This document shows positions 1 through 64,000 of a stretch of DNA of 64,000 bases, in pieces. Origin of the DNA: Halorubrum amylolyticum (GTDB lineage: Archaea > Halobacteriota > Halobacteria > Halobacteriales > Haloferacaceae); the NCBI RefSeq assembly GCF_004114995.1, contig NZ_SDJP01000001.1, positions 1 to 64,000 on the forward strand. The letters run 5' to 3'. A model generated the notes under the pieces. The model made no database searches. It was not told the DNA's origin and saw only the letters and a program-made list of their open reading frames with translations. Position 1 is the first letter of the stretch. Every line of letters begins with the position of its first letter. The translations under genes and the position numbers were made by a program.

Positions 1-99
1 TCGCACGAACACGACCACGACGGTCACTCGCACGAACACGACCACGACGGTCACTCGCACGAACACGACCACGACGGTCACTCGCACGAACACGACGGT
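1..99 (+). repeat. 27-base in-frame tandem repeat coding His/Asp-rich segment of LarC
   Basis: Three exact 27-base units at 1-27, 28-54 and 55-81, then a partial unit to 99, each coding the nonapeptide SHEHDHDGH. The array probably extends left of the window. It is a metal-binding linker rather than a separate element. Confidence 0.9.
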
Positions 100-1212
100 T
101 CCGAACACGCCCACGACGACGCCGAGCACGCCGAGGGGGCCGGCGTCCACCGCAGCTACCCCGAGGTGGTCGCGCTCGTCGAGTCGATGGACCTCTCTGA
201 GCCCGTCGAGTCGGTCGCGCTCGACGCCTTCGAACGCCTCGGCCGCGCGGAGGCGTCGGTCCACGGCACCGACCTCAACGAGACCCACTTCCACGAGGTC
301 GGCGCCGACGACGCGATCGCCGACGTGGTCGGCGCGGCGCTGCTGCTCGACGACCTCGACCCCGAGCGGGTCGTGACGACCCCGGTCGCGACGGGCGGCG
401 GCGAGGTCGAGATGAGCCACGGCGTCTACCCGGTTCCCGCGCCGGCGACGACCGAGATCGCGGCCGACGCCGACTTCGCGGTGGTCGGCGGGCCGGTCGA
501 CCGCGAGCTTCTCACACCCACGGGCGCCGCGATCCTCGCCGCGATCGCCGAGGGCGTCGACGCGATTCCAGATCTCGCTATCGACGCAGCCGGCTACGGG
601 GCGGGCGCCGCGACCTTCCCGGATCATCCGAACGTGCTCCGGGCGCTGGTCGGCGAGGGGCGCGAGTCGGAGGCTGAGGGTCACGGTCACGTTCACGACT
701 ATTCTCACGGCCACGACGACGAGAGCGCTCACGGCCACGCCCTCGTCCGCGACGACATCGCGGTCCTCGAAACGAACCTCGACGACGCCGCCCCCGAGGT
801 GCTCGGCGGGCTTCAGGAGACGCTCAAGCGCGCCGGCGCGCGCGACGTGACGATCGTGCCGACCACGATGAAGAAGTCGCGGCCGGGCCACCTCGTGAAG
901 GCGATCTGCAAGCCGGAGGACGCCGAGGCCGTCGCGGAGCGGCTCGCCCGCGAGACCGGGACCCTCGGGGTCCGCCAGTCCGGCGCGACCCACCGGTGGA
1001 TCGCCGAGCGCGACTTCGAGACGGCGGTCCTCTCGGTCGACGGCGACGACCACGAGGTGACGGTGAAGGTCGCGTCGACCGCCGACGGAGACGCCTACGA
1101 CGTGAGCGCCGAGTACGACGACGCCGCCGAGGTGGGCGAGGCGACCGGGCTGCCGATCCGCGACGTGCTCCGCCGGGCGGAGAGCGACGTGCGCGATCGG
1201 CTCGGCGAGTGA
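1..1212 (+). CDS. larC: LarC nickel-insertion protein (nickel-pincer cofactor cyclometallase), 5' truncated
   Basis: LarC inserts nickel into the bis-thiocarboxylated pyridinium mononucleotide to finish the nickel-pincer cofactor used by lactate racemase and relatives. The reading frame is open from base 1, so the N-terminus lies outside the window. The visible part starts in a His/Asp-rich stretch coded by a 27-base tandem repeat. It continues with the family motifs NETHFHEVGADDA, the TPTGAAIL stretch, a second short His-rich segment (about bases 680-740), the TNLDDAAPEVLGG motif and the C-terminal MKKSRPG and ETGTLGVR motifs. His-rich insertions are common in LarC and are taken to bind nickel. 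No larB or larE is visible in the window. Stop codon at 1210-1212. Family assignment is strong; the missing start cannot be judged. Confidence 0.9.
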   Translation, partial: SHEHDHDGHSHEHDHDGHSHEHDHDGHSHEHDGSEHAHDDAEHAEGAGVHRSYPEVVALVESMDLSEPVESVALDAFERLGRAEASVHGTDLNETHFHEVGADDAIADVVGAALLLDDLDPERVVTTPVATGGGEVEMSHGVYPVPAPATTEIAADADFAVVGGPVDRELLTPTGAAILAAIAEGVDAIPDLAIDAAGYGAGAATFPDHPNVLRALVGEGRESEAEGHGHVHDYSHGHDDESAHGHALVRDDIAVLETNLDDAAPEVLGGLQETLKRAGARDVTIVPTTMKKSRPGHLVKAICKPEDAEAVAERLARETGTLGVRQSGATHRWIAERDFETAVLSVDGDDHEVTVKVASTADGDAYDVSAEYDDAAEVGEATGLPIRDVLRRAESDVRDRLGE

Positions 1213-1248
1213 GGGGTCGGTGGGTGACGGAGGCCGAGCGCGACCCCG

Positions 1249-1557
1249 TCACCCCGGCGGTTCGACTCGCTCGACTTGCTCCGGTTCGACGCCGAATCCG
1301 TCGGACAGCCGGTCGGCGACGCGCTCTGCCGGCTGATTCGCATCCCTGACTTCCGCGACTGAGAGCGTCGCGACCGCCTCGACGGTGGTGTCGTTGAGCC
1401 CCGGCTGGAGGCCGGCGATCGACAGGTCCTCGACGTCGATGCCGTCGACCCGCTCCAGTTGCGCGCGGGCGCCGGCGGCGAGGTCGCCGGCGGCGGCCTG
1501 CGAGACGCGCACCGTCACGGTCGCTTCCACGGTCTGCGTGTGGATGGCTGCTGCCAT
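1249..1557 (-). CDS. Conserved haloarchaeal hypothetical protein, 102 aa
   Basis: I do not recognise a characterised family. The start at 1557 (MAAAIHTQTVEATV) is chosen because GAGGGG lies 3-8 bases before the ATG, which is unusual here since most genes in the window look leaderless. The reading frame continues further upstream but that part is arginine-rich and looks like a frame shadow. The protein is acidic, with beta-prone alternation near the N-terminus (TVEATVTVRVSQ) and a repeated VEAT/VEAVAT motif, suggesting a small alpha/beta fold; no membrane segment or Cys pair. It is convergent with larC, 36 bases apart. The upstream leader carries two large perfect palindromes, so expression may be controlled after initiation. 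Confidence 0.65.
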   Translation of the reverse strand: MAAAIHTQTVEATVTVRVSQAAAGDLAAGARAQLERVDGIDVEDLSIAGLQPGLNDTTVEAVATLSVAEVRDANQPAERVADRLSDGFGVEPEQVERVEPPG

Positions 1558-1583
1558 AGCCCCTCGCCGCGAGTCGAACGCGG

Positions 1584-1635
1584 CGCGGACCGGTCCGCGG
1601 CCTCGAACGCGGGTCCGCCGTCGACGGCGGACCCG
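1584..1635 (-). promoter_or_regulatory. Two perfect palindromes in the leader of the 102-aa gene
   Basis: A 16-base perfect palindrome at 1584-1599 and a 26-base perfect palindrome at 1610-1635 (arms of 13 bases centred on GTCGAC). They lie between a TATA-like GTTATC at about 1646-1654 (minus strand) and the GAGGGG/ATG of the gene starting at 1557. In RNA they would make two stable hairpins just before the ribosome binding site; as DNA they could be operators. Which of these is true is not shown by the sequence. Confidence 0.5.
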
Positions 1636-1753
1636 ACGCTCGCGAGGGGATAACGGTCGCGTCCGGCGATCGGTGATCGTCTGGTGACACAGCGACGGCT
1701 GGAGAAGTAGGGGTGCGGTCCGTCCCGCGGGGAACTCCCCCAGCCAACGCGCG

Positions 1754-1867
1754 TCACGCGGTCGGGCGGACGGACCGTGTCTCCGGAGCCCCGTAGCCGT
1801 TCCAGCCGAGGAGCGCGCCGCTGACAAGGGCGGCGGACGCCGAGGCGGTGGAACGGAAGCGGGTCAT
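1754..1867 (-). CDS. Possible 37-aa secreted or membrane-anchored small protein
   Basis: ATG at 1867, stop TGA at 1754-1756. The N-terminus reads MTRFRSTASASAALVSGALL, i.e. two arginines followed by a short hydrophobic small-residue segment, like a signal or anchor, then a polar tail with GWNGYG. An AT-rich stretch at 1900-1935 (TATATC and TTTAATAAT on the minus strand) could be its promoter. No homologue is recognised; length is short enough that chance is a real alternative. Apart from this, the 540 bases between the 102-aa gene and aspS hold only the palindromes and promoters. Confidence 0.35.
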   Translation of the reverse strand: MTRFRSTASASAALVSGALLGWNGYGAPETRSVRPTA

Positions 1868-2096
1868 ACGTGGACTCCGGCGGCGCGAAGCGCCGTTACC
1901 GATTTGATATATCGGGTGATTATTAAATCTATGGCGATCCTGTGAAGTGGTACCGAACGTTTTACAGACGGGCGGCGTCCCTCCGAGTGGCCGCCGCGAA
2001 CCCCGTTCAGATGACCCAGATCGGCCGGTTCCGGCGAGGGCGAGACGACAGGCCTATGACGAACGCCCGACCAGTTGCCCGTAAGCAGCCACCGTC

Positions 2097-3401
2097 ATGA
2101 TCGAGCGAATCCACACGTCGGACGTCGAACCGGACGCGGACGAGGTCGCCATCGCCGGCCACGTCCACGAGATCCGCGACTTGGGAGGCCTCGTCTTCCT
2201 CATCGTGCGCGACCGCGAGGGGCTCATCCAGATCGTCTTCAAGGAGGAGCGCGAGCCGGAGCTGTTCGAGGCGGTCCAAGACGTCGGCGCCGAGGACGTG
2301 GTCCGCGTGGTCGGCGAGCCGCTGGAGAGCGATCAGGCGCCCGGCGGCGTCGAGATCGCGCCGACCGAGTACGAGGTCATCGACGAGGCGGACTCCCCGC
2401 TCCCGCTCGAGATCTCGAAGGACATCGAGGTCGACCTCTCGACCCGGCTCGACAACCGCGCGCTCGACCTCCGCAAGCCGGAGACGCTCGCCGTGTTCAC
2501 CCTGCGCTCGAAGCTGATGACGGCGATGGAAGAGTGGTTCGACGACGAGGGGTTCGTCGACATCAAGACGCCGCTCATCTCGAAGGGCGGCGCCGAGGGC
2601 GGCGCGGAGCTGTTCCCGATCCTCTACTACAACCAGGACGCGTTCCTGTCGCAGAGCCCCCAGCTGTACAAGCAGATGCTGATGGCGTCGGGCTACGAGG
2701 CCGTCTACGAAACGGGCACCGCGTTCCGCGCCGAGGACTTCGCCACCTCCCGGCACGTCTCCGAGATCGCGATGTTTGACGTTGAACTCGCGTACATCGA
2801 CGATCACAACGACGTGATGGACGTACAGGAGGAGTCGCTGCGCCACGCGCTTCGCGAGGCCGCCGAGAACGCCGAGCGCGAACTCGACCTGCTCGACGTC
2901 GACCTCGACGTGCCCGACGAGGACTTCCCGCGGATCACCTTCGACGAGACGCTCGACATCCTCGAGACCGAGTTCGGTCACTTCCCGGACGACCCGACCG
3001 ACCTCGACACGAAGGGCGAGAAGCTGCTCGGCCAGCACTTCGAGGAGCAGGGCCACCCCGCGTTCTTCGTCGTCGGCTACCCCGACGAGAAGTTCTACTA
3101 CATGCAGGACGTGCCGGACGACGACATCGCCTCCCGGAAGTTCGACCTCATCTACAAGGGTCAGGAGCTCTCCTCGGGCGGCCAGCGCGAGCACGACGCC
3201 GACCGAATGGTCGAGGTCATGGAGGAGGAGGGCGTCGAGACGGCCAACTTCGAGTTCTACATCGAGGCGCTCAGCTTCGGCACCCCGCCCCACGGCGGCT
3301 ACGGGCTCGGCATCGACCGGCTCGTCCAGAAGGTCGCCGACCTCGACAACATCAAGGAGGCGATCATGTTCCCGCGCGACCCGAACCGGCTGGAGCCCTG
3401 A
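2097..3401 (+). CDS. aspS: Aspartyl-tRNA synthetase (archaeal type)
   Basis: Class II aminoacyl-tRNA synthetase of 434 residues, normal length for the archaeal type, charging tRNA-Asp (and tRNA-Asn as well if the enzyme is non-discriminating, which cannot be decided by eye). The N-terminal OB-fold anticodon-binding domain (about residues 1-120, [15 protein letters not shown]) is followed by the class II core: motif 2 region with [16 protein letters not shown], and motif 3 with [12 protein letters not shown] near the C-terminus. The SPQLYKQ motif that binds aspartate is intact. There is no bacterial GAD insertion. The ATG at 2097 gives the expected N-terminus [11 protein letters not shown] strong inverted repeat follows the stop. 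Monocistronic. Confidence 0.95.
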
Positions 3402-3416
3402 CGAGGGCAAATTCTT

Positions 3417-3451
3417 GACCGGATCGACGCCCCGACAGAGTCGATCCGGTC
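3417..3451 (+). terminator. 12-bp perfect stem-loop after aspS
   Basis: Arms GACCGGATCGAC (3417-3428) and GTCGATCCGGTC (3440-3451) with an 11-base loop, 15 bases after the aspS stop. There is no following T-run, so it may be an RNA-end stabiliser or processing structure rather than a classical terminator. The rest of 3452-3662 holds a TATA-like TTTATAAG near 3528 and the promoter of the next gene. Confidence 0.5.
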
Positions 3452-3662
3452 CGCGGCGCGCGCAGAGTCCTCATTCCTGATGCGGTCCGCGGCCGCGGCC
3501 GCGCGGTCGGCCGTCCTACCCGCTCCTTTATAAGCAGCCGTCGATATCGGCGGGACGGCGTCGTCGAGCCTCCTGCCGCCGATTAATCCGAATTAAACCG
3601 GGCGCAATTCGGCTGAACGGCTTGGGGTATTAAAGGCGACAGCGGTCCGAGCGGGGACCGTC

Positions 3663-3959
3663 ATGAACGCGATCCGAACGACGCTGATCGTGGCGCTCGC
3701 CGCGGTGATACTGATCGGGACCGGCGCGGCCGCCGGCGCCGTCGCGGCGGCCCCCGGCCCGGACGACGCACCGGGCGACGCGGGACCGCCGAGCGACCTG
3801 CCGGATCAGGTGCCGGAGTTCGTCGGCGGCATCTTGGATAGTGTCAACGACTTCCTCTCCGGCGGCGTCGACGACCTCGGTGAAACCGTCAGCGACATCG
3901 CCGGTGACGGGGGCGGTGAGAACGGCGGGTCCGGTTCGGGCGACGGGGAGGCGCCGTAA
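3663..3959 (+). CDS. Small secreted Gly/Asp-rich protein, 98 aa
   Basis: Unknown function. The first 30 residues are a Sec-type signal peptide or anchor (MNAIRTTLIVALAAVILIGT, then small residues up to AAAP). The mature part is Pro/Asp/Gly-rich with one amphipathic segment (PEFVGGILDSVNDFLSGGVDDLGETVSDI) and a GGGENGGSGSGDGE tail. TATTAAAG at 3628-3635 places a transcription start at or next to the ATG, so a leaderless message is likely. The next gene begins one base after the stop, so the two are probably co-transcribed and both act at the cell surface. Confidence 0.7.
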   Translation: MNAIRTTLIVALAAVILIGTGAAAGAVAAAPGPDDAPGDAGPPSDLPDQVPEFVGGILDSVNDFLSGGVDDLGETVSDIAGDGGGENGGSGSGDGEAP

Positions 3960-3960
3960 C

Positions 3961-4680
3961 GTGTCGGACCGCACGCACGGCCTCGACGCGCTCGACCGGC
4001 GGACCTCGCTCGACCGGCGGACCTACCTGCGGGCGACGGGCGCCGCCGCGCTCGGTGCGGCCGGGCTCGCCGGCTGCGTCGGTCGCGCGACCGGAACGCT
4101 CGCGACCGCCGTCACCGACCAGCCCGCCGACATCGGCGACTTCGAGTCGCTCGTGGTCACGGTCGAGGGGATCTGGCTCGGCCCGGAGGGCGCTGAGCCA
4201 GAGGCCGACGACAAAACCGACGGCGGCAACGAGAGCGACGAAAGCGGCAACGAGAGCGACGACGGCGACGACACCGACGCCGCCGGCAACGAAACCGACG
4301 GTGACGACGGGAGCGGCGGTGAGGAGGACGCCCCCGACGGCCGCGAGTACCACGAGTTCGACGAACCGCAGGAGGCCGACCTCGTCGAACTCCAGAACGG
4401 GGAGACGCAGCTGATCGACGAGCGGGAACTGGCGGTCGGCACCTACCCGTATCTCCAGCTCGACGTCTCGGCGGCCGACGGGACGCTCACAGACGGGAGC
4501 GACGCGACGGTCGACCTGCCCGGCAACGCGCCGCTCAAGTTCAACGCGGCGTTCGAGATCCGCGAGAACGCGCGGACGACGTTCACGGCCGACTTCGCGC
4601 CGGTGCTGCGAGGTAACGGGCGGTACCTCCTCCGACCGGTGCCGAGCGGGATCGAAGTCGACTACGAGGAGACGGGATAG
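3961..4680 (+). CDS. Tat-secreted DUF4382 lipoprotein
   Basis: 239 residues from a GTG start one base after the upstream stop. Two copies of an 18-base repeat code LDRRTSLDRRT, the second giving the twin-arginine motif DRRTYLRATG followed by a hydrophobic stretch and the lipobox LAGC, so it should be exported by Tat and lipid-anchored. The mature part shows the DUF4382 pattern: a TDQPADIGDFESLVVTV beta strand, a long Asp/Asn/Gly/Glu-rich insertion (about residues 80-125), then ELAVGTYPYLQL and KFNAAFEIRENARTTFTADF. DUF4382 proteins are extracellular beta-sandwich proteins of unknown role. Initiation at the GTG is the least certain point; frame and Tat signal are clear. Confidence 0.8.
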   Translation: MSDRTHGLDALDRRTSLDRRTYLRATGAAALGAAGLAGCVGRATGTLATAVTDQPADIGDFESLVVTVEGIWLGPEGAEPEADDKTDGGNESDESGNESDDGDDTDAAGNETDGDDGSGGEEDAPDGREYHEFDEPQEADLVELQNGETQLIDERELAVGTYPYLQLDVSAADGTLTDGSDATVDLPGNAPLKFNAAFEIRENARTTFTADFAPVLRGNGRYLLRPVPSGIEVDYEETG

Positions 4681-4964
4681 ACAGCGCGTCGCGTTTCCCT
4701 CGGTCCCCCGTTGGAGCCGCGGTTCGGACGCACCGATCGACGGTCGGTCCGGCCGTAGCCGACCGCGGCTTCGGGGTCAGGGCTGGGAGCGGTCCCGGGA
4801 TTCGGGGACCAGGGGAATGCACGCTGGCATCGGTCCCCCGTCGGAGGCACACGACCCGTTCGATCGTCCCGCCGCGGTCCGACGCGTCGGGACGGTCGGG
4901 TTCGTTCGACGTGACGCAGCGAAGCGGCGCTCGCCGCGCGGACGCCCGCCGTTGTCGACGCCGA

Positions 4965-5639
4965 TCACGCCGTCGTCGACGCGCGATCTCTTAAGAACGT
5001 TCGATACAGCGGTCCGGCGAGCAACATCGCTCCGAGGCCCGCCATCGCGACCAACGCGGTCGGAGCGATCTCGGCGCCGCCGTCCGCGAGCCGGTCGACG
5101 GAGACGCCCATCGCGACGCCCACGATCGCCCACGGGAGCTCCCCGAGCGCGGTGCCGACGAGCAGCGATCGGAGCCGGACTCCGGACCCGCCCGCGGCGA
5201 CGGAGACGGCGTCCGAGGGGACCGGCAGCAGGCGGGTCGCGGTGACGGCCCGGACGCCGCCGGTGGCGTCGGCCAGCCGCTCGCCGGCGTCGCAGAGCCG
5301 GTCGGCGATCCGAAACGTCTCGCGGACGCGGACGCGCCCCGCCCGGGCGAGCCAGTACGGGGGGAGCGCGGTCGCCACCATCGCGGCGACGCCGAGCGGG
5401 AGCCCGGCCCATCCGTACCCGAAGCCGGCGACGACGGCGAGAAGCGTCGTCGGCCACGCGAGGAGCGGTCTGACGGCCGTCAGCGCGAGCAGCGCGGCGC
5501 CGAACCGGACCGGATCGTCGGCGAGCCACGACAGCGGGTCGAGCACGGCGTGTGGCGAGGCGACCCACGCGACCGCCGCGAGCGCGGCCAGCGCGACGCC
5601 CGCGAAGACGTATCCGAAGACGGCGGTCCGGCTGTTCAC
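4965..5639 (-). CDS. TVP38/TMEM64 (VTT-domain) membrane protein
   Basis: 224 residues with about five or six hydrophobic helices. The core GFGYGWAGLPLGVAAMVATA and the following LPPYWLAR segment match the VTT (SNARE-associated Golgi / DedA-like) pattern G-F-x-(F/Y)-G-x-x-x-G. The family is linked to lipid or solute handling in membranes, with no known substrate here. The start is a GTG at 5637-5639; a TATA-like GTTTATCG at about 5662-5672 is one promoter distance upstream, supporting a leaderless GTG start. The 284 bases after its stop (4681-4964) contain no convincing gene. Confidence 0.8.
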   Translation of the reverse strand: MNSRTAVFGYVFAGVALAALAAVAWVASPHAVLDPLSWLADDPVRFGAALLALTAVRPLLAWPTTLLAVVAGFGYGWAGLPLGVAAMVATALPPYWLARAGRVRVRETFRIADRLCDAGERLADATGGVRAVTATRLLPVPSDAVSVAAGGSGVRLRSLLVGTALGELPWAIVGVAMGVSVDRLADGGAEIAPTALVAMAGLGAMLLAGPLYRTFLRDRASTTA

Positions 5640-5906
5640 GAGGGGTCGTGTTCCCTGAGGCGATAAACGCTTTGTGGACCGCCGCGGGAGCGGCGCGACC
5701 GGCGGGTGGCCGACCTCGAAGGCGCTCCGCGGGCGAAGACACGGCGACGCGCTGTCACGGAGCAGAGCTCAAACGCGCCAACGGGTCGGGCATCCCCCTT
5801 GAACCGCCGTCAAAACGAACGTGTTCACCCCTCCGCGGCGGTCCGATCGCGCGACGGAAACGAGGAACAGCAAAGCCTAATGAGGTGGGCATCAAACCGG
5901 CGGGTG

Positions 5907-6296
5907 ATGCCCACAGTAGAATACCTCAACTACGAAGTGCTCGACGACCACGGCTGGTCGATGGACGACGACGACCTGTTCGAGGAGGCCGCCGCCGCCG
6001 ACCTCGACGACGAGGACTACGGTACCCTCGAAGTGAATCAGGGCGAGTACATCCTCGAGTCCGCCGAGGCTCAGGGCTACGACTGGCCTTTCTCGTGCCG
6101 CGCCGGCGCCTGCGCGAACTGCGCCTCCATCGTCAAGAAGGGCGACATCGAGATGGACATGCAGCAGATCCTCTCCGACGAGGAGGTCGAGGAGAAGGAC
6201 GTCCGCCTGACCTGCATCGGCAGCCCGGCGACCGACGAGGTCAAGATCGTCTACAACGCGAAACACCTCGACTACCTGCAGAACCGCGTCATCTAA
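5907..6296 (+). CDS. fer: Halobacterial-type [2Fe-2S] ferredoxin, 129 aa
   Basis: Main low-potential electron carrier of haloarchaea, reduced by the 2-oxoacid:ferredoxin oxidoreductases. The sequence has the haloarchaeal acidic N-terminal insertion (about residues 8-40, rich in Asp/Glu), then the plant-type cluster motif CRAGACANC with the fourth cysteine in LTCIGSP. Length and order match the classical Halobacterium ferredoxin. ATG at 5907 gives the expected [14 protein letters not shown]; a longer open frame upstream is a shadow. A CCTAATGAG box about 27 bases upstream fits a leaderless promoter. A second ferredoxin module occurs at 30418-31074 fused to a J domain. Confidence 0.96.
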
Positions 6297-6424
6297 CGCC
6301 GCTCCGACCACGTCGCGGTCGTATTCACAGACGGTGTTCGATGTGGGTCATCCCCATCGATGCCACCGTTTTTTCGAAGGCCCGTTCTGCAGAGCGCTCG
6401 CTCGACCCTAAATCTCTCTCCCGC

Positions 6425-7075
6425 TTACCAGGCCGACCACGCCGTCAGACTCTCGTCGCGGGCGTACACCCGCTTGCAGTCCTTGGCGTACGCGAAGTCG
6501 CCCTCGTGGTCCAGCTTCTCGTGGCGGTACTCGGGGGCGTCCTCGCGGATCTGGACGCCCTCGACGGTGAACTCCTCCTCGCCGAAGACCTCGGTCTCGC
6601 CGACGGTGAACTCGTAGTCACCGGGGACGTTCACCTGCAGCGAGCGCGTCTGGTCGGCGTTCCCGTCCTTCGGGTGCAGCGTCACCGGGACGGAGACGTT
6701 GTCGACCGCGCGGGTCCACAGCGTCTCGACGGCCTCGATGTCGGCCTCCTCGACGCGCTGTTCGGGGCCGACCTCGATGCCGGTCACCCGGACCTGCATC
6801 AGGGCGTCGGGGGAGTCGACGACGAACTCCTCGCCCGTGGCGACGTGGGTGTCCGCGGGCACGTCCATCTCTGTCGAGAACGACTCGCCGTCCTGCGAGA
6901 CGACGACGGTCAGCCGGACGGTCTCCTCCTCGGGGATCTCCGCTTTGTGCGTGTGATCGCACTCGGTACAGCGGACGGTCGCCTGCCCGCCGGGGCGCAA
7001 CACTTCGTGGACGGTCTCCTCGCCCGGCGAACACGACGGGCAGGCGAGACCGACTCGGTCTCCTGTTTCGGTCAT
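6425..7075 (-). CDS. Haloarchaeal zinc-finger protein (HVO_0476-like)
   Basis: 216 residues. The N-terminus holds a zinc ribbon made of CPSC (residues 12-15) and CTEC (36-39), followed by an acidic beta-rich region with a repeated pattern of short strands, containing DVPADTHVATGEEF and a later VPGDYEFTVGETEVFGEEEF that look like two related halves. I recall this family as HVO_0476-type, of unknown function. GATATTTACG at 7103-7112 on the minus strand is a promoter one TATA distance from the ATG at 7075, so the message is probably leaderless. It is convergent with ferredoxin and divergent from prs. Confidence 0.75.
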   Translation of the reverse strand: MTETGDRVGLACPSCSPGEETVHEVLRPGGQATVRCTECDHTHKAEIPEEETVRLTVVVSQDGESFSTEMDVPADTHVATGEEFVVDSPDALMQVRVTGIEVGPEQRVEEADIEAVETLWTRAVDNVSVPVTLHPKDGNADQTRSLQVNVPGDYEFTVGETEVFGEEEFTVEGVQIREDAPEYRHEKLDHEGDFAYAKDCKRVYARDESLTAWSAW

Positions 7076-7241
7076 TACGGCGTCGTATCCGCCGCTCGCG
7101 TAAATATCCGCCCCTGTGGCTGCGGTGCGTCACACGCTCGCGTGGCGCTCGGTCGAGGGTTGCGTCGGGAGCGGAATGGTCCGCCCCGCGAGGCGAACGA
7201 GTAAGGAAACTGGTTTACCGGTGTCTGGGGTACGGACGCCC

Positions 7242-8096
7242 ATGATCGTACCCGGATCAAGCTCACAGCTGCTCGCGGCCGCGCTCGCCGAGGAGACGGG
7301 CCGGCAGCTGGCGACGCCGACCTACGACCGGTTCCCGGACGGCGAGGGGCTCGCCGCGGCCCCCGACTTCGCGGGCGACGAAGCCACGGTCGTCGCCGCG
7401 ACCGACTCCGACGCGGCGTGGGTCGAACTGCTCCAGCTCCAAGACGCCGTCCGCGGGGCCGGTGCCGAGCGCGTGACGACGGTGATCCCCTACATGGGGT
7501 ACGCCCGACAGGACCAGTCGTTCGGCGACGGCGAGCCGGTCTCGGCGCGGGCGATGGCCCGAGCGGTCTCCACGGGGACCGACCGCGTCGTCCTCGTCAA
7601 CCCCCACGAGGCCGGCGTCGCCGACTTCTACGACGCACCGGTCGAGACGGTCGACGCCGCCGATGTGCTCGCGGAGCCCCTACCGGCCGACCTCGCGGAC
7701 CCCCTGTTCCTCGCGCCCGACGAGGGCGCGGTCGGCATCGCGGAGACGGTCCGGGACGCGTACGGCGCGGGCGAGACGGACTACTTCGAGAAGCACCGCG
7801 ACCGCGACACGGGCGCGATCGAGGTGTCGCCCTCGGACGCCACCGTCGAGGGACGGGACGTGGTCGTCGTCGACGACATCGTCGCCACCGGGTCGACGAT
7901 GAGCGAGTCGGTCGCCGTGCTGAACGACCGCGGCGCGGCGCGGGTGCTCGCGGCCTGCGTCCACCCCATGCTCGCGGCCAACGCCGTGACGAAGCTTCGC
8001 GCGGCCGGCGTCGACCGCATCGTCGGCAGCGACACGCTCGAACGCGGCTGTAGCGTCGTCAGCGTCGCGCCCGTTCTCGCCGACGCGCTCGAATAA
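7242..8096 (+). CDS. prs: Ribose-phosphate diphosphokinase (PRPP synthase)
   Basis: Makes PRPP from ribose 5-phosphate and ATP for purine, pyrimidine, histidine and nicotinamide synthesis. 284 residues, the usual length of archaeal (class III) enzymes. Visible motifs are the N-terminal MIVPGSSSQLL, the DRFPDGE substrate loop, the YMGYARQDQSF catalytic flexible region and the PRPP-binding loop DDIVATGSTM. The ATG at 7242 is preferred over an upstream in-frame start because GTTTACCG at 7213-7220 sits about 27 bases before it. The stop at 8096 is only eight bases from the inverted repeat that bounds the acquired block. Confidence 0.95.
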   Translation: MIVPGSSSQLLAAALAEETGRQLATPTYDRFPDGEGLAAAPDFAGDEATVVAATDSDAAWVELLQLQDAVRGAGAERVTTVIPYMGYARQDQSFGDGEPVSARAMARAVSTGTDRVVLVNPHEAGVADFYDAPVETVDAADVLAEPLPADLADPLFLAPDEGAVGIAETVRDAYGAGETDYFEKHRDRDTGAIEVSPSDATVEGRDVVVVDDIVATGSTMSESVAVLNDRGAARVLAACVHPMLAANAVTKLRAAGVDRIVGSDTLERGCSVVSVAPVLADALE

Positions 8097-8104
8097 GTCC
8101 ACTC

Positions 8105-8122
8105 GGCTCTGCTGAAATCCTC
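8105..8122 (+). repeat. Left terminal inverted repeat of the block
   Basis: GGCTCTGCTGAAATCCTC, pairing with 9774-9791 at 16 of 18 positions. It begins eight bases after the prs stop codon. Confidence 0.6.
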
Positions 8123-8312
8123 AACTGGTGATAGGCTTCAGTATCCGTGCTGAATACACGGCGCGTATCTCGCACAGAATCAATCCCAATTCGATCAGAG
8201 TGGATCGGTCAACACAGACGATACACTGTCCGATTTGCACCCCAGACTCATTCTCACGTTCAATCCGCCCCGCAAGCTCAGTGATTGTCGGAGAGGTGGT
8301 ATCCGAGACGCT
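8121..8312 (-). pseudogene. Remnant of an unrecognised gene at the left end of the block
   Basis: An open frame runs leftwards from behind the MFS stop and ends with TGA at 8121-8123, overlapping the inverted repeat. The peptide includes TITELAGRIERENESGVQ, GQCIVCVDRSTLIELGL and ends ILKPITS. It has no start codon of its own after the MFS gene and its composition is not strongly acidic, so it looks like the 3' part of a gene from a foreign or decayed element. No family is recognised. Confidence 0.35.
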
Positions 8313-8313
8313 A

Positions 8314-9480
8314 TCAGTGACTGGTGACTGATTCCGGGCTGGAGAAACCGAACTCACTGAACCGACCCAACAGTACGACGAATCCGACGACGACGACGAC
8401 CGCGCCGAGCAGGAATGGAAGGGTCGCACCGTAGTTCTGGCCGAGATACCCTGCGGTGATCGGCGCGAATGCACCGCCGGTGAATCGGAGACTGTTGAAC
8501 GCCCCCGAAGCTGCCGACCGGCTGTGGGAGGAAATCTCCATTGCGAGCGTCGACAGGTTCGCGTTCAAGATTCCACAGAGGAGCCCACCAAGGATGACGA
8601 GCCCAGAGAGCACCTTGGTGGTACTCGAAAGCCACATCAGACATAGAATGCCTGCGAAGACGGCGAGAGCACCACTGGTCGTTTCAGGCGTTCCGAACCG
8701 CCGGTTCAGACGCGGCGAAAGGACGGTTGCCCCCACGATTACGAACAGTCCCCAGCCGAAGAATACGAGACCGATTTGAACCGTGCGGAGGCCGAGGACG
8801 AGCGGGGTGTACGCGAGCAGCGTGAAGAAGCCAAAGGTGTAGAGCATACCGATGACCGCATTCGTGAGCACGCCCGTATGACGGAACGTCCCGACGATAT
8901 CGCGAATCCCTTGCTGGCGTTCGGTGTCCGGTTCGGTGACTGTTGCGACGACGAACCCGAACGCGACGATCATCAGAATACTCGTCCCGGCGAACGGTAA
9001 TCGCCACGACTGTGCGCCCAATAAACCACCGAGGAGTGGTCCACAAGCGATGCCGAAGCCGAGTGCTGCTTCGTAGAGAGAGATGGCGCTCTTACTGCTG
9101 CCCCCGGCCACTCCAACGATGATAGCGAGCGCCGTCGTGGTGAACAGCGCGTTTCCGAGTCCCCAGAAGCCGCGGAGGATCGCCAGCGATTCAATTGTCG
9201 AGACGAGTGCACAAGCCCCCGCGAACACGGCGACGGTTCCGATCCCGAGAAGCATCGTGTTCTTGCTCCCGATTCGCGTGGCGAGCGTGCCCGCGACCAG
9301 ATTGGCGAGTCCCATCACTAGGAGGTAGCTCGTGAATAGAAACATCACCATGAAATGAGACGCTCCCAGCTCACGCGCGATACTGGGCAAGATCGGATCG
9401 ACGACTCCGATTCCAAGGAAGGAAACGAATGTAGCGAGTGCTGTTGCAAGGACAGCCGGATGGAAATCTCGAAGACACAT
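8314..9480 (-). CDS. MFS transporter (drug/metabolite efflux type)
   Basis: 388 residues with twelve hydrophobic segments, normal for a DHA1-type major facilitator. The first helix carries FLGIGVVDPILPSIARELGAS, the loop after helix 2 has a conserved-type GTLATRIGSKNTML (motif A position), and helix 4-5 has the RGFWGLGNALF and GPLLGGLLG segments (motif C-like) typical of proton-driven exporters. TATAATA at 9522-9530 on the minus strand is a good promoter about 45 bases before the ATG. Base composition is clearly lower in GC than the neighbouring chromosome, and the gene lies inside an inverted-repeat-bounded block, so lateral acquisition is likely. Substrate unknown. Confidence 0.85.
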   Translation of the reverse strand: MCLRDFHPAVLATALATFVSFLGIGVVDPILPSIARELGASHFMVMFLFTSYLLVMGLANLVAGTLATRIGSKNTMLLGIGTVAVFAGACALVSTIESLAILRGFWGLGNALFTTTALAIIVGVAGGSSKSAISLYEAALGFGIACGPLLGGLLGAQSWRLPFAGTSILMIVAFGFVVATVTEPDTERQQGIRDIVGTFRHTGVLTNAVIGMLYTFGFFTLLAYTPLVLGLRTVQIGLVFFGWGLFVIVGATVLSPRLNRRFGTPETTSGALAVFAGILCLMWLSSTTKVLSGLVILGGLLCGILNANLSTLAMEISSHSRSAASGAFNSLRFTGGAFAPITAGYLGQNYGATLPFLLGAVVVVVGFVVLLGRFSEFGFSSPESVTSH

Positions 9481-9619
9481 ACAACGTAGGCGCTCTCTTG
9501 TACCTAAGAAATTGTCGAAAATATTATAAGTATGTGTTTAGCATACCATGGGAATGAATTCTCACATCACACTGGCGGGCAGATGTTGAGATCGGTACCA
9601 ACCGGGGACGATTACAACA

Positions 9620-9751
9620 TCAGTACGACATTTTCAGGAATCTCGCTTGGGAAACGGCATTCAGTATGCAGGCTTGTTTTATCGGCAGATTCAGGACCCA
9701 TTTTGGAGAAAATAATGCAGTTACCCTGCTGACTACATCCTCCGTATCCAT
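9620..9751 (-). pseudogene. Possible 43-aa remnant at the right end of the block
   Basis: A short frame starts MDTEDVVSRVTALFSPKWVL and stops TGA at 9620-9622. The SPKWVL segment is loosely like the start of HxlR-type winged-helix regulators, but the frame ends before a full domain could form. The rest of 9481-9793 holds only the MFS promoter and the right inverted repeat; I see no other gene there. Confidence 0.25.
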
Positions 9752-9773
9752 CGAGTCGTTCCTCTCAGTTTTG

Positions 9774-9791
9774 GAGGGTTTCAACAGAGCC
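9774..9791 (-). repeat. Right terminal inverted repeat of the block
   Basis: On the minus strand this reads GGCTCTGTTGAAACCCTC. It ends two bases from the stop codon of the acetyltransferase gene, so the insertion did not damage either flanking gene. Confidence 0.6.
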
Positions 9792-9793
9792 AC

Positions 9794-10351
9794 CTACTCG
9801 ATTTCTCGAATCACCCGCGCCGGGTTCCCGCCGACCACGACGCGGTCCGGCACGTCCTTCGTGACGACCGCGCCCGAGGCGATCACCGCGCCGTCGCCGA
9901 CCGTCACGCCCGGATTGAGCACGGCGCGGCCCCCGATCCAGGCGTCGTCGCCGACGGTCACCGGCTCGGCGCGCTCGCGGCCGGTCGCGCGCTCCTCGGG
10001 GTCGATCGGGTGCGTCGGCGTGTAGACGTGAACGCCCGGCCCGAGCAGACACCGGTCGCCGAACGAGATCGGGTTGGTGTCGAGGAACACGCAGCCGTAG
10101 TTCGCGAAGAAGCCGTCGCCGACCGCGACGTTGTAGCCGTAGTCGCACCGGAACGGCGGCTCGACGATCGGATCGTCGCCGACCGCGTCGAACAGCCCCC
10201 GCAGGAGCGTCTCGCGCCGCGCCGCTTCCGCCTCGGTCGTCGCGTTATACCGCCGAGCGAGGTCGCTGGCGCGCTCCCGGTCGGCGACCAGTTCGGGCGC
10301 GCTCGGGTCGTAGGGCTCTCCGGCGAGCATCCGCTCCGTCTCGGTGGGCAT
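9794..10351 (-). CDS. Sugar O-acetyltransferase (maltose/galactoside acetyltransferase family)
   Basis: 185 residues, the usual length of Maa/LacA enzymes, which transfer acetyl from acetyl-CoA to a sugar hydroxyl. The N-terminal helical part (MPTETERMLAGEPYDPSAPE) is the Mac domain. It is followed by the left-handed beta-helix hexapeptide repeats, with FRCDYGYNVAVGDGFFANYG, the catalytic histidine in YTPTHPID, and VTVGDDAWIGGRAVLNPGV, then VVVGGNPARVI. All expected parts are present, so it should be active; the natural acceptor is unknown. Convergent with prs, with the inverted-repeat block between them. Confidence 0.9.
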   Translation of the reverse strand: MPTETERMLAGEPYDPSAPELVADRERASDLARRYNATTEAEAARRETLLRGLFDAVGDDPIVEPPFRCDYGYNVAVGDGFFANYGCVFLDTNPISFGDRCLLGPGVHVYTPTHPIDPEERATGRERAEPVTVGDDAWIGGRAVLNPGVTVGDGAVIASGAVVTKDVPDRVVVGGNPARVIREIE

Positions 10352-10412
10352 ACCCGACCGAGCGCGCGCGGTCGGATAGCCGTTTCCGTCGGGCGCGAGG
10401 TCTATCTCCCTT

Positions 10413-10811
10413 TTAAACCGCCGTCACCCACGCCCGGTAGTCGTCGTCGAGCCCGTACACCTCGCGGAAGGCGCGCTCGACGAACCCCGCCACGCGGTTC
10501 GCGTCCGACCGGGCGGTGACGACGGCGTTCGTCCCCTCGGCCTCCTCCGGGCTCACCAGCTCGTCGATCCGGAACTCCGGGAACTCCCCGAGCAGGTCCT
10601 TCAGCCGGTCCAGTTCGTCGTCGGTGCAGTCCAAGATCAGCTCCGTACCCGCGAGCTGGACCCACGGCGGCACCTCGCCGCCCTCGGTGGTGTCGCTGTC
10701 GGGGTCCACGTCGACGGTCATCACCTCGCTCGACCGGGCGCGGTGGGCGGTCGCCGCGTCCGCGAACAGCTTCAGCCGCTCTCTCTCGGTCGCGGCGTCG
10801 AATCTGGTCAT
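10413..10811 (-). CDS. Conserved haloarchaeal hypothetical protein, 132 aa
   Basis: Unknown function. The start at 10811 (MTRFDAATERERLKLFADAATAH) is chosen over one nine codons upstream because CTTTTTATGA at about 10836-10846 is a promoter one TATA distance away, giving a leaderless message. The protein is acidic alpha/beta without Cys pairs or membrane segments; a central VQLAGTELILDCTDDELDRL reads like a strand-helix unit, and the C-terminus has FVERAFREVYGLDDDYRAWV. It lies directly behind the coiled-coil gene ending at 10847, whose stop overlaps the promoter. Confidence 0.7.
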   Translation of the reverse strand: MTRFDAATERERLKLFADAATAHRARSSEVMTVDVDPDSDTTEGGEVPPWVQLAGTELILDCTDDELDRLKDLLGEFPEFRIDELVSPEEAEGTNAVVTARSDANRVAGFVERAFREVYGLDDDYRAWVTAV

Positions 10812-10846
10812 GCCCGCATGTCGCCGCCGCCGACTCATAAAAAGGA

Positions 10847-12010
10847 CTACTCCCGTTTCGTCTCCGCTAACACGTCCTCGACGACCGACAGGGTCCGCTC
10901 CGCCTCGCGCACCCGGTCGTCGATGACGCCGCGGTCCAGTAGGTCGAGCTCGGGGTCGTCGAGCGCGTCGCGCACCGCGGCCGCGCGGCGGAGCCGCTCG
11001 TACTCCTCGTCGCGCGCGAGGTCGCGGACCGACCGGAGCGTCGCCACCGTCTCGTCGTCGGCGATCCGCGAGACGAGGGGGATCAGCTCGTCGATCTCGT
11101 AGGCCAGCTCGTCGCCCTCCGCCGGCGGCCAGTCAAGCGTCAGCGGCTCGGCGTCGAGCCGTTCGACGTAGGTGCGGTGGACCGCGACCGCGGTCCGGAG
11201 GGCGCCGGGGTCGTCGACGTAGTGTTCCAGCTTCGAGTTCGAGTAATCGGCGTACTCCAACAGGGTCGGGAGCGGCTCCTCGCCCGCCTCGTACTCGTCG
11301 ACGTACTCGCGCAGGTCCGTCGGCGGCACGTCCGCGTCGACGAACGGCGTGCCGTCGGCGCGGTCGAGGAAGGCGAAGGCGTCCCGGGCGGACGCCGACT
11401 CGTAGAACTCGTCGAACGCCTCGCGGACCGCGTCGGTGTACGACTCGATCGGCTCCCGGAGCCGGTCCACGTCGGCGTCGAGGTCGGCGTCGGCCATGTC
11501 GGCGACCGCGCGCAGCTCGTCGAGGCGGGCGTCGAGCGCCTTCTTCGCCTCGCGCGCGGCCTTGCGCGCGGCCCGGTAGTCGTCGAGGGCCGCGTCGCGG
11601 TCGGCGAGCAGGTCGACGTACTCGCCGGCCGGCTCCAGCGCCTCCCGGGCGGCCGCGAAGTCGGCCTCGGAGAGCCGGCGCTTGTCGACCGCCTCGTCCG
11701 CGGCGGCGAACGCGTCGGCCGCGAGCGCGTCGGCGGCGGCGTCGACCGCCTCCCCGAACTCCCCCCGGAACTGGACGTAGGAGCCGAAGTCGCCGGTGCC
11801 GATCGCGTCCTCCTCGTACTGGTCGAGCACGCGGTGCGCCCGGCGGTAGGCGTCGGCGGCGGTCTCGATCCGGTCCCGGCCGAGGTCGGCGATCCGCGCC
11901 TCGATCCGGGCGAGCCCGTCGTAGCGCTCGCGCAGCGTCGCGGCCGCCTCGCCCGCCTCGCGGACGGGGTCGGCCTCGTCCGCGTCGGTCGTCGCTCCCG
12001 CGCCGCTCAT
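10847..12010 (-). CDS. Acidic coiled-coil protein, conserved in haloarchaea, 387 aa
   Basis: No enzymatic motif is seen. Nearly the whole protein is predicted helical with heptad-like spacing (EARIADLGRDRIETAADAYR, AARKAAREAKKALDARLDEL), broken by a proline-rich turn near residue 235 (FVDADVPPTDL). It may be an intracellular scaffold or structural protein; this is inference. The ATG at 12008-12010 is immediately followed upstream by the hisI stop at 12011, so the two genes are transcribed together. It is possibly a DUF7118-type protein from memory, not verified. Confidence 0.7.
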   Translation of the reverse strand: MSGAGATTDADEADPVREAGEAAATLRERYDGLARIEARIADLGRDRIETAADAYRRAHRVLDQYEEDAIGTGDFGSYVQFRGEFGEAVDAAADALAADAFAAADEAVDKRRLSEADFAAAREALEPAGEYVDLLADRDAALDDYRAARKAAREAKKALDARLDELRAVADMADADLDADVDRLREPIESYTDAVREAFDEFYESASARDAFAFLDRADGTPFVDADVPPTDLREYVDEYEAGEEPLPTLLEYADYSNSKLEHYVDDPGALRTAVAVHRTYVERLDAEPLTLDWPPAEGDELAYEIDELIPLVSRIADDETVATLRSVRDLARDEEYERLRRAAAVRDALDDPELDLLDRGVIDDRVREAERTLSVVEDVLAETKRE

Positions 12011-12394
12011 TCAGTACACCTCGTCCGGGTCGAAGACGCGCTCGCCGACGTGCTCGCCGTCGATCGTTCGGTGGAAACAGGAGCGGTGGCCGGTGTGACA
12101 CGCCCCCACGTTCTGGTCGACGAGGTACAGCAGGGTGTCGGCGTCGCAGTCGACGCGGACCTCGCGGACCTCCTGCGTGTGTCCGGAGGAGCCGCCCTTG
12201 CGCCACAGCTCGTCGCGCGACCGCGAGTAGTAGTGCGCCTCGCCCGTCTCGCGGGTCCGTTCGAGCGCCGCCGGCGAGACGTACGCGAGCATCAGCACCT
12301 CGCCCGAGTCGGCGTCCTGCGCGATCGCGGGGACGAGCCCGTCGTCGCCGAAGTCGACCTCGATCGCCTCCTCTCCCGCGTCGGCGTCGGTCAT
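12011..12394 (-). CDS. hisI: Phosphoribosyl-AMP cyclohydrolase
   Basis: Third step of histidine synthesis: opens the purine ring of phosphoribosyl-AMP. 127 residues, single-domain archaeal type without the HisE pyrophosphohydrolase. Motifs: [30 protein letters not shown], the Mg-binding VDCDADTLL, and the zinc site [11 protein letters not shown]. The ATG at 12394 has an AAAAGGCCTATT box about 25-35 bases upstream. No other his gene is nearby, in keeping with the scattered histidine genes of haloarchaea. Confidence 0.95.
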
Positions 12395-12441
12395 GTCTCG
12401 CCGGACGCGTGGGGCTCGAATAGGCCTTTTGTCTGTCCCCC

Positions 12442-12921
12442 CTACTCCCGGCGCAACACCAGCGCGTCGCCGTCGGCGTACGCGTCGGCGCGCCGGTCGA
12501 CGACCTCGAACCCCAGCCCCTCGTACAGGGACAGGGCGGCGTCGTTGTCGGGGTGCGCCTGCAGCGTCACGGGGCCGGTCGCGTCGGCGAGGACGGCCGA
12601 GAGGAGTCCGCGAGCGCGTCCCTCACGGCGATGGTCCGGATCGACGACGAGTTCGGCGAGGTGGACGCCCGGGCGGTTCGGCGCGTCGACCGGGAGCAGA
12701 TAGCCGACCGCTCGCCCGTCGGCGACGCTGACGAGCGCCGACCCGACCGCGAGCCCGTACTCCAGCAGGTCCGGGTTGGGCTGTCGGAGGTGGTCTTGGA
12801 GTTCCCGAATCCGGGCGGCGTCGGCCGGGCGGGCGGCGCGGACCCTGGGATCGGGAGCGGGATGGCCCGCCGCTTCGGATTCGTCGGCCCCGTCCCCGAA
12901 GTCGGACGACTCCCCCGTCAT
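12442..12921 (-). CDS. GNAT-family N-acetyltransferase
   Basis: 159 residues. An acidic disordered N-terminus (about 25 residues) precedes the GNAT fold: [16 protein letters not shown], then strand [20 protein letters not shown], which holds the acetyl-CoA pyrophosphate loop R-R-x-G-x-A/G, and the C-terminal [16 protein letters not shown] motif. Substrate unknown. It is one base downstream of the GTG-initiated DUF92 gene? No: it is downstream of it on the same strand, with the GNAT ATG at 12921 and the DUF92 stop at 12923, so the two are co-transcribed. Confidence 0.85.
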
Positions 12922-12922
12922 C

Positions 12923-14257
12923 TCACGCGCCCACCCCGAGCGCGACGGCGGCGGCGACGGCGACCATCGCCCCCGACAGCGTCGCGAGGAAGTTCACCGC
13001 CTGATTGCCGATCCGCTCGCCCTCGACCAGCGCGCCGAGGAGGCTGTCGACGGTCATCCCCGCCACGCCCGCGAGGACGACGATCCCCCCGCCGACTGCC
13101 GGATCGCCGATCGCCATCCCGAACGCCGCGAGCCCGGCGACGAGGAGCGCGCCCGCGAGTCCGGCCAGTTCGCCCTGCCACGTCACCGCGCCGTCGGTGC
13201 CCGGTTCGACGCGTTGCAGGGTGGTCACGAGGCGGGGACCGTCGTAGAGCCCCCCGATCTCGGAGGAGAGCGTGTCCGCCATCGCGGTCGCGGTCGCGCC
13301 AGCGAACGCGAAGCCGAAGAGCGCGCCCGGCACGCCGACGCGGGCGGTCGCCGCGTAGCCGACGACGGCGACGAGCGCGACCGCGGAGTTCGCCAGCACG
13401 TTCCCGGTGCCGCGGGCACCCTCGTTCTCCTGTGCGACGCCACGGTCCGCCTTCTCGTCGAAGCGGTACTTCGAGGCCAACCCGCCGATCGCGTAAAACG
13501 AGATGAGCGTGGCAAACCAGCCGACGCCGCCGAGGACGACGGCCAGCAGCGCGGACAGCACACCCGTCAACATGCCGGGGACGGAGGCCGTGCCGAGCGC
13601 GAACGAGACGTAGCCGAGCGCGCCGGTCACCGCCAGCCCGAAGGCGACGAGCGGGACGGTGACGGTCGGGTCCAGCGCGACGAATCCCCAGACGGCGAAC
13701 GCGACGAGGATGACCGTGATGTGCGCGTCCCGGTCGAACACGAGCGACCTGACGAGCGCCGCCGCGAGCGCGGCCACGGCCGCGAGGAAGACGATTTCGG
13801 GGAGCCCGTCGACGAGACCCGACCTGCCGGTCTGAAGGAGTACGCCGACCTGTCCGGCGAGCGCGCCGAGCGTGCCGCCGGCGACGTACCCCGCCACGAG
13901 GGAGAACTCGTCGACGGCGGCACGCTCGGCGACGACCGCGCGGCCGAGACGGCCGCAGCCCACCGCGAGCGCCGCCGAGGCGAACGCCTCGTACGGGAGC
14001 GGGGCGCGGGGGAGGGAGGCGAACAGCGCGAGGCCGGCGGCCGCGAGTGCGAACGCGACGAAGCCGTAGAGGCGTTCCTCCTCGCGGTCGCCAGGCAGGG
14101 CGAGCGTCTCGAACCACTCGCCGTCGCGGACCCCGAAAAAGACGAGGCCGGCGGCGGCGAGGAACGGCACGGCGGCGGCGTCGCCGAGCGCCGGCGCGAG
14201 GACGGCGACCGCGGCCACCGCGGCGAAGACGCTCGCCCGTCGAAGCCTCCGTATCAC
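12923..14257 (-). CDS. DUF92/TMEM19 family multi-spanning membrane protein
   Basis: 444 residues with about eleven hydrophobic segments. The N-terminal half is a plain membrane region; the C-terminal half (about residues 190-440) carries the DUF92 pattern: LISFYAIGGLASKYRFDEKAD, then RGTGNVLANS, FAGATATAMADTLSSEIG and the last helix pair with DSLLGALVEG. This family is related to polyprenol/CTP-dependent kinases and phosphatidate cytidylyltransferase-like proteins; its role in archaea is not established. The start is a GTG at 14257, with GCGTTAAGTG at 14278-14288 in promoter position. Confidence 0.85.
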   Translation of the reverse strand: MIRRLRRASVFAAVAAVAVLAPALGDAAAVPFLAAAGLVFFGVRDGEWFETLALPGDREEERLYGFVAFALAAAGLALFASLPRAPLPYEAFASAALAVGCGRLGRAVVAERAAVDEFSLVAGYVAGGTLGALAGQVGVLLQTGRSGLVDGLPEIVFLAAVAALAAALVRSLVFDRDAHITVILVAFAVWGFVALDPTVTVPLVAFGLAVTGALGYVSFALGTASVPGMLTGVLSALLAVVLGGVGWFATLISFYAIGGLASKYRFDEKADRGVAQENEGARGTGNVLANSAVALVAVVGYAATARVGVPGALFGFAFAGATATAMADTLSSEIGGLYDGPRLVTTLQRVEPGTDGAVTWQGELAGLAGALLVAGLAAFGMAIGDPAVGGGIVVLAGVAGMTVDSLLGALVEGERIGNQAVNFLATLSGAMVAVAAAVALGVGA

Positions 14258-14349
14258 ACGCTCGGATACCCGCGACGCGCACTTAACGCTCCCGACAGCG
14301 CCCCGTCCCCGTCGGCGGAGGCTCGCCGCCGTCGCGCGGTCCCCGGCGT

Positions 14350-14460
14350 TCAGTAACGGTACTCGGTGAACTGTACCGCGTGCCCCTCGATCACGCGGAC
14401 GGTCTCCTCCGGGTCCTCGTCGTCGCCCGTCCGGTTCTCGTGTGAGGCAACCTCACTCAT
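14350..14460 (-). CDS. 36-aa acidic small protein
   Basis: Starts MSEVASHENRTGDDEDPEET and ends VQFTEYRY. The ATG at 14460 is supported by CGCTTATCAG at about 14486-14496, one promoter distance upstream, which makes the longer 61-codon frame unlikely. It is very acidic, with one hydrophobic strand near the end (VRVIEGHAVQF). Function unknown; I read it as a real leaderless microprotein because of promoter position and composition. Confidence 0.5.
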   Translation of the reverse strand: MSEVASHENRTGDDEDPEETVRVIEGHAVQFTEYRY

Positions 14461-14603
14461 ATTCGAGCGATGGATGTCAGGTCTGATAAGCGTTTCCCAC
14501 AGCGCGAACGTGGTCGCACCCGGGGTCGCCGTCACAGCGACTCAACGCCGGGATCGGCGGTCGGGGGTCGGTCGGCCGTCGCGGTGCCGCACCGACCGTC
14601 TCG

Positions 14604-15383
14604 TCAGCCGATGACGCGGCCGACGTCGCCGAGGCCGTCGAGCACGTAGTCCGGCGAGACGCTCGCGTCCGCGACCGCATCCTCGTCGGTGACGCCGGAC
14701 AGCACGAGCGCGGTGGTCATCCCGGCGCGCTCGCCGAGCGCGATGTCGGTGTCGAGCCGGTCGCCGACGACGAGACACTCCTCCGGGGGGTACGGCAGCC
14801 GCTCGCGGACCATCTCGATCGCCGTGTCCGATGGCTTCCCGAGGACGGCGTCCGGCTCGCGCTCGGCGACGCCCGCGATCGCGTTGATCACGGCCCCGGA
14901 GCCCGGCACGTCGCGCTCGGGCGCCGGGATGACCACGTCGGGATCGGTGCCGATGAAGGGGATGTCGCGTTCGAGCGCCCACAGCGCCGTACAGAGATCG
15001 CCGTAGTCGAACTCGCGGTCGATCGAGGCGACGAGCGCGTCCGCGGCGTCGACGTCGTCGGTCGTCGCGAGCCCGGCCGCCTCGAACTGGTCGACCAGCC
15101 CCGGGGCGCCGATGCACAGCAGCTCGTCGTCCGCGTGTTGCTCGCGCAGGTACCGCGTCGTCACGCTCCCGGCCGTGAACACCCGGTCCGCGTCGATCTC
15201 GTAGCCCGCGCCTCCGAGTCGGTCGACGTACGCCGGCGGGGCCTTCGTCGGGTTGTTCGAGACGAACAGCGTCTCGATCCCGGCCTCGCGGAGCCGGCGG
15301 TAGCCCGCCGGCGCGCCCGGGATGGGGTCGTCGCCTCGCACGACCGTGCCGTCCACGTCGAGGACGGCGCCGCTGAACTCCAT
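14604..15383 (-). CDS. HAD-IIA family hydrolase (NagD-like sugar phosphatase)
   Basis: 259 residues. All four HAD motifs are visible: DVDGTV (motif I, residues 9-14), SNNPTKAPP (motif II region), the lysine in LGKPSD (motif III) and VGDRLDTDIALG (motif IV). The cap sits between motifs II and III, as in NagD, phosphoglycolate and p-nitrophenyl phosphatases. The likely substrate is a small phosphorylated sugar or nucleotide; this cannot be narrowed from sequence. The start at 15383 (MEFSGAVLDVDG) is the only sensible one. It is a single gene. Confidence 0.9.
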   Translation of the reverse strand: MEFSGAVLDVDGTVVRGDDPIPGAPAGYRRLREAGIETLFVSNNPTKAPPAYVDRLGGAGYEIDADRVFTAGSVTTRYLREQHADDELLCIGAPGLVDQFEAAGLATTDDVDAADALVASIDREFDYGDLCTALWALERDIPFIGTDPDVVIPAPERDVPGSGAVINAIAGVAEREPDAVLGKPSDTAIEMVRERLPYPPEECLVVGDRLDTDIALGERAGMTTALVLSGVTDEDAVADASVSPDYVLDGLGDVGRVIG

Positions 15384-15547
15384 GGGAGGACTCGGAGCGC
15401 CACGGCCGTAGTGGTTGCGGCGCTCGGTTCCGGCGCTTCGCCCCGGCGCTCCGCTCCGGAACCGTCCTCCCGTTTCATATCCGGTACCAGTTCCACCTTC
15501 GGGATAACGGAAGCGTAAAGCGGGGTCGTTCCCAATCCACGCTCACT

Positions 15548-16321
15548 GTGACGACGACTCAGGTGACGCTGGTCCAGATCGACAACTACGGGCCGTGGAC
15601 GGTGACGCCGGAGCCCCGCCGGGAGATGGACCTGCAGGCGCTCCAGTCGCGGCTCTTCGCCGATATCGCCCAGTTCATGGGTCCGCGGGACGCCTACGTC
15701 TTCTCCACCCGCTACGACAACATGATCGCCGTGACGAACGGCCTCGACGGCGCGGCCCACGCGGCGCTACAGGAGTCGATCGGGAACCGCTACCCCGTGA
15801 GCGTCAGCCTCGGGACCGGGGTCGCCGAGCGACCGATCGACGCCTTGGAGGCCGCGAACCGCCTGCTCCAGACCGAGGGGAGCGCGCAGGACGCGAGCCG
15901 GACCGAGGTGCTCGCCGGCGACTACCTCACCGAGACAAATCCATCGGACCTCCAGATCGCCCACTTCGACGTGGTGAACGTGACCGGGAAGTACACCGAC
16001 CGCCTCAACGAGTTCGACACGTTCCTGCACGTCGATCGCGCCTACGGCTCGCTGACGCGGTACCTCCGCGAGACGCACGGCGCCCTATCCTTTTTCGTCG
16101 GCGGCGACAACGTCGTCGCCGTCTGTCCGGACCTCCCCGAACGAGCGTTCGCGGACGCGGTCGCGCACGTGGCCGACGACGTCGACATCGAGCTTCAGGT
16201 CGGCGTCGGTCGCGGCGCCTCCGCCCACGAGGCGGGGTTCGCGGCCAAACACGCGCTGGAGGATTGCCGCAACGCCGGCACGAGCGTCGAGCTCTCGGGC
16301 GTTCCGGTGCTCGGCGACTGA
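15548..16321 (+). CDS. gch3: GTP cyclohydrolase III
   Basis: Converts GTP to a formylated pyrimidine nucleotide monophosphate, the archaeal entry into riboflavin and F420 synthesis. 257 residues, standard length. The family pattern is clear: N-terminal VTLVQIDNYGPWTVTPEPRR, then MGPRDAYVFSTRYDNMIAVTNG, the nucleotide-cyclase-like SLGTG, and a second cyclase-like half with HFDVVNVTG, GGDNVVAV and the GVGRG segment. The start is a GTG at 15548; no better ATG is in frame. GTAAAGCGG about 30 bases upstream is the candidate promoter. Confidence 0.92.
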   Translation: MTTTQVTLVQIDNYGPWTVTPEPRREMDLQALQSRLFADIAQFMGPRDAYVFSTRYDNMIAVTNGLDGAAHAALQESIGNRYPVSVSLGTGVAERPIDALEAANRLLQTEGSAQDASRTEVLAGDYLTETNPSDLQIAHFDVVNVTGKYTDRLNEFDTFLHVDRAYGSLTRYLRETHGALSFFVGGDNVVAVCPDLPERAFADAVAHVADDVDIELQVGVGRGASAHEAGFAAKHALEDCRNAGTSVELSGVPVLGD

Positions 16322-16416
16322 CGGTCGCCCTCTCTTTCCGTCTCTCCGACAGAGATATCATGCGTGATAATGTGGCTGTGACGTTTTTATACGCCGCACC
16401 GGTACCCTCGGCTAAC

Positions 16417-16647
16417 ATGTCCGATGAGATAGTGTTCGTCTGCACGGCGGCCGACTGCGACGAGGGGGCTTGGGAGGGGTCTCACGATGCGATGGCTCAC
16501 TGCGCCGAGCAGCCCGACCACGGGTATACCGGGCGCCCGCGCGACGAGGTCGAGGAGGTCATCCCCGCAACGGCGACGCGGAAGCGCGACAACCGGAACC
16601 TCCAGCACAAGGGCCACCCGAAAGGCGCGCTCGCGCAGAACGACTGA
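16417..16647 (+). CDS. Small Cys/His protein, 76 aa
   Basis: Starts MSDEIVFVCTAADCDEGAWE. Cys9, Cys14, His23, His28 and Cys29 form a possible zinc site in the first 30 residues; the tail is basic-acidic (RKRDNRNLQHKGHPKG) and could touch nucleic acid. The start is fixed by GTTTTTATACG at 16382-16392, 25-30 bases before the ATG, so the message is leaderless. It follows the GTP cyclohydrolase but has its own promoter. Function unknown. Confidence 0.7.
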   Translation: MSDEIVFVCTAADCDEGAWEGSHDAMAHCAEQPDHGYTGRPRDEVEEVIPATATRKRDNRNLQHKGHPKGALAQND

Positions 16648-16663
16648 CCGCTCGCGCCGCGTC

Positions 16664-16870
16664 TCACGCCTCGTCGAAGAGGCCGAGGTCCTCCGCGACG
16701 AGGTCGGCGAGTCGGTCCTTCAGTGCGGGGTCGACCTCCGCGATCTCTTCCCCGTCGTGTTTCCCGTCGTTATGTTTGGCGAGCGTGTCCGCCACGTCGG
16801 AGAGCGGGACGCTGGTCTCCGTCTCGCATTCGGTGCACACGATCGGGACGGACGGTTCGTCGGTGGACAT
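16664..16870 (-). CDS. Small CxxC protein, 68 aa
   Basis: One CTEC motif (residues 12-15) followed by ETSVPLSDVADTLAKHND and KHDGEEIAEVDP, then a helical acidic C-terminus. With His32 and His38 the CxxC could form a single zinc site. Conserved in haloarchaea as far as I remember, but unnamed. Start at 16870 with GTCTATACGG at about 16895-16905 as promoter. The longer upstream frame is arginine-rich and rejected. Convergent with the 76-aa gene, 16 bases apart. Confidence 0.65.
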   Translation of the reverse strand: MSTDEPSVPIVCTECETETSVPLSDVADTLAKHNDGKHDGEEIAEVDPALKDRLADLVAEDLGLFDEA

Positions 16871-17143
16871 CGTCCGGGTAGTCGCGGGTGACCCGTATAG
16901 ACCTTCGGGACGGGAGTTCCGACCCCGGTCCCGCCGGCCGGCTCTCGCCGCCGGCCCGCCTCCGTCAGTCCGCCGCCCCCGACGACGCGGACTCGGTGTC
17001 CTCGGCGTCGTCTGCGTCTGATCTCTCGCCGTCTGCGGCGGGGTCGGCCTCTTCACCGCCCTCCCTACGTTTCTGAGTCGTCGTGAAGGGTTTCGGTCGT
17101 GACACCGATCGGCGGTCGAACTGCAGTCGAACCGTGGGCGCGT

Positions 17144-18340
17144 TCACGTGTGTGAATCGCTTCGAGACACGTCGTCCGACTCGGCTGAGAGCGTTCGGAC
17201 GGTCTCGTGAACGCCGATGACGAGCGCCGGCACGACGATCATGAAAAGGTGCTCCTCGATCGGGATTCCGAACAGGTCGTGCCCGGTGCGCATCGCGATC
17301 TCGAAGACGCCGACCTCCAGCGTGTACCAGTCCCAGAAGTACGCGACCGGGTACAGGGCGGCGATCGTCCGGGCCGCCTGACGGAGCGCGCCGGCGTAGC
17401 GGAGCAGACCGAACGCGAGCGCGCCGAAGACGACCTCGGTGGCGAGGTACGTGTACGGCCCGAGAACCGTGATGTCCGGAAGCGAGGCCCCGGACAGCGG
17501 TCGGAACCAGACGGCCACGAGCAGGAGGGCCAAGAAGACGTAGGCGCCGCGGATCAGCAGCATCGTGGCGATCGTCGGACCGGCCCGCCTGGCGACCAGC
17601 GCTACCGAGCCGAACGCGAGCGCCGCGGCCGGCGCCGACGGGGGGAACAGCCCGCCGACCGTCCCCCAGAGAACGCCGACGAGTCCGGCCATCAACAGGG
17701 AGAACGCCAGCGTCCGGGCTCGTGGTCGGCCGAGCAGCACCGAGACGGTCCGCTTGTCGATCGACCGGTCGTACGCGTAGTCCTGCTCGTCGTCGATGAT
17801 CTTCACCCCGGCGAGCGTCACGAGGAAGACGAGCGCGAACCCGAGTACCGTCGCGGTCACCTCGGTCGTCTGGACGTAGAACCCGCCGAGCAGCGCGAGC
17901 GCGATACCGGTCGGGTACCCCAGCGTCGTGGTGATCGGGTTCGTGTCGAGCTGCGGCGCGTGGAGGTATCCGACGAACCAGGTCGGAAGCGTGACGAGCG
18001 CGGCGCCCGGACCGACGAGCACGCCCAGCGCGAGCGTACAGGCGGCGAAGCCGACGCCGGCGGCGAGGAGGCAGAGGCGACAGCCGCGGACCGTCATCGG
18101 GTGGTCGTCGTCCTCGCCGCGCCGGTGGAAGTCGACGTAGCCGTCCTTCACGTGCGCCGTGTACACCGCGAAGAAGATCGCGGTCATGTGGATCGCGCCC
18201 ACCGCGAGCGCGAACTCGCCGGCGACGGCGGCCCCGAACCACGAGGCCGCGAGCGGCGGCAACATGAACACCGGATGGACCTGCGAGAGCAGCGCCCGCA
18301 GATCGGCCCGCAGTCCGCGTTCGTGCCGAGCGATTGCCAT
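17144..18340 (-). CDS. UbiA prenyltransferase fused to a lycopene-cyclase (CarR-type) domain
   Basis: 398 residues. The first 285 form a UbiA membrane prenyltransferase: both Asp-rich sites are intact (KDGYVD at 65-70 and DDEQDYAYD at 183-191), so diphosphate binding through magnesium is expected. The last 100 residues have the pattern of the lycopene-cyclase domain: YTYLATEVVFGALAFGLLR at 296-314, DWYTLEVGVF, and GIPIEEHLF at 358-366, corresponding to the P-x-E-E-x-x-F motif. UbiA enzymes of haloarchaea include the lycopene elongase of bacterioruberin synthesis, so a carotenoid or other isoprenoid substrate is the best guess. The start at 18340 follows a TATA-like CTATTAGTA near 18356-18366, with a palindrome in between. 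Confidence 0.8.
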   Translation of the reverse strand: MAIARHERGLRADLRALLSQVHPVFMLPPLAASWFGAAVAGEFALAVGAIHMTAIFFAVYTAHVKDGYVDFHRRGEDDDHPMTVRGCRLCLLAAGVGFAACTLALGVLVGPGAALVTLPTWFVGYLHAPQLDTNPITTTLGYPTGIALALLGGFYVQTTEVTATVLGFALVFLVTLAGVKIIDDEQDYAYDRSIDKRTVSVLLGRPRARTLAFSLLMAGLVGVLWGTVGGLFPPSAPAAALAFGSVALVARRAGPTIATMLLIRGAYVFLALLLVAVWFRPLSGASLPDITVLGPYTYLATEVVFGALAFGLLRYAGALRQAARTIAALYPVAYFWDWYTLEVGVFEIAMRTGHDLFGIPIEEHLFMIVVPALVIGVHETVRTLSAESDDVSRSDSHT

Positions 18341-18354
18341 ATGTTACCAACATA
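18340..18354 (-). promoter_or_regulatory. Candidate operator at the start of the UbiA fusion gene
   Basis: TATGTT-GGT-AACATA (minus strand), 6-base arms and 3-base spacer, placed between the TATA-like box and the ATG and touching the start codon. A repressor bound here would block initiation. The nearby AACGTT is also palindromic. No regulator is named. Confidence 0.35.
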
Positions 18355-18503
18355 CTAATAGCGATTAACGTTGTTGGAGGGTTCACAGGTGTGGCCGCGC
18401 AGCTCGTCGAGGCGACTCCGGTCACGGTCCCGGACACGGTTCTGCGCACGCACCGACGCCGACGACTCACAAACCCCTAAGTCCCGGCGACCCAAGCCGC
18501 CGT

Positions 18504-20078
18504 ATGGTCGAGGCACCACAGACGGAGGAAGGGTGGTTCGCGCTGCACGACTTCCGATCCATCGACTGGGACGCGTGGCGCGACGCCCCCGAGCGAGAGC
18601 GGAAACGGGCGATCGAGGAGGGGAAGGCCTTCCTGAACGACCGGGAACGGGTCGCCGACGCCGAGGCGGGCGACTCCGGGCTGTTCTCCGTGCTCGGCCA
18701 CAAGGCCGACCTCCTGTTCGTCCACTTCCGCCCCTCGCTCGACGACCTGTCGTCGATCGAGCGCCGGTTCGAGAACACCGCGCTCGCGGAGTTCACGGAG
18801 CAAACCACCTCCTACGTCTCCGTCACCGAGGTCTCGGGCTACGTCTCCGACGAGTACTTCGAGGACCCCGAGTCGGTCGATACGGGTCTCAAACGCTACA
18901 TCGAAGGGAAACTAACGCCGGAGATCCCCGACGACGAGTACGTCTGCTTCTACCCGATGAGCAAGCGCCGCGGCGAGGAGTACAACTGGTACGACCTCTC
19001 CTTCGAGGACCGCGCCGACCTCATGGCCGACCACGGCGAGGTCGGCAAGGAGTACGCCGGCAGGATCAAGCAGGTGATCGCCTCCTCCGTCGGCTTCGAT
19101 AGCCACGAGTGGGGCGTCACCCTGTTCGGCTCGGACCCGACGGACATCAAGGACATCGTCTACGAGATGCGGTTCGACCCCGCCTCCTCGCGGTACGGCG
19201 AGTTCGGCGACTTCTACATCGGTCGCCGGTTCCCGCCCGCGGACCTCGGCGCCTACCTCGCTGGCGAGTCGGTGCCGACACCGGACGGCGACGGCCATGC
19301 TCACGGCGAAGGCGGGCACGGTCACGCTCACGGCGAAGCGGGACACCACGGTGAGGACGACCACGGTCACGGCCACGGCCACGGCCACGACCACGCCGCC
19401 TCCGGCGGCGGCTCCGCGCACGGCGACCACCCCCACGGCGAAGAGGCGAGCGGGGAGGGCGACCATCCCCACGGAGAGGAGGGTGGAGACGCTGACGCGG
19501 ACATCCGCGGCGAACTCGCCGACCTGGACATCTACGCCGGCAAGCCCCACGGCGAGGACGTGTACGCGACCGTGCTCTACAGCGAGGCCGACGTGGACGA
19601 GCTGTTCGACGAGGTCGAGGGGCTGCGCGGCAACTTCGACCACTACGGCACCCACGTCAAGACCGCGGTGTACGAGGGTCGCCACACGGACCGCGCCGCG
19701 GTCGTCTCCATCTGGGACACGGCCTCCGCAGCCGAGACCGCGGCCGGCTTCCTCTCGGAGCTGCCGGGGATCGTCGCCCGCGCCGGCGAGGAGTCCGGCT
19801 TCGGCACGATGGGGATGTTCTACACCGTCAAGCCGGAGCACCAAGGGGACTTCACCGACACGTTCGACGACGTGGGGGAGATCCTCGCGGAGATGGACGG
19901 CCACGTCGAGACCGACCTGATGGTGAACGTCAAAGACGAGAACGACATGTTCATCGCGAGCCAGTGGCGCGCGCAGGAGGACGCGATGGAGTTCTTCGGC
20001 TCCGACGAGTTCCGCGAGACGGTCGAGTGGGGCCGCGAGGTGCTGGCCGACCGCCCGCGCCACGTCTTCTTGGCGTGA
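18504..20078 (+). CDS. pitA: PitA/HemQ-type heme protein: chlorite-dismutase-like domain, His-rich linker, ABM-type domain
   Basis: 524 residues. Residues 1-255 are a chlorite dismutase/HemQ-type domain: FYPMSKRRGEEYNWY (149-163), DHGEVGKEYAG (176-186, His177 at the likely axial heme ligand position) and SHEWGVTLFGSDP. Residues 263-328 are a His/Gly/Glu linker with many HGH motifs. Residues 350-524 are a dimeric alpha/beta-barrel domain like antibiotic-biosynthesis monooxygenases. This architecture is that of haloarchaeal PitA. HemQ relatives make heme from coproheme, and archaea that use the siroheme route may use the domain differently, so the exact reaction is open. ATG at 18504 is the first sensible start. 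It faces the UbiA gene divergently. Confidence 0.9.
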   Translation: MVEAPQTEEGWFALHDFRSIDWDAWRDAPERERKRAIEEGKAFLNDRERVADAEAGDSGLFSVLGHKADLLFVHFRPSLDDLSSIERRFENTALAEFTEQTTSYVSVTEVSGYVSDEYFEDPESVDTGLKRYIEGKLTPEIPDDEYVCFYPMSKRRGEEYNWYDLSFEDRADLMADHGEVGKEYAGRIKQVIASSVGFDSHEWGVTLFGSDPTDIKDIVYEMRFDPASSRYGEFGDFYIGRRFPPADLGAYLAGESVPTPDGDGHAHGEGGHGHAHGEAGHHGEDDHGHGHGHGHDHAASGGGSAHGDHPHGEEASGEGDHPHGEEGGDADADIRGELADLDIYAGKPHGEDVYATVLYSEADVDELFDEVEGLRGNFDHYGTHVKTAVYEGRHTDRAAVVSIWDTASAAETAAGFLSELPGIVARAGEESGFGTMGMFYTVKPEHQGDFTDTFDDVGEILAEMDGHVETDLMVNVKDENDMFIASQWRAQEDAMEFFGSDEFRETVEWGREVLADRPRHVFLA

Positions 20079-20297
20079 GTCGCCGTTGAGCGGCCGCGGC
20101 GGTCGGATCGCAAGCGGGACGGAGCCCCGGTGGTGTTTCCCGTCTCCCGGCGTGCGTTGGCTCGTTCCCCAGCGTCAGCGTCCGCCCGCTGTCGCTCGCG
20201 AGCGCTGAGGTTCAGTCTCCCCTCCCGAATCGAACGCCGAAAGACACGCGCTGCGCGCACCTACCGATTTCCCTTCGATTCACGAGAACGGGAGCGA

Positions 20298-20327
20298 AGC
20301 CGATCTACGGTCGATTACAGATCGGCT
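20298..20327 (-). repeat. 9-bp perfect stem-loop after tRNA-Tyr, resembling its anticodon arm
   Basis: Arms AGCCGATCT and AGATCGGCT with a 12-base spacer, eleven bases beyond the 3' end of the tRNA (minus strand). The plus-strand stretch 20298-20321 matches the tRNA anticodon region at about 20369-20392 in roughly 18 of 24 positions. It may be a terminator or processing structure, or a partial tRNA duplication. The remaining bases 20079-20297 show no gene. Confidence 0.4.
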
Positions 20328-20337
20328 GGAACAGAAG

Positions 20338-20411
20338 TCCGCCCTCCCCGAATTGAACGGGGGACAAGTCGATCTACAGTCGACTGCTCTACCAGGCTGA
20401 GCTAAGGGCGG
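20338..20411 (-). tRNA. tRNA-Tyr (GTA)
   Basis: 74 bases, no CCA and no intron. It folds as a full cloverleaf: acceptor CCGCCCT/AGGGCGG, D stem GCTC/GAGC around AGCCTGGTA, anticodon stem GTCGA/TCGAC around loop CTGTAGA, five-base variable loop TTGTC, T stem CCCCG/CGGGG with loop TTCAATT, discriminator A. The C1-G72 pair is the archaeal tyrosine identity pair. CTTAAGTCG about 30 bases upstream (20436-20446) is the likely promoter. Confidence 0.95.
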
Positions 20412-20551
20412 TTACCGTATTCTACCCGCCGGATTCGACTTAAGGGTTCCCTTTCAGATCGGGTGTGATCCGCCGTACCGCGGACACCTCGGGAATCCGA
20501 ACCGCGCTCGCCGCGCGCGGTTTTTAAGTCGCTCGCGGCGGGAGCGGGGGT

Positions 20552-21430
20552 ATGGCCGACGGCGACGACAGACAGGCGACGTTCGGGTCGGACGGGAGCT
20601 TGGAGACCGACACGACGCCGGACGCGACCGGCGAGAACGACTTCGGCGAGCCGAAAGAGGCCAACGAGACCGACGGCGGGTACAGCCGGTACGTCGTCTC
20701 CAGCCTCCTCCAGAAGGCGGTGCGCCGCTCCGACGAGGAGGCCGCCGCGTGGGCCGCGTGGGAGCTGGCCCGCTCCGGCTACGCGTGGAACCTCTGGGAC
20801 CGCCTCAACCTCTACGTCGTCGAGGACCTCCGCGCGGGCAGCGACGCGGCCCTCACGATCGAGCGCTACGAGGCGCTCGCCACCGGGCGCTGGGAGCCCG
20901 CCGAGTGGAAGGGGCGGCTCTGCGCGATCCACGCCGCGCTGGCGGCCGCCCGGGCGCGCTCGACCCGCGAGGCCTCGAACGCCGACGCCTACTTCTCCGC
21001 CGTCGCCGAGGTGCGCGCGGAGGCCCGCGAGCACGGCGAGGAGCCCGCCCACGACTTCCCCGTGGGCGACCTCGAACCGGAGGGACCGTTCGACGCGGTC
21101 TTCGACGGGCACACCGGCGAGGGCGCGCGGCGCGACCGCGAGACGCACTTTTTCAAGACCCACGGCGCCCGGGTCGGTCCGGAGGGCGAAGACGAGCAGA
21201 GCGCCCGCTGGCAGCGGCTCGCGATGCTCCTCGACGACGAGACCGACTACTCCGCCGATGACCTCGACCGCGCCGTCGAGCCTGTTGACCCCGAGAATCC
21301 GTGGCGCGACGGCAGCGGCGAGGAGGACGAGAGCGTCTCGTCCGCCGAGGGCGACATCGATTCTGGGGACGACGCCGACGGTGACGCCGGGTCTGACCGC
21401 CGCGGCTCGCTGTCCGACTTCTCGGAGTAG
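20552..21430 (+). CDS. Haloarchaeal protein with an MgsA/RarA C-terminal-like region, 292 aa
   Basis: Acidic disordered ends flank a helical core from about residue 45 to 245. The segment SSLLQKAVRRSDEEAAAWAAWELARSGYAWNLWDRLNLYVVEDL resembles the helical C-terminal part of the MgsA/RarA family (the I-K-S-x-R-x-S-D-x-x-A-A-x-x-W pattern), and the later FDGHTGEGARRDRETHFF recalls its D-x-H-T-x-x-G end. There is no AAA+ ATPase domain, so it would be a stand-alone version; this is only a resemblance. GTTTTTAAGT at 20519-20528 is a promoter in leaderless position for the ATG at 20552. Confidence 0.65.
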   Translation: MADGDDRQATFGSDGSLETDTTPDATGENDFGEPKEANETDGGYSRYVVSSLLQKAVRRSDEEAAAWAAWELARSGYAWNLWDRLNLYVVEDLRAGSDAALTIERYEALATGRWEPAEWKGRLCAIHAALAAARARSTREASNADAYFSAVAEVRAEAREHGEEPAHDFPVGDLEPEGPFDAVFDGHTGEGARRDRETHFFKTHGARVGPEGEDEQSARWQRLAMLLDDETDYSADDLDRAVEPVDPENPWRDGSGEEDESVSSAEGDIDSGDDADGDAGSDRRGSLSDFSE

Positions 21431-21538
21431 CATCGCGGCGGCGGAACTCCCGGGTTCGCGTTACCGTCCCTCCGCCCGCCCGCCGCCTCGATGACCGCTT
21501 TCGCCAGTCCTTATGAATGTGCGCACGATACAACGGGT

Positions 21539-22123
21539 ATGGCAGACGTAGCAATCGTCGGCGGCGGACCGGCAGGGCTCAGCGCGGGACTGTTCGCGGG
21601 CAAGAACGGGCTCGACGCGGTCCTGTTCGACACGGACGGCACCTGGATGCACAAGGCGCACCTGTTCAACTACCCCGGGATCGGCTCGGTCGGCGGCAGC
21701 GAGTTCCTCGCGACCCTCCGCCAGCAGGCCGACGACTTCGGGGTCGACCGGAAGCAGGGCGAGGAGGTCACCGCGGTCGAGGAGGCCGGCGACGGCTTCG
21801 TCGTGACGACCGAGGCGGACGAGTACGAGGCCGACTACGTGGTGCTGGCGACGGGCGCGAACCGCGACCTCGCCGAGTCGCTCGGCTGCGAGTTCGACGG
21901 CGACCTCGTCGACGTCGGCGTCTCGATGGAGACGAGCGTCGCGGGCGCGTACGCGGCCGGCGCGATGGTCCGCGCCGAGGAGTGGCAGGCGGTCATCTCG
22001 GCGGGCGACGGCGCCGCCGCGGCCCTCAACATCCTCTCGAACGAGAAGGGCGAGCACTACCACGACTTCGACGTGCCCGACACCGCGACCTCGGTGTTCG
22101 GCGGCCTGATCGACGACGAGTAA
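21539..22123 (+). CDS. Short thioredoxin-reductase-like FAD/NAD(P) oxidoreductase
   Basis: 194 residues. The N-terminal dinucleotide site VAIVGGGPAGLSAG (5-18) and the later LATGANRDL and a final FAD-side GAYAAGAM segment show a thioredoxin-reductase fold. Compared with the usual 300 residues the NAD(P) domain is missing and there is no CxxC, so disulfide reduction is unlikely. It may be a flavoprotein that takes electrons from a partner. ATG at 21539 is supported by CTTATGAATG at about 21510-21519 (leaderless). Haloarchaea carry this short form as a stand-alone gene (recollection). Confidence 0.8.
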   Translation: MADVAIVGGGPAGLSAGLFAGKNGLDAVLFDTDGTWMHKAHLFNYPGIGSVGGSEFLATLRQQADDFGVDRKQGEEVTAVEEAGDGFVVTTEADEYEADYVVLATGANRDLAESLGCEFDGDLVDVGVSMETSVAGAYAAGAMVRAEEWQAVISAGDGAAAALNILSNEKGEHYHDFDVPDTATSVFGGLIDDE

Positions 22124-22207
22124 GCGCCCGACCGGACCGTTTTCTTTCGCTTTCGACCGGGAGCGTAACCGGACTCGTCGGATCGGGTTCACGCACGTCG
22201 ATCCGGG

Positions 22208-22552
22208 CTACGCGTTCGCGTACGGCTCCCAGCCCTCCCACCGCAACAGCGTTTCGGCGCGGTCCGCGTCCGCGAGCAGCACGTTCCGTCGGTCCGGAAG
22301 GGCGTCGTCCGCGAGCGCCTGAGGGATCGCGAGCGTGCCGCTCGGTACGTCGTCGTCGCCGGCGACCGGGATGTGACCGCCGCCGACCTTCATCACGAGG
22401 GGGGCGTCGAGCCGCTCGATCCCCTCGCCGTCCGCGTACAGCTGCTCGTTGACGCGCTCGTGGTCGACCCGCTGGATGACGGCGCGCTCGCCGTCGTGGG
22501 GTTCCACGTACAGTTCCCCCAGATAGTACCCGCTCGAGAATCGCTCGAACAT
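22208..22552 (-). CDS. DUF5802-like haloarchaeal protein, 114 aa
   Basis: Starts MFERFSSGYYLGELYVEPHD, which I remember as the signature of the DUF5802 family. The rest is alpha/beta with VIQRVDHERVNEQLYADGEG and a central PLVMKVGGGHIPV. Unknown function. The ATG at 22552 is preferred over one eight codons upstream since all remembered relatives begin MFE; ACTTATGTC at about 22580-22590 is its promoter. Convergent with the flavoprotein gene. Confidence 0.75.
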   Translation of the reverse strand: MFERFSSGYYLGELYVEPHDGERAVIQRVDHERVNEQLYADGEGIERLDAPLVMKVGGGHIPVAGDDDVPSGTLAIPQALADDALPDRRNVLLADADRAETLLRWEGWEPYANA

Positions 22553-22710
22553 GGTATGAGTGGTAATATCTGGCACGGACAGACATAAGTGTTTCTCGGG
22601 CGTGATCCACCGTGATAATTAGGCGGTGTACCCGTCGGCGTCGGTTCGGAACCGATCGCTCGGCCGCGGCGGGTCGCTCCCGCCTGTCGGCTCACTCTGT
22701 CCGCACCATC

Positions 22711-23637
22711 TCACTCGCCCTCGGATCGCCGCGCGACCTCGTGACGGCCGAACCCGTACCGGAGCCGGTTCGCGAGCCGCCGCGAGAAGCGCCCCTCGTT
22801 CCGGGAGTCGAACCGCTCCGCGAGCGCCTGATAGATGATCGGCACGGAGACCTCCTGTTCGAGCGCCTCCTGCACCGTCCACGTTCCCGTCGAGCCGCCG
22901 GCGACGTGGTCCGCCACGTCGCCGAGGTCGGACCCCTCCTCGCGGAACGCCTCCTCGCACAGCTCCAAGAGCCACGACCGGATCACGGCGCCGTTGTTCC
23001 ACGTCCGCGCCACCGACTCCATGTCGAGGTCGTAGCGGCCCTCGGTCAGCAGTTCGAACCCCTCGCCGTACGCCTGCATCAGCGCGTACTCGACGCCGTT
23101 GTGGACCATCTTCACGTAGTGGCCCGACCCCGACTCGCCCATGCGGTCGTGGCCGTCCGGGCCGGTCGCGACCGCGTCGAAGACGGGGGTGAGCGCCTCG
23201 TAGGCCCACTCGGGGCCGCCGACCATCAGCGAGAACCCCGCCTCGGCGCTGGCGGGGCCGCCCGACGTGCCGCAGTCGAGGTACGCGGCGTCCGTCTCCC
23301 CGGCGCGCCGGACCGACGCCTGGAACTGCGAGTTCCCGCCGTCGACGACCACGTCGTCGGCGCCGAGGTGCGGCTCCAAGTCGGCGAGCGTGGCGTCGAC
23401 CGCGTCACCCGCGGGGACCATGAGCCAGATGCGCTTGCCGTCACCGGCTTCCTCTCCCGACCCGTCGAGCCGGTCGCACAGGTCCGCGACCGAGTCCGCG
23501 GCCGTCGCGCCCGCCTCCGCCGCGGTCGCCGTCGCCTCCGCCGAGAGGTCGAACGCGACCACGTCGTGGCCCGCGTCGAGCGATCGATTCACCACGATCT
23601 GCCCCATCCGCCCGAGTCCGATGACGCCGAGTTCCAT
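22711..23637 (-). CDS. gnd: 6-phosphogluconate dehydrogenase, decarboxylating (short, NAD-type)
   Basis: Oxidises 6-phosphogluconate to ribulose 5-phosphate, giving NAD(P)H and pentose for nucleotides. 308 residues, the short GndA-type form. Motifs: dinucleotide fold GVIGLGRMGQ (4-13), VDGGNSQ, the substrate loop DCGTSGGPASAEAG, and the catalytic KMVHNGVEYALMQAYGEG. The C-terminus has YQALAERFDSRNEGRFSRRL, typical of the family. In haloarchaea the oxidative pentose phosphate route runs with NAD-linked enzymes (literature on Haloferax). It stands alone with its ATG at 23637. Confidence 0.93.
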   Translation of the reverse strand: MELGVIGLGRMGQIVVNRSLDAGHDVVAFDLSAEATATAAEAGATAADSVADLCDRLDGSGEEAGDGKRIWLMVPAGDAVDATLADLEPHLGADDVVVDGGNSQFQASVRRAGETDAAYLDCGTSGGPASAEAGFSLMVGGPEWAYEALTPVFDAVATGPDGHDRMGESGSGHYVKMVHNGVEYALMQAYGEGFELLTEGRYDLDMESVARTWNNGAVIRSWLLELCEEAFREEGSDLGDVADHVAGGSTGTWTVQEALEQEVSVPIIYQALAERFDSRNEGRFSRRLANRLRYGFGRHEVARRSEGE

Positions 23638-23814
23638 GCTCGAGGGGTGGCGACCGCCCGCCGTAGTGGTTCCGGTTCGGTGGTCGGCGCGTCACCGCCT
23701 CGACTCGCCGACCGGGGCCTCGACGACGGGACGGTTCGCACGGTCAGGCGACTGCACGGTCAGACGGCCCCGCGGCCCCCGAACCGTTTTGCCCGCGCCC
23801 CGCGTCCCCCGACC

Positions 23815-24291
23815 ATGGGACGCGTTCACGAGGACGAGCTCAACTGGACCGACACCGAGCGCGGCGAGACGCGGTTCCGCCGGAAGCAACTCGCCGAGGC
23901 GGCCGACGGCGAGGGGATCGGCTGCAGCCTCTACGAGCTCCCCGCCGGGGCGAAGTCGTGGCCGTACCACTATCACACCGCCAACGAGGAGGCGATCTAC
24001 GTCCTCGCGGGCGAGGCGACGCTCCGCCACGACGGCGAGACGGAAGCGATCGAGGCGGGCGACTACGTCGCGTTCGCGGCGGACAAGTCCGGCGCGCACC
24101 GGATCGTCAACGAGGGCGAGGAGCCGGTTCGGTACCTCGCCGTGTCGACGATGACCGAACCGGACGTGACGGTGTATCCGGACTCAGAGACGTTCGGCGT
24201 GTACGTCGGGTCGCCGCCGGGCGGCCGCGAGGAGCGCGCTCTGGAGGGGTACTACGAGATCGACGGCGACGTCGACTACTGGGAGATGTAG
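23815..24291 (+). CDS. Cupin-domain protein
   Basis: 158 residues. A single double-stranded beta-helix: first cupin motif with YHYHTANEEAIYVLAGEATL (two histidines and a glutamate as metal ligands) and the second with ADKSGAHRIVN (third histidine). Metal binding is therefore expected. The C-terminal third (VTVYPDSETFGVYVG and the terminal YYEIDGDVDYWEM) resembles the cupins next to sugar or small-molecule enzymes, role unknown. ATG at 23815 follows a GTTTTGCC box about 27 bases upstream. Divergent from gnd. Confidence 0.85.
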   Translation: MGRVHEDELNWTDTERGETRFRRKQLAEAADGEGIGCSLYELPAGAKSWPYHYHTANEEAIYVLAGEATLRHDGETEAIEAGDYVAFAADKSGAHRIVNEGEEPVRYLAVSTMTEPDVTVYPDSETFGVYVGSPPGGREERALEGYYEIDGDVDYWEM

Positions 24292-24340
24292 CCGGGCGGG
24301 CGGTGCCTCACGAGGCGGTGTCGTCGCTCGGCGCTCTGTC

Positions 24341-24392
24341 GCCGCCCCCTCTGCCTGCCGCCCCCTCTGCCTGCCGCCCCCCGCCTCTGTCT
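24341..24392 (+). repeat. 16-base C-rich tandem repeat between cupin and HTH genes
   Basis: Units GCCGCCCCCTCTGCCT at 24341-24356 and 24357-24372 are identical, followed by a degenerate 20-base copy. It lies in the 238-base gap after the cupin gene, which otherwise holds only the promoter GGCTTTAAACC near 24468 of the next gene. Confidence 0.6.
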
Positions 24393-24529
24393 GCCGCCCT
24401 CCGCTCTTCGTCGCCGCCTTCCGCGCTCCCCCACCTCCCGCTCGCCGAGGTGCGCGCGCAGCGCACCGGCTTTAAACCCGAAACGAATGAAGGGGCAACG
24501 AGAGGGCGTGGCGGTCCCTACCCCCGTGC

Positions 24530-25291
24530 ATGACCCGACTGACGCTGCGGCTCGACTTCCCGAGCGGCTCGTGGCTCGGCGACGTGTCGCGGGGCCACCC
24601 CGACGCGACGCTCCGCGCGACCGAGACGGTCGCCGCTCCGGAGGGGGAGGTGACCGCGCTCGCCCTCGCCGGCACCGACCGCGCGGCGACGGTGGCAGCG
24701 TTGCGCGAGCACGACCGCGTGGACCGGGTCGACGTCGTCGACCGGACCGGGCCGGCAACGCGGCTCCGAATCGTCGCCCCCGCGCCGCCGCCGCACGTCG
24801 CGGCCGCGCGAGAGGTCGGCCTCCCGATCGAGGAGGCGGTCGCGGTGACGGACGGCCGCGCGACCGTCGACGTCGTCGGCGATCGCTCTCGGCTCACCGC
24901 CTTCGGGCGGCGGCTCACGGGCGAGGGCGTCACCGTGGGGATCGCGGCGAGCGACGCCGGCGAGGGGGCCATCCTGACCGACGCCCAGCGCGACCTCGTC
25001 CTCGCCGCCGTCGCGGCCGGGTACTACGACACCCCGCGGGAGTGTACGCTCACGGAGCTCGCCGAGGCGCGCGACCTCGCGAAGTCGACGTGCAGCGAGA
25101 CGCTCCACCGCGCCGAGGGGCGGGTACTGCGCCGGTTCGTGAACGGCGCGTTCGACGTCGCTGACCGTCGAGAGGGCGGAGAGAGGGCGACTGCCGAAAA
25201 CGAGAGATCCGAAAACGCCCGCGACGGCGATATCGACCGGGAGCCCGAACACGACCGGTCGGAGCCGGTCGAGGTCGCCACCGATCCCTGA
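24530..25291 (+). CDS. Bat-type HTH-10 transcriptional regulator
   Basis: 253 residues. The N-terminal 150 residues form a sensor-like alpha/beta domain (bacterio-opsin-activator GAF/HTH-associated type), followed by the HTH_10 domain: LTDAQRDLVLAAVAAGYYDTPRECTLTELAEA and DLAKSTCSETLHRAEGRVL (about 150-205). A basic/acidic disordered tail ends the protein. Such regulators control small sets of neighbouring genes in haloarchaea; with no dedicated neighbour the targets are open. TTTAAACC about 55 bases upstream is the nearest promoter-like box. Convergent with gcvPB, six bases apart. Confidence 0.85.
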   Translation: MTRLTLRLDFPSGSWLGDVSRGHPDATLRATETVAAPEGEVTALALAGTDRAATVAALREHDRVDRVDVVDRTGPATRLRIVAPAPPPHVAAAREVGLPIEEAVAVTDGRATVDVVGDRSRLTAFGRRLTGEGVTVGIAASDAGEGAILTDAQRDLVLAAVAAGYYDTPRECTLTELAEARDLAKSTCSETLHRAEGRVLRRFVNGAFDVADRREGGERATAENERSENARDGDIDREPEHDRSEPVEVATDP

Positions 25292-25297
25292 GGACCG

Positions 25298-26728
25298 CTA
25301 CTCCCCGTCCAGCGCCTGCCACGAGAGCCGGGGATTCCGCGCGGCGGCGACCTGATCGATCCGGCTCGCGGCCGTGCGATTCGGGGCCGCGTCGAGCGCC
25401 TCGTCCGTGTCGGCGTACGCGAGGTTAAAGGCCTCCGCGAGGTCGTCGAGCGACGACCGGCCCTCGATCTCGGTCGGCTCCGTTAGCATCGCCTCGGGGA
25501 CCATCTCCGGCCACTTCGTCGTCGGCGGGTGGACGCCGAAGTCGAGCATGCGCTTCGCCACGTCGGCGGCGTCGCGGTCGCCCGCTGTCGCCGCGAACTC
25601 GTGGTGGAAGGGGCCGTACGGCACGTCGAGGTCGAGCCGCTCGGCGAGGTAGTTCGCGTTGAGCACCGCCTTCGCTGCCGCGTCGGCGAGCCCCTCGTCG
25701 CCGAGGCGGGCGATGTACGCGTACGTCTTGACGAGGACGAGCCAGTTGCCGCCGAAGCCGTGGACCTTCCCGATCGTCTCGGCGGGCTCGAAGGGCTCGT
25801 AGCCGCTTCCGCCCTCCCGCTCGCGGACCCGCGGGGCAGGAAGGAACTCGGCGAGCTCGTCGACGACGCCGACCGGACCGGCGCCCGGCCCGCCGCCGCC
25901 GTGCGGGGTTGCGAACGTCTTGTGGACGTTGTAGTGCATCACGTCGAACCCCATGTCGCCGGGGCGGCCGCGGCCGAGCAGGGCGTTGAGGTTCGCGCCG
26001 TCGTAGTAGAGCAACCCGCCGGCGTCGTGGACGATCTCGGCTATCTCGGTGATGTCGCGCTCGAAGAGCCCGACCGTGTTCGGGTTGGTCAACATCAGGG
26101 CGGCGGTGTCGTCGCCGACGGCGGCCTCCAGCGCCTCCACGTCGACCCGCCCGTCCTCACCGGACGGCAGCTCGACCACGTCGTAGCCCGCCATCGCGGC
26201 GGTCGCGAAGTTGGTTCCGTGCGCGGAGGCGGGGATCACGACCTCGGACCGGTCGTTGCCGTGGTGCTCGTGGTACGCCTTCGCGACCGCGATACCGGTG
26301 AACTCGCCGGCCGCGCCCGCGGGCGGCTGGAGCGTGACCGCGTCCATCCCGCCGATCTCGCCGAGGTACTCCTGCAGGCGGTACCGGAGTTCGAGGTTCC
26401 CCTGCGCGGCCCGCGCCGAGCGGTCCGGGTGGATCGCCGCGTTCGGGTCCGCGGCCACGTCCTCGGTGAATTTCGGGTTGTACTTCATCGTGCAGCTCCC
26501 GAGCGGGTACGGCCCCGAGTCGATCGCCCAGTTCATCTGCGAGAGCCGGGTGTAGTGGCGGGCTATCTCCGGCTCCGAGGGCGCCGGCAGCGTGAGTTCG
26601 TCGCGCGTCAGGTCGTCGGGCAGCGGCGACGCCTCGCGCACGTCGACGGTCGTCTCGTCCTTCTCCGAGAGCAGCGGTTCGTGAACGTCCTCGCCCTCGC
26701 GGGCGTAATCGGCCTGGTCGTGGATCAC
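25298..26728 (-). CDS. gcvPB: Glycine dehydrogenase (decarboxylating) subunit 2
   Basis: 476 residues, C-terminal half of the P-protein split in two, as in most archaea. With GcvPA it decarboxylates glycine and passes the aminomethyl group to lipoylated GcvH. The PLP lysine lies in VHKTFATPHGGGGPG; upstream are GSCTMKYNPKF, LQPPAGAAGEFTG and DGANLNALLGRGRPGDMGFD, all family motifs. The N-terminal ATG at 26728 is adjacent to the gcvPA stop at 26729, so translation is coupled. Confidence 0.95.
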   Translation of the reverse strand: MIHDQADYAREGEDVHEPLLSEKDETTVDVREASPLPDDLTRDELTLPAPSEPEIARHYTRLSQMNWAIDSGPYPLGSCTMKYNPKFTEDVAADPNAAIHPDRSARAAQGNLELRYRLQEYLGEIGGMDAVTLQPPAGAAGEFTGIAVAKAYHEHHGNDRSEVVIPASAHGTNFATAAMAGYDVVELPSGEDGRVDVEALEAAVGDDTAALMLTNPNTVGLFERDITEIAEIVHDAGGLLYYDGANLNALLGRGRPGDMGFDVMHYNVHKTFATPHGGGGPGAGPVGVVDELAEFLPAPRVREREGGSGYEPFEPAETIGKVHGFGGNWLVLVKTYAYIARLGDEGLADAAAKAVLNANYLAERLDLDVPYGPFHHEFAATAGDRDAADVAKRMLDFGVHPPTTKWPEMVPEAMLTEPTEIEGRSSLDDLAEAFNLAYADTDEALDAAPNRTAASRIDQVAAARNPRLSWQALDGE

Positions 26729-28066
26729 TCAGATCACCTCCTCGAAGGCGGCGACGAGCCCGTCGGTCCGCCCCGCGTTCAGGTCGGTGACGCACACCTG
26801 CAGCAGGTGTTCGCCGATCGCGTGGACCGCGAACCCCTCGGCCTCCAGGTCCTCGACGATGGCCGCCGCGGGCTGGTCGACGCTCACGGCGAACTCGCGG
26901 AGGTGGTGGCGGTCGTGGACCGGCGCGGTCGCCCCCTTCAGCTCGTCGATCCGGTCGGCGAGCGCGGCCGCCTCGCGGACGCAGTCGTTCGCGAGGTCGA
27001 CGAGGCCGTCGGGGCCGAGCGTCGCCGCGTGGATCGCAGCGCGAAGCGCGACCCACGCCTGGTTCGTGCAGATGTTCGAGGTCGCCCGCTCCTTCCGGAT
27101 GTGCTGTTCGCGCGTCTGGAGCGTGAGCGTGAACGCGCGGTCGCCCGCAGCGTCCTCGGCGGCGCCGACGAGCCGTCCCGGCACCTGTCGGAGGAACTCC
27201 TCGCGGCAGGCGAAGAGGCCGAGCCCCATCCCGTACGCGGTGGGGAGCCCGAGCGCGCCCGCCTCGCCCACGACCACGTCGGCGTCGACGCTCGCGGGCT
27301 CTTCGAGCACCGACAGCGAGATCGGGTCGGAACCGAGCGCGAACAGCGCGTCGGCGTCGTCCGCGAGGTCGCCGATCGCGGCGAGCCGCTCCTCGATGCA
27401 GCCGCGGACGGTCGGGTTCTCGGCGTACACCATGACCGCGTCGTCGCCGGCGCGGTCGGCGAGGGCGTCGACGTCGGCGTTGCCGTCGGCCATCGGGTAC
27501 GACTCGACGGTCAGGTCGGCGCCCGCACAGTAGTTCGAAAGCACGTCGCGCTTCCCCTCGCGGAGGTGCTCGGGGACGAGAACGGTGTCGCCCGAGGTCG
27601 ACCGGACCCGGTCGGCGAGCGTCGCCGCCTCGCCGAGCGCGGTCGCCGCGTCGTACATCGAGCAGTTCGCGACCGGGAGCCCAGTCAGCTCCACGAGCAT
27701 CGACTGGTACTCGAACAGCGCCTGCAGGAACCCCTGCGACACCTCCGGCTGGTACTGGGTGTAGCTCGTGAGGAATTCCGCGCGGTCGGCGAGGTGGTCG
27801 ACGACGCTCGGCACGTAGTGGCCGTAATGACCCCGGCCGAGGAATTCGGTCAGGTCGTCGTTGCGCGCGAAGATCCGCGAGCACTCCGCGCGGATCTCCC
27901 GCTCCGAGCGCGGCTCGATCCCGAACTCGCCGTCGAACGCGACGGCGTCGGGGATGTCGAACAGCGCCTCCTCGTCGTCGGCGCCGATCGCCGAAAGCAT
28001 CGCCGCGGTCTCGGCGTCGGTGTGGGGGGCGTACGGCGTACCACTGGTGTCGCCGGCCCCGCTCAT
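26729..28066 (-). CDS. gcvPA: Glycine dehydrogenase (decarboxylating) subunit 1
   Basis: 445 residues, N-terminal half of the split P-protein. The N-terminus [18 protein letters not shown] and [17 protein letters not shown] fit the family; [24 protein letters not shown] is its signature, followed by [14 protein letters not shown]. It lacks the PLP lysine, as expected. Start at 28066; the preceding 150 bases (28067-28216) to gcvH hold no gene. Second gene of the operon gcvH-gcvPA-gcvPB. Confidence 0.95.
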
Positions 28067-28216
28067 CGGAGCGCTCCCGCGCGTCCGCCGTCGCTCTGTC
28101 GTCCGGTACCGGGTCGTCCGTCGAAGGGTGGCGTGGAGTCGAAGGGTGACGTGATCATGGTCGTGTGTCCGCTGTCTGGTCGCACGGTTGATCTCGCGCG
28201 GTTGCTACCGGCGCAG

Positions 28217-28600
28217 TCAAGCGATCTGGTCGTCGTACTCGTCGGCGTCGAGCAGCCCCTCTGCGTCGCCGCCCTCGACGGGGTCGACTTCGAGCATCCA
28301 CCCGTCCCCGTACGGGTCCTCGTTGACGAGCTCCGGGCGGTCGAACAGCGCCTCGTTGACGGCGACGACCTCGCCGGAGACCGGCGGGTACAGGTCCGAG
28401 ACGGCCTTGATCGACTCGACGACGCCGAACGCCTCGCCGGCGGCGATCTCGTCGCCGACCTCGGGCAGCTCGACGAACACCACGTCGCCGAGCTCGTCCT
28501 GCGCGAAGTCGGAGACGCCGATCCGAACGGCGTCGCCGCCGGTCGTCGCCCACTCGTGCGATTCCAGATACCGCCTGTCGTCGGGTACTTCGAAGCTCAT
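28217..28600 (-). CDS. gcvH: Glycine cleavage system H protein
   Basis: 127 residues. The lipoylated lysine is in [20 protein letters not shown]; the N-terminus [16 protein letters not shown] and the segment [12 protein letters not shown] are typical. First gene of the operon. The usual archaeal order begins with gcvT, but here the next gene upstream is fen, so the T protein must come from elsewhere. CCTTTTATTTCC (minus, about 28727-28738) is the best promoter and implies a leader of about 105 bases. No glycine-aptamer pattern was recognised in that leader. Confidence 0.95.
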
Positions 28601-28763
28601 TGGTCAGGGTCGCCGCGGTCCGCCTCCCGCGCCGCCGGCGCCGGGTCCCGCCCGTCGGGCCGTCCCGAGCGAGGTCCGGCGTCGAAACGCGGTCCGCGAC
28701 ACGTGTGCGTCACCCTTCTGACGACGAGGAAATAAAAGGTGTGTTCGCGGCGGTCCTCCCGCG

Positions 28764-29741
28764 TCAGGTCCACCGGTCGAGCCCGGTCTGGACCTGCGAC
28801 TCCTCGATGCGCTCGAACCCTCGCTCGACCTCGGCGGCGGCGACGCCCCACTCGTCGACGACGTACTCGCGGGCAGCGTCCACGTCGGGGTTCACCGTCG
28901 CGTCCACGTCGGCGTCGATCGCCGGGGGGTTCATGAACAGCTCTCGGATCTCGGCCGCGTTCGGGATCTCGGCGCCTTGCGCGTCGAGGACGCCCCACAG
29001 GTTGCCGTGCTCGCGCACCGCCGTCACCGCCGTCTTCGGCCCGATCCCGCGGACCCCCTCGTTGAAGTCGGTGCCGCAGAGCATCGCGGCGTCGACGAGC
29101 GCCTGCCGGTCGAAGCCGAGGTCGTCGAGCGTCGCCGCCAGATCCATCAGCTCCGGGTCGCCCTTGCTCGTGAGCTGGCGGAGGGTCGTCGACGCGCCGA
29201 ACAGCAGCGTGTCGTAGTCCTCGCTGCCGGCGTGGTCGACGGTCCCCGTCGCCGCCATGTGCGCGCACTGCGCTTCCCCCTCCGCCGGCGCCTCGACGAT
29301 CGGCACGTCGAGCAGGCGGAGCAGCTCCCGGGTCGTCTCCTGAATCGTGTCGGTGAGCCGCTGCGTTCGGGCCTCCAGTCGAGCCGCCTCGACCGCGTCG
29401 CCGCGCTCCTCCGCGGCCGCCCGGCGCTCCTCCGCCTTCTCGCGCTTCTCGCGGCGATCGGCGACCTCGTCGGCCTTGAGGTCGGTCACGGCCCCGTCGA
29501 ACACCATCACGGGGATCAGGTCGTGTTCGAAGAACTTCGGGAGCCCCTGCACGACGCCGATCAGGTTGGCGACCTCGACGCCGTCGGCGGTGGTGTACGC
29601 CTCGTCGCTCGTCCACTTCACCGTCGTCGTGAGGTACCGGTACAGCCAGTTGTGCGCGTCGACGGCGACGACGCTCCCCTCGATCTCCGCGAAGGCCACG
29701 TCGCGGATCGCCGCGAGGTCGCGCAGGTCCGCGTTTCCCAT
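28764..29741 (-). CDS. fen: Flap endonuclease 1
   Basis: Removes 5' flaps in Okazaki fragment maturation and repair. 325 residues, usual archaeal length. Start at 29741 gives MGNADLRDL, the family N-terminus; 31 extra upstream codons are rejected, because CCTTTAAGAG at about 29764-29773 places the transcription start at this ATG. Motifs: [11 protein letters not shown] (metal Asp), [10 protein letters not shown], the helical arch [35 protein letters not shown], and the helix-hairpin-helix [16 protein letters not shown]. The C-terminus QTGLDRW is a PCNA-interacting box of the Q-x-x-L-x-x-W type. Confidence 0.95.
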
Positions 29742-29875
29742 CACCGATCGTTCGCCGCCGCGGCTCTTAAAGGATCGATTCGGGGCGGTCGACCCGGCCG
29801 CGACCGCCGCGTTCCGAGCGTGAACGGTCGACACGATTGAAGTGGGAGTCGACGCAACCGCCGAACGACCGATCG

Positions 29876-30343
29876 ATGTCTCCCCTCCGACCCGACTCCC
29901 TCTCGCTCGACTCCCTCTCGCTCGACCCCCGTCGACTCGACCTCCGCGCGGTGGCCGCCGCCGGCGGCGTCGTCTACGCGGTCGCCGTCCTCGCGTGGAT
30001 GCTCTCGAACGGCGTGTACTTCGCGGCCGGGGACCCGATTTCGACGGCGTTCGCCGTCGGCTACGGCGTCTTCGGACTGTGGCTGATGGCGGCCGTCCCG
30101 CTGTACCTGCTCGGCCGCGCGTCGCTGGCGGCGCCCCTGCTCGCGACCGGCTGGGCGCTGGGGAACACGGCGTACCAGTGGGCGTACGGGACCCATCTCC
30201 ACCCGCTCTCCTCGCACCTGACCGTCTGGCCGCTGCTGTTCGCCGTCGTGCTCGGGGCGGGGGCGGTCGAAGCGGTGATCAGGGTCGGGACCGATCGGCT
30301 CGTGGGGGTGGGCGGGCTCCGGCGACTCTGGGGGGGCGGCTGA
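29876..30343 (+). CDS. Small four-helix membrane protein, 155 aa
   Basis: An N-terminus with a duplicated 15-base unit ([10 protein letters not shown]) is followed by about four hydrophobic helices ([73 protein letters not shown]). Charged residues lie only in loops. No enzymatic motif; I do not recognise the family. ATG at 29876 is the start that keeps the charged N-terminus short. Divergent from fen, 134 bases between starts. Confidence 0.65.
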
Positions 30344-30417
30344 CCCCTTCCGGGGACGCCCCGGCCTGCCGGCTTGTGGGGCGTTTATGTGTGTGAGCCG
30401 ACTACCTTCGGTACCGA

Positions 30418-31074
30418 ATGGTCTCGCCGTTCGATGTGCTGGACGTCGACGAGGACGCCGACGAGGCGGCCATCGAGCGCGCCTACCGCGACCGCGTGAA
30501 AGAGGCCCACCCGGACCGGGGCGGGACCGTCGAGGAGTTCCAGCTCGTCAGGCGCGCCTACCGCGAGCTCGACGAGCGGGACCGGAACGGCGCGGCCGAG
30601 AACGGAGTCGATCCCGCCGACATCGACCTCACCGACGACGAGGGAGAGGCCGACGCGGTGCAGCCGGCCCGCGTCGAGTTCCTCGATTACGAGGCGATCG
30701 ACGACTACGGGTGGTCGCTCGACGACGCCGACCTGTTCCGAAAGGCGTCGCACGCCGACCTCGACGGGTCGGCACACGGTCGGCTGTTGGTCCAGCCCGA
30801 CGAGAGTCTGCTGGAGGCGGCCGAGAACCGCGGGTTCGGCTGGCCGTTCTCCTGTCGCGGCGGCGCGTGCGCGAACTGCGCCGTCTACCTCGTGGAGGGG
30901 GAGCTGTCGCAGCCGACCGACCACATCATGCCCGAGGAGCTGGCGGAGCGGGGGTTCCGGCTCTCCTGTAACGGCTACCCGGTGAGCGACGAGCTAAAAG
31001 TCGTGTTCAACGTCAAGCAGCTCGCAGAACTCGACGACCTCATCCTCCCGCCGGGGCCGTTCACCCGGCGGTGA
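30418..31074 (+). CDS. J-domain / [2Fe-2S] ferredoxin fusion protein
   Basis: 218 residues. Residues 1-65 are a short J domain (PFDVLDVDEDADEAAIERAY) with the HPD motif intact in EAHPDRGG. An acidic linker leads to a halobacterial-type ferredoxin: RVEFLDYEAIDDYGWSLDDADLF (the insertion), CRGGACANC with the fourth Cys in RLSCNGYP, and the VVFNVKQLAELDDLI end. A J domain recruits Hsp70 (DnaK), so the cluster is presumably delivered to, or assembled at, a chaperone. It starts at ATG 30418, after GTTTATGTGT at about 30382-30391. Confidence 0.88.
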   Translation: MVSPFDVLDVDEDADEAAIERAYRDRVKEAHPDRGGTVEEFQLVRRAYRELDERDRNGAAENGVDPADIDLTDDEGEADAVQPARVEFLDYEAIDDYGWSLDDADLFRKASHADLDGSAHGRLLVQPDESLLEAAENRGFGWPFSCRGGACANCAVYLVEGELSQPTDHIMPEELAERGFRLSCNGYPVSDELKVVFNVKQLAELDDLILPPGPFTRR

Positions 31075-31107
31075 CACCGTGCCACCCGATCCTGCGCCCG
31101 AGTCGCT

Positions 31108-33402
31108 CTAGAACGACTCGGCGACGGCTGCGACGACCGCGTCCTCGACCGCGTCGCGCTCGCCGGAGAGGAACTCGATCTTCCCCTCGCGGAGGCCGGC
31201 GGTGGCGACGTCGGCCCCGGGCGCCAGCTCGGCCGCGCGCTCGGCCACGCCGCGGACCGACACGTCCGCGGTCGTCCGAACGTACAGCTCGTCGGTGCCG
31301 ATGCCGACGGTCGCGTACGCCTCGCCGTTCGCGTTCCGGCGGTGGAGGTCGTCGAGCAGGAGCGGCGTCGGCGGGAAGTCGTAGCGGTGGGTGTAGCCGT
31401 CGGTGTCGAGCACGGCGAACTCGACGCCGTCGACCGCCTCGGTGACGACGTTCTCGGTCGCAGTCTCGACCTCCGTCTCCAGCTTCTCGCGGAACTGCTC
31501 GGAGACGTGGGCCGCGAGGTTGCCGCCGTCCTCGAAGAGGAGGTCGGCGACGAGCTCGCGTTTGTCCTGGTACGACTGGTAGTACGCCTCCAGGGCGACC
31601 GCCTCGCGGAGCTCCGCGACGCGCTCGGCGTCGTAGCCCCCGTTGCGGGCGAGTTCGACGTAGCGGTCGGGGGTCTCCTCCCAGTAGCTCACCGCGGGCA
31701 GGTGCCGGAGGCCGTCGCGGACTTCGTCGTTGACCGCCGAAGCGAGCGAGGCGACGAGCGCGCCCGTCGAGAGGTCGGCGTCGACGCCGTCGATCTCGGG
31801 CGAGACCAGCGTGTCGACGGCCTCGCGCGTCTCGGGATCGGCGACCTCGGCGTCGACGACGACCGCGTCGACCCCGTAGACGGACAGCAGGTCGATCCCG
31901 TCGGCGGACTCGACCGTGGAGCCGGTGCCGACAAGCAGGAACAGCGGGAGCTGCTCGTCGTGGCGGTCGCGGTCCTGCAGCATGCGGGTCGCGTCGTTCG
32001 TCGCCGCGTCCATCCCGTACACCGGGTCGTCGAGCGGCCGGCGGGTGAAGTAGTGGTACTCGGCGTCGCTCTTCGCGTGCTCCTCGCGGATCAGCGGGAG
32101 CACGGCGCGCTCGACCGCGGCGCCGGCGACGTAGCCGTCGGCGGTGGCCGGGTGGCGCACGACGATCGGGCGCGATTCGAGGACGGCGCGGCGGATCGCC
32201 TCCGCGGCGTCGAGGAGCCCGTCGGCGAGCTCCGCGACGACCTCGTCGCCCGCGAGCGGCTGGAGCCCCTCCGGACGGGCCTCGGCGGTGAGCGCCTCGG
32301 CGAGCCGGCGGCGGACGGCCTCGGCCTCCTCGCCCTCTAAGAGGACGAGCGCCTCGGACTCGACCTGCACGTCGCCGCGGTGGCTCTCGACCTCGCCGTC
32401 GATCCGGACCGCGTCGCCGACCTCGACGTCCGGGTACGCGCGGACCCCCGGCTCGACGAACGCGGCCACGTCGACGACGCCCGTCTCGTCGCGGACCTCG
32501 AAGACGGTCGGGCCGCCGGTCTGTCGGACGCTGACGACCTCGCCGTCGATCCGCACCGCGTCGCCGACGGCGTCCGCGAGGGTGCCGATCCCGACGCGCT
32601 CGCGGTCGTCGTCGAGGTCGTCCTCGGCGGTCTCATCGGTGTCTTCGGCGGTCTCGTCGGCGGACTCGTCCTCCTCGGTGACGCCCTCGGCGGCCTCGTC
32701 GCGATCGGCTTCGTCGGCTTCGTCGGCTTCGTCGACCTCGGCGGCCTCGTCGCTACCAGCTTCGTCGGCTTCGTCGGCCTCGGCGGCCTCGTCGCGATCG
32801 GCTTCGTCGACCTCGGCGACCTCGGCGGCCTCGTCGACAGCGACCGGTTCGTCGTCGTTCACGCCGGCGTCGCCGTGTTCGTCGTCGCTCACGCCGGCGT
32901 CGCCGTGTTCGTCGTCGTTCACGCCGGAGTCGACCGGCTCGTCGCCGCTCACGTCGGGCGAATCCGACTCCGCGTTGGTTCCCGCGTCCGGCTCCGCGTC
33001 GTCTTCTTCGCCGTCCTCCTCGGGGAGGTACTCGGTGTCACCGTCCTGCACGAGCACGCCGCGGAACTCGCGGTCGACCTGCCGGATCGACCACGCGAGG
33101 TCGATGTTCCCGTTGTCGCGAACGCCTTTCACCTGCACGAACACCTCGTCGCCCGGCTCCCAGTCGAGGCTGTCGAGCCGCTGGTCGAGCTCCGACCGGT
33201 GGAGGAGCCCGGTCACGCCGGACGCGAGGTCGACGAACACGCCGAACTCGGCGTAGCCGTCGACGACGCCGCGGTAGAAGCGATTCGATGCGATCTGATC
33301 CGGGGAGTCGCCTCGGAAGTCGAACACGACATCCTCCTGGTGCGGATCGCAGATGCGACCGCCGCCGTCGACGTCGACGCCACAGATGATACAGGATCCC
33401 AT
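31108..33402 (-). CDS. RecJ-like DHH-family protein with zinc finger, S1 and OB domains
   Basis: 764 residues. Order: zinc finger (C4, C7, C18, H21), S1 RNA/DNA-binding domain (about 35-110, FYRGVVDGYAEFGVFVDLAS), a long Asp/Glu repeat region (125-268), an OB-fold (275-350, RIDGEVVSVRQTGGPTVFEV), then a DHH/DHHA1-like region. In active RecJ the first metal motif has a D-x-D-G pattern and the third a DHH triad; here one reads HPATADGYVAG and VVVDAEVADPE, so the catalytic residues are largely lost. It may be a structural GINS/helicase partner or RNA-binding protein. The start at 33402 is supported by GTTTTAAGCC at 33426-33436. Confidence 0.8.
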   Translation of the reverse strand: MGSCIICGVDVDGGGRICDPHQEDVVFDFRGDSPDQIASNRFYRGVVDGYAEFGVFVDLASGVTGLLHRSELDQRLDSLDWEPGDEVFVQVKGVRDNGNIDLAWSIRQVDREFRGVLVQDGDTEYLPEEDGEEDDAEPDAGTNAESDSPDVSGDEPVDSGVNDDEHGDAGVSDDEHGDAGVNDDEPVAVDEAAEVAEVDEADRDEAAEADEADEAGSDEAAEVDEADEADEADRDEAAEGVTEEDESADETAEDTDETAEDDLDDDRERVGIGTLADAVGDAVRIDGEVVSVRQTGGPTVFEVRDETGVVDVAAFVEPGVRAYPDVEVGDAVRIDGEVESHRGDVQVESEALVLLEGEEAEAVRRRLAEALTAEARPEGLQPLAGDEVVAELADGLLDAAEAIRRAVLESRPIVVRHPATADGYVAGAAVERAVLPLIREEHAKSDAEYHYFTRRPLDDPVYGMDAATNDATRMLQDRDRHDEQLPLFLLVGTGSTVESADGIDLLSVYGVDAVVVDAEVADPETREAVDTLVSPEIDGVDADLSTGALVASLASAVNDEVRDGLRHLPAVSYWEETPDRYVELARNGGYDAERVAELREAVALEAYYQSYQDKRELVADLLFEDGGNLAAHVSEQFREKLETEVETATENVVTEAVDGVEFAVLDTDGYTHRYDFPPTPLLLDDLHRRNANGEAYATVGIGTDELYVRTTADVSVRGVAERAAELAPGADVATAGLREGKIEFLSGERDAVEDAVVAAVAESF
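32851..32940 (-). repeat. 30-base tandem repeat in the acidic linker of the RecJ-like gene
   Basis: Three units (32851-32880, 32881-32910, 32911-32940, the last degenerate) coding GVNDDEHGDA-type decapeptides; an EADEADEA-type repeat follows downstream in the same linker. Copy number is likely variable between strains. Confidence 0.8.
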
Positions 33403-33577
33403 TTGAGTACACCGAGAGCCTCGGGCTTAAAACGGTTGTCGAAACCCTCTCGGGAGCGAACGGCCGGATACTGGCGCCGTCGCGGCGTGTTCCCGATATC
33501 CGCGTTCGGCGCGACGGGCGGAGTCGCCCCGAGCGATCCCGTCGTTCGGTCGCCCGACGGCGGGCGTTGCTGGCGCG

Positions 33578-34192
33578 TCACCCGATCAGGGACCGGACCG
33601 CGGCGACGACGCGGTAGCCGACGCCGTACCCGAGGAGGGCGGGCGGGAGCCCGGCGACGAGCGTCCGGAGCGGGGTCGTCCCGTGGACGGTGCGGAACCC
33701 GGCCAGCAGTAGCACCGCCGCGTAGGCGCCGCAGACGACCCGCAGCGCCGGGATAGGGGGACCAGCCATCGCCATCGGCGAACTGGCGTACGCGACCACC
33801 TGTACCGTCTCGCTGACGCCGCCCCGGTCGCGCAGGGCGATCCCGTCGTCGTACTCGACGCTGGCAAGGATCACCGACAGCGTCGCGACCGCCGCGGTCA
33901 GGTGGAGCCCCACCGGCGCGACCAACACGACCACCACGAGGAAGGCGATCGCCGCGGAGACGGGAACGGACGCGACGACTCCGGGGACGACCCCCGGGTC
34001 CGAGACGATCCAGCCGAGCGCGTAGGCGGCGGCGACGGCGACGGCGAACGTCAGCGCCGGCGCCTGATCGCCGGGCGCCACGCCGTTCGCGAAGAGGCGG
34101 CGCGGCCGGATCAGCGCCTCGACCCACGCCCGAGCGAGCGCCCGCGCCCCGCGAGCCCGTCCGCCCTCCGGAGCCTCGATCCACGATGTCAC
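33578..34192 (-). CDS. YIP1-family membrane protein
   Basis: 204 residues. A short amphipathic N-terminus (ARAWVEALIRPRRLFANGV) leads to five hydrophobic helices, the arrangement seen in haloarchaeal Yip1-domain proteins. The start is taken as GTG at 34192 (VTSWIEAPEGG), since the upstream extension is arginine/proline-rich shadow. No charged residues inside the helices suggest transport. Function unknown; possibly a membrane-organising protein. Confidence 0.75.
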   Translation of the reverse strand: MTSWIEAPEGGRARGARALARAWVEALIRPRRLFANGVAPGDQAPALTFAVAVAAAYALGWIVSDPGVVPGVVASVPVSAAIAFLVVVVLVAPVGLHLTAAVATLSVILASVEYDDGIALRDRGGVSETVQVVAYASSPMAMAGPPIPALRVVCGAYAAVLLLAGFRTVHGTTPLRTLVAGLPPALLGYGVGYRVVAAVRSLIG

Positions 34193-34345
34193 GGGCGCCC
34201 TTCGGGCGGGCGGAATAACGGGGTTCCGGTTCGCGCCGGTCGATCGGACCGGGGCGCGTCCGGCTCGTCGTTCCACGCCCGCCGTTATCTCCGCTGATAG
34301 CCGGCGCACAAAGCCTTATACCGCCCCTCGCGAAGGGGAACGCGA

Positions 34346-34801
34346 ATGCGCGCGCTCCGGAACGACGAACGAGGGTTCACGCCGATGGCCGGCTCGGGGA
34401 TGCTCGTCGGCATCGTCGTGGTCCTCCTCGCGCTCGTCGGCGCCGCGGTCTTCGGGCTGATCGACGGCGTCGCGCCCCCGGACGCGGAGTTCCAGATCGA
34501 GAAGGAGGGGAGCGACCTCGTGGTCGTCGCGGTCGGCCCCGAGCCGGTCCCGGCCGAGGAGCTGTACGTCCGCGGCGAGGACCCCGACGAGGCGGTGCAG
34601 TTCGGCGCGTGGCCCGGCGACGGCGTCGTGCAACCGGGCGATCGGGTGACCGTGCCCAACGGGACCGGAAACGAGAACTTCGAGGTCGTCTGGGAGCCAG
34701 TCGCCTTCGACACGCACGAGACGCTCGGCACCTACGACGGCGAGGACTCGGCGATCGAGGGCAGCTCCGGTCGGGACCCGCTCGGCACGACCGGAGTTTG
34801 A
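34346..34801 (+). CDS. Type IV pilin-like protein
   Basis: 151 residues. The N-terminus NDERGFTPMAGSGMLVGIVVVLL has the prepilin pattern of haloarchaea: short positive leader ending in a Gly-Phe cut, then a hydrophobic helix for assembly and membrane insertion (PibD substrate expected). The rest is an acidic beta-rich extracellular domain with PEPVPAEELYVRGED and VQPGDRVTVPNG. CCTTATACC at 34312-34320 lies one promoter distance before the ATG. It may be an adhesion pilin or a minor subunit; no pil genes are adjacent. Confidence 0.85.
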   Translation: MRALRNDERGFTPMAGSGMLVGIVVVLLALVGAAVFGLIDGVAPPDAEFQIEKEGSDLVVVAVGPEPVPAEELYVRGEDPDEAVQFGAWPGDGVVQPGDRVTVPNGTGNENFEVVWEPVAFDTHETLGTYDGEDSAIEGSSGRDPLGTTGV

Positions 34802-34817
34802 AAGAGCGCTCGCGAGG

Positions 34818-35942
34818 CTACTCGACCGACACCCACTCGCCGCGCTCGTCGGCGCGGACGATCGCGTCGAGGAGCGTCTGAACCGCGTACCCCTGCTCGA
34901 ACGACGGCTCGAACTCGCCGCCCTCGGCGACCGCCGAGAGGAACTCGAAGTTCTCGTGAACGAACGTGTGCTCCCACCCGATCACATGTCCCGGGGGCCA
35001 CCAGTGGTCGACGTACGGGTCGGTCTCGTCGGTGACCAAGACGGTCTGGTACCCGCGGTCGCCCTCACGGAGCACCTCCAGCTCGTTGAGCCGCTCCAAG
35101 GAGAACTGCAGGCTCCCCTTCGAGCCGTGCACCTCGATCGCGTGGTCGTTCTTGTGGCCGTCCGCGAACCGCGTCGCCTCGAAGTTCCCGATCGCGCCCG
35201 ACTCGTAGGCGACCTGCGCGGTGTAGGCGTCGTCGACGGTCACGTCCCGATACTCCTCGACGGCCCCGTCGTCGTCGTAGACCGGGCGCTCGTCGACGAA
35301 CGTCTGCAGGTGGCCGGAGACGCGGTCGACCCCGCCGACAGCGTCGCCGACCAGGAAGTCCGCGAGGTCGAGCGTGTGCGCGCCGAGGTCGCCAAGCGCG
35401 CCGGAGCCCGCCATGTCGGCGTCCAGCCGCCACGCCCACGGCGCCTCGGGGTCGACGAGCCAGTCCTGGAGGTACCGCCCGCGGACCTGTCGGATCTCGC
35501 CGAGCTCGCCGTCCTCGATCAGTCCCTTCGCGTACCGGATCGCGGGGACGAACCGGTAGTTGAACGCGGTGCCCGCGGGCACGTCGGCGTCGGCCGCGGC
35601 GTCGCGCATCGCCGCGACCTCGTCGAGGGTCGGCGCGAGCGGCTTCTCACAGAGGACGGGGACGCCGGCGTCGAGGGCCGCGATCGACGGCTCCGCGTGG
35701 ACGTGGTTCGGTCCGAGGTTGTAGAAGACGTCCACCTCGTCGATGGCGTCCTCCCAGTCGGTCGCGGTGTGCGAGAACCCGAACCGCTCCGCGGCGTCCG
35801 AGAGCGCCGCCTCGTCGCGTCCGACGAGCGTGTGCCGCTCGATGTCGGGCGCGTCCGGGAAGAACATCGGCAGCCGCGCGAGCGCGTTCGCGTGCGCCCT
35901 GCCCATGAATCGATACCCCAGCACGCCGATGTTGAGCGTCAT
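34818..35942 (-). CDS. Gfo/Idh/MocA family oxidoreductase
   Basis: 374 residues. NAD(P)-binding site GVLGYRFMGRAHANAL (6-21), the family motif CEKPLAPT, then the substrate domain with GELGEIRQVRGRYLQDW and the GALGDLGAHTLDLADFL motif, where Asp and His are catalytic. The enzyme oxidises a sugar or inositol at a ring hydroxyl. Its neighbour is a TIM-barrel sugar epimerase, a common pairing in sugar-acid or inositol catabolism. The start at 35942 is the obvious ATG. Confidence 0.9.
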   Translation of the reverse strand: MTLNIGVLGYRFMGRAHANALARLPMFFPDAPDIERHTLVGRDEAALSDAAERFGFSHTATDWEDAIDEVDVFYNLGPNHVHAEPSIAALDAGVPVLCEKPLAPTLDEVAAMRDAAADADVPAGTAFNYRFVPAIRYAKGLIEDGELGEIRQVRGRYLQDWLVDPEAPWAWRLDADMAGSGALGDLGAHTLDLADFLVGDAVGGVDRVSGHLQTFVDERPVYDDDGAVEEYRDVTVDDAYTAQVAYESGAIGNFEATRFADGHKNDHAIEVHGSKGSLQFSLERLNELEVLREGDRGYQTVLVTDETDPYVDHWWPPGHVIGWEHTFVHENFEFLSAVAEGGEFEPSFEQGYAVQTLLDAIVRADERGEWVSVE

Positions 35943-36047
35943 GCCCCGGTGTACTCCGTAACGGGTATTGAGTGTGGGTGTTTTTTTGCCCGGATCGGTA
36001 TGGTTTTGCGCCGACGCGACGCCCCTCGACGACCTCGAGTCCGAGCC

Positions 36048-37016
36048 TCACGCCCAGTAGGCGTCGCCCGGGCGGGTCTCGAAGACGGCGCGGTCGAGCA
36101 CGTCGACCGCCTTCTCTAACCCCTCCCGCGAGGAGGTGAGCGAGTCCTCGTGTTCGATCGACAGGGCGCCCTCGTAGCCGACCATCCGGAGCGTCGAGAC
36201 CACGTCCTTCCAGTGGCCCTCGTCGTGGCCGTAGCCGATCGAGCGGAACAGCCACGAGCGCTCGGACTCCTCGGTGTAGCCGGTCGTGTCGAGCACGCCT
36301 TTCACGCGAGCGTTCGCGTCGTACACCTTGGTGTCCTTCGCGTGGAAATGGTGAATCGCGTCGTGCTCACCGAGGAAGCGGATCGCTTCGGTCACGTCGA
36401 TCCCCTGCCAGTAGAGGTGCGAGGGGTCGAAGTTGGCGCCGATCCGCTCGTTCGTCGCCTCCCGCAGCGCGAGCATTCCGGTCGGCTCGTACACGAGCAT
36501 GTTCGGGTGCATCTCGATGGCGACATCGACGCCGTGGCCCTCGGCGTGTTCCGCCAGCTCCCGCCAGTACGGGACCGCGACCTCGTCCCACTGGTAGTCG
36601 AGCGCGTCGGCGTGTTCGGTCGGCCACGGGGCCGTGATCCAGTTCGGCGTCGAGTCGCCCGGCGCGCCGCCGGGGAGCCCGGAGAAGCAGGTGACCGTGT
36701 CCACGTCGAGCCGGTCGGCCAGCTCGATCGCCTCCCGGAGCTCCCGGTCGGCCGCCGCGGCGCGCTCCTCGTCGGGGTGGAGGGGGTTGTTGTGCGTCGC
36801 GAGGGCGGAGATTCGGAGCCCGTGGTCGTCGAGCAGGTCCCGGAGCTCCGCCTGCGCCGCGTCGTCGTCGAGGAGCGCCTCGCGGTCGACGTGGTCCTCG
36901 CCGGGCCACCCGCCGACACCCAGTTCGACCGCGTCGACGCCGATTTCGTCGAGGTACGCGACCGCGTCGTCGACCGATTCGCCGCCCAAGGGAACGGTTA
37001 GCACACCAATGTCCAT
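36048..37016 (-). CDS. Sugar phosphate isomerase/epimerase (xylose-isomerase-like TIM barrel)
   Basis: 322 residues. The TIM-barrel metal ligands are visible as EMHPNML, ANFDPSHLYW, HFHAKDTK and the last IEHEDS. The sequence resembles inosose dehydratase/hydroxypyruvate isomerase relatives; product unknown. GATTTATTCGG at about 37041-37051 fits a leaderless promoter for the ATG at 37016. It precedes the oxidoreductase on the same strand, 105 bases apart; this gap contains a seven-T run on the plus strand and no gene. Confidence 0.88.
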   Translation of the reverse strand: MDIGVLTVPLGGESVDDAVAYLDEIGVDAVELGVGGWPGEDHVDREALLDDDAAQAELRDLLDDHGLRISALATHNNPLHPDEERAAAADRELREAIELADRLDVDTVTCFSGLPGGAPGDSTPNWITAPWPTEHADALDYQWDEVAVPYWRELAEHAEGHGVDVAIEMHPNMLVYEPTGMLALREATNERIGANFDPSHLYWQGIDVTEAIRFLGEHDAIHHFHAKDTKVYDANARVKGVLDTTGYTEESERSWLFRSIGYGHDEGHWKDVVSTLRMVGYEGALSIEHEDSLTSSREGLEKAVDVLDRAVFETRPGDAYWA

Positions 37017-37097
37017 GCGAGAGGATAGTACAACACCCCGAATAAATCTTCAGGAAACGTCATCCGCGCCGAGGTGGTCCCGCACCGACGTTGGGAG

Positions 37098-38447
37098 CTA
37101 CCCGCCACGACCGTTCGTCTCGTCGAGGTCGAACAGGCGGCCGGCCGCGGCGATCGTCTCGTCGTCGCCCGCCCGCGCCGCCTCCTTGAGCCGCTCGGTC
37201 GGGGTCGCCAACAGCGAGGCCGTCAGCGACCCCATCGCGTCCTCCAGCACCGTCTCGGCGTCGGCGTCGGACGCGTCGAGCCGGCTCCGGGCGCGTTCGA
37301 GCTCCGCCTCCCGAACGGCCTTCGCCTCGCGGTGGAGCGCCCGGAGCGTGTCCTCCGCGCGGTTCTCCAGTTCGCGGTCGATGAAGCGCTCGACGGCGGC
37401 CGCGACGCGCCGCTCGACCGCGGGCGCGGCCGCCCGCCGGACCGATAGCGCGTCGGCGACCCGGGCGCTGATGGCGTCCAGCCCGACGACGCGCGGGTCG
37501 TTCTCCCGGACCGCGGGGGCCACGTCGGGAGGCGTCGCCAGATCGACCACGGTCGCCGTCCGCGGGAGGGCCGCGGCCGCCTCGGTCCCGAACACCGGGT
37601 CGCTCGCTCCGGTGGCGGTGACGACCGCGTCGGCGTCGGCGACGGCCCGCGGGAGGGCGTCGTGCGACAGCGTCTCGCCGCCGCCGGCGGGCAGGTCGCT
37701 CTCCGCGGACCGGCTCACGGCGTCGACGCGGAGGTCCCAGCGGGCCGTCGCCGCCGCGACGGCCTCGTCGCTCATCTCGCCGGTGCCGACGACCACGAGG
37801 CGGTCGGGCGCCCCCGAGCGGTCGGCGACGACGTCGCAGGCGGCGCTCCCGTAGTCGACGGTCCCCTCGTTGATCCGCGTCTCGTCGCGGACCGACCGCC
37901 CCGCGGCGAGCGCGGCGTCGGCCGCGCGGGTGAGGACGCCGCCGGCGAGGTCCGCATCCCGGGCGGTCTCGAACGCGCGTCGGAGCTGTCCGAGCACGTG
38001 ATCCTCGCCGAGGATCGGGCTCTCCAGCCCGCACGCGACCCGCGTCAGGTGCTCGACGGTGGCCCGGCCGCGCTCCACGCGCGGGTCCGGGACGCCGAGC
38101 GCCTCGCGGGCCGCTCGAATCCCCCTCTCGCGGTCCGCGGCGGTGCGCGTGGCGACGAACACCGCGGCCCGTTCGCACGTCTCGACGGCGACCGCCTCCG
38201 TCACGCGGTCCGCATCGGCGACCCGGCGAGCCGCCGCGACCGGGTCGTCGATCGCCCGGCCGACGGCCGCCGCGGAGCGGTCCGAACCGGTGACCCGACA
38301 GCACGCGAGCCGCCGCACGCTCTCGGGGACCGGTTCGGCGCGGGCGCGTCGCTCGGCGTCCCCGCCGCGTGCGGTTCGATCGGCGGCCCCCTCGCGTCCG
38401 GCCGGCTCCGCGTCCGCCTCGCTCGCGTCGCGTTCGAGTGCGGGCAT
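37098..38447 (-). CDS. hemA: Glutamyl-tRNA reductase
   Basis: 449 residues. First enzyme of C5 tetrapyrrole synthesis: reduces glutamyl-tRNA to glutamate-1-semialdehyde. A 45-residue acidic N-terminal extension precedes the catalytic domain, with the active cysteine in VETCERAAVF, then HLTRVACGLESPILGEDHVLGQLRRAF (the family signature), an NADPH site VVVGTGEMS, and the dimerisation helices RFIDRELENRAEDTLRAL. The start at 38447 is nine bases from the stop of the radical SAM gene, so it is the last gene of the five-gene heme d1-type operon. This links tetrapyrrole supply to that operon. Confidence 0.92.
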   Translation of the reverse strand: MPALERDASEADAEPAGREGAADRTARGGDAERRARAEPVPESVRRLACCRVTGSDRSAAAVGRAIDDPVAAARRVADADRVTEAVAVETCERAAVFVATRTAADRERGIRAAREALGVPDPRVERGRATVEHLTRVACGLESPILGEDHVLGQLRRAFETARDADLAGGVLTRAADAALAAGRSVRDETRINEGTVDYGSAACDVVADRSGAPDRLVVVGTGEMSDEAVAAATARWDLRVDAVSRSAESDLPAGGGETLSHDALPRAVADADAVVTATGASDPVFGTEAAAALPRTATVVDLATPPDVAPAVRENDPRVVGLDAISARVADALSVRRAAAPAVERRVAAAVERFIDRELENRAEDTLRALHREAKAVREAELERARSRLDASDADAETVLEDAMGSLTASLLATPTERLKEAARAGDDETIAAAGRLFDLDETNGRGG

Positions 38448-38455
38448 GGTGGGAG

Positions 38456-39667
38456 TCAGTCGGAGGTGATCGGCGCTTCGACCGGCCCCTCGTCGGGGAG
38501 GTCGGCGCGGCGCTCCGCGTCGGTGAGGTAACAGCGGGGGTCCTCGGCCCACAGGTCGTCGTGGACCGCCGCGGCCCGGGCGCGGGAGTTCCCGCCGCAC
38601 ACCTCCTTCCACGGGCACTCCCCGCACGCCCCCTTCAGGTGTGCGGACGGCTCGGCGAGCCGGTCCCACAGGTCGCTGTCGGCCAGTATCTCGTCGAGCG
38701 ACCGCTCCCGGACGTTCCCGAGCGTGTACTGCGAGAGGAACATGCTCGGGTGGACGTTCCCGAGGTGGTCGACGTTGACCACCTTCGGGCCGGCGTCGCC
38801 GTTCTTCACGACGCGGCCGGGGCCGTCGTCGAACAGCAGCCGGCGCGCCCGCTCGGCGCGCTCCGGCGACTCCTCGCGGATGCGGCGGTAGAGATACACC
38901 GCGTCCGCGTAGTTGCCGGCGGTGAGCACCTGGGTGTCCGGGTGCGTCTCCGCGAACTCCGTCGTCCGCTCGTAGAGGTAGTCGACGGCCTCGCGCGTCC
39001 GGTCGAACGGGAGGTCGGCGTCCGTGATGTCGCCGCCGCGGCCGGAGTAGATGAGGTGGAACACGTTGATCCGGTCGACCCCTTCCTCGACCGCCAGGTC
39101 GATCACGTCCGGCACGTCGTCGACGGTCCCGCGCGTCATCGTCGTGCGGACCCCGACGCTCATCCCGGCGTCGCGGGCGTTACGGAGCCCCTCCAGGGCG
39201 CGGTCGAACGCGCCGTCGACGCCGCGGAACTCGTCGTTCGTCGCCCCGACGCCGTCGAGTGAGACGCCGACGTATCGGAGCCCCGCGTCGGCCAGCTCCG
39301 CGGCCCGATCCGCCGTGAGGAACGTCCCGTTGCTCGACGCGATGGGGCGGATTCCGCGGTCGGTCGCGTGCTCGGTCAACTCCGCCAGATCCTCGCGGAC
39401 GAACGGCTCGCCGCCGCTGAACACCAGCACGGGAACGTCCATCTCCGCCAGCGAGTCGATGAACGCCTTCGCCTCCGCGGTCGACAGCTCTCGCTCGTCG
39501 CGTCCGTCGCACGCGCCGAAGTAGCAGTGGCGACACGCGAGGTTGCACGCCTCGGTGACGTTCCAGACGACGAGCGGCACGACGGCGTCGCTCGACCGCC
39601 GCCGCTCGTACCGGATCTCCTCCGGGCGGTTGTCGAGGCCGCGGATCAGCCGCGTCAGGTCGATCAT
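38456..39667 (-). CDS. Radical SAM/SPASM protein, NirJ-like (heme d1 synthesis)
   Basis: 403 residues. The radical SAM cluster motif is CNLACRHCYF; SGGEPF and SSNGTFL follow. The C-terminal SPASM region has CGECPWKEVCGGNSRARA and a last Cys in EDPRCYLTDAE. The VSLDGVGATNDEFR, HLIYSGRG and NVDHLGNVHPSMF segments resemble NirJ and AhbD; NirJ replaces two propionates of the heme d1 precursor by carbonyl groups, AhbD makes heme from Fe-coproporphyrin. The NirF- and NirS-like neighbours favour NirJ. It overlaps the upstream propeller gene by four bases (ATGA), so translation is coupled. Confidence 0.82.
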   Translation of the reverse strand: MIDLTRLIRGLDNRPEEIRYERRRSSDAVVPLVVWNVTEACNLACRHCYFGACDGRDERELSTAEAKAFIDSLAEMDVPVLVFSGGEPFVREDLAELTEHATDRGIRPIASSNGTFLTADRAAELADAGLRYVGVSLDGVGATNDEFRGVDGAFDRALEGLRNARDAGMSVGVRTTMTRGTVDDVPDVIDLAVEEGVDRINVFHLIYSGRGGDITDADLPFDRTREAVDYLYERTTEFAETHPDTQVLTAGNYADAVYLYRRIREESPERAERARRLLFDDGPGRVVKNGDAGPKVVNVDHLGNVHPSMFLSQYTLGNVRERSLDEILADSDLWDRLAEPSAHLKGACGECPWKEVCGGNSRARAAAVHDDLWAEDPRCYLTDAERRADLPDEGPVEAPITSD

Positions 39668-40848
39668 GCGTCCACCTCCGGGCGGAAGATGCCGCTCGGC
39701 TTCTCGCCGAGTCCCCCGATGCGGTCGACGACGCGAACGTCCTCGGGACGGCCCTCGCGGAGCGGCGCGGCGTCGAGGACGGCCACCTCCCGCCGCTCCA
39801 TGTTGCCGACGTAACAGCGGTCGCCGTCCGGTCCGAAGACGAGGTGGAGCGGTTCGCCGCCGACCGTCACGCGCCCGACGACCTCGCCGGCCGCCGGGTC
39901 GAGGACGGTGACGCGGTCGTCCGCGTAGGCGTCGACGAGCGCGTAGCGCCCGTCCGGGATCGTCGCCGCGAATCCCGTCGGCGTCCCGACGTCGACGAGG
40001 TGCGCCGTCGGGTCGGACCCCGTCGTCGGGTCGGACTCGCCCGCGGCGTCCGCGATGCCGGCGGTTCCCGCGGCGACCGCGTCCAGATCGACGATCGCCA
40101 CCCGGTCGTCGTCGCGCGCGGGAACGACCGCGTAGCGGCCGTTCGGTCCGTCGCCGACGGCGAGCCCGTGCGGGTTCTCCCCGGTCGTCGCGGTCGCGCG
40201 GACGGTCTCGGCGGCGGGGTCGACGAACGACACGCGGGACGCCCCGGCGTTGTTCACCGCGATCAGCGCCTCCTCCGGCAGCGGGTACAGGTCGTGCGGC
40301 TCCGGGCCGACCGGAATCCGGGCGGCCACGTCGAGCGTCGAGTCGACAGTGAGGACCGCGACCTCGCCGGCGGCCTTCAGGCCGACGAAGAGCCGACCGT
40401 CCGGACCGATACCCATGCCGGCACACCGCGACAGCGCCCGGCTCCCGACCGGTTCGAGGCGTCCCTCGCCGTCGACCGCGAACGCGAGCACGCCCGGGTC
40501 GTCGCGGTCGGGGAGGCTCACGCCGGTGCCGACGAAGAACAGCCCCTCGTCGGGCGCGAACGCGCTGCCGACCGGCATCGTCCCGAGGCGGTCGATCCGC
40601 TGGCGGGTCTCCAGCCGGTCGAGGTCGACCACTTCGAGGTGGGCGCTGGCGATGTACAGCAGGTACGCCACGCCGGCGTCGCGGTCGAAGACGGCGGTGT
40701 GCGGGTACCGGCCGTCGCCGACCTCGCCGACCACCTCGCCCCGCGACAGGTCGAGGACGCTGAAGTGGTCGCTCGCGGCGTTTTTCACTATCGTCGGCGT
40801 CGCCGCCGATGCGGTGCCGTCGATCGCTGCGTCGTGTCGTTGTGTCAT
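39664..40848 (-). CDS. NirF-like seven-bladed beta-propeller protein
   Basis: 394 residues, no clear signal peptide. Repeated blades end in VDLDRL, VLDPAAG, VLDAAPL and the like (YVTN-type), and the protein ends with GEKPSGIFRPEV, similar to the PSGIF end I recall in NirF. NirF binds d1-type tetrapyrroles and catalyses the last dehydrogenation step. The mid-protein histidines (PEPHDLYPL, NPHGLAV, PLHLVF) could bind iron or tetrapyrrole. It overlaps both neighbours by four bases. Confidence 0.72.
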   Translation of the reverse strand: MTQRHDAAIDGTASAATPTIVKNAASDHFSVLDLSRGEVVGEVGDGRYPHTAVFDRDAGVAYLLYIASAHLEVVDLDRLETRQRIDRLGTMPVGSAFAPDEGLFFVGTGVSLPDRDDPGVLAFAVDGEGRLEPVGSRALSRCAGMGIGPDGRLFVGLKAAGEVAVLTVDSTLDVAARIPVGPEPHDLYPLPEEALIAVNNAGASRVSFVDPAAETVRATATTGENPHGLAVGDGPNGRYAVVPARDDDRVAIVDLDAVAAGTAGIADAAGESDPTTGSDPTAHLVDVGTPTGFAATIPDGRYALVDAYADDRVTVLDPAAGEVVGRVTVGGEPLHLVFGPDGDRCYVGNMERREVAVLDAAPLREGRPEDVRVVDRIGGLGEKPSGIFRPEVDA

Positions 40849-41981
40849 CGTTGCTCACCTCTGTCCGTTCTGAAACAGCCGGCCGGCGCGACTCCCTCCT
40901 CGAACGGGACCGTCGCGACCACGGGGTCGCCGTCGGTCCCGACCGCGGCCGTCTCGACGACGGTCACGCGGTCGCCGTCGACGCTGGGGACGTAACAGAC
41001 GCGGCCGTCGGCGCCGAACCGCGGGTGGCGCGGCGTCTCCCCGACCGGTACGCGGTCGACGACCGACAGCGCGTCCGGATCGAGGAAGGCGACGCGGTCG
41101 TCCGCGTAGGCGTCGACGGCGACGAGCCGCCCGTCGGGCGTCGCGTCGGTGAACGCGGTCGGGGTCCCGAGCGACACGCGGTCGACCGCCGCCGGACCGG
41201 TCTCGCCGTCGCGAAGCGCGGCCGCGTCGATCGCGGTGACGCCGTCGCCCTCCGTGTCGCCGACGATCCACCGATCGCTCGCCGGCACGACCGTCCCCCC
41301 GCGGGGATTCGGAGCAGGCACGGACCCCAGCACCCGGCCGTCGAGCGCGTCGACGACGGTCACGCGGTCGCCGTCGACGCAGTTCACGCCGACCAGCCCG
41401 TACGCCGGCGAGTACGTCAGGTCCCGCGGCCCGGCGGCGACCGAGAACCGGTCGCGGACCTCGAACGGGGGGCTCCCGTCGATCCGGACCACCTCGTCGG
41501 CGTCGGCGGCGACGACCCAGACGTCGTCGCGCGCGTCCGCGGCGATCCCGGCGGCCTTCCCTACCGGGCGTTCGGCCGCGACCGCGAGTTCCTCGCCGTC
41601 CGTCCGCAGGACGATCACCCCCGGATCGTCCCCGGACGGCAGCGGCCCGTACGTGCTCACGAACAGGTGGCGGCCGCCGCGGGTCGCCGCGGCGCCGACC
41701 GGGGCGGTGCCGACGGTCTCGACGCGGTTCGCGACGGTCAGCCGCCGCAGGTCGACGACTTCGAGCTCGTTCGACCCCATGTAGGGGACGTAGCCGTATC
41801 GGCCGCCGGGCGACCGGACCAGCCCGTGCGGCTGCCGGCCCGAGCCGACTCGGCCGACGGGCTCGTGCGTGGTCGCGTCGACGACCGCGAACCCGGGCGC
41901 GCGGAGCCGCTTGACGAACGCGAGCGGTCCCCGCGGGGCGGCCGACTCGTCCGCCGTCGGGTCGGTGTCGGTCCGGGACAT
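40845..41981 (-). CDS. Second NirF-like beta-propeller protein
   Basis: 378 residues from ATG 41981 (a GTG two codons earlier is also possible). Its blades read SGRQPHGLVRSPGGRYGYV, GPRDLTYSPAYGLVGV and TPRHPRFGADGRVCYV, and it shares overall order and DAYADDRV blade with the downstream propeller, so the two are paralogues from a duplication. The C-terminal FEEGVAPAGCFR corresponds to the PSGIF end of its partner. It may assist d1 assembly, insertion or electron transfer. ATGA overlap with the following gene. Confidence 0.7.
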   Translation of the reverse strand: MSRTDTDPTADESAAPRGPLAFVKRLRAPGFAVVDATTHEPVGRVGSGRQPHGLVRSPGGRYGYVPYMGSNELEVVDLRRLTVANRVETVGTAPVGAAATRGGRHLFVSTYGPLPSGDDPGVIVLRTDGEELAVAAERPVGKAAGIAADARDDVWVVAADADEVVRIDGSPPFEVRDRFSVAAGPRDLTYSPAYGLVGVNCVDGDRVTVVDALDGRVLGSVPAPNPRGGTVVPASDRWIVGDTEGDGVTAIDAAALRDGETGPAAVDRVSLGTPTAFTDATPDGRLVAVDAYADDRVAFLDPDALSVVDRVPVGETPRHPRFGADGRVCYVPSVDGDRVTVVETAAVGTDGDPVVATVPFEEGVAPAGCFRTDRGEQR

Positions 41982-41991
41982 GGTCACGCGA

Positions 41992-43899
41992 TCAGTGGCC
42001 TTCCGCCCGGACGCCGAGGAACTTGCCCGTCGGCGCGAGCAGCCCCTCGATCTGGTCGAGCAGTTCGCCCGTGTTCGGGTCGAACACGAGGATCGACTGG
42101 TTGTCTCCCATCCAGCCGCTGATGTACACCTTCTCGCCGCCGCGGCTGAACTCCGGATGGATGGAGCCGGTGACGCCCCACTGGCTGCAGTCGATCTCCT
42201 GTGTAACCTCCAAGGTCTCCGGGTCGATCTGGTAGACGTACGCGTCGTCCTCGGTGTCGGTGAGGATGACGTCGGCCCACACGTAGTCGCTGTTCTCGTG
42301 TTTGCGGATGAACAGCCCCGGACCGCGGACGTCGATCATCTCCTCGACTTCCCAGGTGGTCGTGTTCCAGACGCCGACGCTCGGCGCCCCGGCGTGGGTC
42401 GTGAACGCGAGGTCCTCGTCGGGGTACAGCGCGCCCGGCCCCGGGTGCGGGACGCCGTCCATCGGGATGGCGGCGACGTGCTCGCGCTCCCGGGTGTCGA
42501 TCACGTCCATCTGGTTGTCCGTCTGGGAGGCGATCATGAAGTAGCGGCCGTCGTCGGTGAAGAAGCCGTCGTGGAGCGTCCGGCCGCAGTCGATGGTCGC
42601 CACCACCGGGAAATCCTCCCGGGTGTAGTCGATGAGCCACACCTCGCCGCCCTCCTTCAGGCCGGCGAGGAACAGCCCCTCCTCGGGCACGTCGTACAGC
42701 GAGCACACCCGGCTCCCGACGCTCTGGCCGTCCGGGTTGACCGTGTGGGTCGGGATGCGCTTGACCGGCTCCATCGTCTCGGCGTCGCAGATGACGAGGT
42801 GGTTCGGGTTGTAGAACCCGCCGATCACCCACTCGCCGTCGCTGGAGACGGCGATGTCGCGCGCGTCCGTCCCCGCGTCCGCGACCGCGACGCGCTCGAA
42901 TCCGAACAGGTCGATCTTGTACATCTCGCCCTGTCGGGACTGGGTGTAAACGTACGCGCCCTCGCGGGTCTGCTCCGGCAGGTCCGGGTGGAAGTCGTGG
43001 ACGTGGATCGCCTTCCCCACGTCCTCGACCCGCTCCAGCAGCTCGTCGTTGACCGTGTCGATCATCGCCACCGAGGCGTTGTTGCGCTCCGTGACGACCA
43101 TGACGTCGCGGAGGTCGAGGTCGTGCTCCGGCTCGGCCGGCAGCTCGCTCTCCTCGGTGATCACCTCGTGACGGTCCGTCAGCGTCTCCATCTCGGTAAA
43201 GTCGACCTGATCGATCGACTCCCCCTCGGGGACGACGTACAGCTGCCCGTTCATCTGGGCGTGGCCGTCGCCGCAGTAGACGTTACACTCGAAGTCGAAG
43301 GTGCCCTCCTCGTCGGCGACGAACGTCACCGAGTCGGTCACGTCGTCGTCGGTGCTCTCGGGGAGCTCGACCGGCCCGATGTCGTACGGCTCCTCCAGGT
43401 AGAACGTGTGGACGGTGAAGTCCTCGTTCTGCTCGAAGGTGGACTGCGTGAACTCGATCGTGAGCTCGGTGTTCGGCGGAACGCGGATCTCCTGCGGCCG
43501 GAACTCGTACTGGTGTGCCTCCAGCTGGACGGTCTCCGACCCCGCGGCGTCGCTCTCGTCGGCCGACGTCGACTCCGACGCCGGCTCCTCGGAGGACTCG
43601 TTCGCCTCCGGCGGCTCCGACTCCCCGCTGCACCCCGCGAACGCCCCCGCCGCCGCGACCGCGCTCGTGGCGAGGAACCGCCGGCGATCCGGCTTCGGAA
43701 GCCCCATCTCGAAGTCGAGCTCGTCGTCGAACTCCAGGTTCGACGCGATCTCGCGCGACGCGCTGAGGTGCCGTTTGATCCGGTCCTCGTGGTCTGCCTT
43801 CCGTTCGCGGTGTTCTTTCTGCTCCCGTTCCGCCTTCTGCTCCCGTTCCGCCTTCTGCCCCCGTTTTTCCGCCTCTGGGGACGTCGTGGGCTGTGACAT
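41992..43899 (-). CDS. CuA-type cupredoxin / heme d1 (NirS-like) fusion reductase
   Basis: 635 residues. A charged 69-residue N-terminal extension with an AEREQK repeat precedes a twin-arginine signal (PDRRRFLATSA, lipobox ending C90). Residues 120-225 form a cupredoxin with all CuA side-chain ligands: H164 (TVHTF), C205, C209, H213, M216; the glutamate of oxidase subunit II is V207. Residues 260-635 match the cytochrome cd1 nitrite reductase propeller: H299 (AIHVH), H443 (TLHDGFF) and H485 (VPHPGPG) align with the proximal and two distal d1 histidines, and the end LAPTGKFLGV is as in NirS. It should reduce nitrite or another small substrate outside the membrane. ATG at 43899 has an AGGAG 12-16 bases upstream. 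Confidence 0.85.
   Translation of the reverse strand: MSQPTTSPEAEKRGQKAEREQKAEREQKEHRERKADHEDRIKRHLSASREIASNLEFDDELDFEMGLPKPDRRRFLATSAVAAAGAFAGCSGESEPPEANESSEEPASESTSADESDAAGSETVQLEAHQYEFRPQEIRVPPNTELTIEFTQSTFEQNEDFTVHTFYLEEPYDIGPVELPESTDDDVTDSVTFVADEEGTFDFECNVYCGDGHAQMNGQLYVVPEGESIDQVDFTEMETLTDRHEVITEESELPAEPEHDLDLRDVMVVTERNNASVAMIDTVNDELLERVEDVGKAIHVHDFHPDLPEQTREGAYVYTQSRQGEMYKIDLFGFERVAVADAGTDARDIAVSSDGEWVIGGFYNPNHLVICDAETMEPVKRIPTHTVNPDGQSVGSRVCSLYDVPEEGLFLAGLKEGGEVWLIDYTREDFPVVATIDCGRTLHDGFFTDDGRYFMIASQTDNQMDVIDTREREHVAAIPMDGVPHPGPGALYPDEDLAFTTHAGAPSVGVWNTTTWEVEEMIDVRGPGLFIRKHENSDYVWADVILTDTEDDAYVYQIDPETLEVTQEIDCSQWGVTGSIHPEFSRGGEKVYISGWMGDNQSILVFDPNTGELLDQIEGLLAPTGKFLGVRAEGH
43817..43873 (-). 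repeat. 18-base tandem repeat coding KAEREQ in the NirS-like protein
   Basis: Two exact 18-base units (43817-43834 and 43835-43852) and a third degenerate one, giving a charged helical N-terminal extension ahead of the Tat signal. Confidence 0.8.
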
Positions 43900-43976
43900 G
43901 GTGGTACTCCTATGGCCAAGTTCGTCCAGTGTTGAGCAAAAGGTCCGGTATGATTCTACACGCGTTGGAAAATCAG

Positions 43977-43988
43977 TGAACATGTTCG
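43977..43988 (-). promoter_or_regulatory. NarO-box-like palindrome upstream of the heme d1 operon
   Basis: TGAACATGTTCG on the plus strand contains the perfect 10-base palindrome GAACATGTTC and matches the reported haloarchaeal CGAA-N4-TTCG box for NarO at seven of eight fixed positions. It is 79 bases before the start codon of the NirS-like gene. A TATA-like stretch (AGAATCATACC) lies between. Anaerobic or nitrate/nitrite control is therefore plausible (inference). Confidence 0.5.
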
Positions 43989-44114
43989 CAGCGATGTACT
44001 TTGATGAACGGTCGCCACCGGTCCGTAAACGGCTCACCTCTCACGTTCGGGGGCGGTTCCCACGCGCTGGGATCGAGCGGTACCGACGTGTACGACCGGG
44101 TCGAACGGTCGGCC

Positions 44115-44564
44115 ATGTCTCGAGAGACCGATACGGGACCCCGAGGGGACCGGATGACGCCCGCCTTCTTCGAGGACGTGCTCGCGGAGTACCTCGACGA
44201 GGACCGCGTCGAAGAGGCGGTGGTCCGGCTGGAGCTCGACGACGGGACGACCAGGCGGGTCGTCGTCGCGGAGGACACCGAGTCGCTCGACCCGGACGAG
44301 TACGCGGCCCGCGAACTCGCGGAGGCCCGACGGCTGATCGAGGGACACGCCGACCGGTTCGAGACCCCCGCCGAACTGACCGTTCCGGTCCGTGACGCCG
44401 ACCGCGTCCGCGAGGAGATCGCGTCGGACGACGCGGTGACGACGTGGGTCAAGCCCGAGGGGATCGCACGGCTGCTCGGCCACTTCGAGGCGCTGACGAG
44501 GGAGGAGTCGACGGCGGACCCGAACGCGCCGGCTGGCCGTTCCGACGCGTCGGACGAGCGCTGA
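44115..44564 (+). CDS. Haloarchaeal hypothetical protein, 149 aa
   Basis: Starts MSRETDTGPRGDRMTPAFFEDVLAE; a later ATG (MTPAFFEDV) is also possible. The core VVRLELDDGTTRRVVVAED is a beta-hairpin, followed by a long helix (EYAARELAEARRLIEGHADRF) and a small domain PAELTVPVRDADRVREEI. It is acidic and soluble with no Cys pairs. Divergent from the heme d1 operon with 215 bases between starts, so it might share that regulatory region. Function unknown. Confidence 0.55.
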   Translation: MSRETDTGPRGDRMTPAFFEDVLAEYLDEDRVEEAVVRLELDDGTTRRVVVAEDTESLDPDEYAARELAEARRLIEGHADRFETPAELTVPVRDADRVREEIASDDAVTTWVKPEGIARLLGHFEALTREESTADPNAPAGRSDASDER

Positions 44565-44737
44565 CGGCCCCACCGAGCCGGCGCCGCCGCGACCGTGAGC
44601 GACGACCGCGTCTCGCCAGAGCACCGACCGCCCGAACGGCTGAGACGAACGCGTTCGGAGCGCGATCCGACCGATAGCGGCGGACGCCCGCCAACGAACC
44701 ACATGAGGTTTTAACGGGTGGAGCGTGTAAGGCGGGT

Positions 44738-45634
44738 ATGGGAATCCTCTCTCGCGCCTCCTACGTCATCCGCTCGAAGGTGAACGCCCTCCTCAACCGG
44801 GCGGAGGACCCGACGGAGTCGCTCGACTACTCGTACGAACAGATGCGCGACGAGCTCCAGGACGTGAAACAGGGGATCGCCGACCTCACGACCCAGAAGA
44901 AGCGCCTGGAGATCCAGAAGCGCAAGCTGGAGGAGAACGTCGAGAAGCACAACCGGCAGGCCCGCGAGGCGGTCCAGCAGGACCGCGACGACCTCGCCCG
45001 GAAGGCCCTCGAAAAGAAGAAATCGAAAATGGCCCAGATCGAAGAGCTAGAGGGTCAGATCGCGGACCTGAACGACACGCAGGAGCAGCTCGTCGAGAAG
45101 AAGAACAAGCTCCAGAACCGCATCGAGGAGTTCCGCACGAAGAAGGAGACGATGAAGGCCCGCTACGAGGCCGCCGAGGCGTCCTCGCGCGTCTCGGAGG
45201 CGATGACGGGCGTCGGCGACGAGATGGAGGACGTGAGCCGGTCCATCGACCGCGCCGAGGAGCGCACCGAGGAGATGGAGGCGCGCGCGGAGGCGATGGA
45301 CGAGCTGGAGGACTCCGGCGCCTTCGAGGACGCGCTCTCGGACAAGGATAACATCGACCGCGAGCTGGAAAGCCTCTCGACGAACAGCGAGGTCGACGCC
45401 GAGCTGGAGACGCTGAAAGGCGATCTCGGGAAGGGCGAGCCCGCGAGCGACGACGGCGGGACGAGCACCGACGCGGAGATCGACGACGAGCTGGCGGACA
45501 TCGAGTCAGAGATCGGCAGCGACGACCTCGAAGCCGACCTCGATGGCGACGCCGACCTCGAAAGCGACGCCACCGAGGAGGTCGACGTGGAACTGGAGGA
45601 GTCCGAGGTCGACGCCGACGAGCAGCGAAACTGA
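44738..45634 (+). CDS. pspA: PspA/IM30 family protein
   Basis: 298 residues. The N-terminus MGILSRASYVIRSKVNALLN is the amphipathic membrane-binding helix, followed by a long coiled coil (residues 30-205, DLTTQKKRLEIQKRKLEENV and KALEKKKSKMAQIEELEGQI). The last 80 residues are a strongly acidic tail, unusual for bacterial PspA. The protein should form membrane-supporting ESCRT-III-like assemblies under envelope or osmotic stress. GGTTTTAACG at 44706-44715 is a leaderless promoter position for ATG 44738. Confidence 0.92.
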   Translation: MGILSRASYVIRSKVNALLNRAEDPTESLDYSYEQMRDELQDVKQGIADLTTQKKRLEIQKRKLEENVEKHNRQAREAVQQDRDDLARKALEKKKSKMAQIEELEGQIADLNDTQEQLVEKKNKLQNRIEEFRTKKETMKARYEAAEASSRVSEAMTGVGDEMEDVSRSIDRAEERTEEMEARAEAMDELEDSGAFEDALSDKDNIDRELESLSTNSEVDAELETLKGDLGKGEPASDDGGTSTDAEIDDELADIESEIGSDDLEADLDGDADLESDATEEVDVELEESEVDADEQRN

Positions 45635-45682
45635 CCGAGGCGCAATTCGAGCGGTTGGTCCCCGCGACGCCCCTTTTCGCCG

Positions 45683-46729
45683 TTATTCCGACCGCGGCCG
45701 CGCCCCGGTCCCCGCGCGGTCGCTGTCGCCGAGTCGGATCTCGCCGCCGGAAAGGTCCACGCCGTCGTACGGGTCCTCGGCGAGCAGCAGCGACCCGTCG
45801 AGGTCGGCGTAGTCGAGCAGGGGCGCGAGCTGCGCGGCCGCGGCGATCGACGCGTTCGACTCGATCATGCAGCCGCACATCACTTCCAGGCCGTGAGCGC
45901 GCGCGGCGGCGATCATCCGCCTCGCCTCCAGCAGGCCGCCGGTCTTCATCAGCTTCAGGTTCGCGATGTCGCAGCGATCGGCGATCGCGGGGATATCGGA
46001 GAGCGTCACGCACGACTCGTCGGCGGCGATGGGGAGCGCGGACCGCTCGTAGACGAACCGGAGGCCCTCGGGGTCTTCCGCGGGCACCGGCTGCTCGACG
46101 AACGCCACGTCGCGCTCTGCGAGCCACTCGGTCTTGTCGACCGCCTCGCGGGGCGTCCACGCCTCGTTGGCGTCGACGCGGAGCCGGGCGTCGGGCGCGG
46201 CCTCGCGGACCGCGTCGATCAGCTCGCGGTCCCGGTCGGTGCCGAGCTTGATCTTGAGGACCCGGTAGCCGGCCTCGACCGCTTCCTCGGCCTTCTCGCG
46301 CACGCGCTCCGTCTCGTCCAGTCCGATCGTGTAGGAGGTCGCGGGCGCGGCCGACGGGTCGAGCCCCCAGAGGCGGTGGAGCGGGACGCCGAGGCGTTTC
46401 GCGGCGAGGTCGTGGACCGCGATCGAGACGGCGGCGCGGGCGGCCGGGTTGTCGTTGACGGCGGTCGCCAGCTCGCCTTCGATCTCGTGGAGGGCGTGGG
46501 GGTCGCCGACGCGCTCGACGGCGTCGAGCAGATCCGGAAGCACGGCCTCGACCGTGTCGGCGGTCTCGCCGTAGTGGGCGGAGGGGGCCGCGCCGCCGAC
46601 GCCGGTCATTCCGGCCTCGTCCGCGATCTGAACGATCACGTTCTCGGCGTCCGTCTGGGTGCCCCGGGCGATCGTGAACGGGTTCTCCAAGGGGAGCGAC
46701 GCCCGCTCGAAGGTCGCGTCGAGGCTCAT
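45683..46729 (-). CDS. Enolase-superfamily epimerase/racemase (DgcA- or dipeptide-epimerase-like)
   Basis: 348 residues. Muconate-lactonizing subgroup features: KIKLG (KxK, first general base), DANEAW, FVEQPV and DESC (the three magnesium ligands), and KLMKTGG (second base). These residues fit L-Ala-D/L-Glu epimerases and DgcA, the N-acetyl-D-glutamate racemase. The upstream neighbour is a DgcN-type DUF1611 protein overlapping by four bases, so the pair probably forms the D-glutamate pathway DgcN-DgcA. Start ATG at 46729. Other dipeptide substrates remain possible. Confidence 0.82.
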   Translation of the reverse strand: MSLDATFERASLPLENPFTIARGTQTDAENVIVQIADEAGMTGVGGAAPSAHYGETADTVEAVLPDLLDAVERVGDPHALHEIEGELATAVNDNPAARAAVSIAVHDLAAKRLGVPLHRLWGLDPSAAPATSYTIGLDETERVREKAEEAVEAGYRVLKIKLGTDRDRELIDAVREAAPDARLRVDANEAWTPREAVDKTEWLAERDVAFVEQPVPAEDPEGLRFVYERSALPIAADESCVTLSDIPAIADRCDIANLKLMKTGGLLEARRMIAAARAHGLEVMCGCMIESNASIAAAAQLAPLLDYADLDGSLLLAEDPYDGVDLSGGEIRLGDSDRAGTGARPRSE

Positions 46730-47817
46730 TCGCCGGCGGCCCCTCCCTCGGCGGTCGCAGCACCCTCGCCGAGCCCCGCGTCGACGATCCCGTCCACGAT
46801 TCGGTCAGCGCCGTCGCGGACCGGGTCGGCGGCCGGGACGCCGGCCTCGTCGCCGAACTCGGCGACCGCGTCCGCGGCGGCCGCGTCGTCGTCGACGTCC
46901 TTCGTGTTGAGCGCGCCGGCGACGACGCTCGCCTCGCGGACCGGCGCCGCGAGCCCCTCGTAGAGGTCGACGTAGTCGGACAGCGGCGGGAGCGAGAACG
47001 ACTCGTAGCCGTGGATGACCTCGCGGTCCGCGGCGTGACAGAGGACGAGCCCGTCCGCCATCGAGCCGTGGAGGATGCCGCAGGTGACCGCCGAGTAGGC
47101 GGGGTGGACGATGCTCCCCTGCCCCTCGACGACGAGGAGGTCGTGGTCGTCGCCGACCGCGACGAGCATCTCCTCGACCGCGCCGGCGGCGAAGTCGGCG
47201 ACCACGCGGTCGATCGGGTTCCCCCAGCCGGCGATCATGATCCCGGTCTGGCCGGTCGGGACGAACGCGGCGTCGATCCCGCGCTCGCGGGCGGCCGCGA
47301 CGATCTCCAGCGAGGCGGTCATCTTCCCGACGGAGCAGTCGGTGCCGACCGTGCACACCACGTCGGCGTCCACGTCGCCGGAGGCGCCCGTCGCCACCGT
47401 CAGGTCGTCGTCGGGCTCGCGCACGTCGACGAGGTCGACGCCGTGTTCGGCGGCCAGCGCGGCGAGCTCCTCGTCCTCGTTCAGGAAGTAGTGGAGCCCG
47501 CTCACCACGTCGCAGCCGGCCTCGATCGCGGCCTCCACGTCGGAGCGCCACGACTCGTCGAAGCCGCCGCCGATCGGCGCGATCCCGATGTAGAGGGCGT
47601 CCACGTCGCCGTCGGCGGCAGCGTACGCGTCTTCAAACGACTCGACGATCGGCGCGTCCGGGATGTCCGGGACGTGGTCGCTGACGCGGTCGCCGGCGCG
47701 GTCGCGGTCGAGCACGGCGCGCACGTCCTGGTCGCCGTAGCGCATCACGCCGAGGGCGGTCTTCGCACGGTCGGGGAACTTCTCGTGGGCGAGGATGACG
47801 ATCTGGTCGTCGCTCAT
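46726..47817 (-). CDS. DUF1611 protein, DgcN-like (D-glutamate N-acetyltransferase candidate)
   Basis: 363 residues. An N-terminal Rossmann-like domain (about 1-130, VDALYIGIAPIGGGFDESW) precedes a P-loop-type domain with VGTDCSVGKMTAS, PTGQTGIMIAGWG and VEGQGSIVHPAYSAV. DgcN proteins with this DUF1611 architecture acetylate D-glutamate using acetyl-CoA; DgcA then racemises the product. The gene order and ATGA overlap with the epimerase agree. ATG at 47817 is used; CCTTTTAAGCCC at about 47838-47849 gives a leaderless message. Assignment of substrate is by family and context. Confidence 0.8.
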   Translation of the reverse strand: MSDDQIVILAHEKFPDRAKTALGVMRYGDQDVRAVLDRDRAGDRVSDHVPDIPDAPIVESFEDAYAAADGDVDALYIGIAPIGGGFDESWRSDVEAAIEAGCDVVSGLHYFLNEDEELAALAAEHGVDLVDVREPDDDLTVATGASGDVDADVVCTVGTDCSVGKMTASLEIVAAARERGIDAAFVPTGQTGIMIAGWGNPIDRVVADFAAGAVEEMLVAVGDDHDLLVVEGQGSIVHPAYSAVTCGILHGSMADGLVLCHAADREVIHGYESFSLPPLSDYVDLYEGLAAPVREASVVAGALNTKDVDDDAAAADAVAEFGDEAGVPAADPVRDGADRIVDGIVDAGLGEGAATAEGGAAGE

Positions 47818-47970
47818 GCTGGGTCGCTCGCCCTGAGAGGGCTTAAAAGGGTCGAGGTGCGTCGGTCCGCCCGGCGATGCGGGCGGCCCATCGAACCGGA
47901 CGCGGCGGCCCATTCGATGATCGCGGACGCACTGGTACCCATCGAATCGGATGTGCGCGAGGCCGCCGGC

Positions 47971-48321
47971 TCAGGCGCCGCCGTCGACGAACTGCTCCGC
48001 GCCCTCGTAGAACCAGTAGCCGCTCTCGCGCATCGCGCGCCCGAGCTCCTGGTGGAACTCGACGAAGTCCGCGAACTCCTCCTCCTCGACGTTCTCGAAG
48101 ATCTCCTCGACGGAGACGACCGTCTCGTAGCCGATCCGGATCGGGTGGTCGCCGTACTGCTCGACGTACTCCGCCGCAGACAGCGGGAAGTCCTCCTCCT
48201 CGTCGATCTTCTTCGCGAGCACCGCGTGCCCGTACTGCCGCCTGCCCTCGCTCCCCTGTTCGCCGTCGGGGTCGTGTGGCCAGTCCATGAGCGGCGGTTC
48301 GCCGGGACCGGGCATAGTCAT
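47971..48321 (-). CDS. Haloarchaeal hypothetical protein (DUF5785-like), 116 aa
   Basis: Core MDWPHDPDGEQGSEGRRQYG, then HAVLAKKIDEEEDFPLSAAE, EQYGDHPIRIGYETVVSVEEIFENV and an acidic C-terminus. I remember DUF5785 proteins as starting MDWPHDPDGE, so the true start may be the ATG at 48288, giving 105 residues; ATGs at 48321 and 48315 are alternatives. No promoter decides this. Small alpha-helical acidic protein without known role. Confidence 0.65.
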   Translation of the reverse strand: MTMPGPGEPPLMDWPHDPDGEQGSEGRRQYGHAVLAKKIDEEEDFPLSAAEYVEQYGDHPIRIGYETVVSVEEIFENVEEEEFADFVEFHQELGRAMRESGYWFYEGAEQFVDGGA

Positions 48322-48391
48322 TACGGAAGTGCAAGGGGAAAGCCGGGCGACGCGTCTCGCGACCCGCCCGACGATTCCGACGCGCCTCACG

Positions 48392-48447
48392 GACCGCTGT
48401 GCGGGGACCGGACCGCTGCGCGGGGACCGACCGCTGCGCGGGGACCG
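48392..48447. repeat. 18/19-base tandem repeat
   Basis: Three near-identical units of GACCGCTG(T/C)GCGGGGACC(G), each with an internal short palindrome CCGCTGCGCGG. It lies in the 240-base gap between the DUF5785-like gene and the htr gene, which otherwise contains only the htr promoter at 48529-48540. Confidence 0.65.
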
Positions 48448-48562
48448 GACCTCGGCGCCTCCCGGCGCGGTTCGTTCCGGCCACGGGGCCGGACACCGGA
48501 GAACTATCACGTCTGATAGCTAGCCGGGTGGTTTTATAAACTGACGCGAGAAGCGCAGCGCA

Positions 48563-51043
48563 ATGCCTACAGACGAGGATATCGGCCTCTCTCGGGGAAT
48601 CTACGACCGTCTCCGCGGGCGATATATTTTCAAAATCGCAGCGGTGATACTGATCGTCTCGGCGGTGTTGCTCGGGGCGGGCGCGCTCACGTTCGATCAG
48701 GTCCAAGCGAGCGTGCAGTCCGACGCCCGAGAGACGCTGATCTCGTCGGCCGAGCGCGAGGCGGAGGGGATCGAAGGGTTCATCGAGGAAGGGAACGACC
48801 ACGCGCGGCGCATCTCCTCGGAGAGCCGGGTTCAGTCGGGGAACGAGAACGTGATTCGCAACGAACTCAACAACAACGACCGAATCCTCCCGGGGTACGT
48901 CGTCGACATCCACTACTACGATCTGGTGTCGAACGAGATCGTGGTGAGCACCGCAACGGGGAGAGAGGATACCACGGTCGACAGCGACCTGCCGTGGGCG
49001 GTCGGTCCCGCCGGATTCGCGGGTCCCGATCAGGTTCGCTCGTTCGAGCCGTACGCCGCGGACGGAGAGACCCGGCTCGCGTTCGTCAGTCGGGTGGGTG
49101 ACACGCCGGGGATGGCGATCGTGGTCACGACCAACCTCGCGGAGCGGGGGGCGCTCCTGAGCGCGCCGGTCGAGGGCGCGAACATGGAGATCGTCTCGTC
49201 GCAGACGGAGCGTGTCGCGCTCTCCGCGAACAGCGACGCGATCCTCGGAGAGTACTTCCTCATGGAGGAGCTCCCGCACCTCGAAACAACGAGCGACGAA
49301 CCGCGCGTCGACGAGATCTCGGGCGCGGGACAGAACGTCGTCGACGCGGACCGGATCGTCGCGGCGAGCGTTCCGGTCGAGACCAAGCCGTGGACCGTCG
49401 TGGTCGCGGCGCCCGAAAGTCAGGTGTACGGGACCGTCGGCGACGTGACCCGGAGCGTGCTGCTCCTGATCGGCATCGCGATCGTCGGGCTCGTCGGCGT
49501 GGGCGCGTTCATCTCTCGGGACGTGAACGGCTCCGTCCGCGAGCTCCGCGGGTACGCCGAGTCGATCGAGACGGGCGACCTCGACGTCGACATCGATCGG
49601 TCCCGGGCCGACGAGTTCGGCCAGCTCTCGGGGCTGTTCGACCGCATCCGTAACACGATGCGCGAGCAGATCGGGGCGGTCGAGGAGTCCGCAGAGGAGG
49701 CCGATGCGGCCCGCGAGGAGGCCGAGGCGCTCTCGGGACACCTCGAAGCGAAGGCCGACGAGTACGGCGAGGAGATCGACGCGGTCGCCGCGGGCGATCT
49801 CACCCGCCGGCTCGACCCCGAGAGCGACAGCGAGGCGATGACCGAGATCGCGACCTCGGTAAACGGGATGCTCGACCGCGTCGAGGGGCTCGTCGTCGCC
49901 ATTCAGGACGCGGCCGAGACCGTCGGCGAGCAGAGCTCCGCGGTGACCGCGTCCGCCGAGGAGGTGGAGTCGACCAGCGTCGACGTCGCGGAGAGCGTCG
50001 AGGAGATCTCCGTGGGCGCCGAGAAACAGGAGGAGAACCTCTCGACGGCCGCCGCGGAGCTCAACGACCTCTCGGCCACCGTCGAGGAGATCGCCTCCTC
50101 GACCGACGAGCTGGCGGCGCGGTCGGCCGCGACGGTCGAGACCGGCGAGGACGGCCGCGAGCAGGCGACCGCCGCGATCGACCACATGGACCGGATCGAC
50201 ACCGAGATGGGCAGCACCGTCGACGAGATGGCCGACCTCCGCGACGAGGTGGAGCGGATCGGCGAGGTGGTCGGGCTGATCGACGACATCGCCGAGCAGA
50301 CGAACATCCTCGCGCTGAACGCCTCGATCGAGGCCGCCCGCGCCGGCGAGGCCGGCGAGGGCTTCGCGGTCGTCGCCCGCGAGGTGAAAGAGCTCGCGGA
50401 GGAGACCGCGGCGGCGACCACCGAGGTCGAGGAGCTCATCGCGGGCGTCGAGGACTCCACCCACTCCGTCGCGGAGGACATGTTCGCCATGGAAGAGGAC
50501 GTGGAACAGGGCCGGGAGATCGTCGACGACACGGTCGACACGCTGGAGGCGATCGCCGAGGAGGTGTCGGACGCGAACGCGGGCATCCAGTCGATCAACG
50601 ACGCAACCGACGAGCAGGCCGACTCGACGCAGGAGGCCGTCGCGATGATCGACGAGGTCTCGGAGGTGAGCGTCGAGACCGCGAGCGAGGCGCAGAACGT
50701 CTCCGCCGCCGCCGAGGAGCAGACAGCGGCGATCTCCCAGATCTCGTCGAGCGCGGAGTCGCTGTCGGCCCGCGCCGACGAACTCCGGACGCTGGCCGAC
50801 GAGTTCGAGGCGCGCGACGACCGGGCCGGCGACGCGGAGGTCGGCCACGACGCCGGGGGCGCCGACGACGCGAGTGCCGGTGACGCCGACGGCGACGACG
50901 AGGAAGCCGCCGACGCGACCGTCGACGACGAGGAAGCCGACGACGGATTCGAGTCCGCGAAGGCGCGCGATCCGCCTCGGGACCCGTCCTCCCGAGACGG
51001 CGTCGACGCGGTCGACGGTTCGGTCCCGTCGGACGACGACTGA
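48563..51043 (+). CDS. Methyl-accepting chemotaxis transducer (Htr) with extracellular sensor
   Basis: 826 residues. TM1 at about 26-48, an extracellular sensor of about 245 residues (dCache-like, with two alpha/beta lobes), TM2 near 294-313, a HAMP pair, and the signalling coiled coil with the hairpin tip [40 protein letters not shown]. The final 65 residues are Asp-rich disordered. The ligand is unknown; a dCache fold usually binds amino or organic acids. GGTTTTATAAACTG at 48529-48542 is a leaderless promoter for ATG 48563. No che genes are nearby. Confidence 0.9.
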
Positions 51044-51096
51044 CCGGGCCGCGCTCTCCTCGTCGCCGGCGGAGCCGCGCGAACGAGTCGACGTAT

Positions 51097-51116
51097 AATT
51101 GAATTGTAACTCAATT
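51097..51116 (+). promoter_or_regulatory. AT-rich promoter region with inverted repeat before the zinc dehydrogenase
   Basis: AATTGA-N8-TCAATT (6-base arms) stands at 51097-51116 inside an 80-base stretch almost free of G/C, with several TATA-like motifs (ATAATATAATG near 51125). The region contrasts sharply with the GC-rich surroundings and looks like an operator plus strong promoter. TATA and operator functions are inferred. Confidence 0.45.
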
Positions 51117-51184
51117 TATTAACAGTATAATATAATGTAAAAACGTTTAGAATACGGGACGCCCATCGATCACACGGATCACAC

Positions 51185-52354
51185 ATGAGAGCTGTTGTAT
51201 ACCAAGGCCCGTACGACGTGGCCGTCGAGGAGGTAGACGACCCGGCGATCGAACACCCGAACGACGTCGTGGTCGACATCACGACCTCGTGTATCTGCGG
51301 CTCCGACCTCCACATGTACGAGGGTCGGACCGCCGCCGAGGAGGGGATCGTGTTCGGTCACGAGAACATGGGGGTCGTGAGCGAGGTCGGCGAGGCCGTC
51401 TCGACGCTAGAGGAGGGCGACCGCGTCGTGATGCCCTTTAACGTCTCCTGCGGGTTCTGTCAGAACTGCGAGGAGGGGTACACGGGGTTCTGTACCAACG
51501 TCAACCCCGGCTTCGCCGGCGGGGCGTACGGCTACGTCGCGATGGGGCCGTATCCGGGCGGACAGGCGGAGAAACTGCGCGTCCCGTACGCGGACCACAA
51601 CGCGCTGAAGCTGCCCGAGGGCCGCGAACACGAGGACGCGTTCTCGCTGCTCGCGGACATCTTCCCGACCGGGTGGCACGGCACCGAGCTGGCGAACCTC
51701 CAGCCCGGCGAGTCCGTCGCCATCTTCGGCGCCGGGCCGGTCGGGCTGATGGCCGCCTACAGCGCGAAGATCAAGGGGGCCGCCGAGATCTACGTCGTCG
51801 ATCAGGTGCCGAGCCGGCTGGAGCTGGCCGAGGAGCACTGCGACGCCCACACGATCGACTTCTCCGAGGGCGACCCGGTCGACCAGATCCTCGAGGCACA
51901 CGGCGGGATGGTCGATAAGGGCGTCGACGCCGTCGGGTATCAGGCGACCGACCCCGACGACGTCGACACCGACACCGAGGACTACTCCTACCAGCCGGCC
52001 AAGGAGAACCCGGCGGTCGTGATCAACAACCTGATCCGCGTGGTCCGACCGACGGGCGAACTCGGCATCCCCGGCCTGTACGTGCCGGAGGACCCGGGCG
52101 CACCCGACGACATGGCCGCGCAGGGGCGGCTCGGCATCGACTTCGGGAAGTTCTTCGAGAAGGGGCTCAAGTGCGGCACGGGCCAGTGTAACGTGAAGGA
52201 GTACAACCGGTACCTCCGCGACATGATCATCGAGGGCCGCGCCGACCCGAGCTGGGTCGTCTCCCACCGCGTCAACCTCGACGAGGCGCCCGAGATGTAC
52301 GAGGCGTTCGACGCCCGCGAAGAGGGCGTCACGAAGGTCCTGCTCGAACCCTGA
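51185..52354 (+). CDS. Zinc-dependent alcohol dehydrogenase, glutathione-independent formaldehyde dehydrogenase type
   Basis: 389 residues. Catalytic zinc ligands are in CICGSDLHMY and GHENMG, the structural zinc in CGFCQNCEEGYTGFC, and the NAD site reads FGAGPVGLMAAYSAK. The long 390-residue class with the FAGGAYGYVAMGPYPGGQAEKLRVP insertion is typical of glutathione-independent formaldehyde dehydrogenases, which oxidise formaldehyde with bound NAD. The C-terminal VVSHRVNLDEAPEMYEAFD is typical. It has its own AT-rich promoter and no operon partner. Confidence 0.92.
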   Translation: MRAVVYQGPYDVAVEEVDDPAIEHPNDVVVDITTSCICGSDLHMYEGRTAAEEGIVFGHENMGVVSEVGEAVSTLEEGDRVVMPFNVSCGFCQNCEEGYTGFCTNVNPGFAGGAYGYVAMGPYPGGQAEKLRVPYADHNALKLPEGREHEDAFSLLADIFPTGWHGTELANLQPGESVAIFGAGPVGLMAAYSAKIKGAAEIYVVDQVPSRLELAEEHCDAHTIDFSEGDPVDQILEAHGGMVDKGVDAVGYQATDPDDVDTDTEDYSYQPAKENPAVVINNLIRVVRPTGELGIPGLYVPEDPGAPDDMAAQGRLGIDFGKFFEKGLKCGTGQCNVKEYNRYLRDMIIEGRADPSWVVSHRVNLDEAPEMYEAFDAREEGVTKVLLEP

Positions 52355-52413
52355 GCCGCCGAGCCGCTGCCTCTCGCCGTCGCCGTTCCGACTTTTTCGA
52401 CCCGCTCCGAGCG

Positions 52414-52581
52414 TCAGGCCCGGAGCCACGCCTTCGGGTGCTCGTCTCGGAGATGGGACTGGTACCGCCCGACGAGCTCCGGGTAGCCGTCGGCGACGCA
52501 GTGCCAGCCGCAGTGCTCGCAGGTGCGTTCGACCGCGTCGTCGTCCCCCTGAACGTATCCGCCGCGCCTGTACGTGACCAT
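52414..52581 (-). CDS. Small CxxC/HxxxxH zinc-finger protein, 55 aa
   Basis: Starts MVTYRRGGYVQGDDDAVERT at ATG 52581; a single zinc finger CEHC (21-24) ... HLRDEH (43-48) forms a C2H2-like site. Such tiny zinc-finger proteins are abundant in haloarchaea and several affect cell growth or regulation. It is divergent from the next small zinc protein, suggesting a pair. No promoter is clear in the 139 bases between. Confidence 0.7.
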   Translation of the reverse strand: MVTYRRGGYVQGDDDAVERTCEHCGWHCVADGYPELVGRYQSHLRDEHPKAWLRA

Positions 52582-52720
52582 GAGTGTCTCGTCGCGGTCC
52601 GACCGCGCCGATGGGTACCGTACGCCACGGACGGGGTTCACTCTGTCGGCGCTCGGAGAGCTACTCCCCGGCGTCCGGACCGCCGAAACCGGTATGTCCG
52701 TCCCGCGCGTTGCGGCCCGT

Positions 52721-52873
52721 ATGTGTAAGTACTGCAACTGGGCGTTCCACGACGGCTGGGGGGAGCTGTTGAAGTACGACGACGTCTACCAGTCGGCGGT
52801 CGGCGCCGAGACCGAGTCCACTCACGGGTTCCACGAGGACTGGGACGACCTGCAGGCGGAGCTGGAGATCTGA
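52721..52873 (+). CDS. Small Cys-containing protein, 50 aa
   Basis: Starts MCKYCNWAFHDGWGELLKYD and ends with ESTHGFHEDWDDLQAELEI; CKYC with H35 and H38 gives a possible zinc site. An ATG nine codons earlier (52694) is possible, but the start at 52721 gives the compact family form I recall. Divergent from the 55-aa zinc finger. Function unknown. Stop at 52873 is convergent with the COG0523 gene, ten bases apart. Confidence 0.65.
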   Translation: MCKYCNWAFHDGWGELLKYDDVYQSAVGAETESTHGFHEDWDDLQAELEI

Positions 52874-52883
52874 CTCGGCGGCC

Positions 52884-54035
52884 TCAGAGCGGGAAGGCGT
52901 CGGCGGCCGACGCCTGGTCCGCGTCCGACGCCGCCAGCGCGTCGAGCTCCCCGCGAATCCGCGCTTCGTCCATCTCGCTGCCGATGAAGACGAGCCGCGT
53001 GCGCCGGTCGTCGTCGGGCCCCCACTCGCCGATCGGCCCCGCCTGCACCGAGGGGCCGGCCTGACTCACGCCGATGACCTCGTCGGTGCCCGCGACGTTG
53101 GCGACCCCCTTCGCCCGAACGATGGCGCCGTCCCAGTCGTCGAGCCAGTCGGCGAACGACTCGGGATCGAGCGCGTCGGCGGACCGGTAGACGAACGAGT
53201 CGACGCCGTGGGCCGCGGCGGCGCCCTCGGCGTGGTTGTGGGCGTGGCCCTCTTCCGTCCCTCCGTGTTCGTGGCCCTCTTCCGTCCCTCCGTGTTCGTG
53301 ACCGTCGCCCTCGCTTTCCGCGATCGCGCGCTTCCACCCCGGCGACCGCTTGGCCGTCTCGAAGTCGAACCGTCCCGTGTCGAGCACGTCGCCGGGGTCG
53401 ACCTCGGAGTAGCTCGTTCGGATGCGCTTCGCGCGCGGGCCGAGCCGTTCGGCGACCGACTCGATCTCGTCGAGCACGTCGTCGGGGACCATGTCCGTCT
53501 TGTTCAACACGAGGACGTCGCAGAACTCGATCCCCTCGACGAGCACGTCCGCGAGGGGCCGGTCCGCCGCCGGCTCCCCGTCGCCCGGCAGGCTCTCGCC
53601 CGCGTCGAATTCCTTCCAGAACCCGTAGGTGTCGAGGACGGTCACCATCGTGTCGAGCCGGAAGCGCTCGGTCGGCTCGATCTCCGACTCGTCGGTCCCC
53701 TCCGTGAACGCCCGCGCGACCGGGATCGGCTGGGAGATGCCCGACGACTCGACGAGGAGGTAGTCGAACTCCCGCGACGCCGCGAGCGCCGCGGCCTCGC
53801 TCAACAGGTCGTCCTGCAGCCGACAGCAGATGCAGCCGTTCGAGAGGTCGACGATCCCCTCTTCGTCGTTCTCGCGCGCGACGAGCTCGGCGTCGACGTT
53901 CACCTCGCCCATGTCGTTCAGGATGACGGCGATCCGCCTGTCGCCGGGGTTCGCGAGCAGGTGGTTCACCATCGTCGTCTTCCCGGCGCCGAGGTATCCG
54001 CTGAGAACGGTCACGGGAATCCGGTCGTCGCTCAT
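52884..54035 (-). CDS. COG0523 (CobW/ZigA-type) GTP-dependent metallochaperone
   Basis: 383 residues. Walker A is [11 protein letters not shown] (11-21), the metal-binding GCICC is at 67-71, and the GTP specificity motif NKTD occurs in LNKTDMV. A His-rich insertion at about 245-275, coded by a 27-base duplication, lies before the C-terminal CobW_C domain ([18 protein letters not shown]). COG0523 proteins deliver zinc or cobalt to targets using GTP. The target is not evident here, though three other His-rich proteins occur in the window. Start ATG at 54035. Confidence 0.9.
53244..53297 (-). repeat. 27-base direct repeat coding the His-rich segment of the COG0523 protein
   Basis: Two identical units 53244-53270 and 53271-53297, in frame, each coding EHGGTEEGH. 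It is a recent duplication enlarging the metal-binding linker. Confidence 0.85.
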
Positions 54036-54123
54036 ACGTGTTACCGTGAGACGTGCTATCAGTATGAAACGATCGATCGGGATGGTCCTGTCGGCGGTCG
54101 GCGAGGGCGACCGTGCCGCCTCG

Positions 54124-55446
54124 CTACTCGTAGTCTTCGTAGGTCGGCAGCCCCTCCTCGGGCGGGAACTCCGCGACCGGCACGGTCGTCTCGTCGCCGC
54201 TTTCCATGTCTTTCACCGTGTACTCGCCGTTCTCCAAGTCGCGCTCGCCGACGACCACGACCGTCTCGGCGTTGATCGAGTCGGCGTAGCCGAGCTGGGC
54301 GCCGAACGACCGGTCGGAGACGTCCTGCTCGACGACCACGTCGTCGCCGAGCGCGCGGAGGTCGCTCGCGAGCGCGGCCGCCTCGGAACGCGTGTCGCCC
54401 ACGCTGAGCACGTAGTAGTCGGTCGTCAGCTCCTCGTCGGGCCAGACGCCGGCCCGCTGACAGAGGAGCTTGAGCGTGGCGTGGCCGGGCGCGACCCCGA
54501 CCGCGGGGGTGGGCTGGCCGCCGAAGCTCTCGATGAGGTCGTCGTAGCGCCCGCCGCCGAAGACGGAGCGCGACACCTCGCCGGTGGAGTCAAAGCACTC
54601 GAAGACGACGCCGGTGTAGTAGTCGAGCCCGCGGGCGGTCGTCAGCGACACGTCGCAGAACTCGCCCGCGCCGAAGTCGTTGGCGGCGGCGAGCACGTTC
54701 CGGAGGTTCTCGACGGCGGCCTCGACCTCCTCGCCGCCGGCCTCGGCGACCGCGTCGAGGTCCTCGGGGGCGTCGACGCCCGAGATGAGGTCGTCGAACT
54801 CGCGGGCGGTCGCGCGGTCGAGCCCGGCGTCCGAGAGGAGCCCGAGGTACTCGCCGTCGTCGACCTTCGCGCGCTTGTCGACCGCGCGGATCGCGGCCGC
54901 GGTGTCGACCGCGTCCGGGTCGTCCGCGAGCGCGCGGACGAGGCCGCCGAGGATGTCGCGGTGCGAGACGCGGAACTCGAAGTCGTCGCCGGTGAGTCCC
55001 AGGCTCGTGAGCGCGTCGGCGGCGACCGCGAGCACCTCGGCGTCGGCCTCGGGCGCCGAGGAGCCGAACACGTCGATGTTCGTCTGGTAGAACTCGCGGA
55101 ACCGGCCCTGCTGGACCTGCTCGTAGCGCCAGAACGGGCGGGTGGAGACCCACTTGATCGGTTTCGAGAGCTCCTGTCCCTTCGCGACCACCATTCGAGC
55201 GACGGTGGGCGTGAGTTCCGGCGTGAGCGAGACGCCGCGGCCGCCCTTGTCGTCGAAGGCGTACAGCTCCTCGACGATCTCCTCGCCGGACTTGTCGACG
55301 TACATCTCCGTCCGCTCCAAGGCTGGGGTGGCGATCTCGCGGAAGCCGTACCGGCTCGCGGCGTCCTCGATCGCGTCCGTCACCTCGCGGCGGGCCGACT
55401 GCTCGCCGGGGTAGAAGTCGCGGAATCCCTTGAGGCCGTCGTACAT
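54124..55446 (-). CDS. hisS: Histidyl-tRNA synthetase
   Basis: 440 residues. Class II motif 1 [15 protein letters not shown], motif 2 [19 protein letters not shown], the histidine-A loop [15 protein letters not shown] and motif 3 GVAPGHATL. The C-terminal anticodon-binding domain has [19 protein letters not shown]. Usual archaeal length. Stand-alone gene with its ATG at 55446 and GCTTTCAAG about 30 bases upstream. Confidence 0.96.
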
Positions 55447-55551
55447 GCACGTCGGTTCGGCGAGCGCCCGCTTGAAAGCATCCTTTCGGGGGCGACCGCC
55501 GGCCCGGCAGACACGAAGAGAGGGCGAAAGCGGGAAGCGAGACCCGAGCCG

Positions 55552-58008
55552 TCAGTCCGAGTCCGCTTCGCCCGTCGGGGCGGGGTCAGCGGCGCCCGGG
55601 TCAGTGGGTGCGGGGTCGGCGGCGCCGGGGTCGGCGGCCTCCGGGTCAGTGGGGGCGGTGCCGGACGCGAGGGAACCGAGAGAGCCCTCCTCGCCGTCCG
55701 CCGGTTCCACGTCGGCGTCCGTCTCGAACCGATCGAGCGTCTCCGAGAGCCGGGCGGCGCGCTCGGAGAGCGACGAGACGGACTTCGAGACCTCGGTGAG
55801 CGAGGTGGTCTGCTCCTCGGCGGCCGCGGCGACGTTGTCAGCCTCGGATGCGGTCTCTTCGCTGATCGTCGCCACCTCGTCGGCCATGGAGACGACCTCC
55901 TCGGTGGAGGCGGCCTGCTCTTCCGTCACGTCGGATATCTCTTGGACCCCGTCGTTGGTCTCGTCGGCGAGGTCGGCGATGTGTTCGAGGTCGTCGACTG
56001 CGGCCTCGACGCGCTCCGCGGCATCGTCGATCTGATCGCTCGTCGACTCGACCTCGGCCGTCGACTGATCCATCCGGTCGCGGATCGCGTCGATCCGGGA
56101 CTCCGCGGTCTCCGCGGCGTCCTTCACCTCGTCGGACAGCGTCTTGATCTCCTCCGCGACCACCTCGAACCCCTTGCCGGCCTCCCCGGCCGAGCGAGCG
56201 GCCTCGATGTTGGCGTTCAACGCGAGGATATTCGTCTGCTCCGCGATCTCGGAGATCCGGTCTATCAGCTGGTCCACCTCGCTCACCTCCTCGTCGAGCG
56301 CGTGGATCGCCGCGACCGCCTCCTCGACGGTCTCCTCGGTCGTCTCCATCTCGTCGATCGCGTCTCTGGCGGCCTCCTGACCGCGGTTCCCCGCCTCCGC
56401 CGTCCGCGCGGCGGCGTCGGCGACCTGGTCGGACGACGAGGCGACCTCCTCGATCGTCGCGGAGAGGTCGCTCATCTCGTCGCTCACCTCCATCAGCGAC
56501 TCGTTCTGATCGGCGGCGCCCCGCGAGATCTCGTCGACCGAGCCCGCGACCTCGGACGCCGTCTCGGCCACCTCCTCGGCGGAGGCCGTCGCCTGCTCGG
56601 ACGCCGAGGCGACCTCGTCGGCGAACGCCGAGAGGCGGGCGTACGTCCGCTCGATCTCCGCGATCATCCCGTTGAACTCCTCGGCGATCGCGGCCATCGC
56701 CTCGTCGTCGGTGTCGGTCCGCATCCGTGCGGTGAGGTCGCCGTCGGCCGCCTCCCGCATCGTCTCGCCGTAGTCGTCGGCGGTCGACTGGAGCCGGTCG
56801 TTGCGCCGCGCCATCCGCTCGCGCTCGGCCTCGGCGGCCTCCTGTGCGGTCTCGGCCTCGTCGATCTTGGTGCTGAGGGAGTCGCGCATCGCGCCGAACG
56901 ATCCGTACAGCCGGCCGATCTCGTCGATTCGGTTCGTCTCCAGATCGACCGAGAGGTCGCCGGCCTCCATGCGCTCCGCGCGGTCGCGGAGGTCGCGCAG
57001 CGGGCCGACCGTCTGCCGACTCAACGCGATCCCGACGACGACGAGCGAGAGGAGCCCGGCGCCGATCACCGTCAGGACGCTGGTTCCGACCGCGTCGCCG
57101 GCGGCGAAGGCCTGCGCGGTCGGAACGGTGGTGACGGCGACCCACTCCTTGTCGCCGGTCGAGGCGTACGCCGCCACCTCGTCGTCACCCCGATCGAAGG
57201 CGGTCCCGTCGCGGGACGCCCCGAGCCGGCCGACGATGTCGCTTTCGGCGTTCAGCGTGGCGTTGCCGCCGGAGAGGATAGTCTCGCCGTCGGAGTCCAC
57301 GATCATCGTCTCTTGGTCGGCGTGGAGCTGCCGGAGGTTGTCGACCCGGTACTGCAGGGTCCCGACCAGCACGACGACGCGCGACTCGTCGCCCGCGACG
57401 GGGCTGGCGAACGCCATCACCTGATCGCCCATGGCGCTCGACTCGTAGGCGCTCGGTGAGTTCCAGACGTCGTTCGACGAGGTGAGGTCGACGCCGGGCT
57501 CGACGTCGCTCCACGGAGCCTCGATCCCGTCGACCGACTCGCCGCGGAGGGCGGGCGACGTGCTCGTGACGACGCTCCCCTCGGCCGTATCGACGAGGTG
57601 GATCGCCCGCACGTCGACCGGAAGCTGCGCCTGCTTCTGTATCAGCTCTCCCTCGGCAGTCCCGGCGTCCGCCCCCGAGAGCGCCTGCGTCGACGAGACG
57701 GATCGGGTGTGGGTCTCCATCGAGACCGCCCACTCGTTGATCGAGTCGGCGTGCATGTCCACCGTCGATGTGAGCTGCTGTTCGGCGTCCTGCTCGACCG
57801 TGGCCTCGGCGCTCGCGTAGTTCACGCCGCCGACGACCGCGAGGACGACCACGACGAGGAGGATGGAGATGACGAACTTCGCCCGGTAGTTGCGCCGGAT
57901 CACGCCCGGCGTAAGCCGCCTCGTGGCTCGGCCGACGACCGTTTCGTCGGCGTCGTTCGCGGTGTTGTTCGACGAGTCACCGATCTTCTGCGACTCCTCG
58001 TCGCTCAT
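55552..58008 (-). CDS. Methyl-accepting chemotaxis transducer coupled to a binding lipoprotein
   Basis: 818 residues. TM1 at about 38-62 (AKFVISILLVVVVLAVVGGV), an extracellular sensor of about 250 residues (dCache-like), TM2 near 308-330, HAMP, and the signalling tip [37 protein letters not shown]. An acidic/proline tail with repeated TDPEAADPGAADPAPTDPG units ends it. It overlaps the lipoprotein gene by four bases, which suggests that the receptor senses ligand through that protein, as in the BasB-BasT and CosB-CosT pairs described in Halobacterium. That functional link is inference. Confidence 0.9.
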   Translation of the reverse strand: MSDEESQKIGDSSNNTANDADETVVGRATRRLTPGVIRRNYRAKFVISILLVVVVLAVVGGVNYASAEATVEQDAEQQLTSTVDMHADSINEWAVSMETHTRSVSSTQALSGADAGTAEGELIQKQAQLPVDVRAIHLVDTAEGSVVTSTSPALRGESVDGIEAPWSDVEPGVDLTSSNDVWNSPSAYESSAMGDQVMAFASPVAGDESRVVVLVGTLQYRVDNLRQLHADQETMIVDSDGETILSGGNATLNAESDIVGRLGASRDGTAFDRGDDEVAAYASTGDKEWVAVTTVPTAQAFAAGDAVGTSVLTVIGAGLLSLVVVGIALSRQTVGPLRDLRDRAERMEAGDLSVDLETNRIDEIGRLYGSFGAMRDSLSTKIDEAETAQEAAEAERERMARRNDRLQSTADDYGETMREAADGDLTARMRTDTDDEAMAAIAEEFNGMIAEIERTYARLSAFADEVASASEQATASAEEVAETASEVAGSVDEISRGAADQNESLMEVSDEMSDLSATIEEVASSSDQVADAAARTAEAGNRGQEAARDAIDEMETTEETVEEAVAAIHALDEEVSEVDQLIDRISEIAEQTNILALNANIEAARSAGEAGKGFEVVAEEIKTLSDEVKDAAETAESRIDAIRDRMDQSTAEVESTSDQIDDAAERVEAAVDDLEHIADLADETNDGVQEISDVTEEQAASTEEVVSMADEVATISEETASEADNVAAAAEEQTTSLTEVSKSVSSLSERAARLSETLDRFETDADVEPADGEEGSLGSLASGTAPTDPEAADPGAADPAPTDPGAADPAPTGEADSD

Positions 58009-59264
58009 GCGCCCACCTCCGGAGAGACCTCCTCGATGACGCTGATCCCGTCGGCGTCGTACCGGAAGTACTCGTAGTCGATCCCGGAGACGTCGCCGTT
58101 CTCGTCGAAGGCAATCTCGCTCGACGCGCCCCGGTACTCGACGGGGTCGCCGGCGGCGGCGCGGCGCACGCCCTCGGCGAGCGAGTCAGGCGTGACCTCG
58201 GTGCCGCCCTGCGAGACGACGCGGCGCATCTGCTCACGGATCGCGCCCCCGTCGTTCTCGCCCGCGGCGGCGTTCGCGAGGAGGAGCACCGCCGCGGCGT
58301 CGTACCCGTTCGCGGTGAAGATGGTCGGGGCGCTCCCGTACTCGGACTCGTAGCGCTCCGCGAAGGCGTCGTACCCCGGACCGTTCGAGGACGGCGCCGT
58401 CCCGTAGACGTTCGACATCGGCTCGCCGACCTGCTCCGGGAGCGACGAGTCCATCATCCCGTCGGTGGTGAACACGGTCTCGTCGCCGGCGTAGCCGTCG
58501 TAGTAGTGACCGAATATCTCGACGCCGTCCTCCGGGTAGCCGATCACGAAGAGCAGGTCGGGCTCGCCGGAGAGCGCGGTCGCGAGCGGCTCCTCGTACT
58601 CGTCGGAGAAGGAGACCTGTCGCTGTATCTCGCCGTCGAACGACGTGGCGAAGGCGCCGGAGAGCTGCCGGCCGTAGTCGCCCGCGATGTGGAGCGTCGC
58701 CGCGGAGGACGCGCCGTGCTCGTCGGCAGCGAGCCCCGCGGCGACGACGGCCTGCAGCGAGTCGTCCGGCGCGGTCCGGAAGCTGAACCCGCGGTCGTTG
58801 AGGATCGACAGCGTCGGCGTCGTGCTCGCGGGCGAGCAGTTGACGACCTCCGCGGGGATGGAGGCCTGCTGGACCGCTTGCAGGGTCACGTCGGAGCCGA
58901 GCGGCCCGGCGACCGCGGGGAACCCCGCGTCGACGAGCGTCCGCATCGCGTCGATCCCCCCGCGCGCCGTCGTCTCCGAGTCCTCGATCCGCCACTCGAC
59001 GTCGGCCTCGACGTCTGAGGCGTCGAGCTGTTTCCCCGGAAGCTTGGCCGCGTCGGCGATCGGGGTGCCGACGGACTCCAACCCGCCGGAGAGCGCCATG
59101 ACGCCCCCGTACCGGAGGGTCCGCTCCGACAGGGGCGTGCGGCGATCTTCGGTGCGTTCGGCGTTCGATCCGAGACAGCCGCCGAGCCCGAGCGCGGCGG
59201 CTCCGGACGCCGCGGCCAGCAGCTCGCGACGGCTGCGTTTCGTTATCGGTCTGTTACGACACAC
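58005..59264 (-). CDS. Tat lipoprotein, periplasmic-binding-type receptor (branched-chain amino acid binding-like)
   Basis: 419 residues from a GTG at 59264; an ATG at 59333 would add 23 residues. The GTG fits the promoter GGTTAAACC near 59288-59296 and leaves a short Tat n-region (KRSRRELLAAASGAAALGLGGC, lipobox GGC). The mature part is a LivK-type two-lobe binding fold: LRYGGVMALSGGLESVG, DSETTARGGIDAMRTLVDAG, VAGPLGSDVTL and NCSPASTTPTLSILNDRGF. The gene directly overlaps the transducer, so it is a chemoreceptor ligand-binding partner rather than part of an ABC transporter. The stretch 59334-59571 holds no gene that I can see. Confidence 0.85.
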   Translation of the reverse strand: MCRNRPITKRSRRELLAAASGAAALGLGGCLGSNAERTEDRRTPLSERTLRYGGVMALSGGLESVGTPIADAAKLPGKQLDASDVEADVEWRIEDSETTARGGIDAMRTLVDAGFPAVAGPLGSDVTLQAVQQASIPAEVVNCSPASTTPTLSILNDRGFSFRTAPDDSLQAVVAAGLAADEHGASSAATLHIAGDYGRQLSGAFATSFDGEIQRQVSFSDEYEEPLATALSGEPDLLFVIGYPEDGVEIFGHYYDGYAGDETVFTTDGMMDSSLPEQVGEPMSNVYGTAPSSNGPGYDAFAERYESEYGSAPTIFTANGYDAAAVLLLANAAAGENDGGAIREQMRRVVSQGGTEVTPDSLAEGVRRAAAGDPVEYRGASSEIAFDENGDVSGIDYEYFRYDADGISVIEEVSPEVGA

Positions 59265-59571
59265 ACGCGTTCGGAATCCGCTCCGGGGTTTAACCCCTAA
59301 CCCCGAGTTATCGGATGAGATAATCGGGTGCATGGGGTTTATGCCCGAGGGCTGAGAGAACGCGTGACACGGTATCAAACGGTGGATTCGCGACAGCTCC
59401 GAATCCGGTTCGAAGATGTCGCCGTCTGAGAAACGGAGCGACGGCGGGCGAGGGAAGGCGAAACGGGGTCGGTGATGGCGCCGGGGCGTGAAGGGCTCGT
59501 CTCCGTCGTTCAACTCGCCGGGTCGTTCCGCCCGCTCGAGTCGATTTCCCTGCCCTCGCCGCTCGGCCCGC

Positions 59572-60165
59572 TCAGTCGTTCCGGCCGTGGACGTACGTCT
59601 GGTCGTGGTCCGGGAACACCTCGCCGACGGTCTCCTCGCCGTGTTCGTCGGCGATGAGCGTCCGGAGCTCGTCCTCGTAGTCGGCCTTGGGGACCTCCTC
59701 GCTCGGCCCCTGCTGGACGTCGAACGTCTCTTCGACGAGGCGGTCGACGGCGTGGCGGCCGAAGCCGGAGAGGGGGGAGATGTAGTCGATCCCGTGACGG
59801 TCCTCCAAGCTCTGCGCCTGCGCGCGCGACACCGTGGGGACCCGGTCGTCGCGGCGCGTGCCGTCGGCGATAGCGTCGACGTCGCGGCCCGCGATCGCCT
59901 CCAAAGCGTGCTCGTGGACCCGTTGAATCCCGTTTCGCGGGTACCCATCGTCGATCATCGTCCGGGCCGTCTCCTCGGCGACCTCCCGGTCGAGGTCGAC
60001 GCGCTCGAACGGGAAGCCCAGCTCCGCGGCCGCGCGCTCGGCGTGTTCCCAGTCGTCGGTGAGTCCGAAGCTGCCGGTGACGCAGCGCACGTCGTAGAAT
60101 CGGTCGAGCAGGTGGGCGGCGAGCGAGGAGTCTTTCCCCCCGCTGTACAGCAGCGCGAGCTCCAT
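59572..60165 (-). CDS. PP-loop ATPase, adenylation family
   Basis: 197 residues. N-terminal SGGKDSSLAAHLL is the PP-loop; then TDDWEHAERAAAELG and VSRAQAQSLEDRHGID. Such proteins activate a carbonyl or amide with ATP, as in tRNA thiolation, diphthamide formation (Dph6-like) or queuosine-type steps; the specific target is undecided. The start at 60165 is directly behind the stop of the PDCD5 gene, so the two are one transcription unit. Confidence 0.82.
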   Translation of the reverse strand: MELALLYSGGKDSSLAAHLLDRFYDVRCVTGSFGLTDDWEHAERAAAELGFPFERVDLDREVAEETARTMIDDGYPRNGIQRVHEHALEAIAGRDVDAIADGTRRDDRVPTVSRAQAQSLEDRHGIDYISPLSGFGRHAVDRLVEETFDVQQGPSEEVPKADYEDELRTLIADEHGEETVGEVFPDHDQTYVHGRND

Positions 60166-60519
60166 CTATCGCCGCCGGATGTCGAAGCTCTGCTGGTCGG
60201 GCTGGAGTTCCTTCAGGAGGTCGCGCATCTGGTCTTCGTCGATCTGTCCCTGAATCCGCCCGCTCTGCGCGAGCGCCGCGACCTGCTGTTTCACCTTGTC
60301 GCCGAACTCCGGCTTCGACATCGCGACCGCGTTGAGCCGCTGGCGCGCGCCGTCCGTGAGGTACTGCTTGAGCACGGCCTCCTGTTGGGCCTCGGCGCGC
60401 TCCTGCGCCTGCTGTTGGGCCTCGGCGTCGGCCTCGCCGCCCTGCTGGCGCTCGCGGAGCTCTTCCATCTTCTTTTCTCGCAGCTCTTCGAGCCGTTCGT
60501 CGTCGGGGGTCTCGCTCAT
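60166..60519 (-). CDS. PDCD5-family DNA-binding protein
   Basis: 117 residues starting [24 protein letters not shown] charged helical N-terminus precedes the PDCD5/TFAR19 core [20 protein letters not shown] and the [20 protein letters not shown] helices, ending FDIRRR. Archaeal members bind DNA and are usually next to ribosomal or tRNA-related genes. The start at 60519 is chosen two codons inside a longer frame. First gene of a two-gene operon with the PP-loop ATPase. Confidence 0.9.
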
Positions 60520-60556
60520 ACGCACCCGTTCTCGGTCCGTGCGAAAAACGATTTCG

Positions 60557-60605
60557 GAGGGATCGACCGTTTCAGAGGGATCGACCGTTTCAGAGGGATC
60601 GACCG
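60557..60605. repeat. 18-base tandem repeat in the divergent PDCD5/nmd3 spacer
   Basis: Two exact units of GAGGGATCGACCGTTTCA (60557-60574, 60575-60592) and 13 bases of a third. They lie between the start codons of the PDCD5 and nmd3 genes, i.e. inside the shared promoter region. Confidence 0.85.
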
Positions 60606-60678
60606 CGACGCGCCCCCGGCGGCCCCGAGCGAGGCCGGTCCGCGCCGCTTAAACGCCTCCTCGGCGTAGCCGCCGGTA

Positions 60679-61785
60679 ATGAGCGAGTCGCGGGAGTTCT
60701 GTCCCCGGTGTGGCGACGCCGTCCCGGAGCGGCGCGAGCCGCTTCCCGGCGACCCCGGCGGACGGGACGCGCTGCTGTGTGACGACTGCTACTTCGAGGA
60801 CTTCGAACTGGTCGACGCGCCCGACCGGATCGAGGTGTTGGTCTGTTCCGGCTGCGGCGCGGTCCGCCGGGGCGAGTCGTGGCGGGACGTGGGCGCGCGC
60901 GACTACACCGACGTCGCAGTCGACGAGGTCGCGGAGGCGCTCGGGGTCCACGTCGACGCCGAAGACGTCGAGTGGGGCGTCGAGCCCGAGCAGGTCGACG
61001 AGAACAATGTCCGGATGCACTGCCGGTTCTCGGGGGTCGTCCGCGGGACGCTCCGCTCCGCGGAGGTCACCGTCCCGGTCAAAATTTCGCGGGGGACCTG
61101 CGACCGCTGCGGTCGGATCGCCGGCGGCTACTACGCCGGGATCGTGCAGGTGCGCGCGGACGAGCGCGAGCTGACGCCCGTGGAGCGCGCCGAGGCGCTC
61201 GACATCGCCGAGTCGTACGTCGCCGACCAAGAGGCCGACGGCGACCGCGAGGCGTTCATCACGGAGGTCAAAGAGACCGACGACGGGCCGGACATCAAGC
61301 TCTCCTCGAACCGGCTCGCACAGAACGTCGCGACGCGGATCACGGAGTCGCTCGGCGGGAGCTTCGAGTCGTACCCGACGCTCGTCACCGAAGACAGCGA
61401 CGGCAACGAGGTGTACCGGGTGACGTTCGCGGTCCGCCTCCCGCGCTACGCCGAAGGCGAGGTAATCGACCCCGAGGACGGCGACGGCCCCGTGCTCGTC
61501 ACGAGCGTCTCCGGCCGGCTCCGCGGCGTCCGCCTCGCCACGGGTGCGGAGTACATCTCCGAGTTCGAGGACGCGGCGGCCCCGGACGCGACCCGCCTCG
61601 GTCGCCGGGACGACGCCGCGGAGACGACGGTGGTGACGGTGGAAGACGAGAACGCGGTCCAGGTGCTCGACCCGGTCACCTACGAGGCGAAGACGGTTCC
61701 GAACCCCGACTTCGTCGACGGCGACGCCGACTCGGTGCTCGCGTTCGAGCACGGCGGCGAGGTCCACCTCGTCCCCGAGGAGTAG
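60679..61785 (+). CDS. nmd3: Nmd3-family ribosome-associated protein
   Basis: 368 residues. N-terminal zinc domain with FCPRCGDAV, LCDDCYF, VCSGCGAV and CDRCGRIAGG (four CxxC pairs, two zinc ions), then the Nmd3 OB/eIF5A-like regions VDEVAEALGVHVDAEDVEWG and VLVTSVSGRLRGVRLATG. In eukaryotes Nmd3 exports the large ribosomal subunit; archaeal proteins are thought to act in late 50S assembly or splitting. CGCTTAAACG at 60647-60656 is a leaderless promoter for ATG 60679. Confidence 0.92.
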   Translation: MSESREFCPRCGDAVPERREPLPGDPGGRDALLCDDCYFEDFELVDAPDRIEVLVCSGCGAVRRGESWRDVGARDYTDVAVDEVAEALGVHVDAEDVEWGVEPEQVDENNVRMHCRFSGVVRGTLRSAEVTVPVKISRGTCDRCGRIAGGYYAGIVQVRADERELTPVERAEALDIAESYVADQEADGDREAFITEVKETDDGPDIKLSSNRLAQNVATRITESLGGSFESYPTLVTEDSDGNEVYRVTFAVRLPRYAEGEVIDPEDGDGPVLVTSVSGRLRGVRLATGAEYISEFEDAAAPDATRLGRRDDAAETTVVTVEDENAVQVLDPVTYEAKTVPNPDFVDGDADSVLAFEHGGEVHLVPEE

Positions 61786-62006
61786 TTCGCCAGCACCTCC
61801 GGTATTTATATCCCCGAGCGACTGCGATGGCCGCTTATAAGTGATACCTCACCCGATCCGCATCACGTACTCCCGTCATCGATCGAGAAGCACCGCTCAG
61901 CGATCTGCCGTTGCGGACGAGAATATATCTGCAGAAGAGGATCTCAACAGCCCTGACGGATCGAAATCCGCCGCCTCGCGTGTCGACGTCGTTCAGTCGC
62001 TTCCGA

Positions 62007-62198
62007 TCAGTCGGCGTGGACGGGCTGCTCCTCCCCGAGCGCGGCGGCGCGCTCCGACTCGGTCACCTCGATCCCGCGGCGCTCCAACTGCTCGACGAAC
62101 TCCGCCTCGCTGAGACCGGCCTGCGCGGCGGCCTGAGAGAGTGTCAGTGTTCGCGCCCCGTACAGCGTCAGCGCGGTCGCCAGCCCCTTCGTTGCCAT
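62007..62198 (-). CDS. UPF0175-like small HTH protein, 63 aa
   Basis: GARTLTLSQAAAQAGLSEAEFVEQLERRGIEV is the UPF0175 pattern (L-S-x-x-x-A-A-x-x-A-G-L-S-x-x-E-F), a helix-turn-helix of antitoxin-like proteins. The N-terminus MATKGLATALTLYG is shorter than in full members. The start is fixed by CATAAACC at about 62213-62224, one promoter distance upstream. No toxin-like partner is next to it. The gaps 61786-62006 and 62199-62408 hold no convincing gene. Confidence 0.65.
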   Translation of the reverse strand: MATKGLATALTLYGARTLTLSQAAAQAGLSEAEFVEQLERRGIEVTESERAAALGEEQPVHAD

Positions 62199-62408
62199 AC
62201 CTACTCTACTGGCGTGAGGGTTTATGAAGGTTACTAATCGATTGAGGTTCCTGATACACCTTATACGATATATATTGACAGTTGATCAGTCCGTGGTAAT
62301 ATAATGCGTTCCGGGTGCCCTCTCGATCGGTACGTAACGTCGATCGGCGTCGACCGACGCCGACCCGCGCCCGCAGGAGTTATCACGCTCTGCGGTCGTA
62401 GCGGGCAC

Positions 62409-62498
62409 ATGGACAGATCACAGTTGTTCGCGCTGTTCTTCGCCTTCCTCATGGTCAGCTCCATGGTGGTGTGGGGCGTCTCGTTCGCGTTCCTGTAA
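62409..62498 (+). CDS. 29-aa single-helix membrane microprotein
   Basis: MDRSQLFALFFAFLMVSSMV then VWGVSFAFL: one hydrophobic helix with a short charged N-terminus. ATG at 62409; GTTATCACG at about 62378-62386 is one promoter distance away, giving a leaderless message. Composition and promoter make it likely real. Function unknown. Confidence 0.55.
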   Translation: MDRSQLFALFFAFLMVSSMVVWGVSFAFL

Positions 62499-62578
62499 GC
62501 ACCGAACGGAACCGGTCGGGCGATCGCGGTCCGGACTGGGGGACCGTCACCGCCTGCGACTCTCCCTGTCGGCAACCG

Positions 62579-64000
62579 TTAGCGATCGCCCCACACGTCT
62601 GAGAGCGGGTGATCATCGCGGCGTTCCGCGTCCGCCTCCGAGCGCGTTCGCGTCGTTCCGCCCCCGCCGTCCGTCCCGCGGCCGGACCCCGTCCCGCCGG
62701 ACGCGCCCGAGCCGCCCGCGCCTGAGTCGCCCGCGCCCGAACTGTTCGCTCGCGAGCCGTCGCTCCCGAGGCCGCCGCTCCCGCTCGACCCGCCGCCGAG
62801 AGACGACCCTCCGCGACGGGCCGCCCGCGACGGACCCGACGGCTCGGCGTCGATCCCGGCGAGCGCCGCGGTGGGATCGAAGTCGGGGAGCGTCGGCGTC
62901 GTCATCGCGTCGATCTGGTCGCGGAACCACGGCGGCGTGTCGGCCTTCGCGCGGTCGAAGAGGTCCAGTAGGGAGTCGTCCGCGAGGTACGTCGCGCCGT
63001 GGTCGTCGGGCGCGCGGACGACGCGGCCGCACGCCTGAATCACGGTCCGGAGCGCGGTCCGGTGGTACCACGCCCACTGGTCGTCGGCGAGCCGGCGGGC
63101 GACCCGGGAGTCGTTGGTGTTGCGGTACGGCGCCTTACACACGACCTGCCACCGGCAGCGGTCGCCTTTCAGGTCGAGCGCCTCCTCCATCTTCACCGAG
63201 ACGAACACCTCCGGGTCGCCGCTCGCCTTCCACGCCGCCAGCTCCGCGTCCCGGTTCGCGCGGTCGTGCCGCCGGACCCGCACGGCGACGCCGAACTCGC
63301 CGAGCAGCTCGGTGAGCCGGCCGGCGATGTCGTACGAGTGCGCGTGGATAAGCCCCTTCTCGTCGGGGTGTTCAGCCATCAGCCGGACGATCAGGCGGGC
63401 GATCTTCGGTACCGTCTCGTCGCGGTGCTCGTAGGTCATCTGTCCCTGCGTCACGTCGTACAGGGGCCGGTGCGAGAGCGGAAACGTGTGCTCGACGTCG
63501 ACGAGGGCGACGTTCGCGGGGTCGAGGCCGACCCCGCGGCAGAACGCCTCCTTCGAGAGGATGGTGGCGGACAGCAGCGCGAACGTGTTCCCGCGGTCCC
63601 ACACCGTGTGCCGGAGGTAGCGGGCCGGGTCGAGTGGTTTGATCGCGAGCGCCGACCCCTCGCCGTCGGGCTGGTCGACGACCCACGTCGTCGGCGACTC
63701 CGGGTCGCGGTAGTCCTCCAAGAACCACCCGAGCTCGGAAATCAGCTCCTGCAGGCGGTCTCGGCGCGCGACCTCCTCGCGGTCGAGCTCGGGCCGGCCG
63801 GTCAGCTCGTCTTTCGCCCGCTTGGCCGTGTCGCGGAGCGACGCGGCGAACCGCGCGGTGCGGTCGAGCGCGTCCTCCTCGGGACCGGCGTCGGCTTCGA
63901 CATCGGGGACGCCGACCTCGTCCCACACCGGGACGCGGTCGGGCGAGAGCTCGATCGTCGCGTACATCTCCGCCCACTCCGCGAGTCCGTGGGCCTCGTC
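62579..64000 (-). CDS. DEAH-box XPD/DinG-type DNA helicase, 5' truncated at window edge
   Basis: Open to base 64000, where the frame reads DEAHGLAEWAEMYATIEL, so the DEAH motif (helicase motif II) is at the edge and the Walker A lies outside. The visible part has LLSATILSKEAF (motif III), GLIHAHSYDIAGRLTELL (motif IV region), VFVSVKMEEALDLKGDRCRW (motif V) and QACGRVVRAPDDHGATYLAD (motif VI), then a Gly/Ser-rich low-complexity tail. Superfamily 2 helicases of this kind unwind DNA 5' to 3' in repair. Its stop at 62579-62581 leaves 80 bases to the microprotein. Confidence 0.9.
   Translation of the reverse strand, partial: DEAHGLAEWAEMYATIELSPDRVPVWDEVGVPDVEADAGPEEDALDRTARFAASLRDTAKRAKDELTGRPELDREEVARRDRLQELISELGWFLEDYRDPESPTTWVVDQPDGEGSALAIKPLDPARYLRHTVWDRGNTFALLSATILSKEAFCRGVGLDPANVALVDVEHTFPLSHRPLYDVTQGQMTYEHRDETVPKIARLIVRLMAEHPDEKGLIHAHSYDIAGRLTELLGEFGVAVRVRRHDRANRDAELAAWKASGDPEVFVSVKMEEALDLKGDRCRWQVVCKAPYRNTNDSRVARRLADDQWAWYHRTALRTVIQACGRVVRAPDDHGATYLADDSLLDLFDRAKADTPPWFRDQIDAMTTPTLPDFDPTAALAGIDAEPSGPSRAARRGGSSLGGGSSGSGGLGSDGSRANSSGAGDSGAGGSGASGGTGSGRGTDGGGGTTRTRSEADAERRDDHPLSDVWGDR

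What the first reader, a model, noticed from the sequence alone, without database searches (positions are those of the whole stretch)
41992..43899. NirS-like heme d1 protein whose cytochrome c domain is replaced by a CuA-type cupredoxin
Cytochrome cd1 nitrite reductase normally receives electrons through an N-terminal heme c domain. Here the propeller keeps the three heme d1 histidines (H299, H443, H485), but the N-terminal domain is a cupredoxin with all CuA side-chain ligands (H164, C205, C209, H213, M216; the oxidase Glu is Val). Haloarchaea are generally described as NirK users, and their electron carriers are often blue-copper proteins, so a copper-to-d1 reductase would be an elegant and apparently undescribed design. 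The protein is Tat-exported and lipid-anchored.
Basis: partly seen in the sequence, partly recalled or inferred. Interest (0 to 1): 0.93.

Follow-up and report, generated by a model that had tools for sequence, protein, structure and literature searches.

The report
Copper-wired haem d1 nitrite reductase
Some salt-loving archaea carry a protein that joins a domain with the full set of CuA copper-binding residues to the propeller of a haem d1 nitrite reductase, inside a cassette of likely cofactor-making genes, and it is predicted to turn nitrite into nitric oxide with copper rather than haem c as the electron entry point.

Summary
Minus-strand gene 41992-43899 (635 aa) has a Tat-lipoprotein-like signal, a cupredoxin with all five CuA side-chain ligands (31 of 31 homologues) and a cytochrome d1 propeller (E 1.9e-72; nearest NirS by structural Z). 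Its d1-domain signature is that of NirS, not NirN or NirF, in 45 of 45 haloarchaeal proteins. There is no CxxCH, and 13 of 16 carriers lack a cytochrome c assembly protein. The gene heads a block with two propellers and a NirJ/AhbC-superfamily radical SAM enzyme (16 of 16 carriers) and a second HemA (15 of 16), present or absent as a unit in its genus. Best reading: a haem d1 reductase, probably of nitrite, fed by CuA. Limits: NirK is over cut-off in 15 of 16 carriers, often twice; cofactor and activity are untested; the radical SAM enzyme is outside the proteobacterial NirJ clade. PMC10999283 already notes a haloarchaeal clade lacking the cytochrome c domain; I found no report of its CuA domain or cassette in the papers searched.

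The parts
41992..43899 (-). CuA-D1 protein (635 aa): Tat-lipoprotein-like signal + CuA-type cupredoxin + NirS-type haem d1 propeller
43630..43695 (-). Residues 69-90: twin-arginine signal (RR72-73) and lipobox Cys90, preceded by a conserved N-region of about 68 residues
   Evidence: RR...C pattern in 31 of 32 CuA-D1 proteins (not P0013); profile scores below cut-off
43228..43566 (-). Residues 112-224: cupredoxin domain; ligands H164, C205, C209, H213, M216
   Evidence: 31 of 31 invariant; aligned with Thermus CuA; fold
43252..43287 (-). Residues 205-216: CuA loop CNVYCGDGHAQM
42013..43116 (-). Residues 262-629: haem d1 propeller with H299, R347, H443, H485, P486, W596
40845..41987 (-). Propeller protein 1 (380 aa, no signal peptide seen by eye); inferred haem d1 maturation protein
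   Evidence: in 16 of 16 carriers
39664..40848 (-). Propeller protein 2 (394 aa, no signal peptide seen by eye); inferred haem d1 maturation protein
   Evidence: in 16 of 16 carriers (in two pieces in G085)
38456..39667 (-). Radical SAM/SPASM enzyme of the NirJ/AhbC superfamily (403 aa), CxxxCxxC and CX2CX5CX21C present; inferred side-chain cutter for the d1-type cofactor
   Evidence: analysed from 39652
37098..38447 (-). Second, divergent glutamyl-tRNA reductase (HemA, 449 aa)
   Evidence: analysed from 38435
44115..44564 (+). Divergent small gene (149 aa, no Pfam match) beside CuA-D1 in 11 of 16 carriers
37060..44695 (.). Extent of the present/absent cassette (edges about 37054-37073 and 44695-44696)

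Best explanation
The gene encodes a fusion of a cupredoxin that has the complete CuA ligand set with a NirS-type propeller, which is predicted to bind a haem d1-type cofactor and likely reduces nitrite to nitric oxide with electrons that would enter through CuA instead of haem c. Shown by sequence and comparison: the domain architecture, the five CuA ligands, the NirS-type signature, the absence of a haem c motif, the conserved block with a radical SAM enzyme, two propellers and a second HemA, and the presence or absence of that block as a unit. Inferred: the siroheme decarboxylase branch (AhbA/AhbB-type domains, found in every carrier) makes didecarboxysiroheme; the block's radical SAM enzyme cuts side chains from it; the two probably cytosolic propellers finish the cofactor or insert it; HemA2 raises precursor supply; the folded, loaded enzyme leaves by Tat and is lipid-anchored outside, where halocyanin-type or other carriers reduce CuA and CuA reduces d1. 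Most likely setting: denitrification or nitrite/NO handling beside NirK and Nor.
Against: NirK is over cut-off in 15 of 16 carriers, with two or more copies in 10 of 16; the sixteenth, G092, shows NirK pieces, two of them at contig ends. So a d1 nitrite reductase is not needed by these cells for that step. The haloarchaeal D1 clade lies outside the NirS clade (98/96 against 100/99). NirN, not NirS, is the best PDB sequence match (6e-42 against 4.5e-37) and the top Foldseek row. The radical SAM enzyme groups with some Bacillota proteins (96/90), apart from proteobacterial NirJ and from named AhbC, and matches every named NCBIfam below cut-off. The two propellers match NirF only weakly (E 3.6e-4 and 1.3e-5); NirN and NirF orthologues were not searched for elsewhere in the genome beyond the D1 search, which found none. 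Two carriers lack a Nor match (G049, G363) and three have cytochrome c assembly proteins. No activity, cofactor or metal data. Domain orientation and CuA-to-d1 distance were not tested.
Confidence: 0.58

Rival explanations
1. Same architecture, different substrate: a CuA/d1 enzyme whose in vivo job is not dissimilatory nitrite reduction but, for example, oxygen, hydroxylamine or NO chemistry, or nitrite detoxification beside NirK.
For: NirK is over cut-off in 15 of 16 carriers and present twice or more in 10 of 16; sources name some relatives 'hydroxylamine reductase' (names as the sources wrote them); bacterial NirS also reduces oxygen (recalled).
Against: The seven signature positions that separate NirS from NirN or NirF are kept in 45 of 45; Nor is found in 14 of 16 carriers, as expected if NO is a product, though NirK would make NO as well.
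Confidence: 0.25
2. The cofactor is not haem d1 but a related isobacteriochlorin, made by an AhbC-like or new radical SAM activity and the two propellers.
For: The radical SAM enzyme forms its own clade with Bacillota proteins, apart from proteobacterial NirJ and named AhbC; its next-nearest matches in the searched genomes (46-50% identical) are TIGR04347-type proteins (two of two scanned); no NirN or NirF orthologue is evident in the block.
Against: The propeller keeps the NirS signature positions tested, and the NirJ1 profile scores slightly above AhbC for this enzyme (378 against 366 bits, TIGR04347 383).
Confidence: 0.2
3. A biosynthetic or chaperone protein of haem d1 (NirN- or NirF-like) rather than the enzyme itself.
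For: NirN is the top Foldseek row (E 2.3e-34, against 1.5e-33 for NirS) and the top PDB sequence match.
Against: Signature is NirS-type, not NirN or NirF; NirS has the higher structural Z; blastp bits of the D1 domain against rows sorted as NirS, NirN and NirF are 216-271, 131-179 and 87-120.
Confidence: 0.05
4. The cupredoxin binds a single copper or none; the CuA motif is a relic.
Against: All five ligands invariant in 31 of 31 sequences down to 43-44% identity over the domain, with variable neighbours.
Confidence: 0.08

Closest known systems
Cytochrome cd1 nitrite reductase NirS (1nir, 1aof, 6tsi)
   Different: No cytochrome c domain; N-terminal CuA cupredoxin instead; the haloarchaeal proteins form a separate clade
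[quoted passage not shown]
   Same: Very probably the same protein clade (identity not checked, supplement unread); used there as an outgroup and left out of nirS counts
   Different: CuA domain, blue-copper variants and biosynthetic cassette are not mentioned in the passages seen ('cupredoxin' and 'plastocyanin' 0 occurrences in the main text)
Chloroflexi cupredoxin-C1-C2-NirS fusions (PMC8756737)
   Same: A copper domain N-terminal to a NirS domain; P0051 here has cupredoxin, cytochrome c and D1 Pfam domains
   Different: There the haem c domains are kept; here copper stands in place of haem c
Nitrous oxide reductase NosZ
   Different: Order reversed (CuA N-terminal here; in NosZ it matches at the C-terminal end) and a d1-type propeller; NosZ models score 22-24 bits against cut-offs of 625
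eNOR / CuANOR nitric oxide reductases
   Same: Precedent for a cupredoxin instead of haem c in a denitrification enzyme, eNOR also in haloarchaea (PMC8756737)
   Different: Separate cupredoxin subunit (eNOR) of a membrane haem-copper enzyme
NirN and NirF (6rtd, 6tv2)
   Same: Same propeller family
   Different: D/N or Y at the H443 position, L at P486
NirJ / AhbC radical SAM enzymes
   Same: Radical SAM and auxiliary-cluster cysteine motifs (window sequence; C-terminal motif as given in PMC12505453)
   Different: Own clade with some Bacillota proteins; below every NCBIfam cut-off

Membership tests
Cytochrome cd1 nitrite reductase (NirS) | Haem d1 propeller | tested here: met
Cytochrome cd1 nitrite reductase (NirS) | Proximal His and two distal His plus further NirS-type positions | tested here: met
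   Seven positions kept in 45 of 45 haloarchaeal rows and 80 of 80 NirS rows; of all 24 positions looked at, five (346, 445, 453, 502, 534) vary among haloarchaeal rows
Cytochrome cd1 nitrite reductase (NirS) | N-terminal cytochrome c domain with CxxCH | tested here: not met
   No CxxCH in the first 300 residues of any of the 50 haloarchaeal D1 proteins scanned; no cytochrome c Pfam
Cytochrome cd1 nitrite reductase (NirS) | Nested in the NirS clade | tested here: not met
   Haloarchaeal clade 98/96, NirS clade 100/99, separate (long-branch warning for the NirS+NirN join; only 14 NirS rows, from the loci)
Cytochrome cd1 nitrite reductase (NirS) | Bound haem d1; nitrite to NO activity | not testable with these tools
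   Needs protein
CuA domain | Two Cys, two His, one Met ligands in Cx3Cx3Hx2M plus an upstream His | tested here: met
   31 of 31; aligned with Thermus CuA
CuA domain | Glu between the cysteines | tested here: not met
   V207, otherwise I, A, L or T. Its main-chain oxygen is the ligand (recalled), and Thermus CuA has Gln there, so this does not exclude CuA
CuA domain | Mixed-valence two-copper centre | not testable with these tools
   EPR needed
Nitrous oxide reductase (NosZ; clade III L-NosZ) | Full-length NosZ or L-NosZ model match | tested here: not met
   23.6 and 22.3 bits against 625; L-NosZ 52.6 against 700
NirN dihydro-haem d1 dehydrogenase | NirN-type positions (D/N at H443, L at P486) and cytochrome c domain | tested here: not met
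NirF | Y at H443, I at R347, R at W596 | tested here: not met
   42 of 42 NirF rows against 0 of 45 haloarchaeal rows
NirJ (proteobacterial haem d1 radical SAM enzyme) | NCBIfam TIGR04051 cut-off and clade | tested here: not met
   343.5 against 515.45 bits; separate clade
NirJ/AhbC superfamily | CxxxCxxC and C-terminal CX2CX5CX20-21C | tested here: met
   CNLACRHC and CGECPWKEVC-X21-C in the window sequence; C-terminal motif as given in PMC12505453
Glutamyl-tRNA reductase (HemA) | Pfam GlutR_N and GlutR_dimer over cut-off | tested here: met
   NCBIfam TIGR01035 at 185.6 bits is below its cut-off of 209.55

The most novel reading that the evidence does not exclude
Haloarchaea hold an independent, copper-wired branch of haem d1 enzymes with its own cytoplasmic way of making the cofactor: HemA2, a separate radical SAM lineage and two signal-less propellers build and insert a d1-type cofactor before Tat export of the finished enzyme, and one of the propellers does the still unidentified step that puts the keto groups on the ring. 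CuA is the ancestral electron entry of this branch and was later lost or exchanged for blue copper, so the electron-entry domain is a swappable module in lineages that mostly cannot make cytochrome c.
Probability: 0.28. Interest if true: 0.92.

Novelty: new variant of a known kind. Interest (0 to 1): 0.82.

Why it matters
Denitrification is described with two NO-forming nitrite reductases: copper NirK, and haem c/haem d1 NirS. A survey states that the haloarchaeal nitrite reductases it retrieved are all NirK and none NirS (PMC8400030), and a global nir survey left the halophilic NirS-like clade out of nirS counts (PMC10999283). A CuA-d1 reductase would be a third wiring plan and a case of an organism group using copper in place of haem c where cytochrome c assembly is mostly missing. 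The cassette also puts the unsolved late steps of haem d1 synthesis (the keto-installing enzyme is unknown, PMC12505453) beside two testable candidate genes.

Tried and rejected
A NirK replacement role: rejected, since NirK is over cut-off in 15 of 16 carriers. A NirN- or NirF-type biosynthetic role: rejected by the signature, although NirN is the top Foldseek row and top PDB sequence match. A NosZ-type enzyme: rejected by scores and domain order. Calling the radical SAM enzyme an orthologue of proteobacterial NirJ: rejected after the second tree; the first tree was rooted only at its midpoint. In those trees I labelled two haloarchaeal groups AhbC-like and AhbD-like by guess; a later scan of three of their members showed them to be TIGR04347 (2 of 2) and TIGR04053 (1 of 1) over cut-off, so the AhbC/AhbD labels are not shown. 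The fold of the cupredoxin alone does not decide CuA against other cupredoxins (ties). Neighbours of the D1-only paralogue (5 of 8 such loci fetched) include none of the other five cassette genes used as queries; of five neighbour genes of one locus scanned with Pfam, an epimerase, a PEP carboxylase and a regulator-like protein matched and two matched nothing, so they gave no functional lead. The small divergent gene has no Pfam match.

Row selection: the D1 tree used 69 of the 193 rows (19 of 31 CuA-D1, 14 of 80 NirS, 12 of 26 NirN, 10 of 42 NirF; all 14 other haloarchaeal rows); P0044-P0048, found later, are in neither. In one search, six of the 154 bacterial ORFs with a D1 match were dropped as short or unclassed. 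The NirS, NirN and NirF rows were sorted by bit score, length and CxxCH, not by annotation. The structure alignments used 36 and 31 sequences. The 80 bacterial loci are the best 80 of 504, ranked by likeness to an Amphritea protein. The Fisher tests ignore kinship; 8 of the 16 carriers belong to one genus.

Full report
OBSERVATION. The finding lies on the minus strand, 41992-43899, 635 aa. Domains: a twin-arginine signal with lipobox Cys90 behind an N-region of about 68 residues (pattern in 31 of 32 CuA-D1 proteins); a cupredoxin (residues about 112-224; Cupredoxin_1 E 8e-6, 26.3 bits against a cut-off of 27); a cytochrome d1 propeller (262-629, E 1.9e-72).

EVOLUTION. In a 69-row tree the haloarchaeal D1 proteins form one clade (98/96) outside NirS (100/99), NirN and NirF. 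CuA-D1 proteins are paraphyletic at its base; D1-only proteins and blue-copper fusions (P0033, P0034, P0038; P0044 found later) nest inside, so on this tree CuA is the older state and was lost or replaced (support inside this part is uneven). The tree program warned of long branches where NirS and NirN meet.

HAEM C IS ABSENT AND MOSTLY UNAVAILABLE. No CxxCH occurs in the first 300 residues of any of the 50 haloarchaeal D1 proteins scanned. The cytochrome c assembly family PF01578 has no match in 13 of 16 carriers, including this genome, and is present in three that share one genus. A survey of archaeal cytochromes c says that some Halobacteriales species, but not the majority, encode cytochromes c and ccm genes (PMC4429474, passages and section 17).

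THE CASSETTE. A protein search over 391 Halobacteria genomes found CuA-D1 in 16 (14 of 376 good-quality genomes; 6 of 86 genera); eight of these also have a shorter D1-only paralogue. In 16 of 16 the order CuA-D1, propeller 1, propeller 2, radical SAM enzyme is kept on one strand (in G085 propeller 2 appears in two pieces). A HemA gene follows in 15 of 16 and the small divergent gene lies upstream in 11 of 16. The radical SAM orthologue (69-100% identical) is in 16 of 16 carriers and in none of 20 same-genus non-carriers, whose best match is 48-50%. The block's HemA is a second copy: two HemA in 15 of 16 carriers, one in 10 of 10 same-genus non-carriers searched. AhbA/AhbB-type siroheme decarboxylase domains (PF17805; that reading is recalled) are in 16 of 16. 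In the window's genus the two flanking genes (36048-37016 and 44738-45634) sit 116-209 bp apart in 16 of 16 non-carriers searched (two of them, G249 and G364, with an incomplete copy of the first gene) and 7.6-7.7 kb apart in both carriers, with sharp edges near 37060 and 44695 (five empty sites). So the genes come and go as one unit.

MECHANISM (inferred). AhbA/B make didecarboxysiroheme, shared with haem b synthesis. The radical SAM enzyme removes side chains. The propellers show no signal peptide by eye in the first 60 residues of 16 propeller-1 and 15 propeller-2 sequences (no predictor was run, and one propeller-2 piece lacks its start), so they probably act in the cytosol on the cofactor, in place of the exported NirF and NirN of bacteria (export of those is recalled). 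Tat would then carry out the folded, loaded enzyme. Outside, a copper carrier would reduce CuA and CuA would reduce d1, where nitrite becomes NO.

WHAT SPEAKS AGAINST. NirK is over cut-off in 15 of 16 carriers (193 of 375 other genomes), with two or more copies in 10 of 16, and Nor is found in 14 of 16 (193 of 375): carriers look like denitrifiers, but ones that already have a nitrite reductase. The radical SAM enzyme forms a clade with Microaerobacter, Bacillus and two unnamed proteins (96/90), apart from named AhbC and from NirJ of the nirS loci, so which side chains it cuts is open. The propellers match NirF only weakly. Nothing here shows copper, haem d1 or activity.

LITERATURE. [quoted passage not shown] 'cupredoxin' does not occur in its main text. 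PMC8400030 (passages) states that all haloarchaeal nitrite reductases it retrieved are NirK. PMC8756737 (abstract and passages) describes Chloroflexi fusions with a cupredoxin in front of haem c domains and NirS, and cites cupredoxin subunits in eNOR. PMC12505453 (passages) says the enzyme that adds the keto groups of haem d1 is unknown. PMC3403918 (one passage) and PMC8305020 (passages) describe AhbA-D in haloarchaea. Eight searches of the held library for a CuA, cupredoxin or d1 protein of this kind listed no paper whose title or shown abstract describes a CuA or cupredoxin domain on a haloarchaeal d1 protein; five of them showed only part of their hits (20 of 43, 20 of 78, 20 of 27, 15 of 36, 10 of 12), and most subscription papers, preprints and all supplements were out of reach.

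VERDICT. It works like a cytochrome cd1 nitrite reductase but fails that family's defining haem c domain and clade tests, so it is filed as a new variant: a CuA-d1 reductase with its own cofactor cassette.

Noticed in passing
P0033, P0034, P0038, P0044: Relatives in which a blue-copper (type 1) domain stands in front of the same d1 propeller, with motifs CIPHEQLGM, CQVHPTTM or CEVHPSTM.
   Followed up: partly
L019-L026 (8 genomes); five fetched wider as L042-L046: A second, D1-only paralogue of about 430-455 aa lies elsewhere in 8 of the 16 carrier genomes, without cassette genes beside it in the five loci read; those five keep H299, H443 and H485.
   Followed up: partly
window residues 1-68 of the CuA-D1 protein (43696-43899, minus strand): Unusually long conserved N-region before the twin-arginine motif (RIKRxLSASR...FDDELDF); possible docking segment for cofactor loading before export.
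   Followed up: no
G000:C26:11386 and G000:C15:42542; nine other carriers: Ten of the 16 carriers have two or more NirK over cut-off; why they keep several copper enzymes plus a d1 enzyme is unexplained.
   Followed up: no
TIGR04347 proteins P0183, P0218, P0223; L127, L131: The radical SAM proteins closest to the cassette's enzyme in the same genomes look like TIGR04347 'pseudo-SAM' proteins; whether they are the AhbC of haloarchaea was not tested.
   Followed up: partly
P0162 (Microaerobacter geothermalis), P0163, P0164: Radical SAM proteins of 54-58% identity, two of them named Bacillota, form the sister group of the cassette's enzyme together with P0160; whether a d1 protein lies beside them was not seen.
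   Followed up: no
P0159 with P0140; P0161 with P0146 (same longest-contig lengths): Some haloarchaea seem to hold two radical SAM genes of this clade, recalling the NirJ1/NirJ2 pairs of other organisms (recalled).
   Followed up: no
L040:12142-13199 (G085): Propeller 2 is read in two pieces in different frames; a frameshift or an assembly error.
   Followed up: no
P0051: A 614-aa protein with cupredoxin, cytochrome c and D1 Pfam domains together, like the published Chloroflexi fusions.
   Followed up: no
window 45683-46729 and 46726-47913, minus strand: An ORF that looks like an enolase-superfamily epimerase (by eye) overlaps by 4 bp with a DUF1611 protein.
   Followed up: no
window, whole: Genus probably Halorubrum: the radical SAM protein is 94% identical to one named Halorubrum sp. 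LN27 (P0127).
   Followed up: partly
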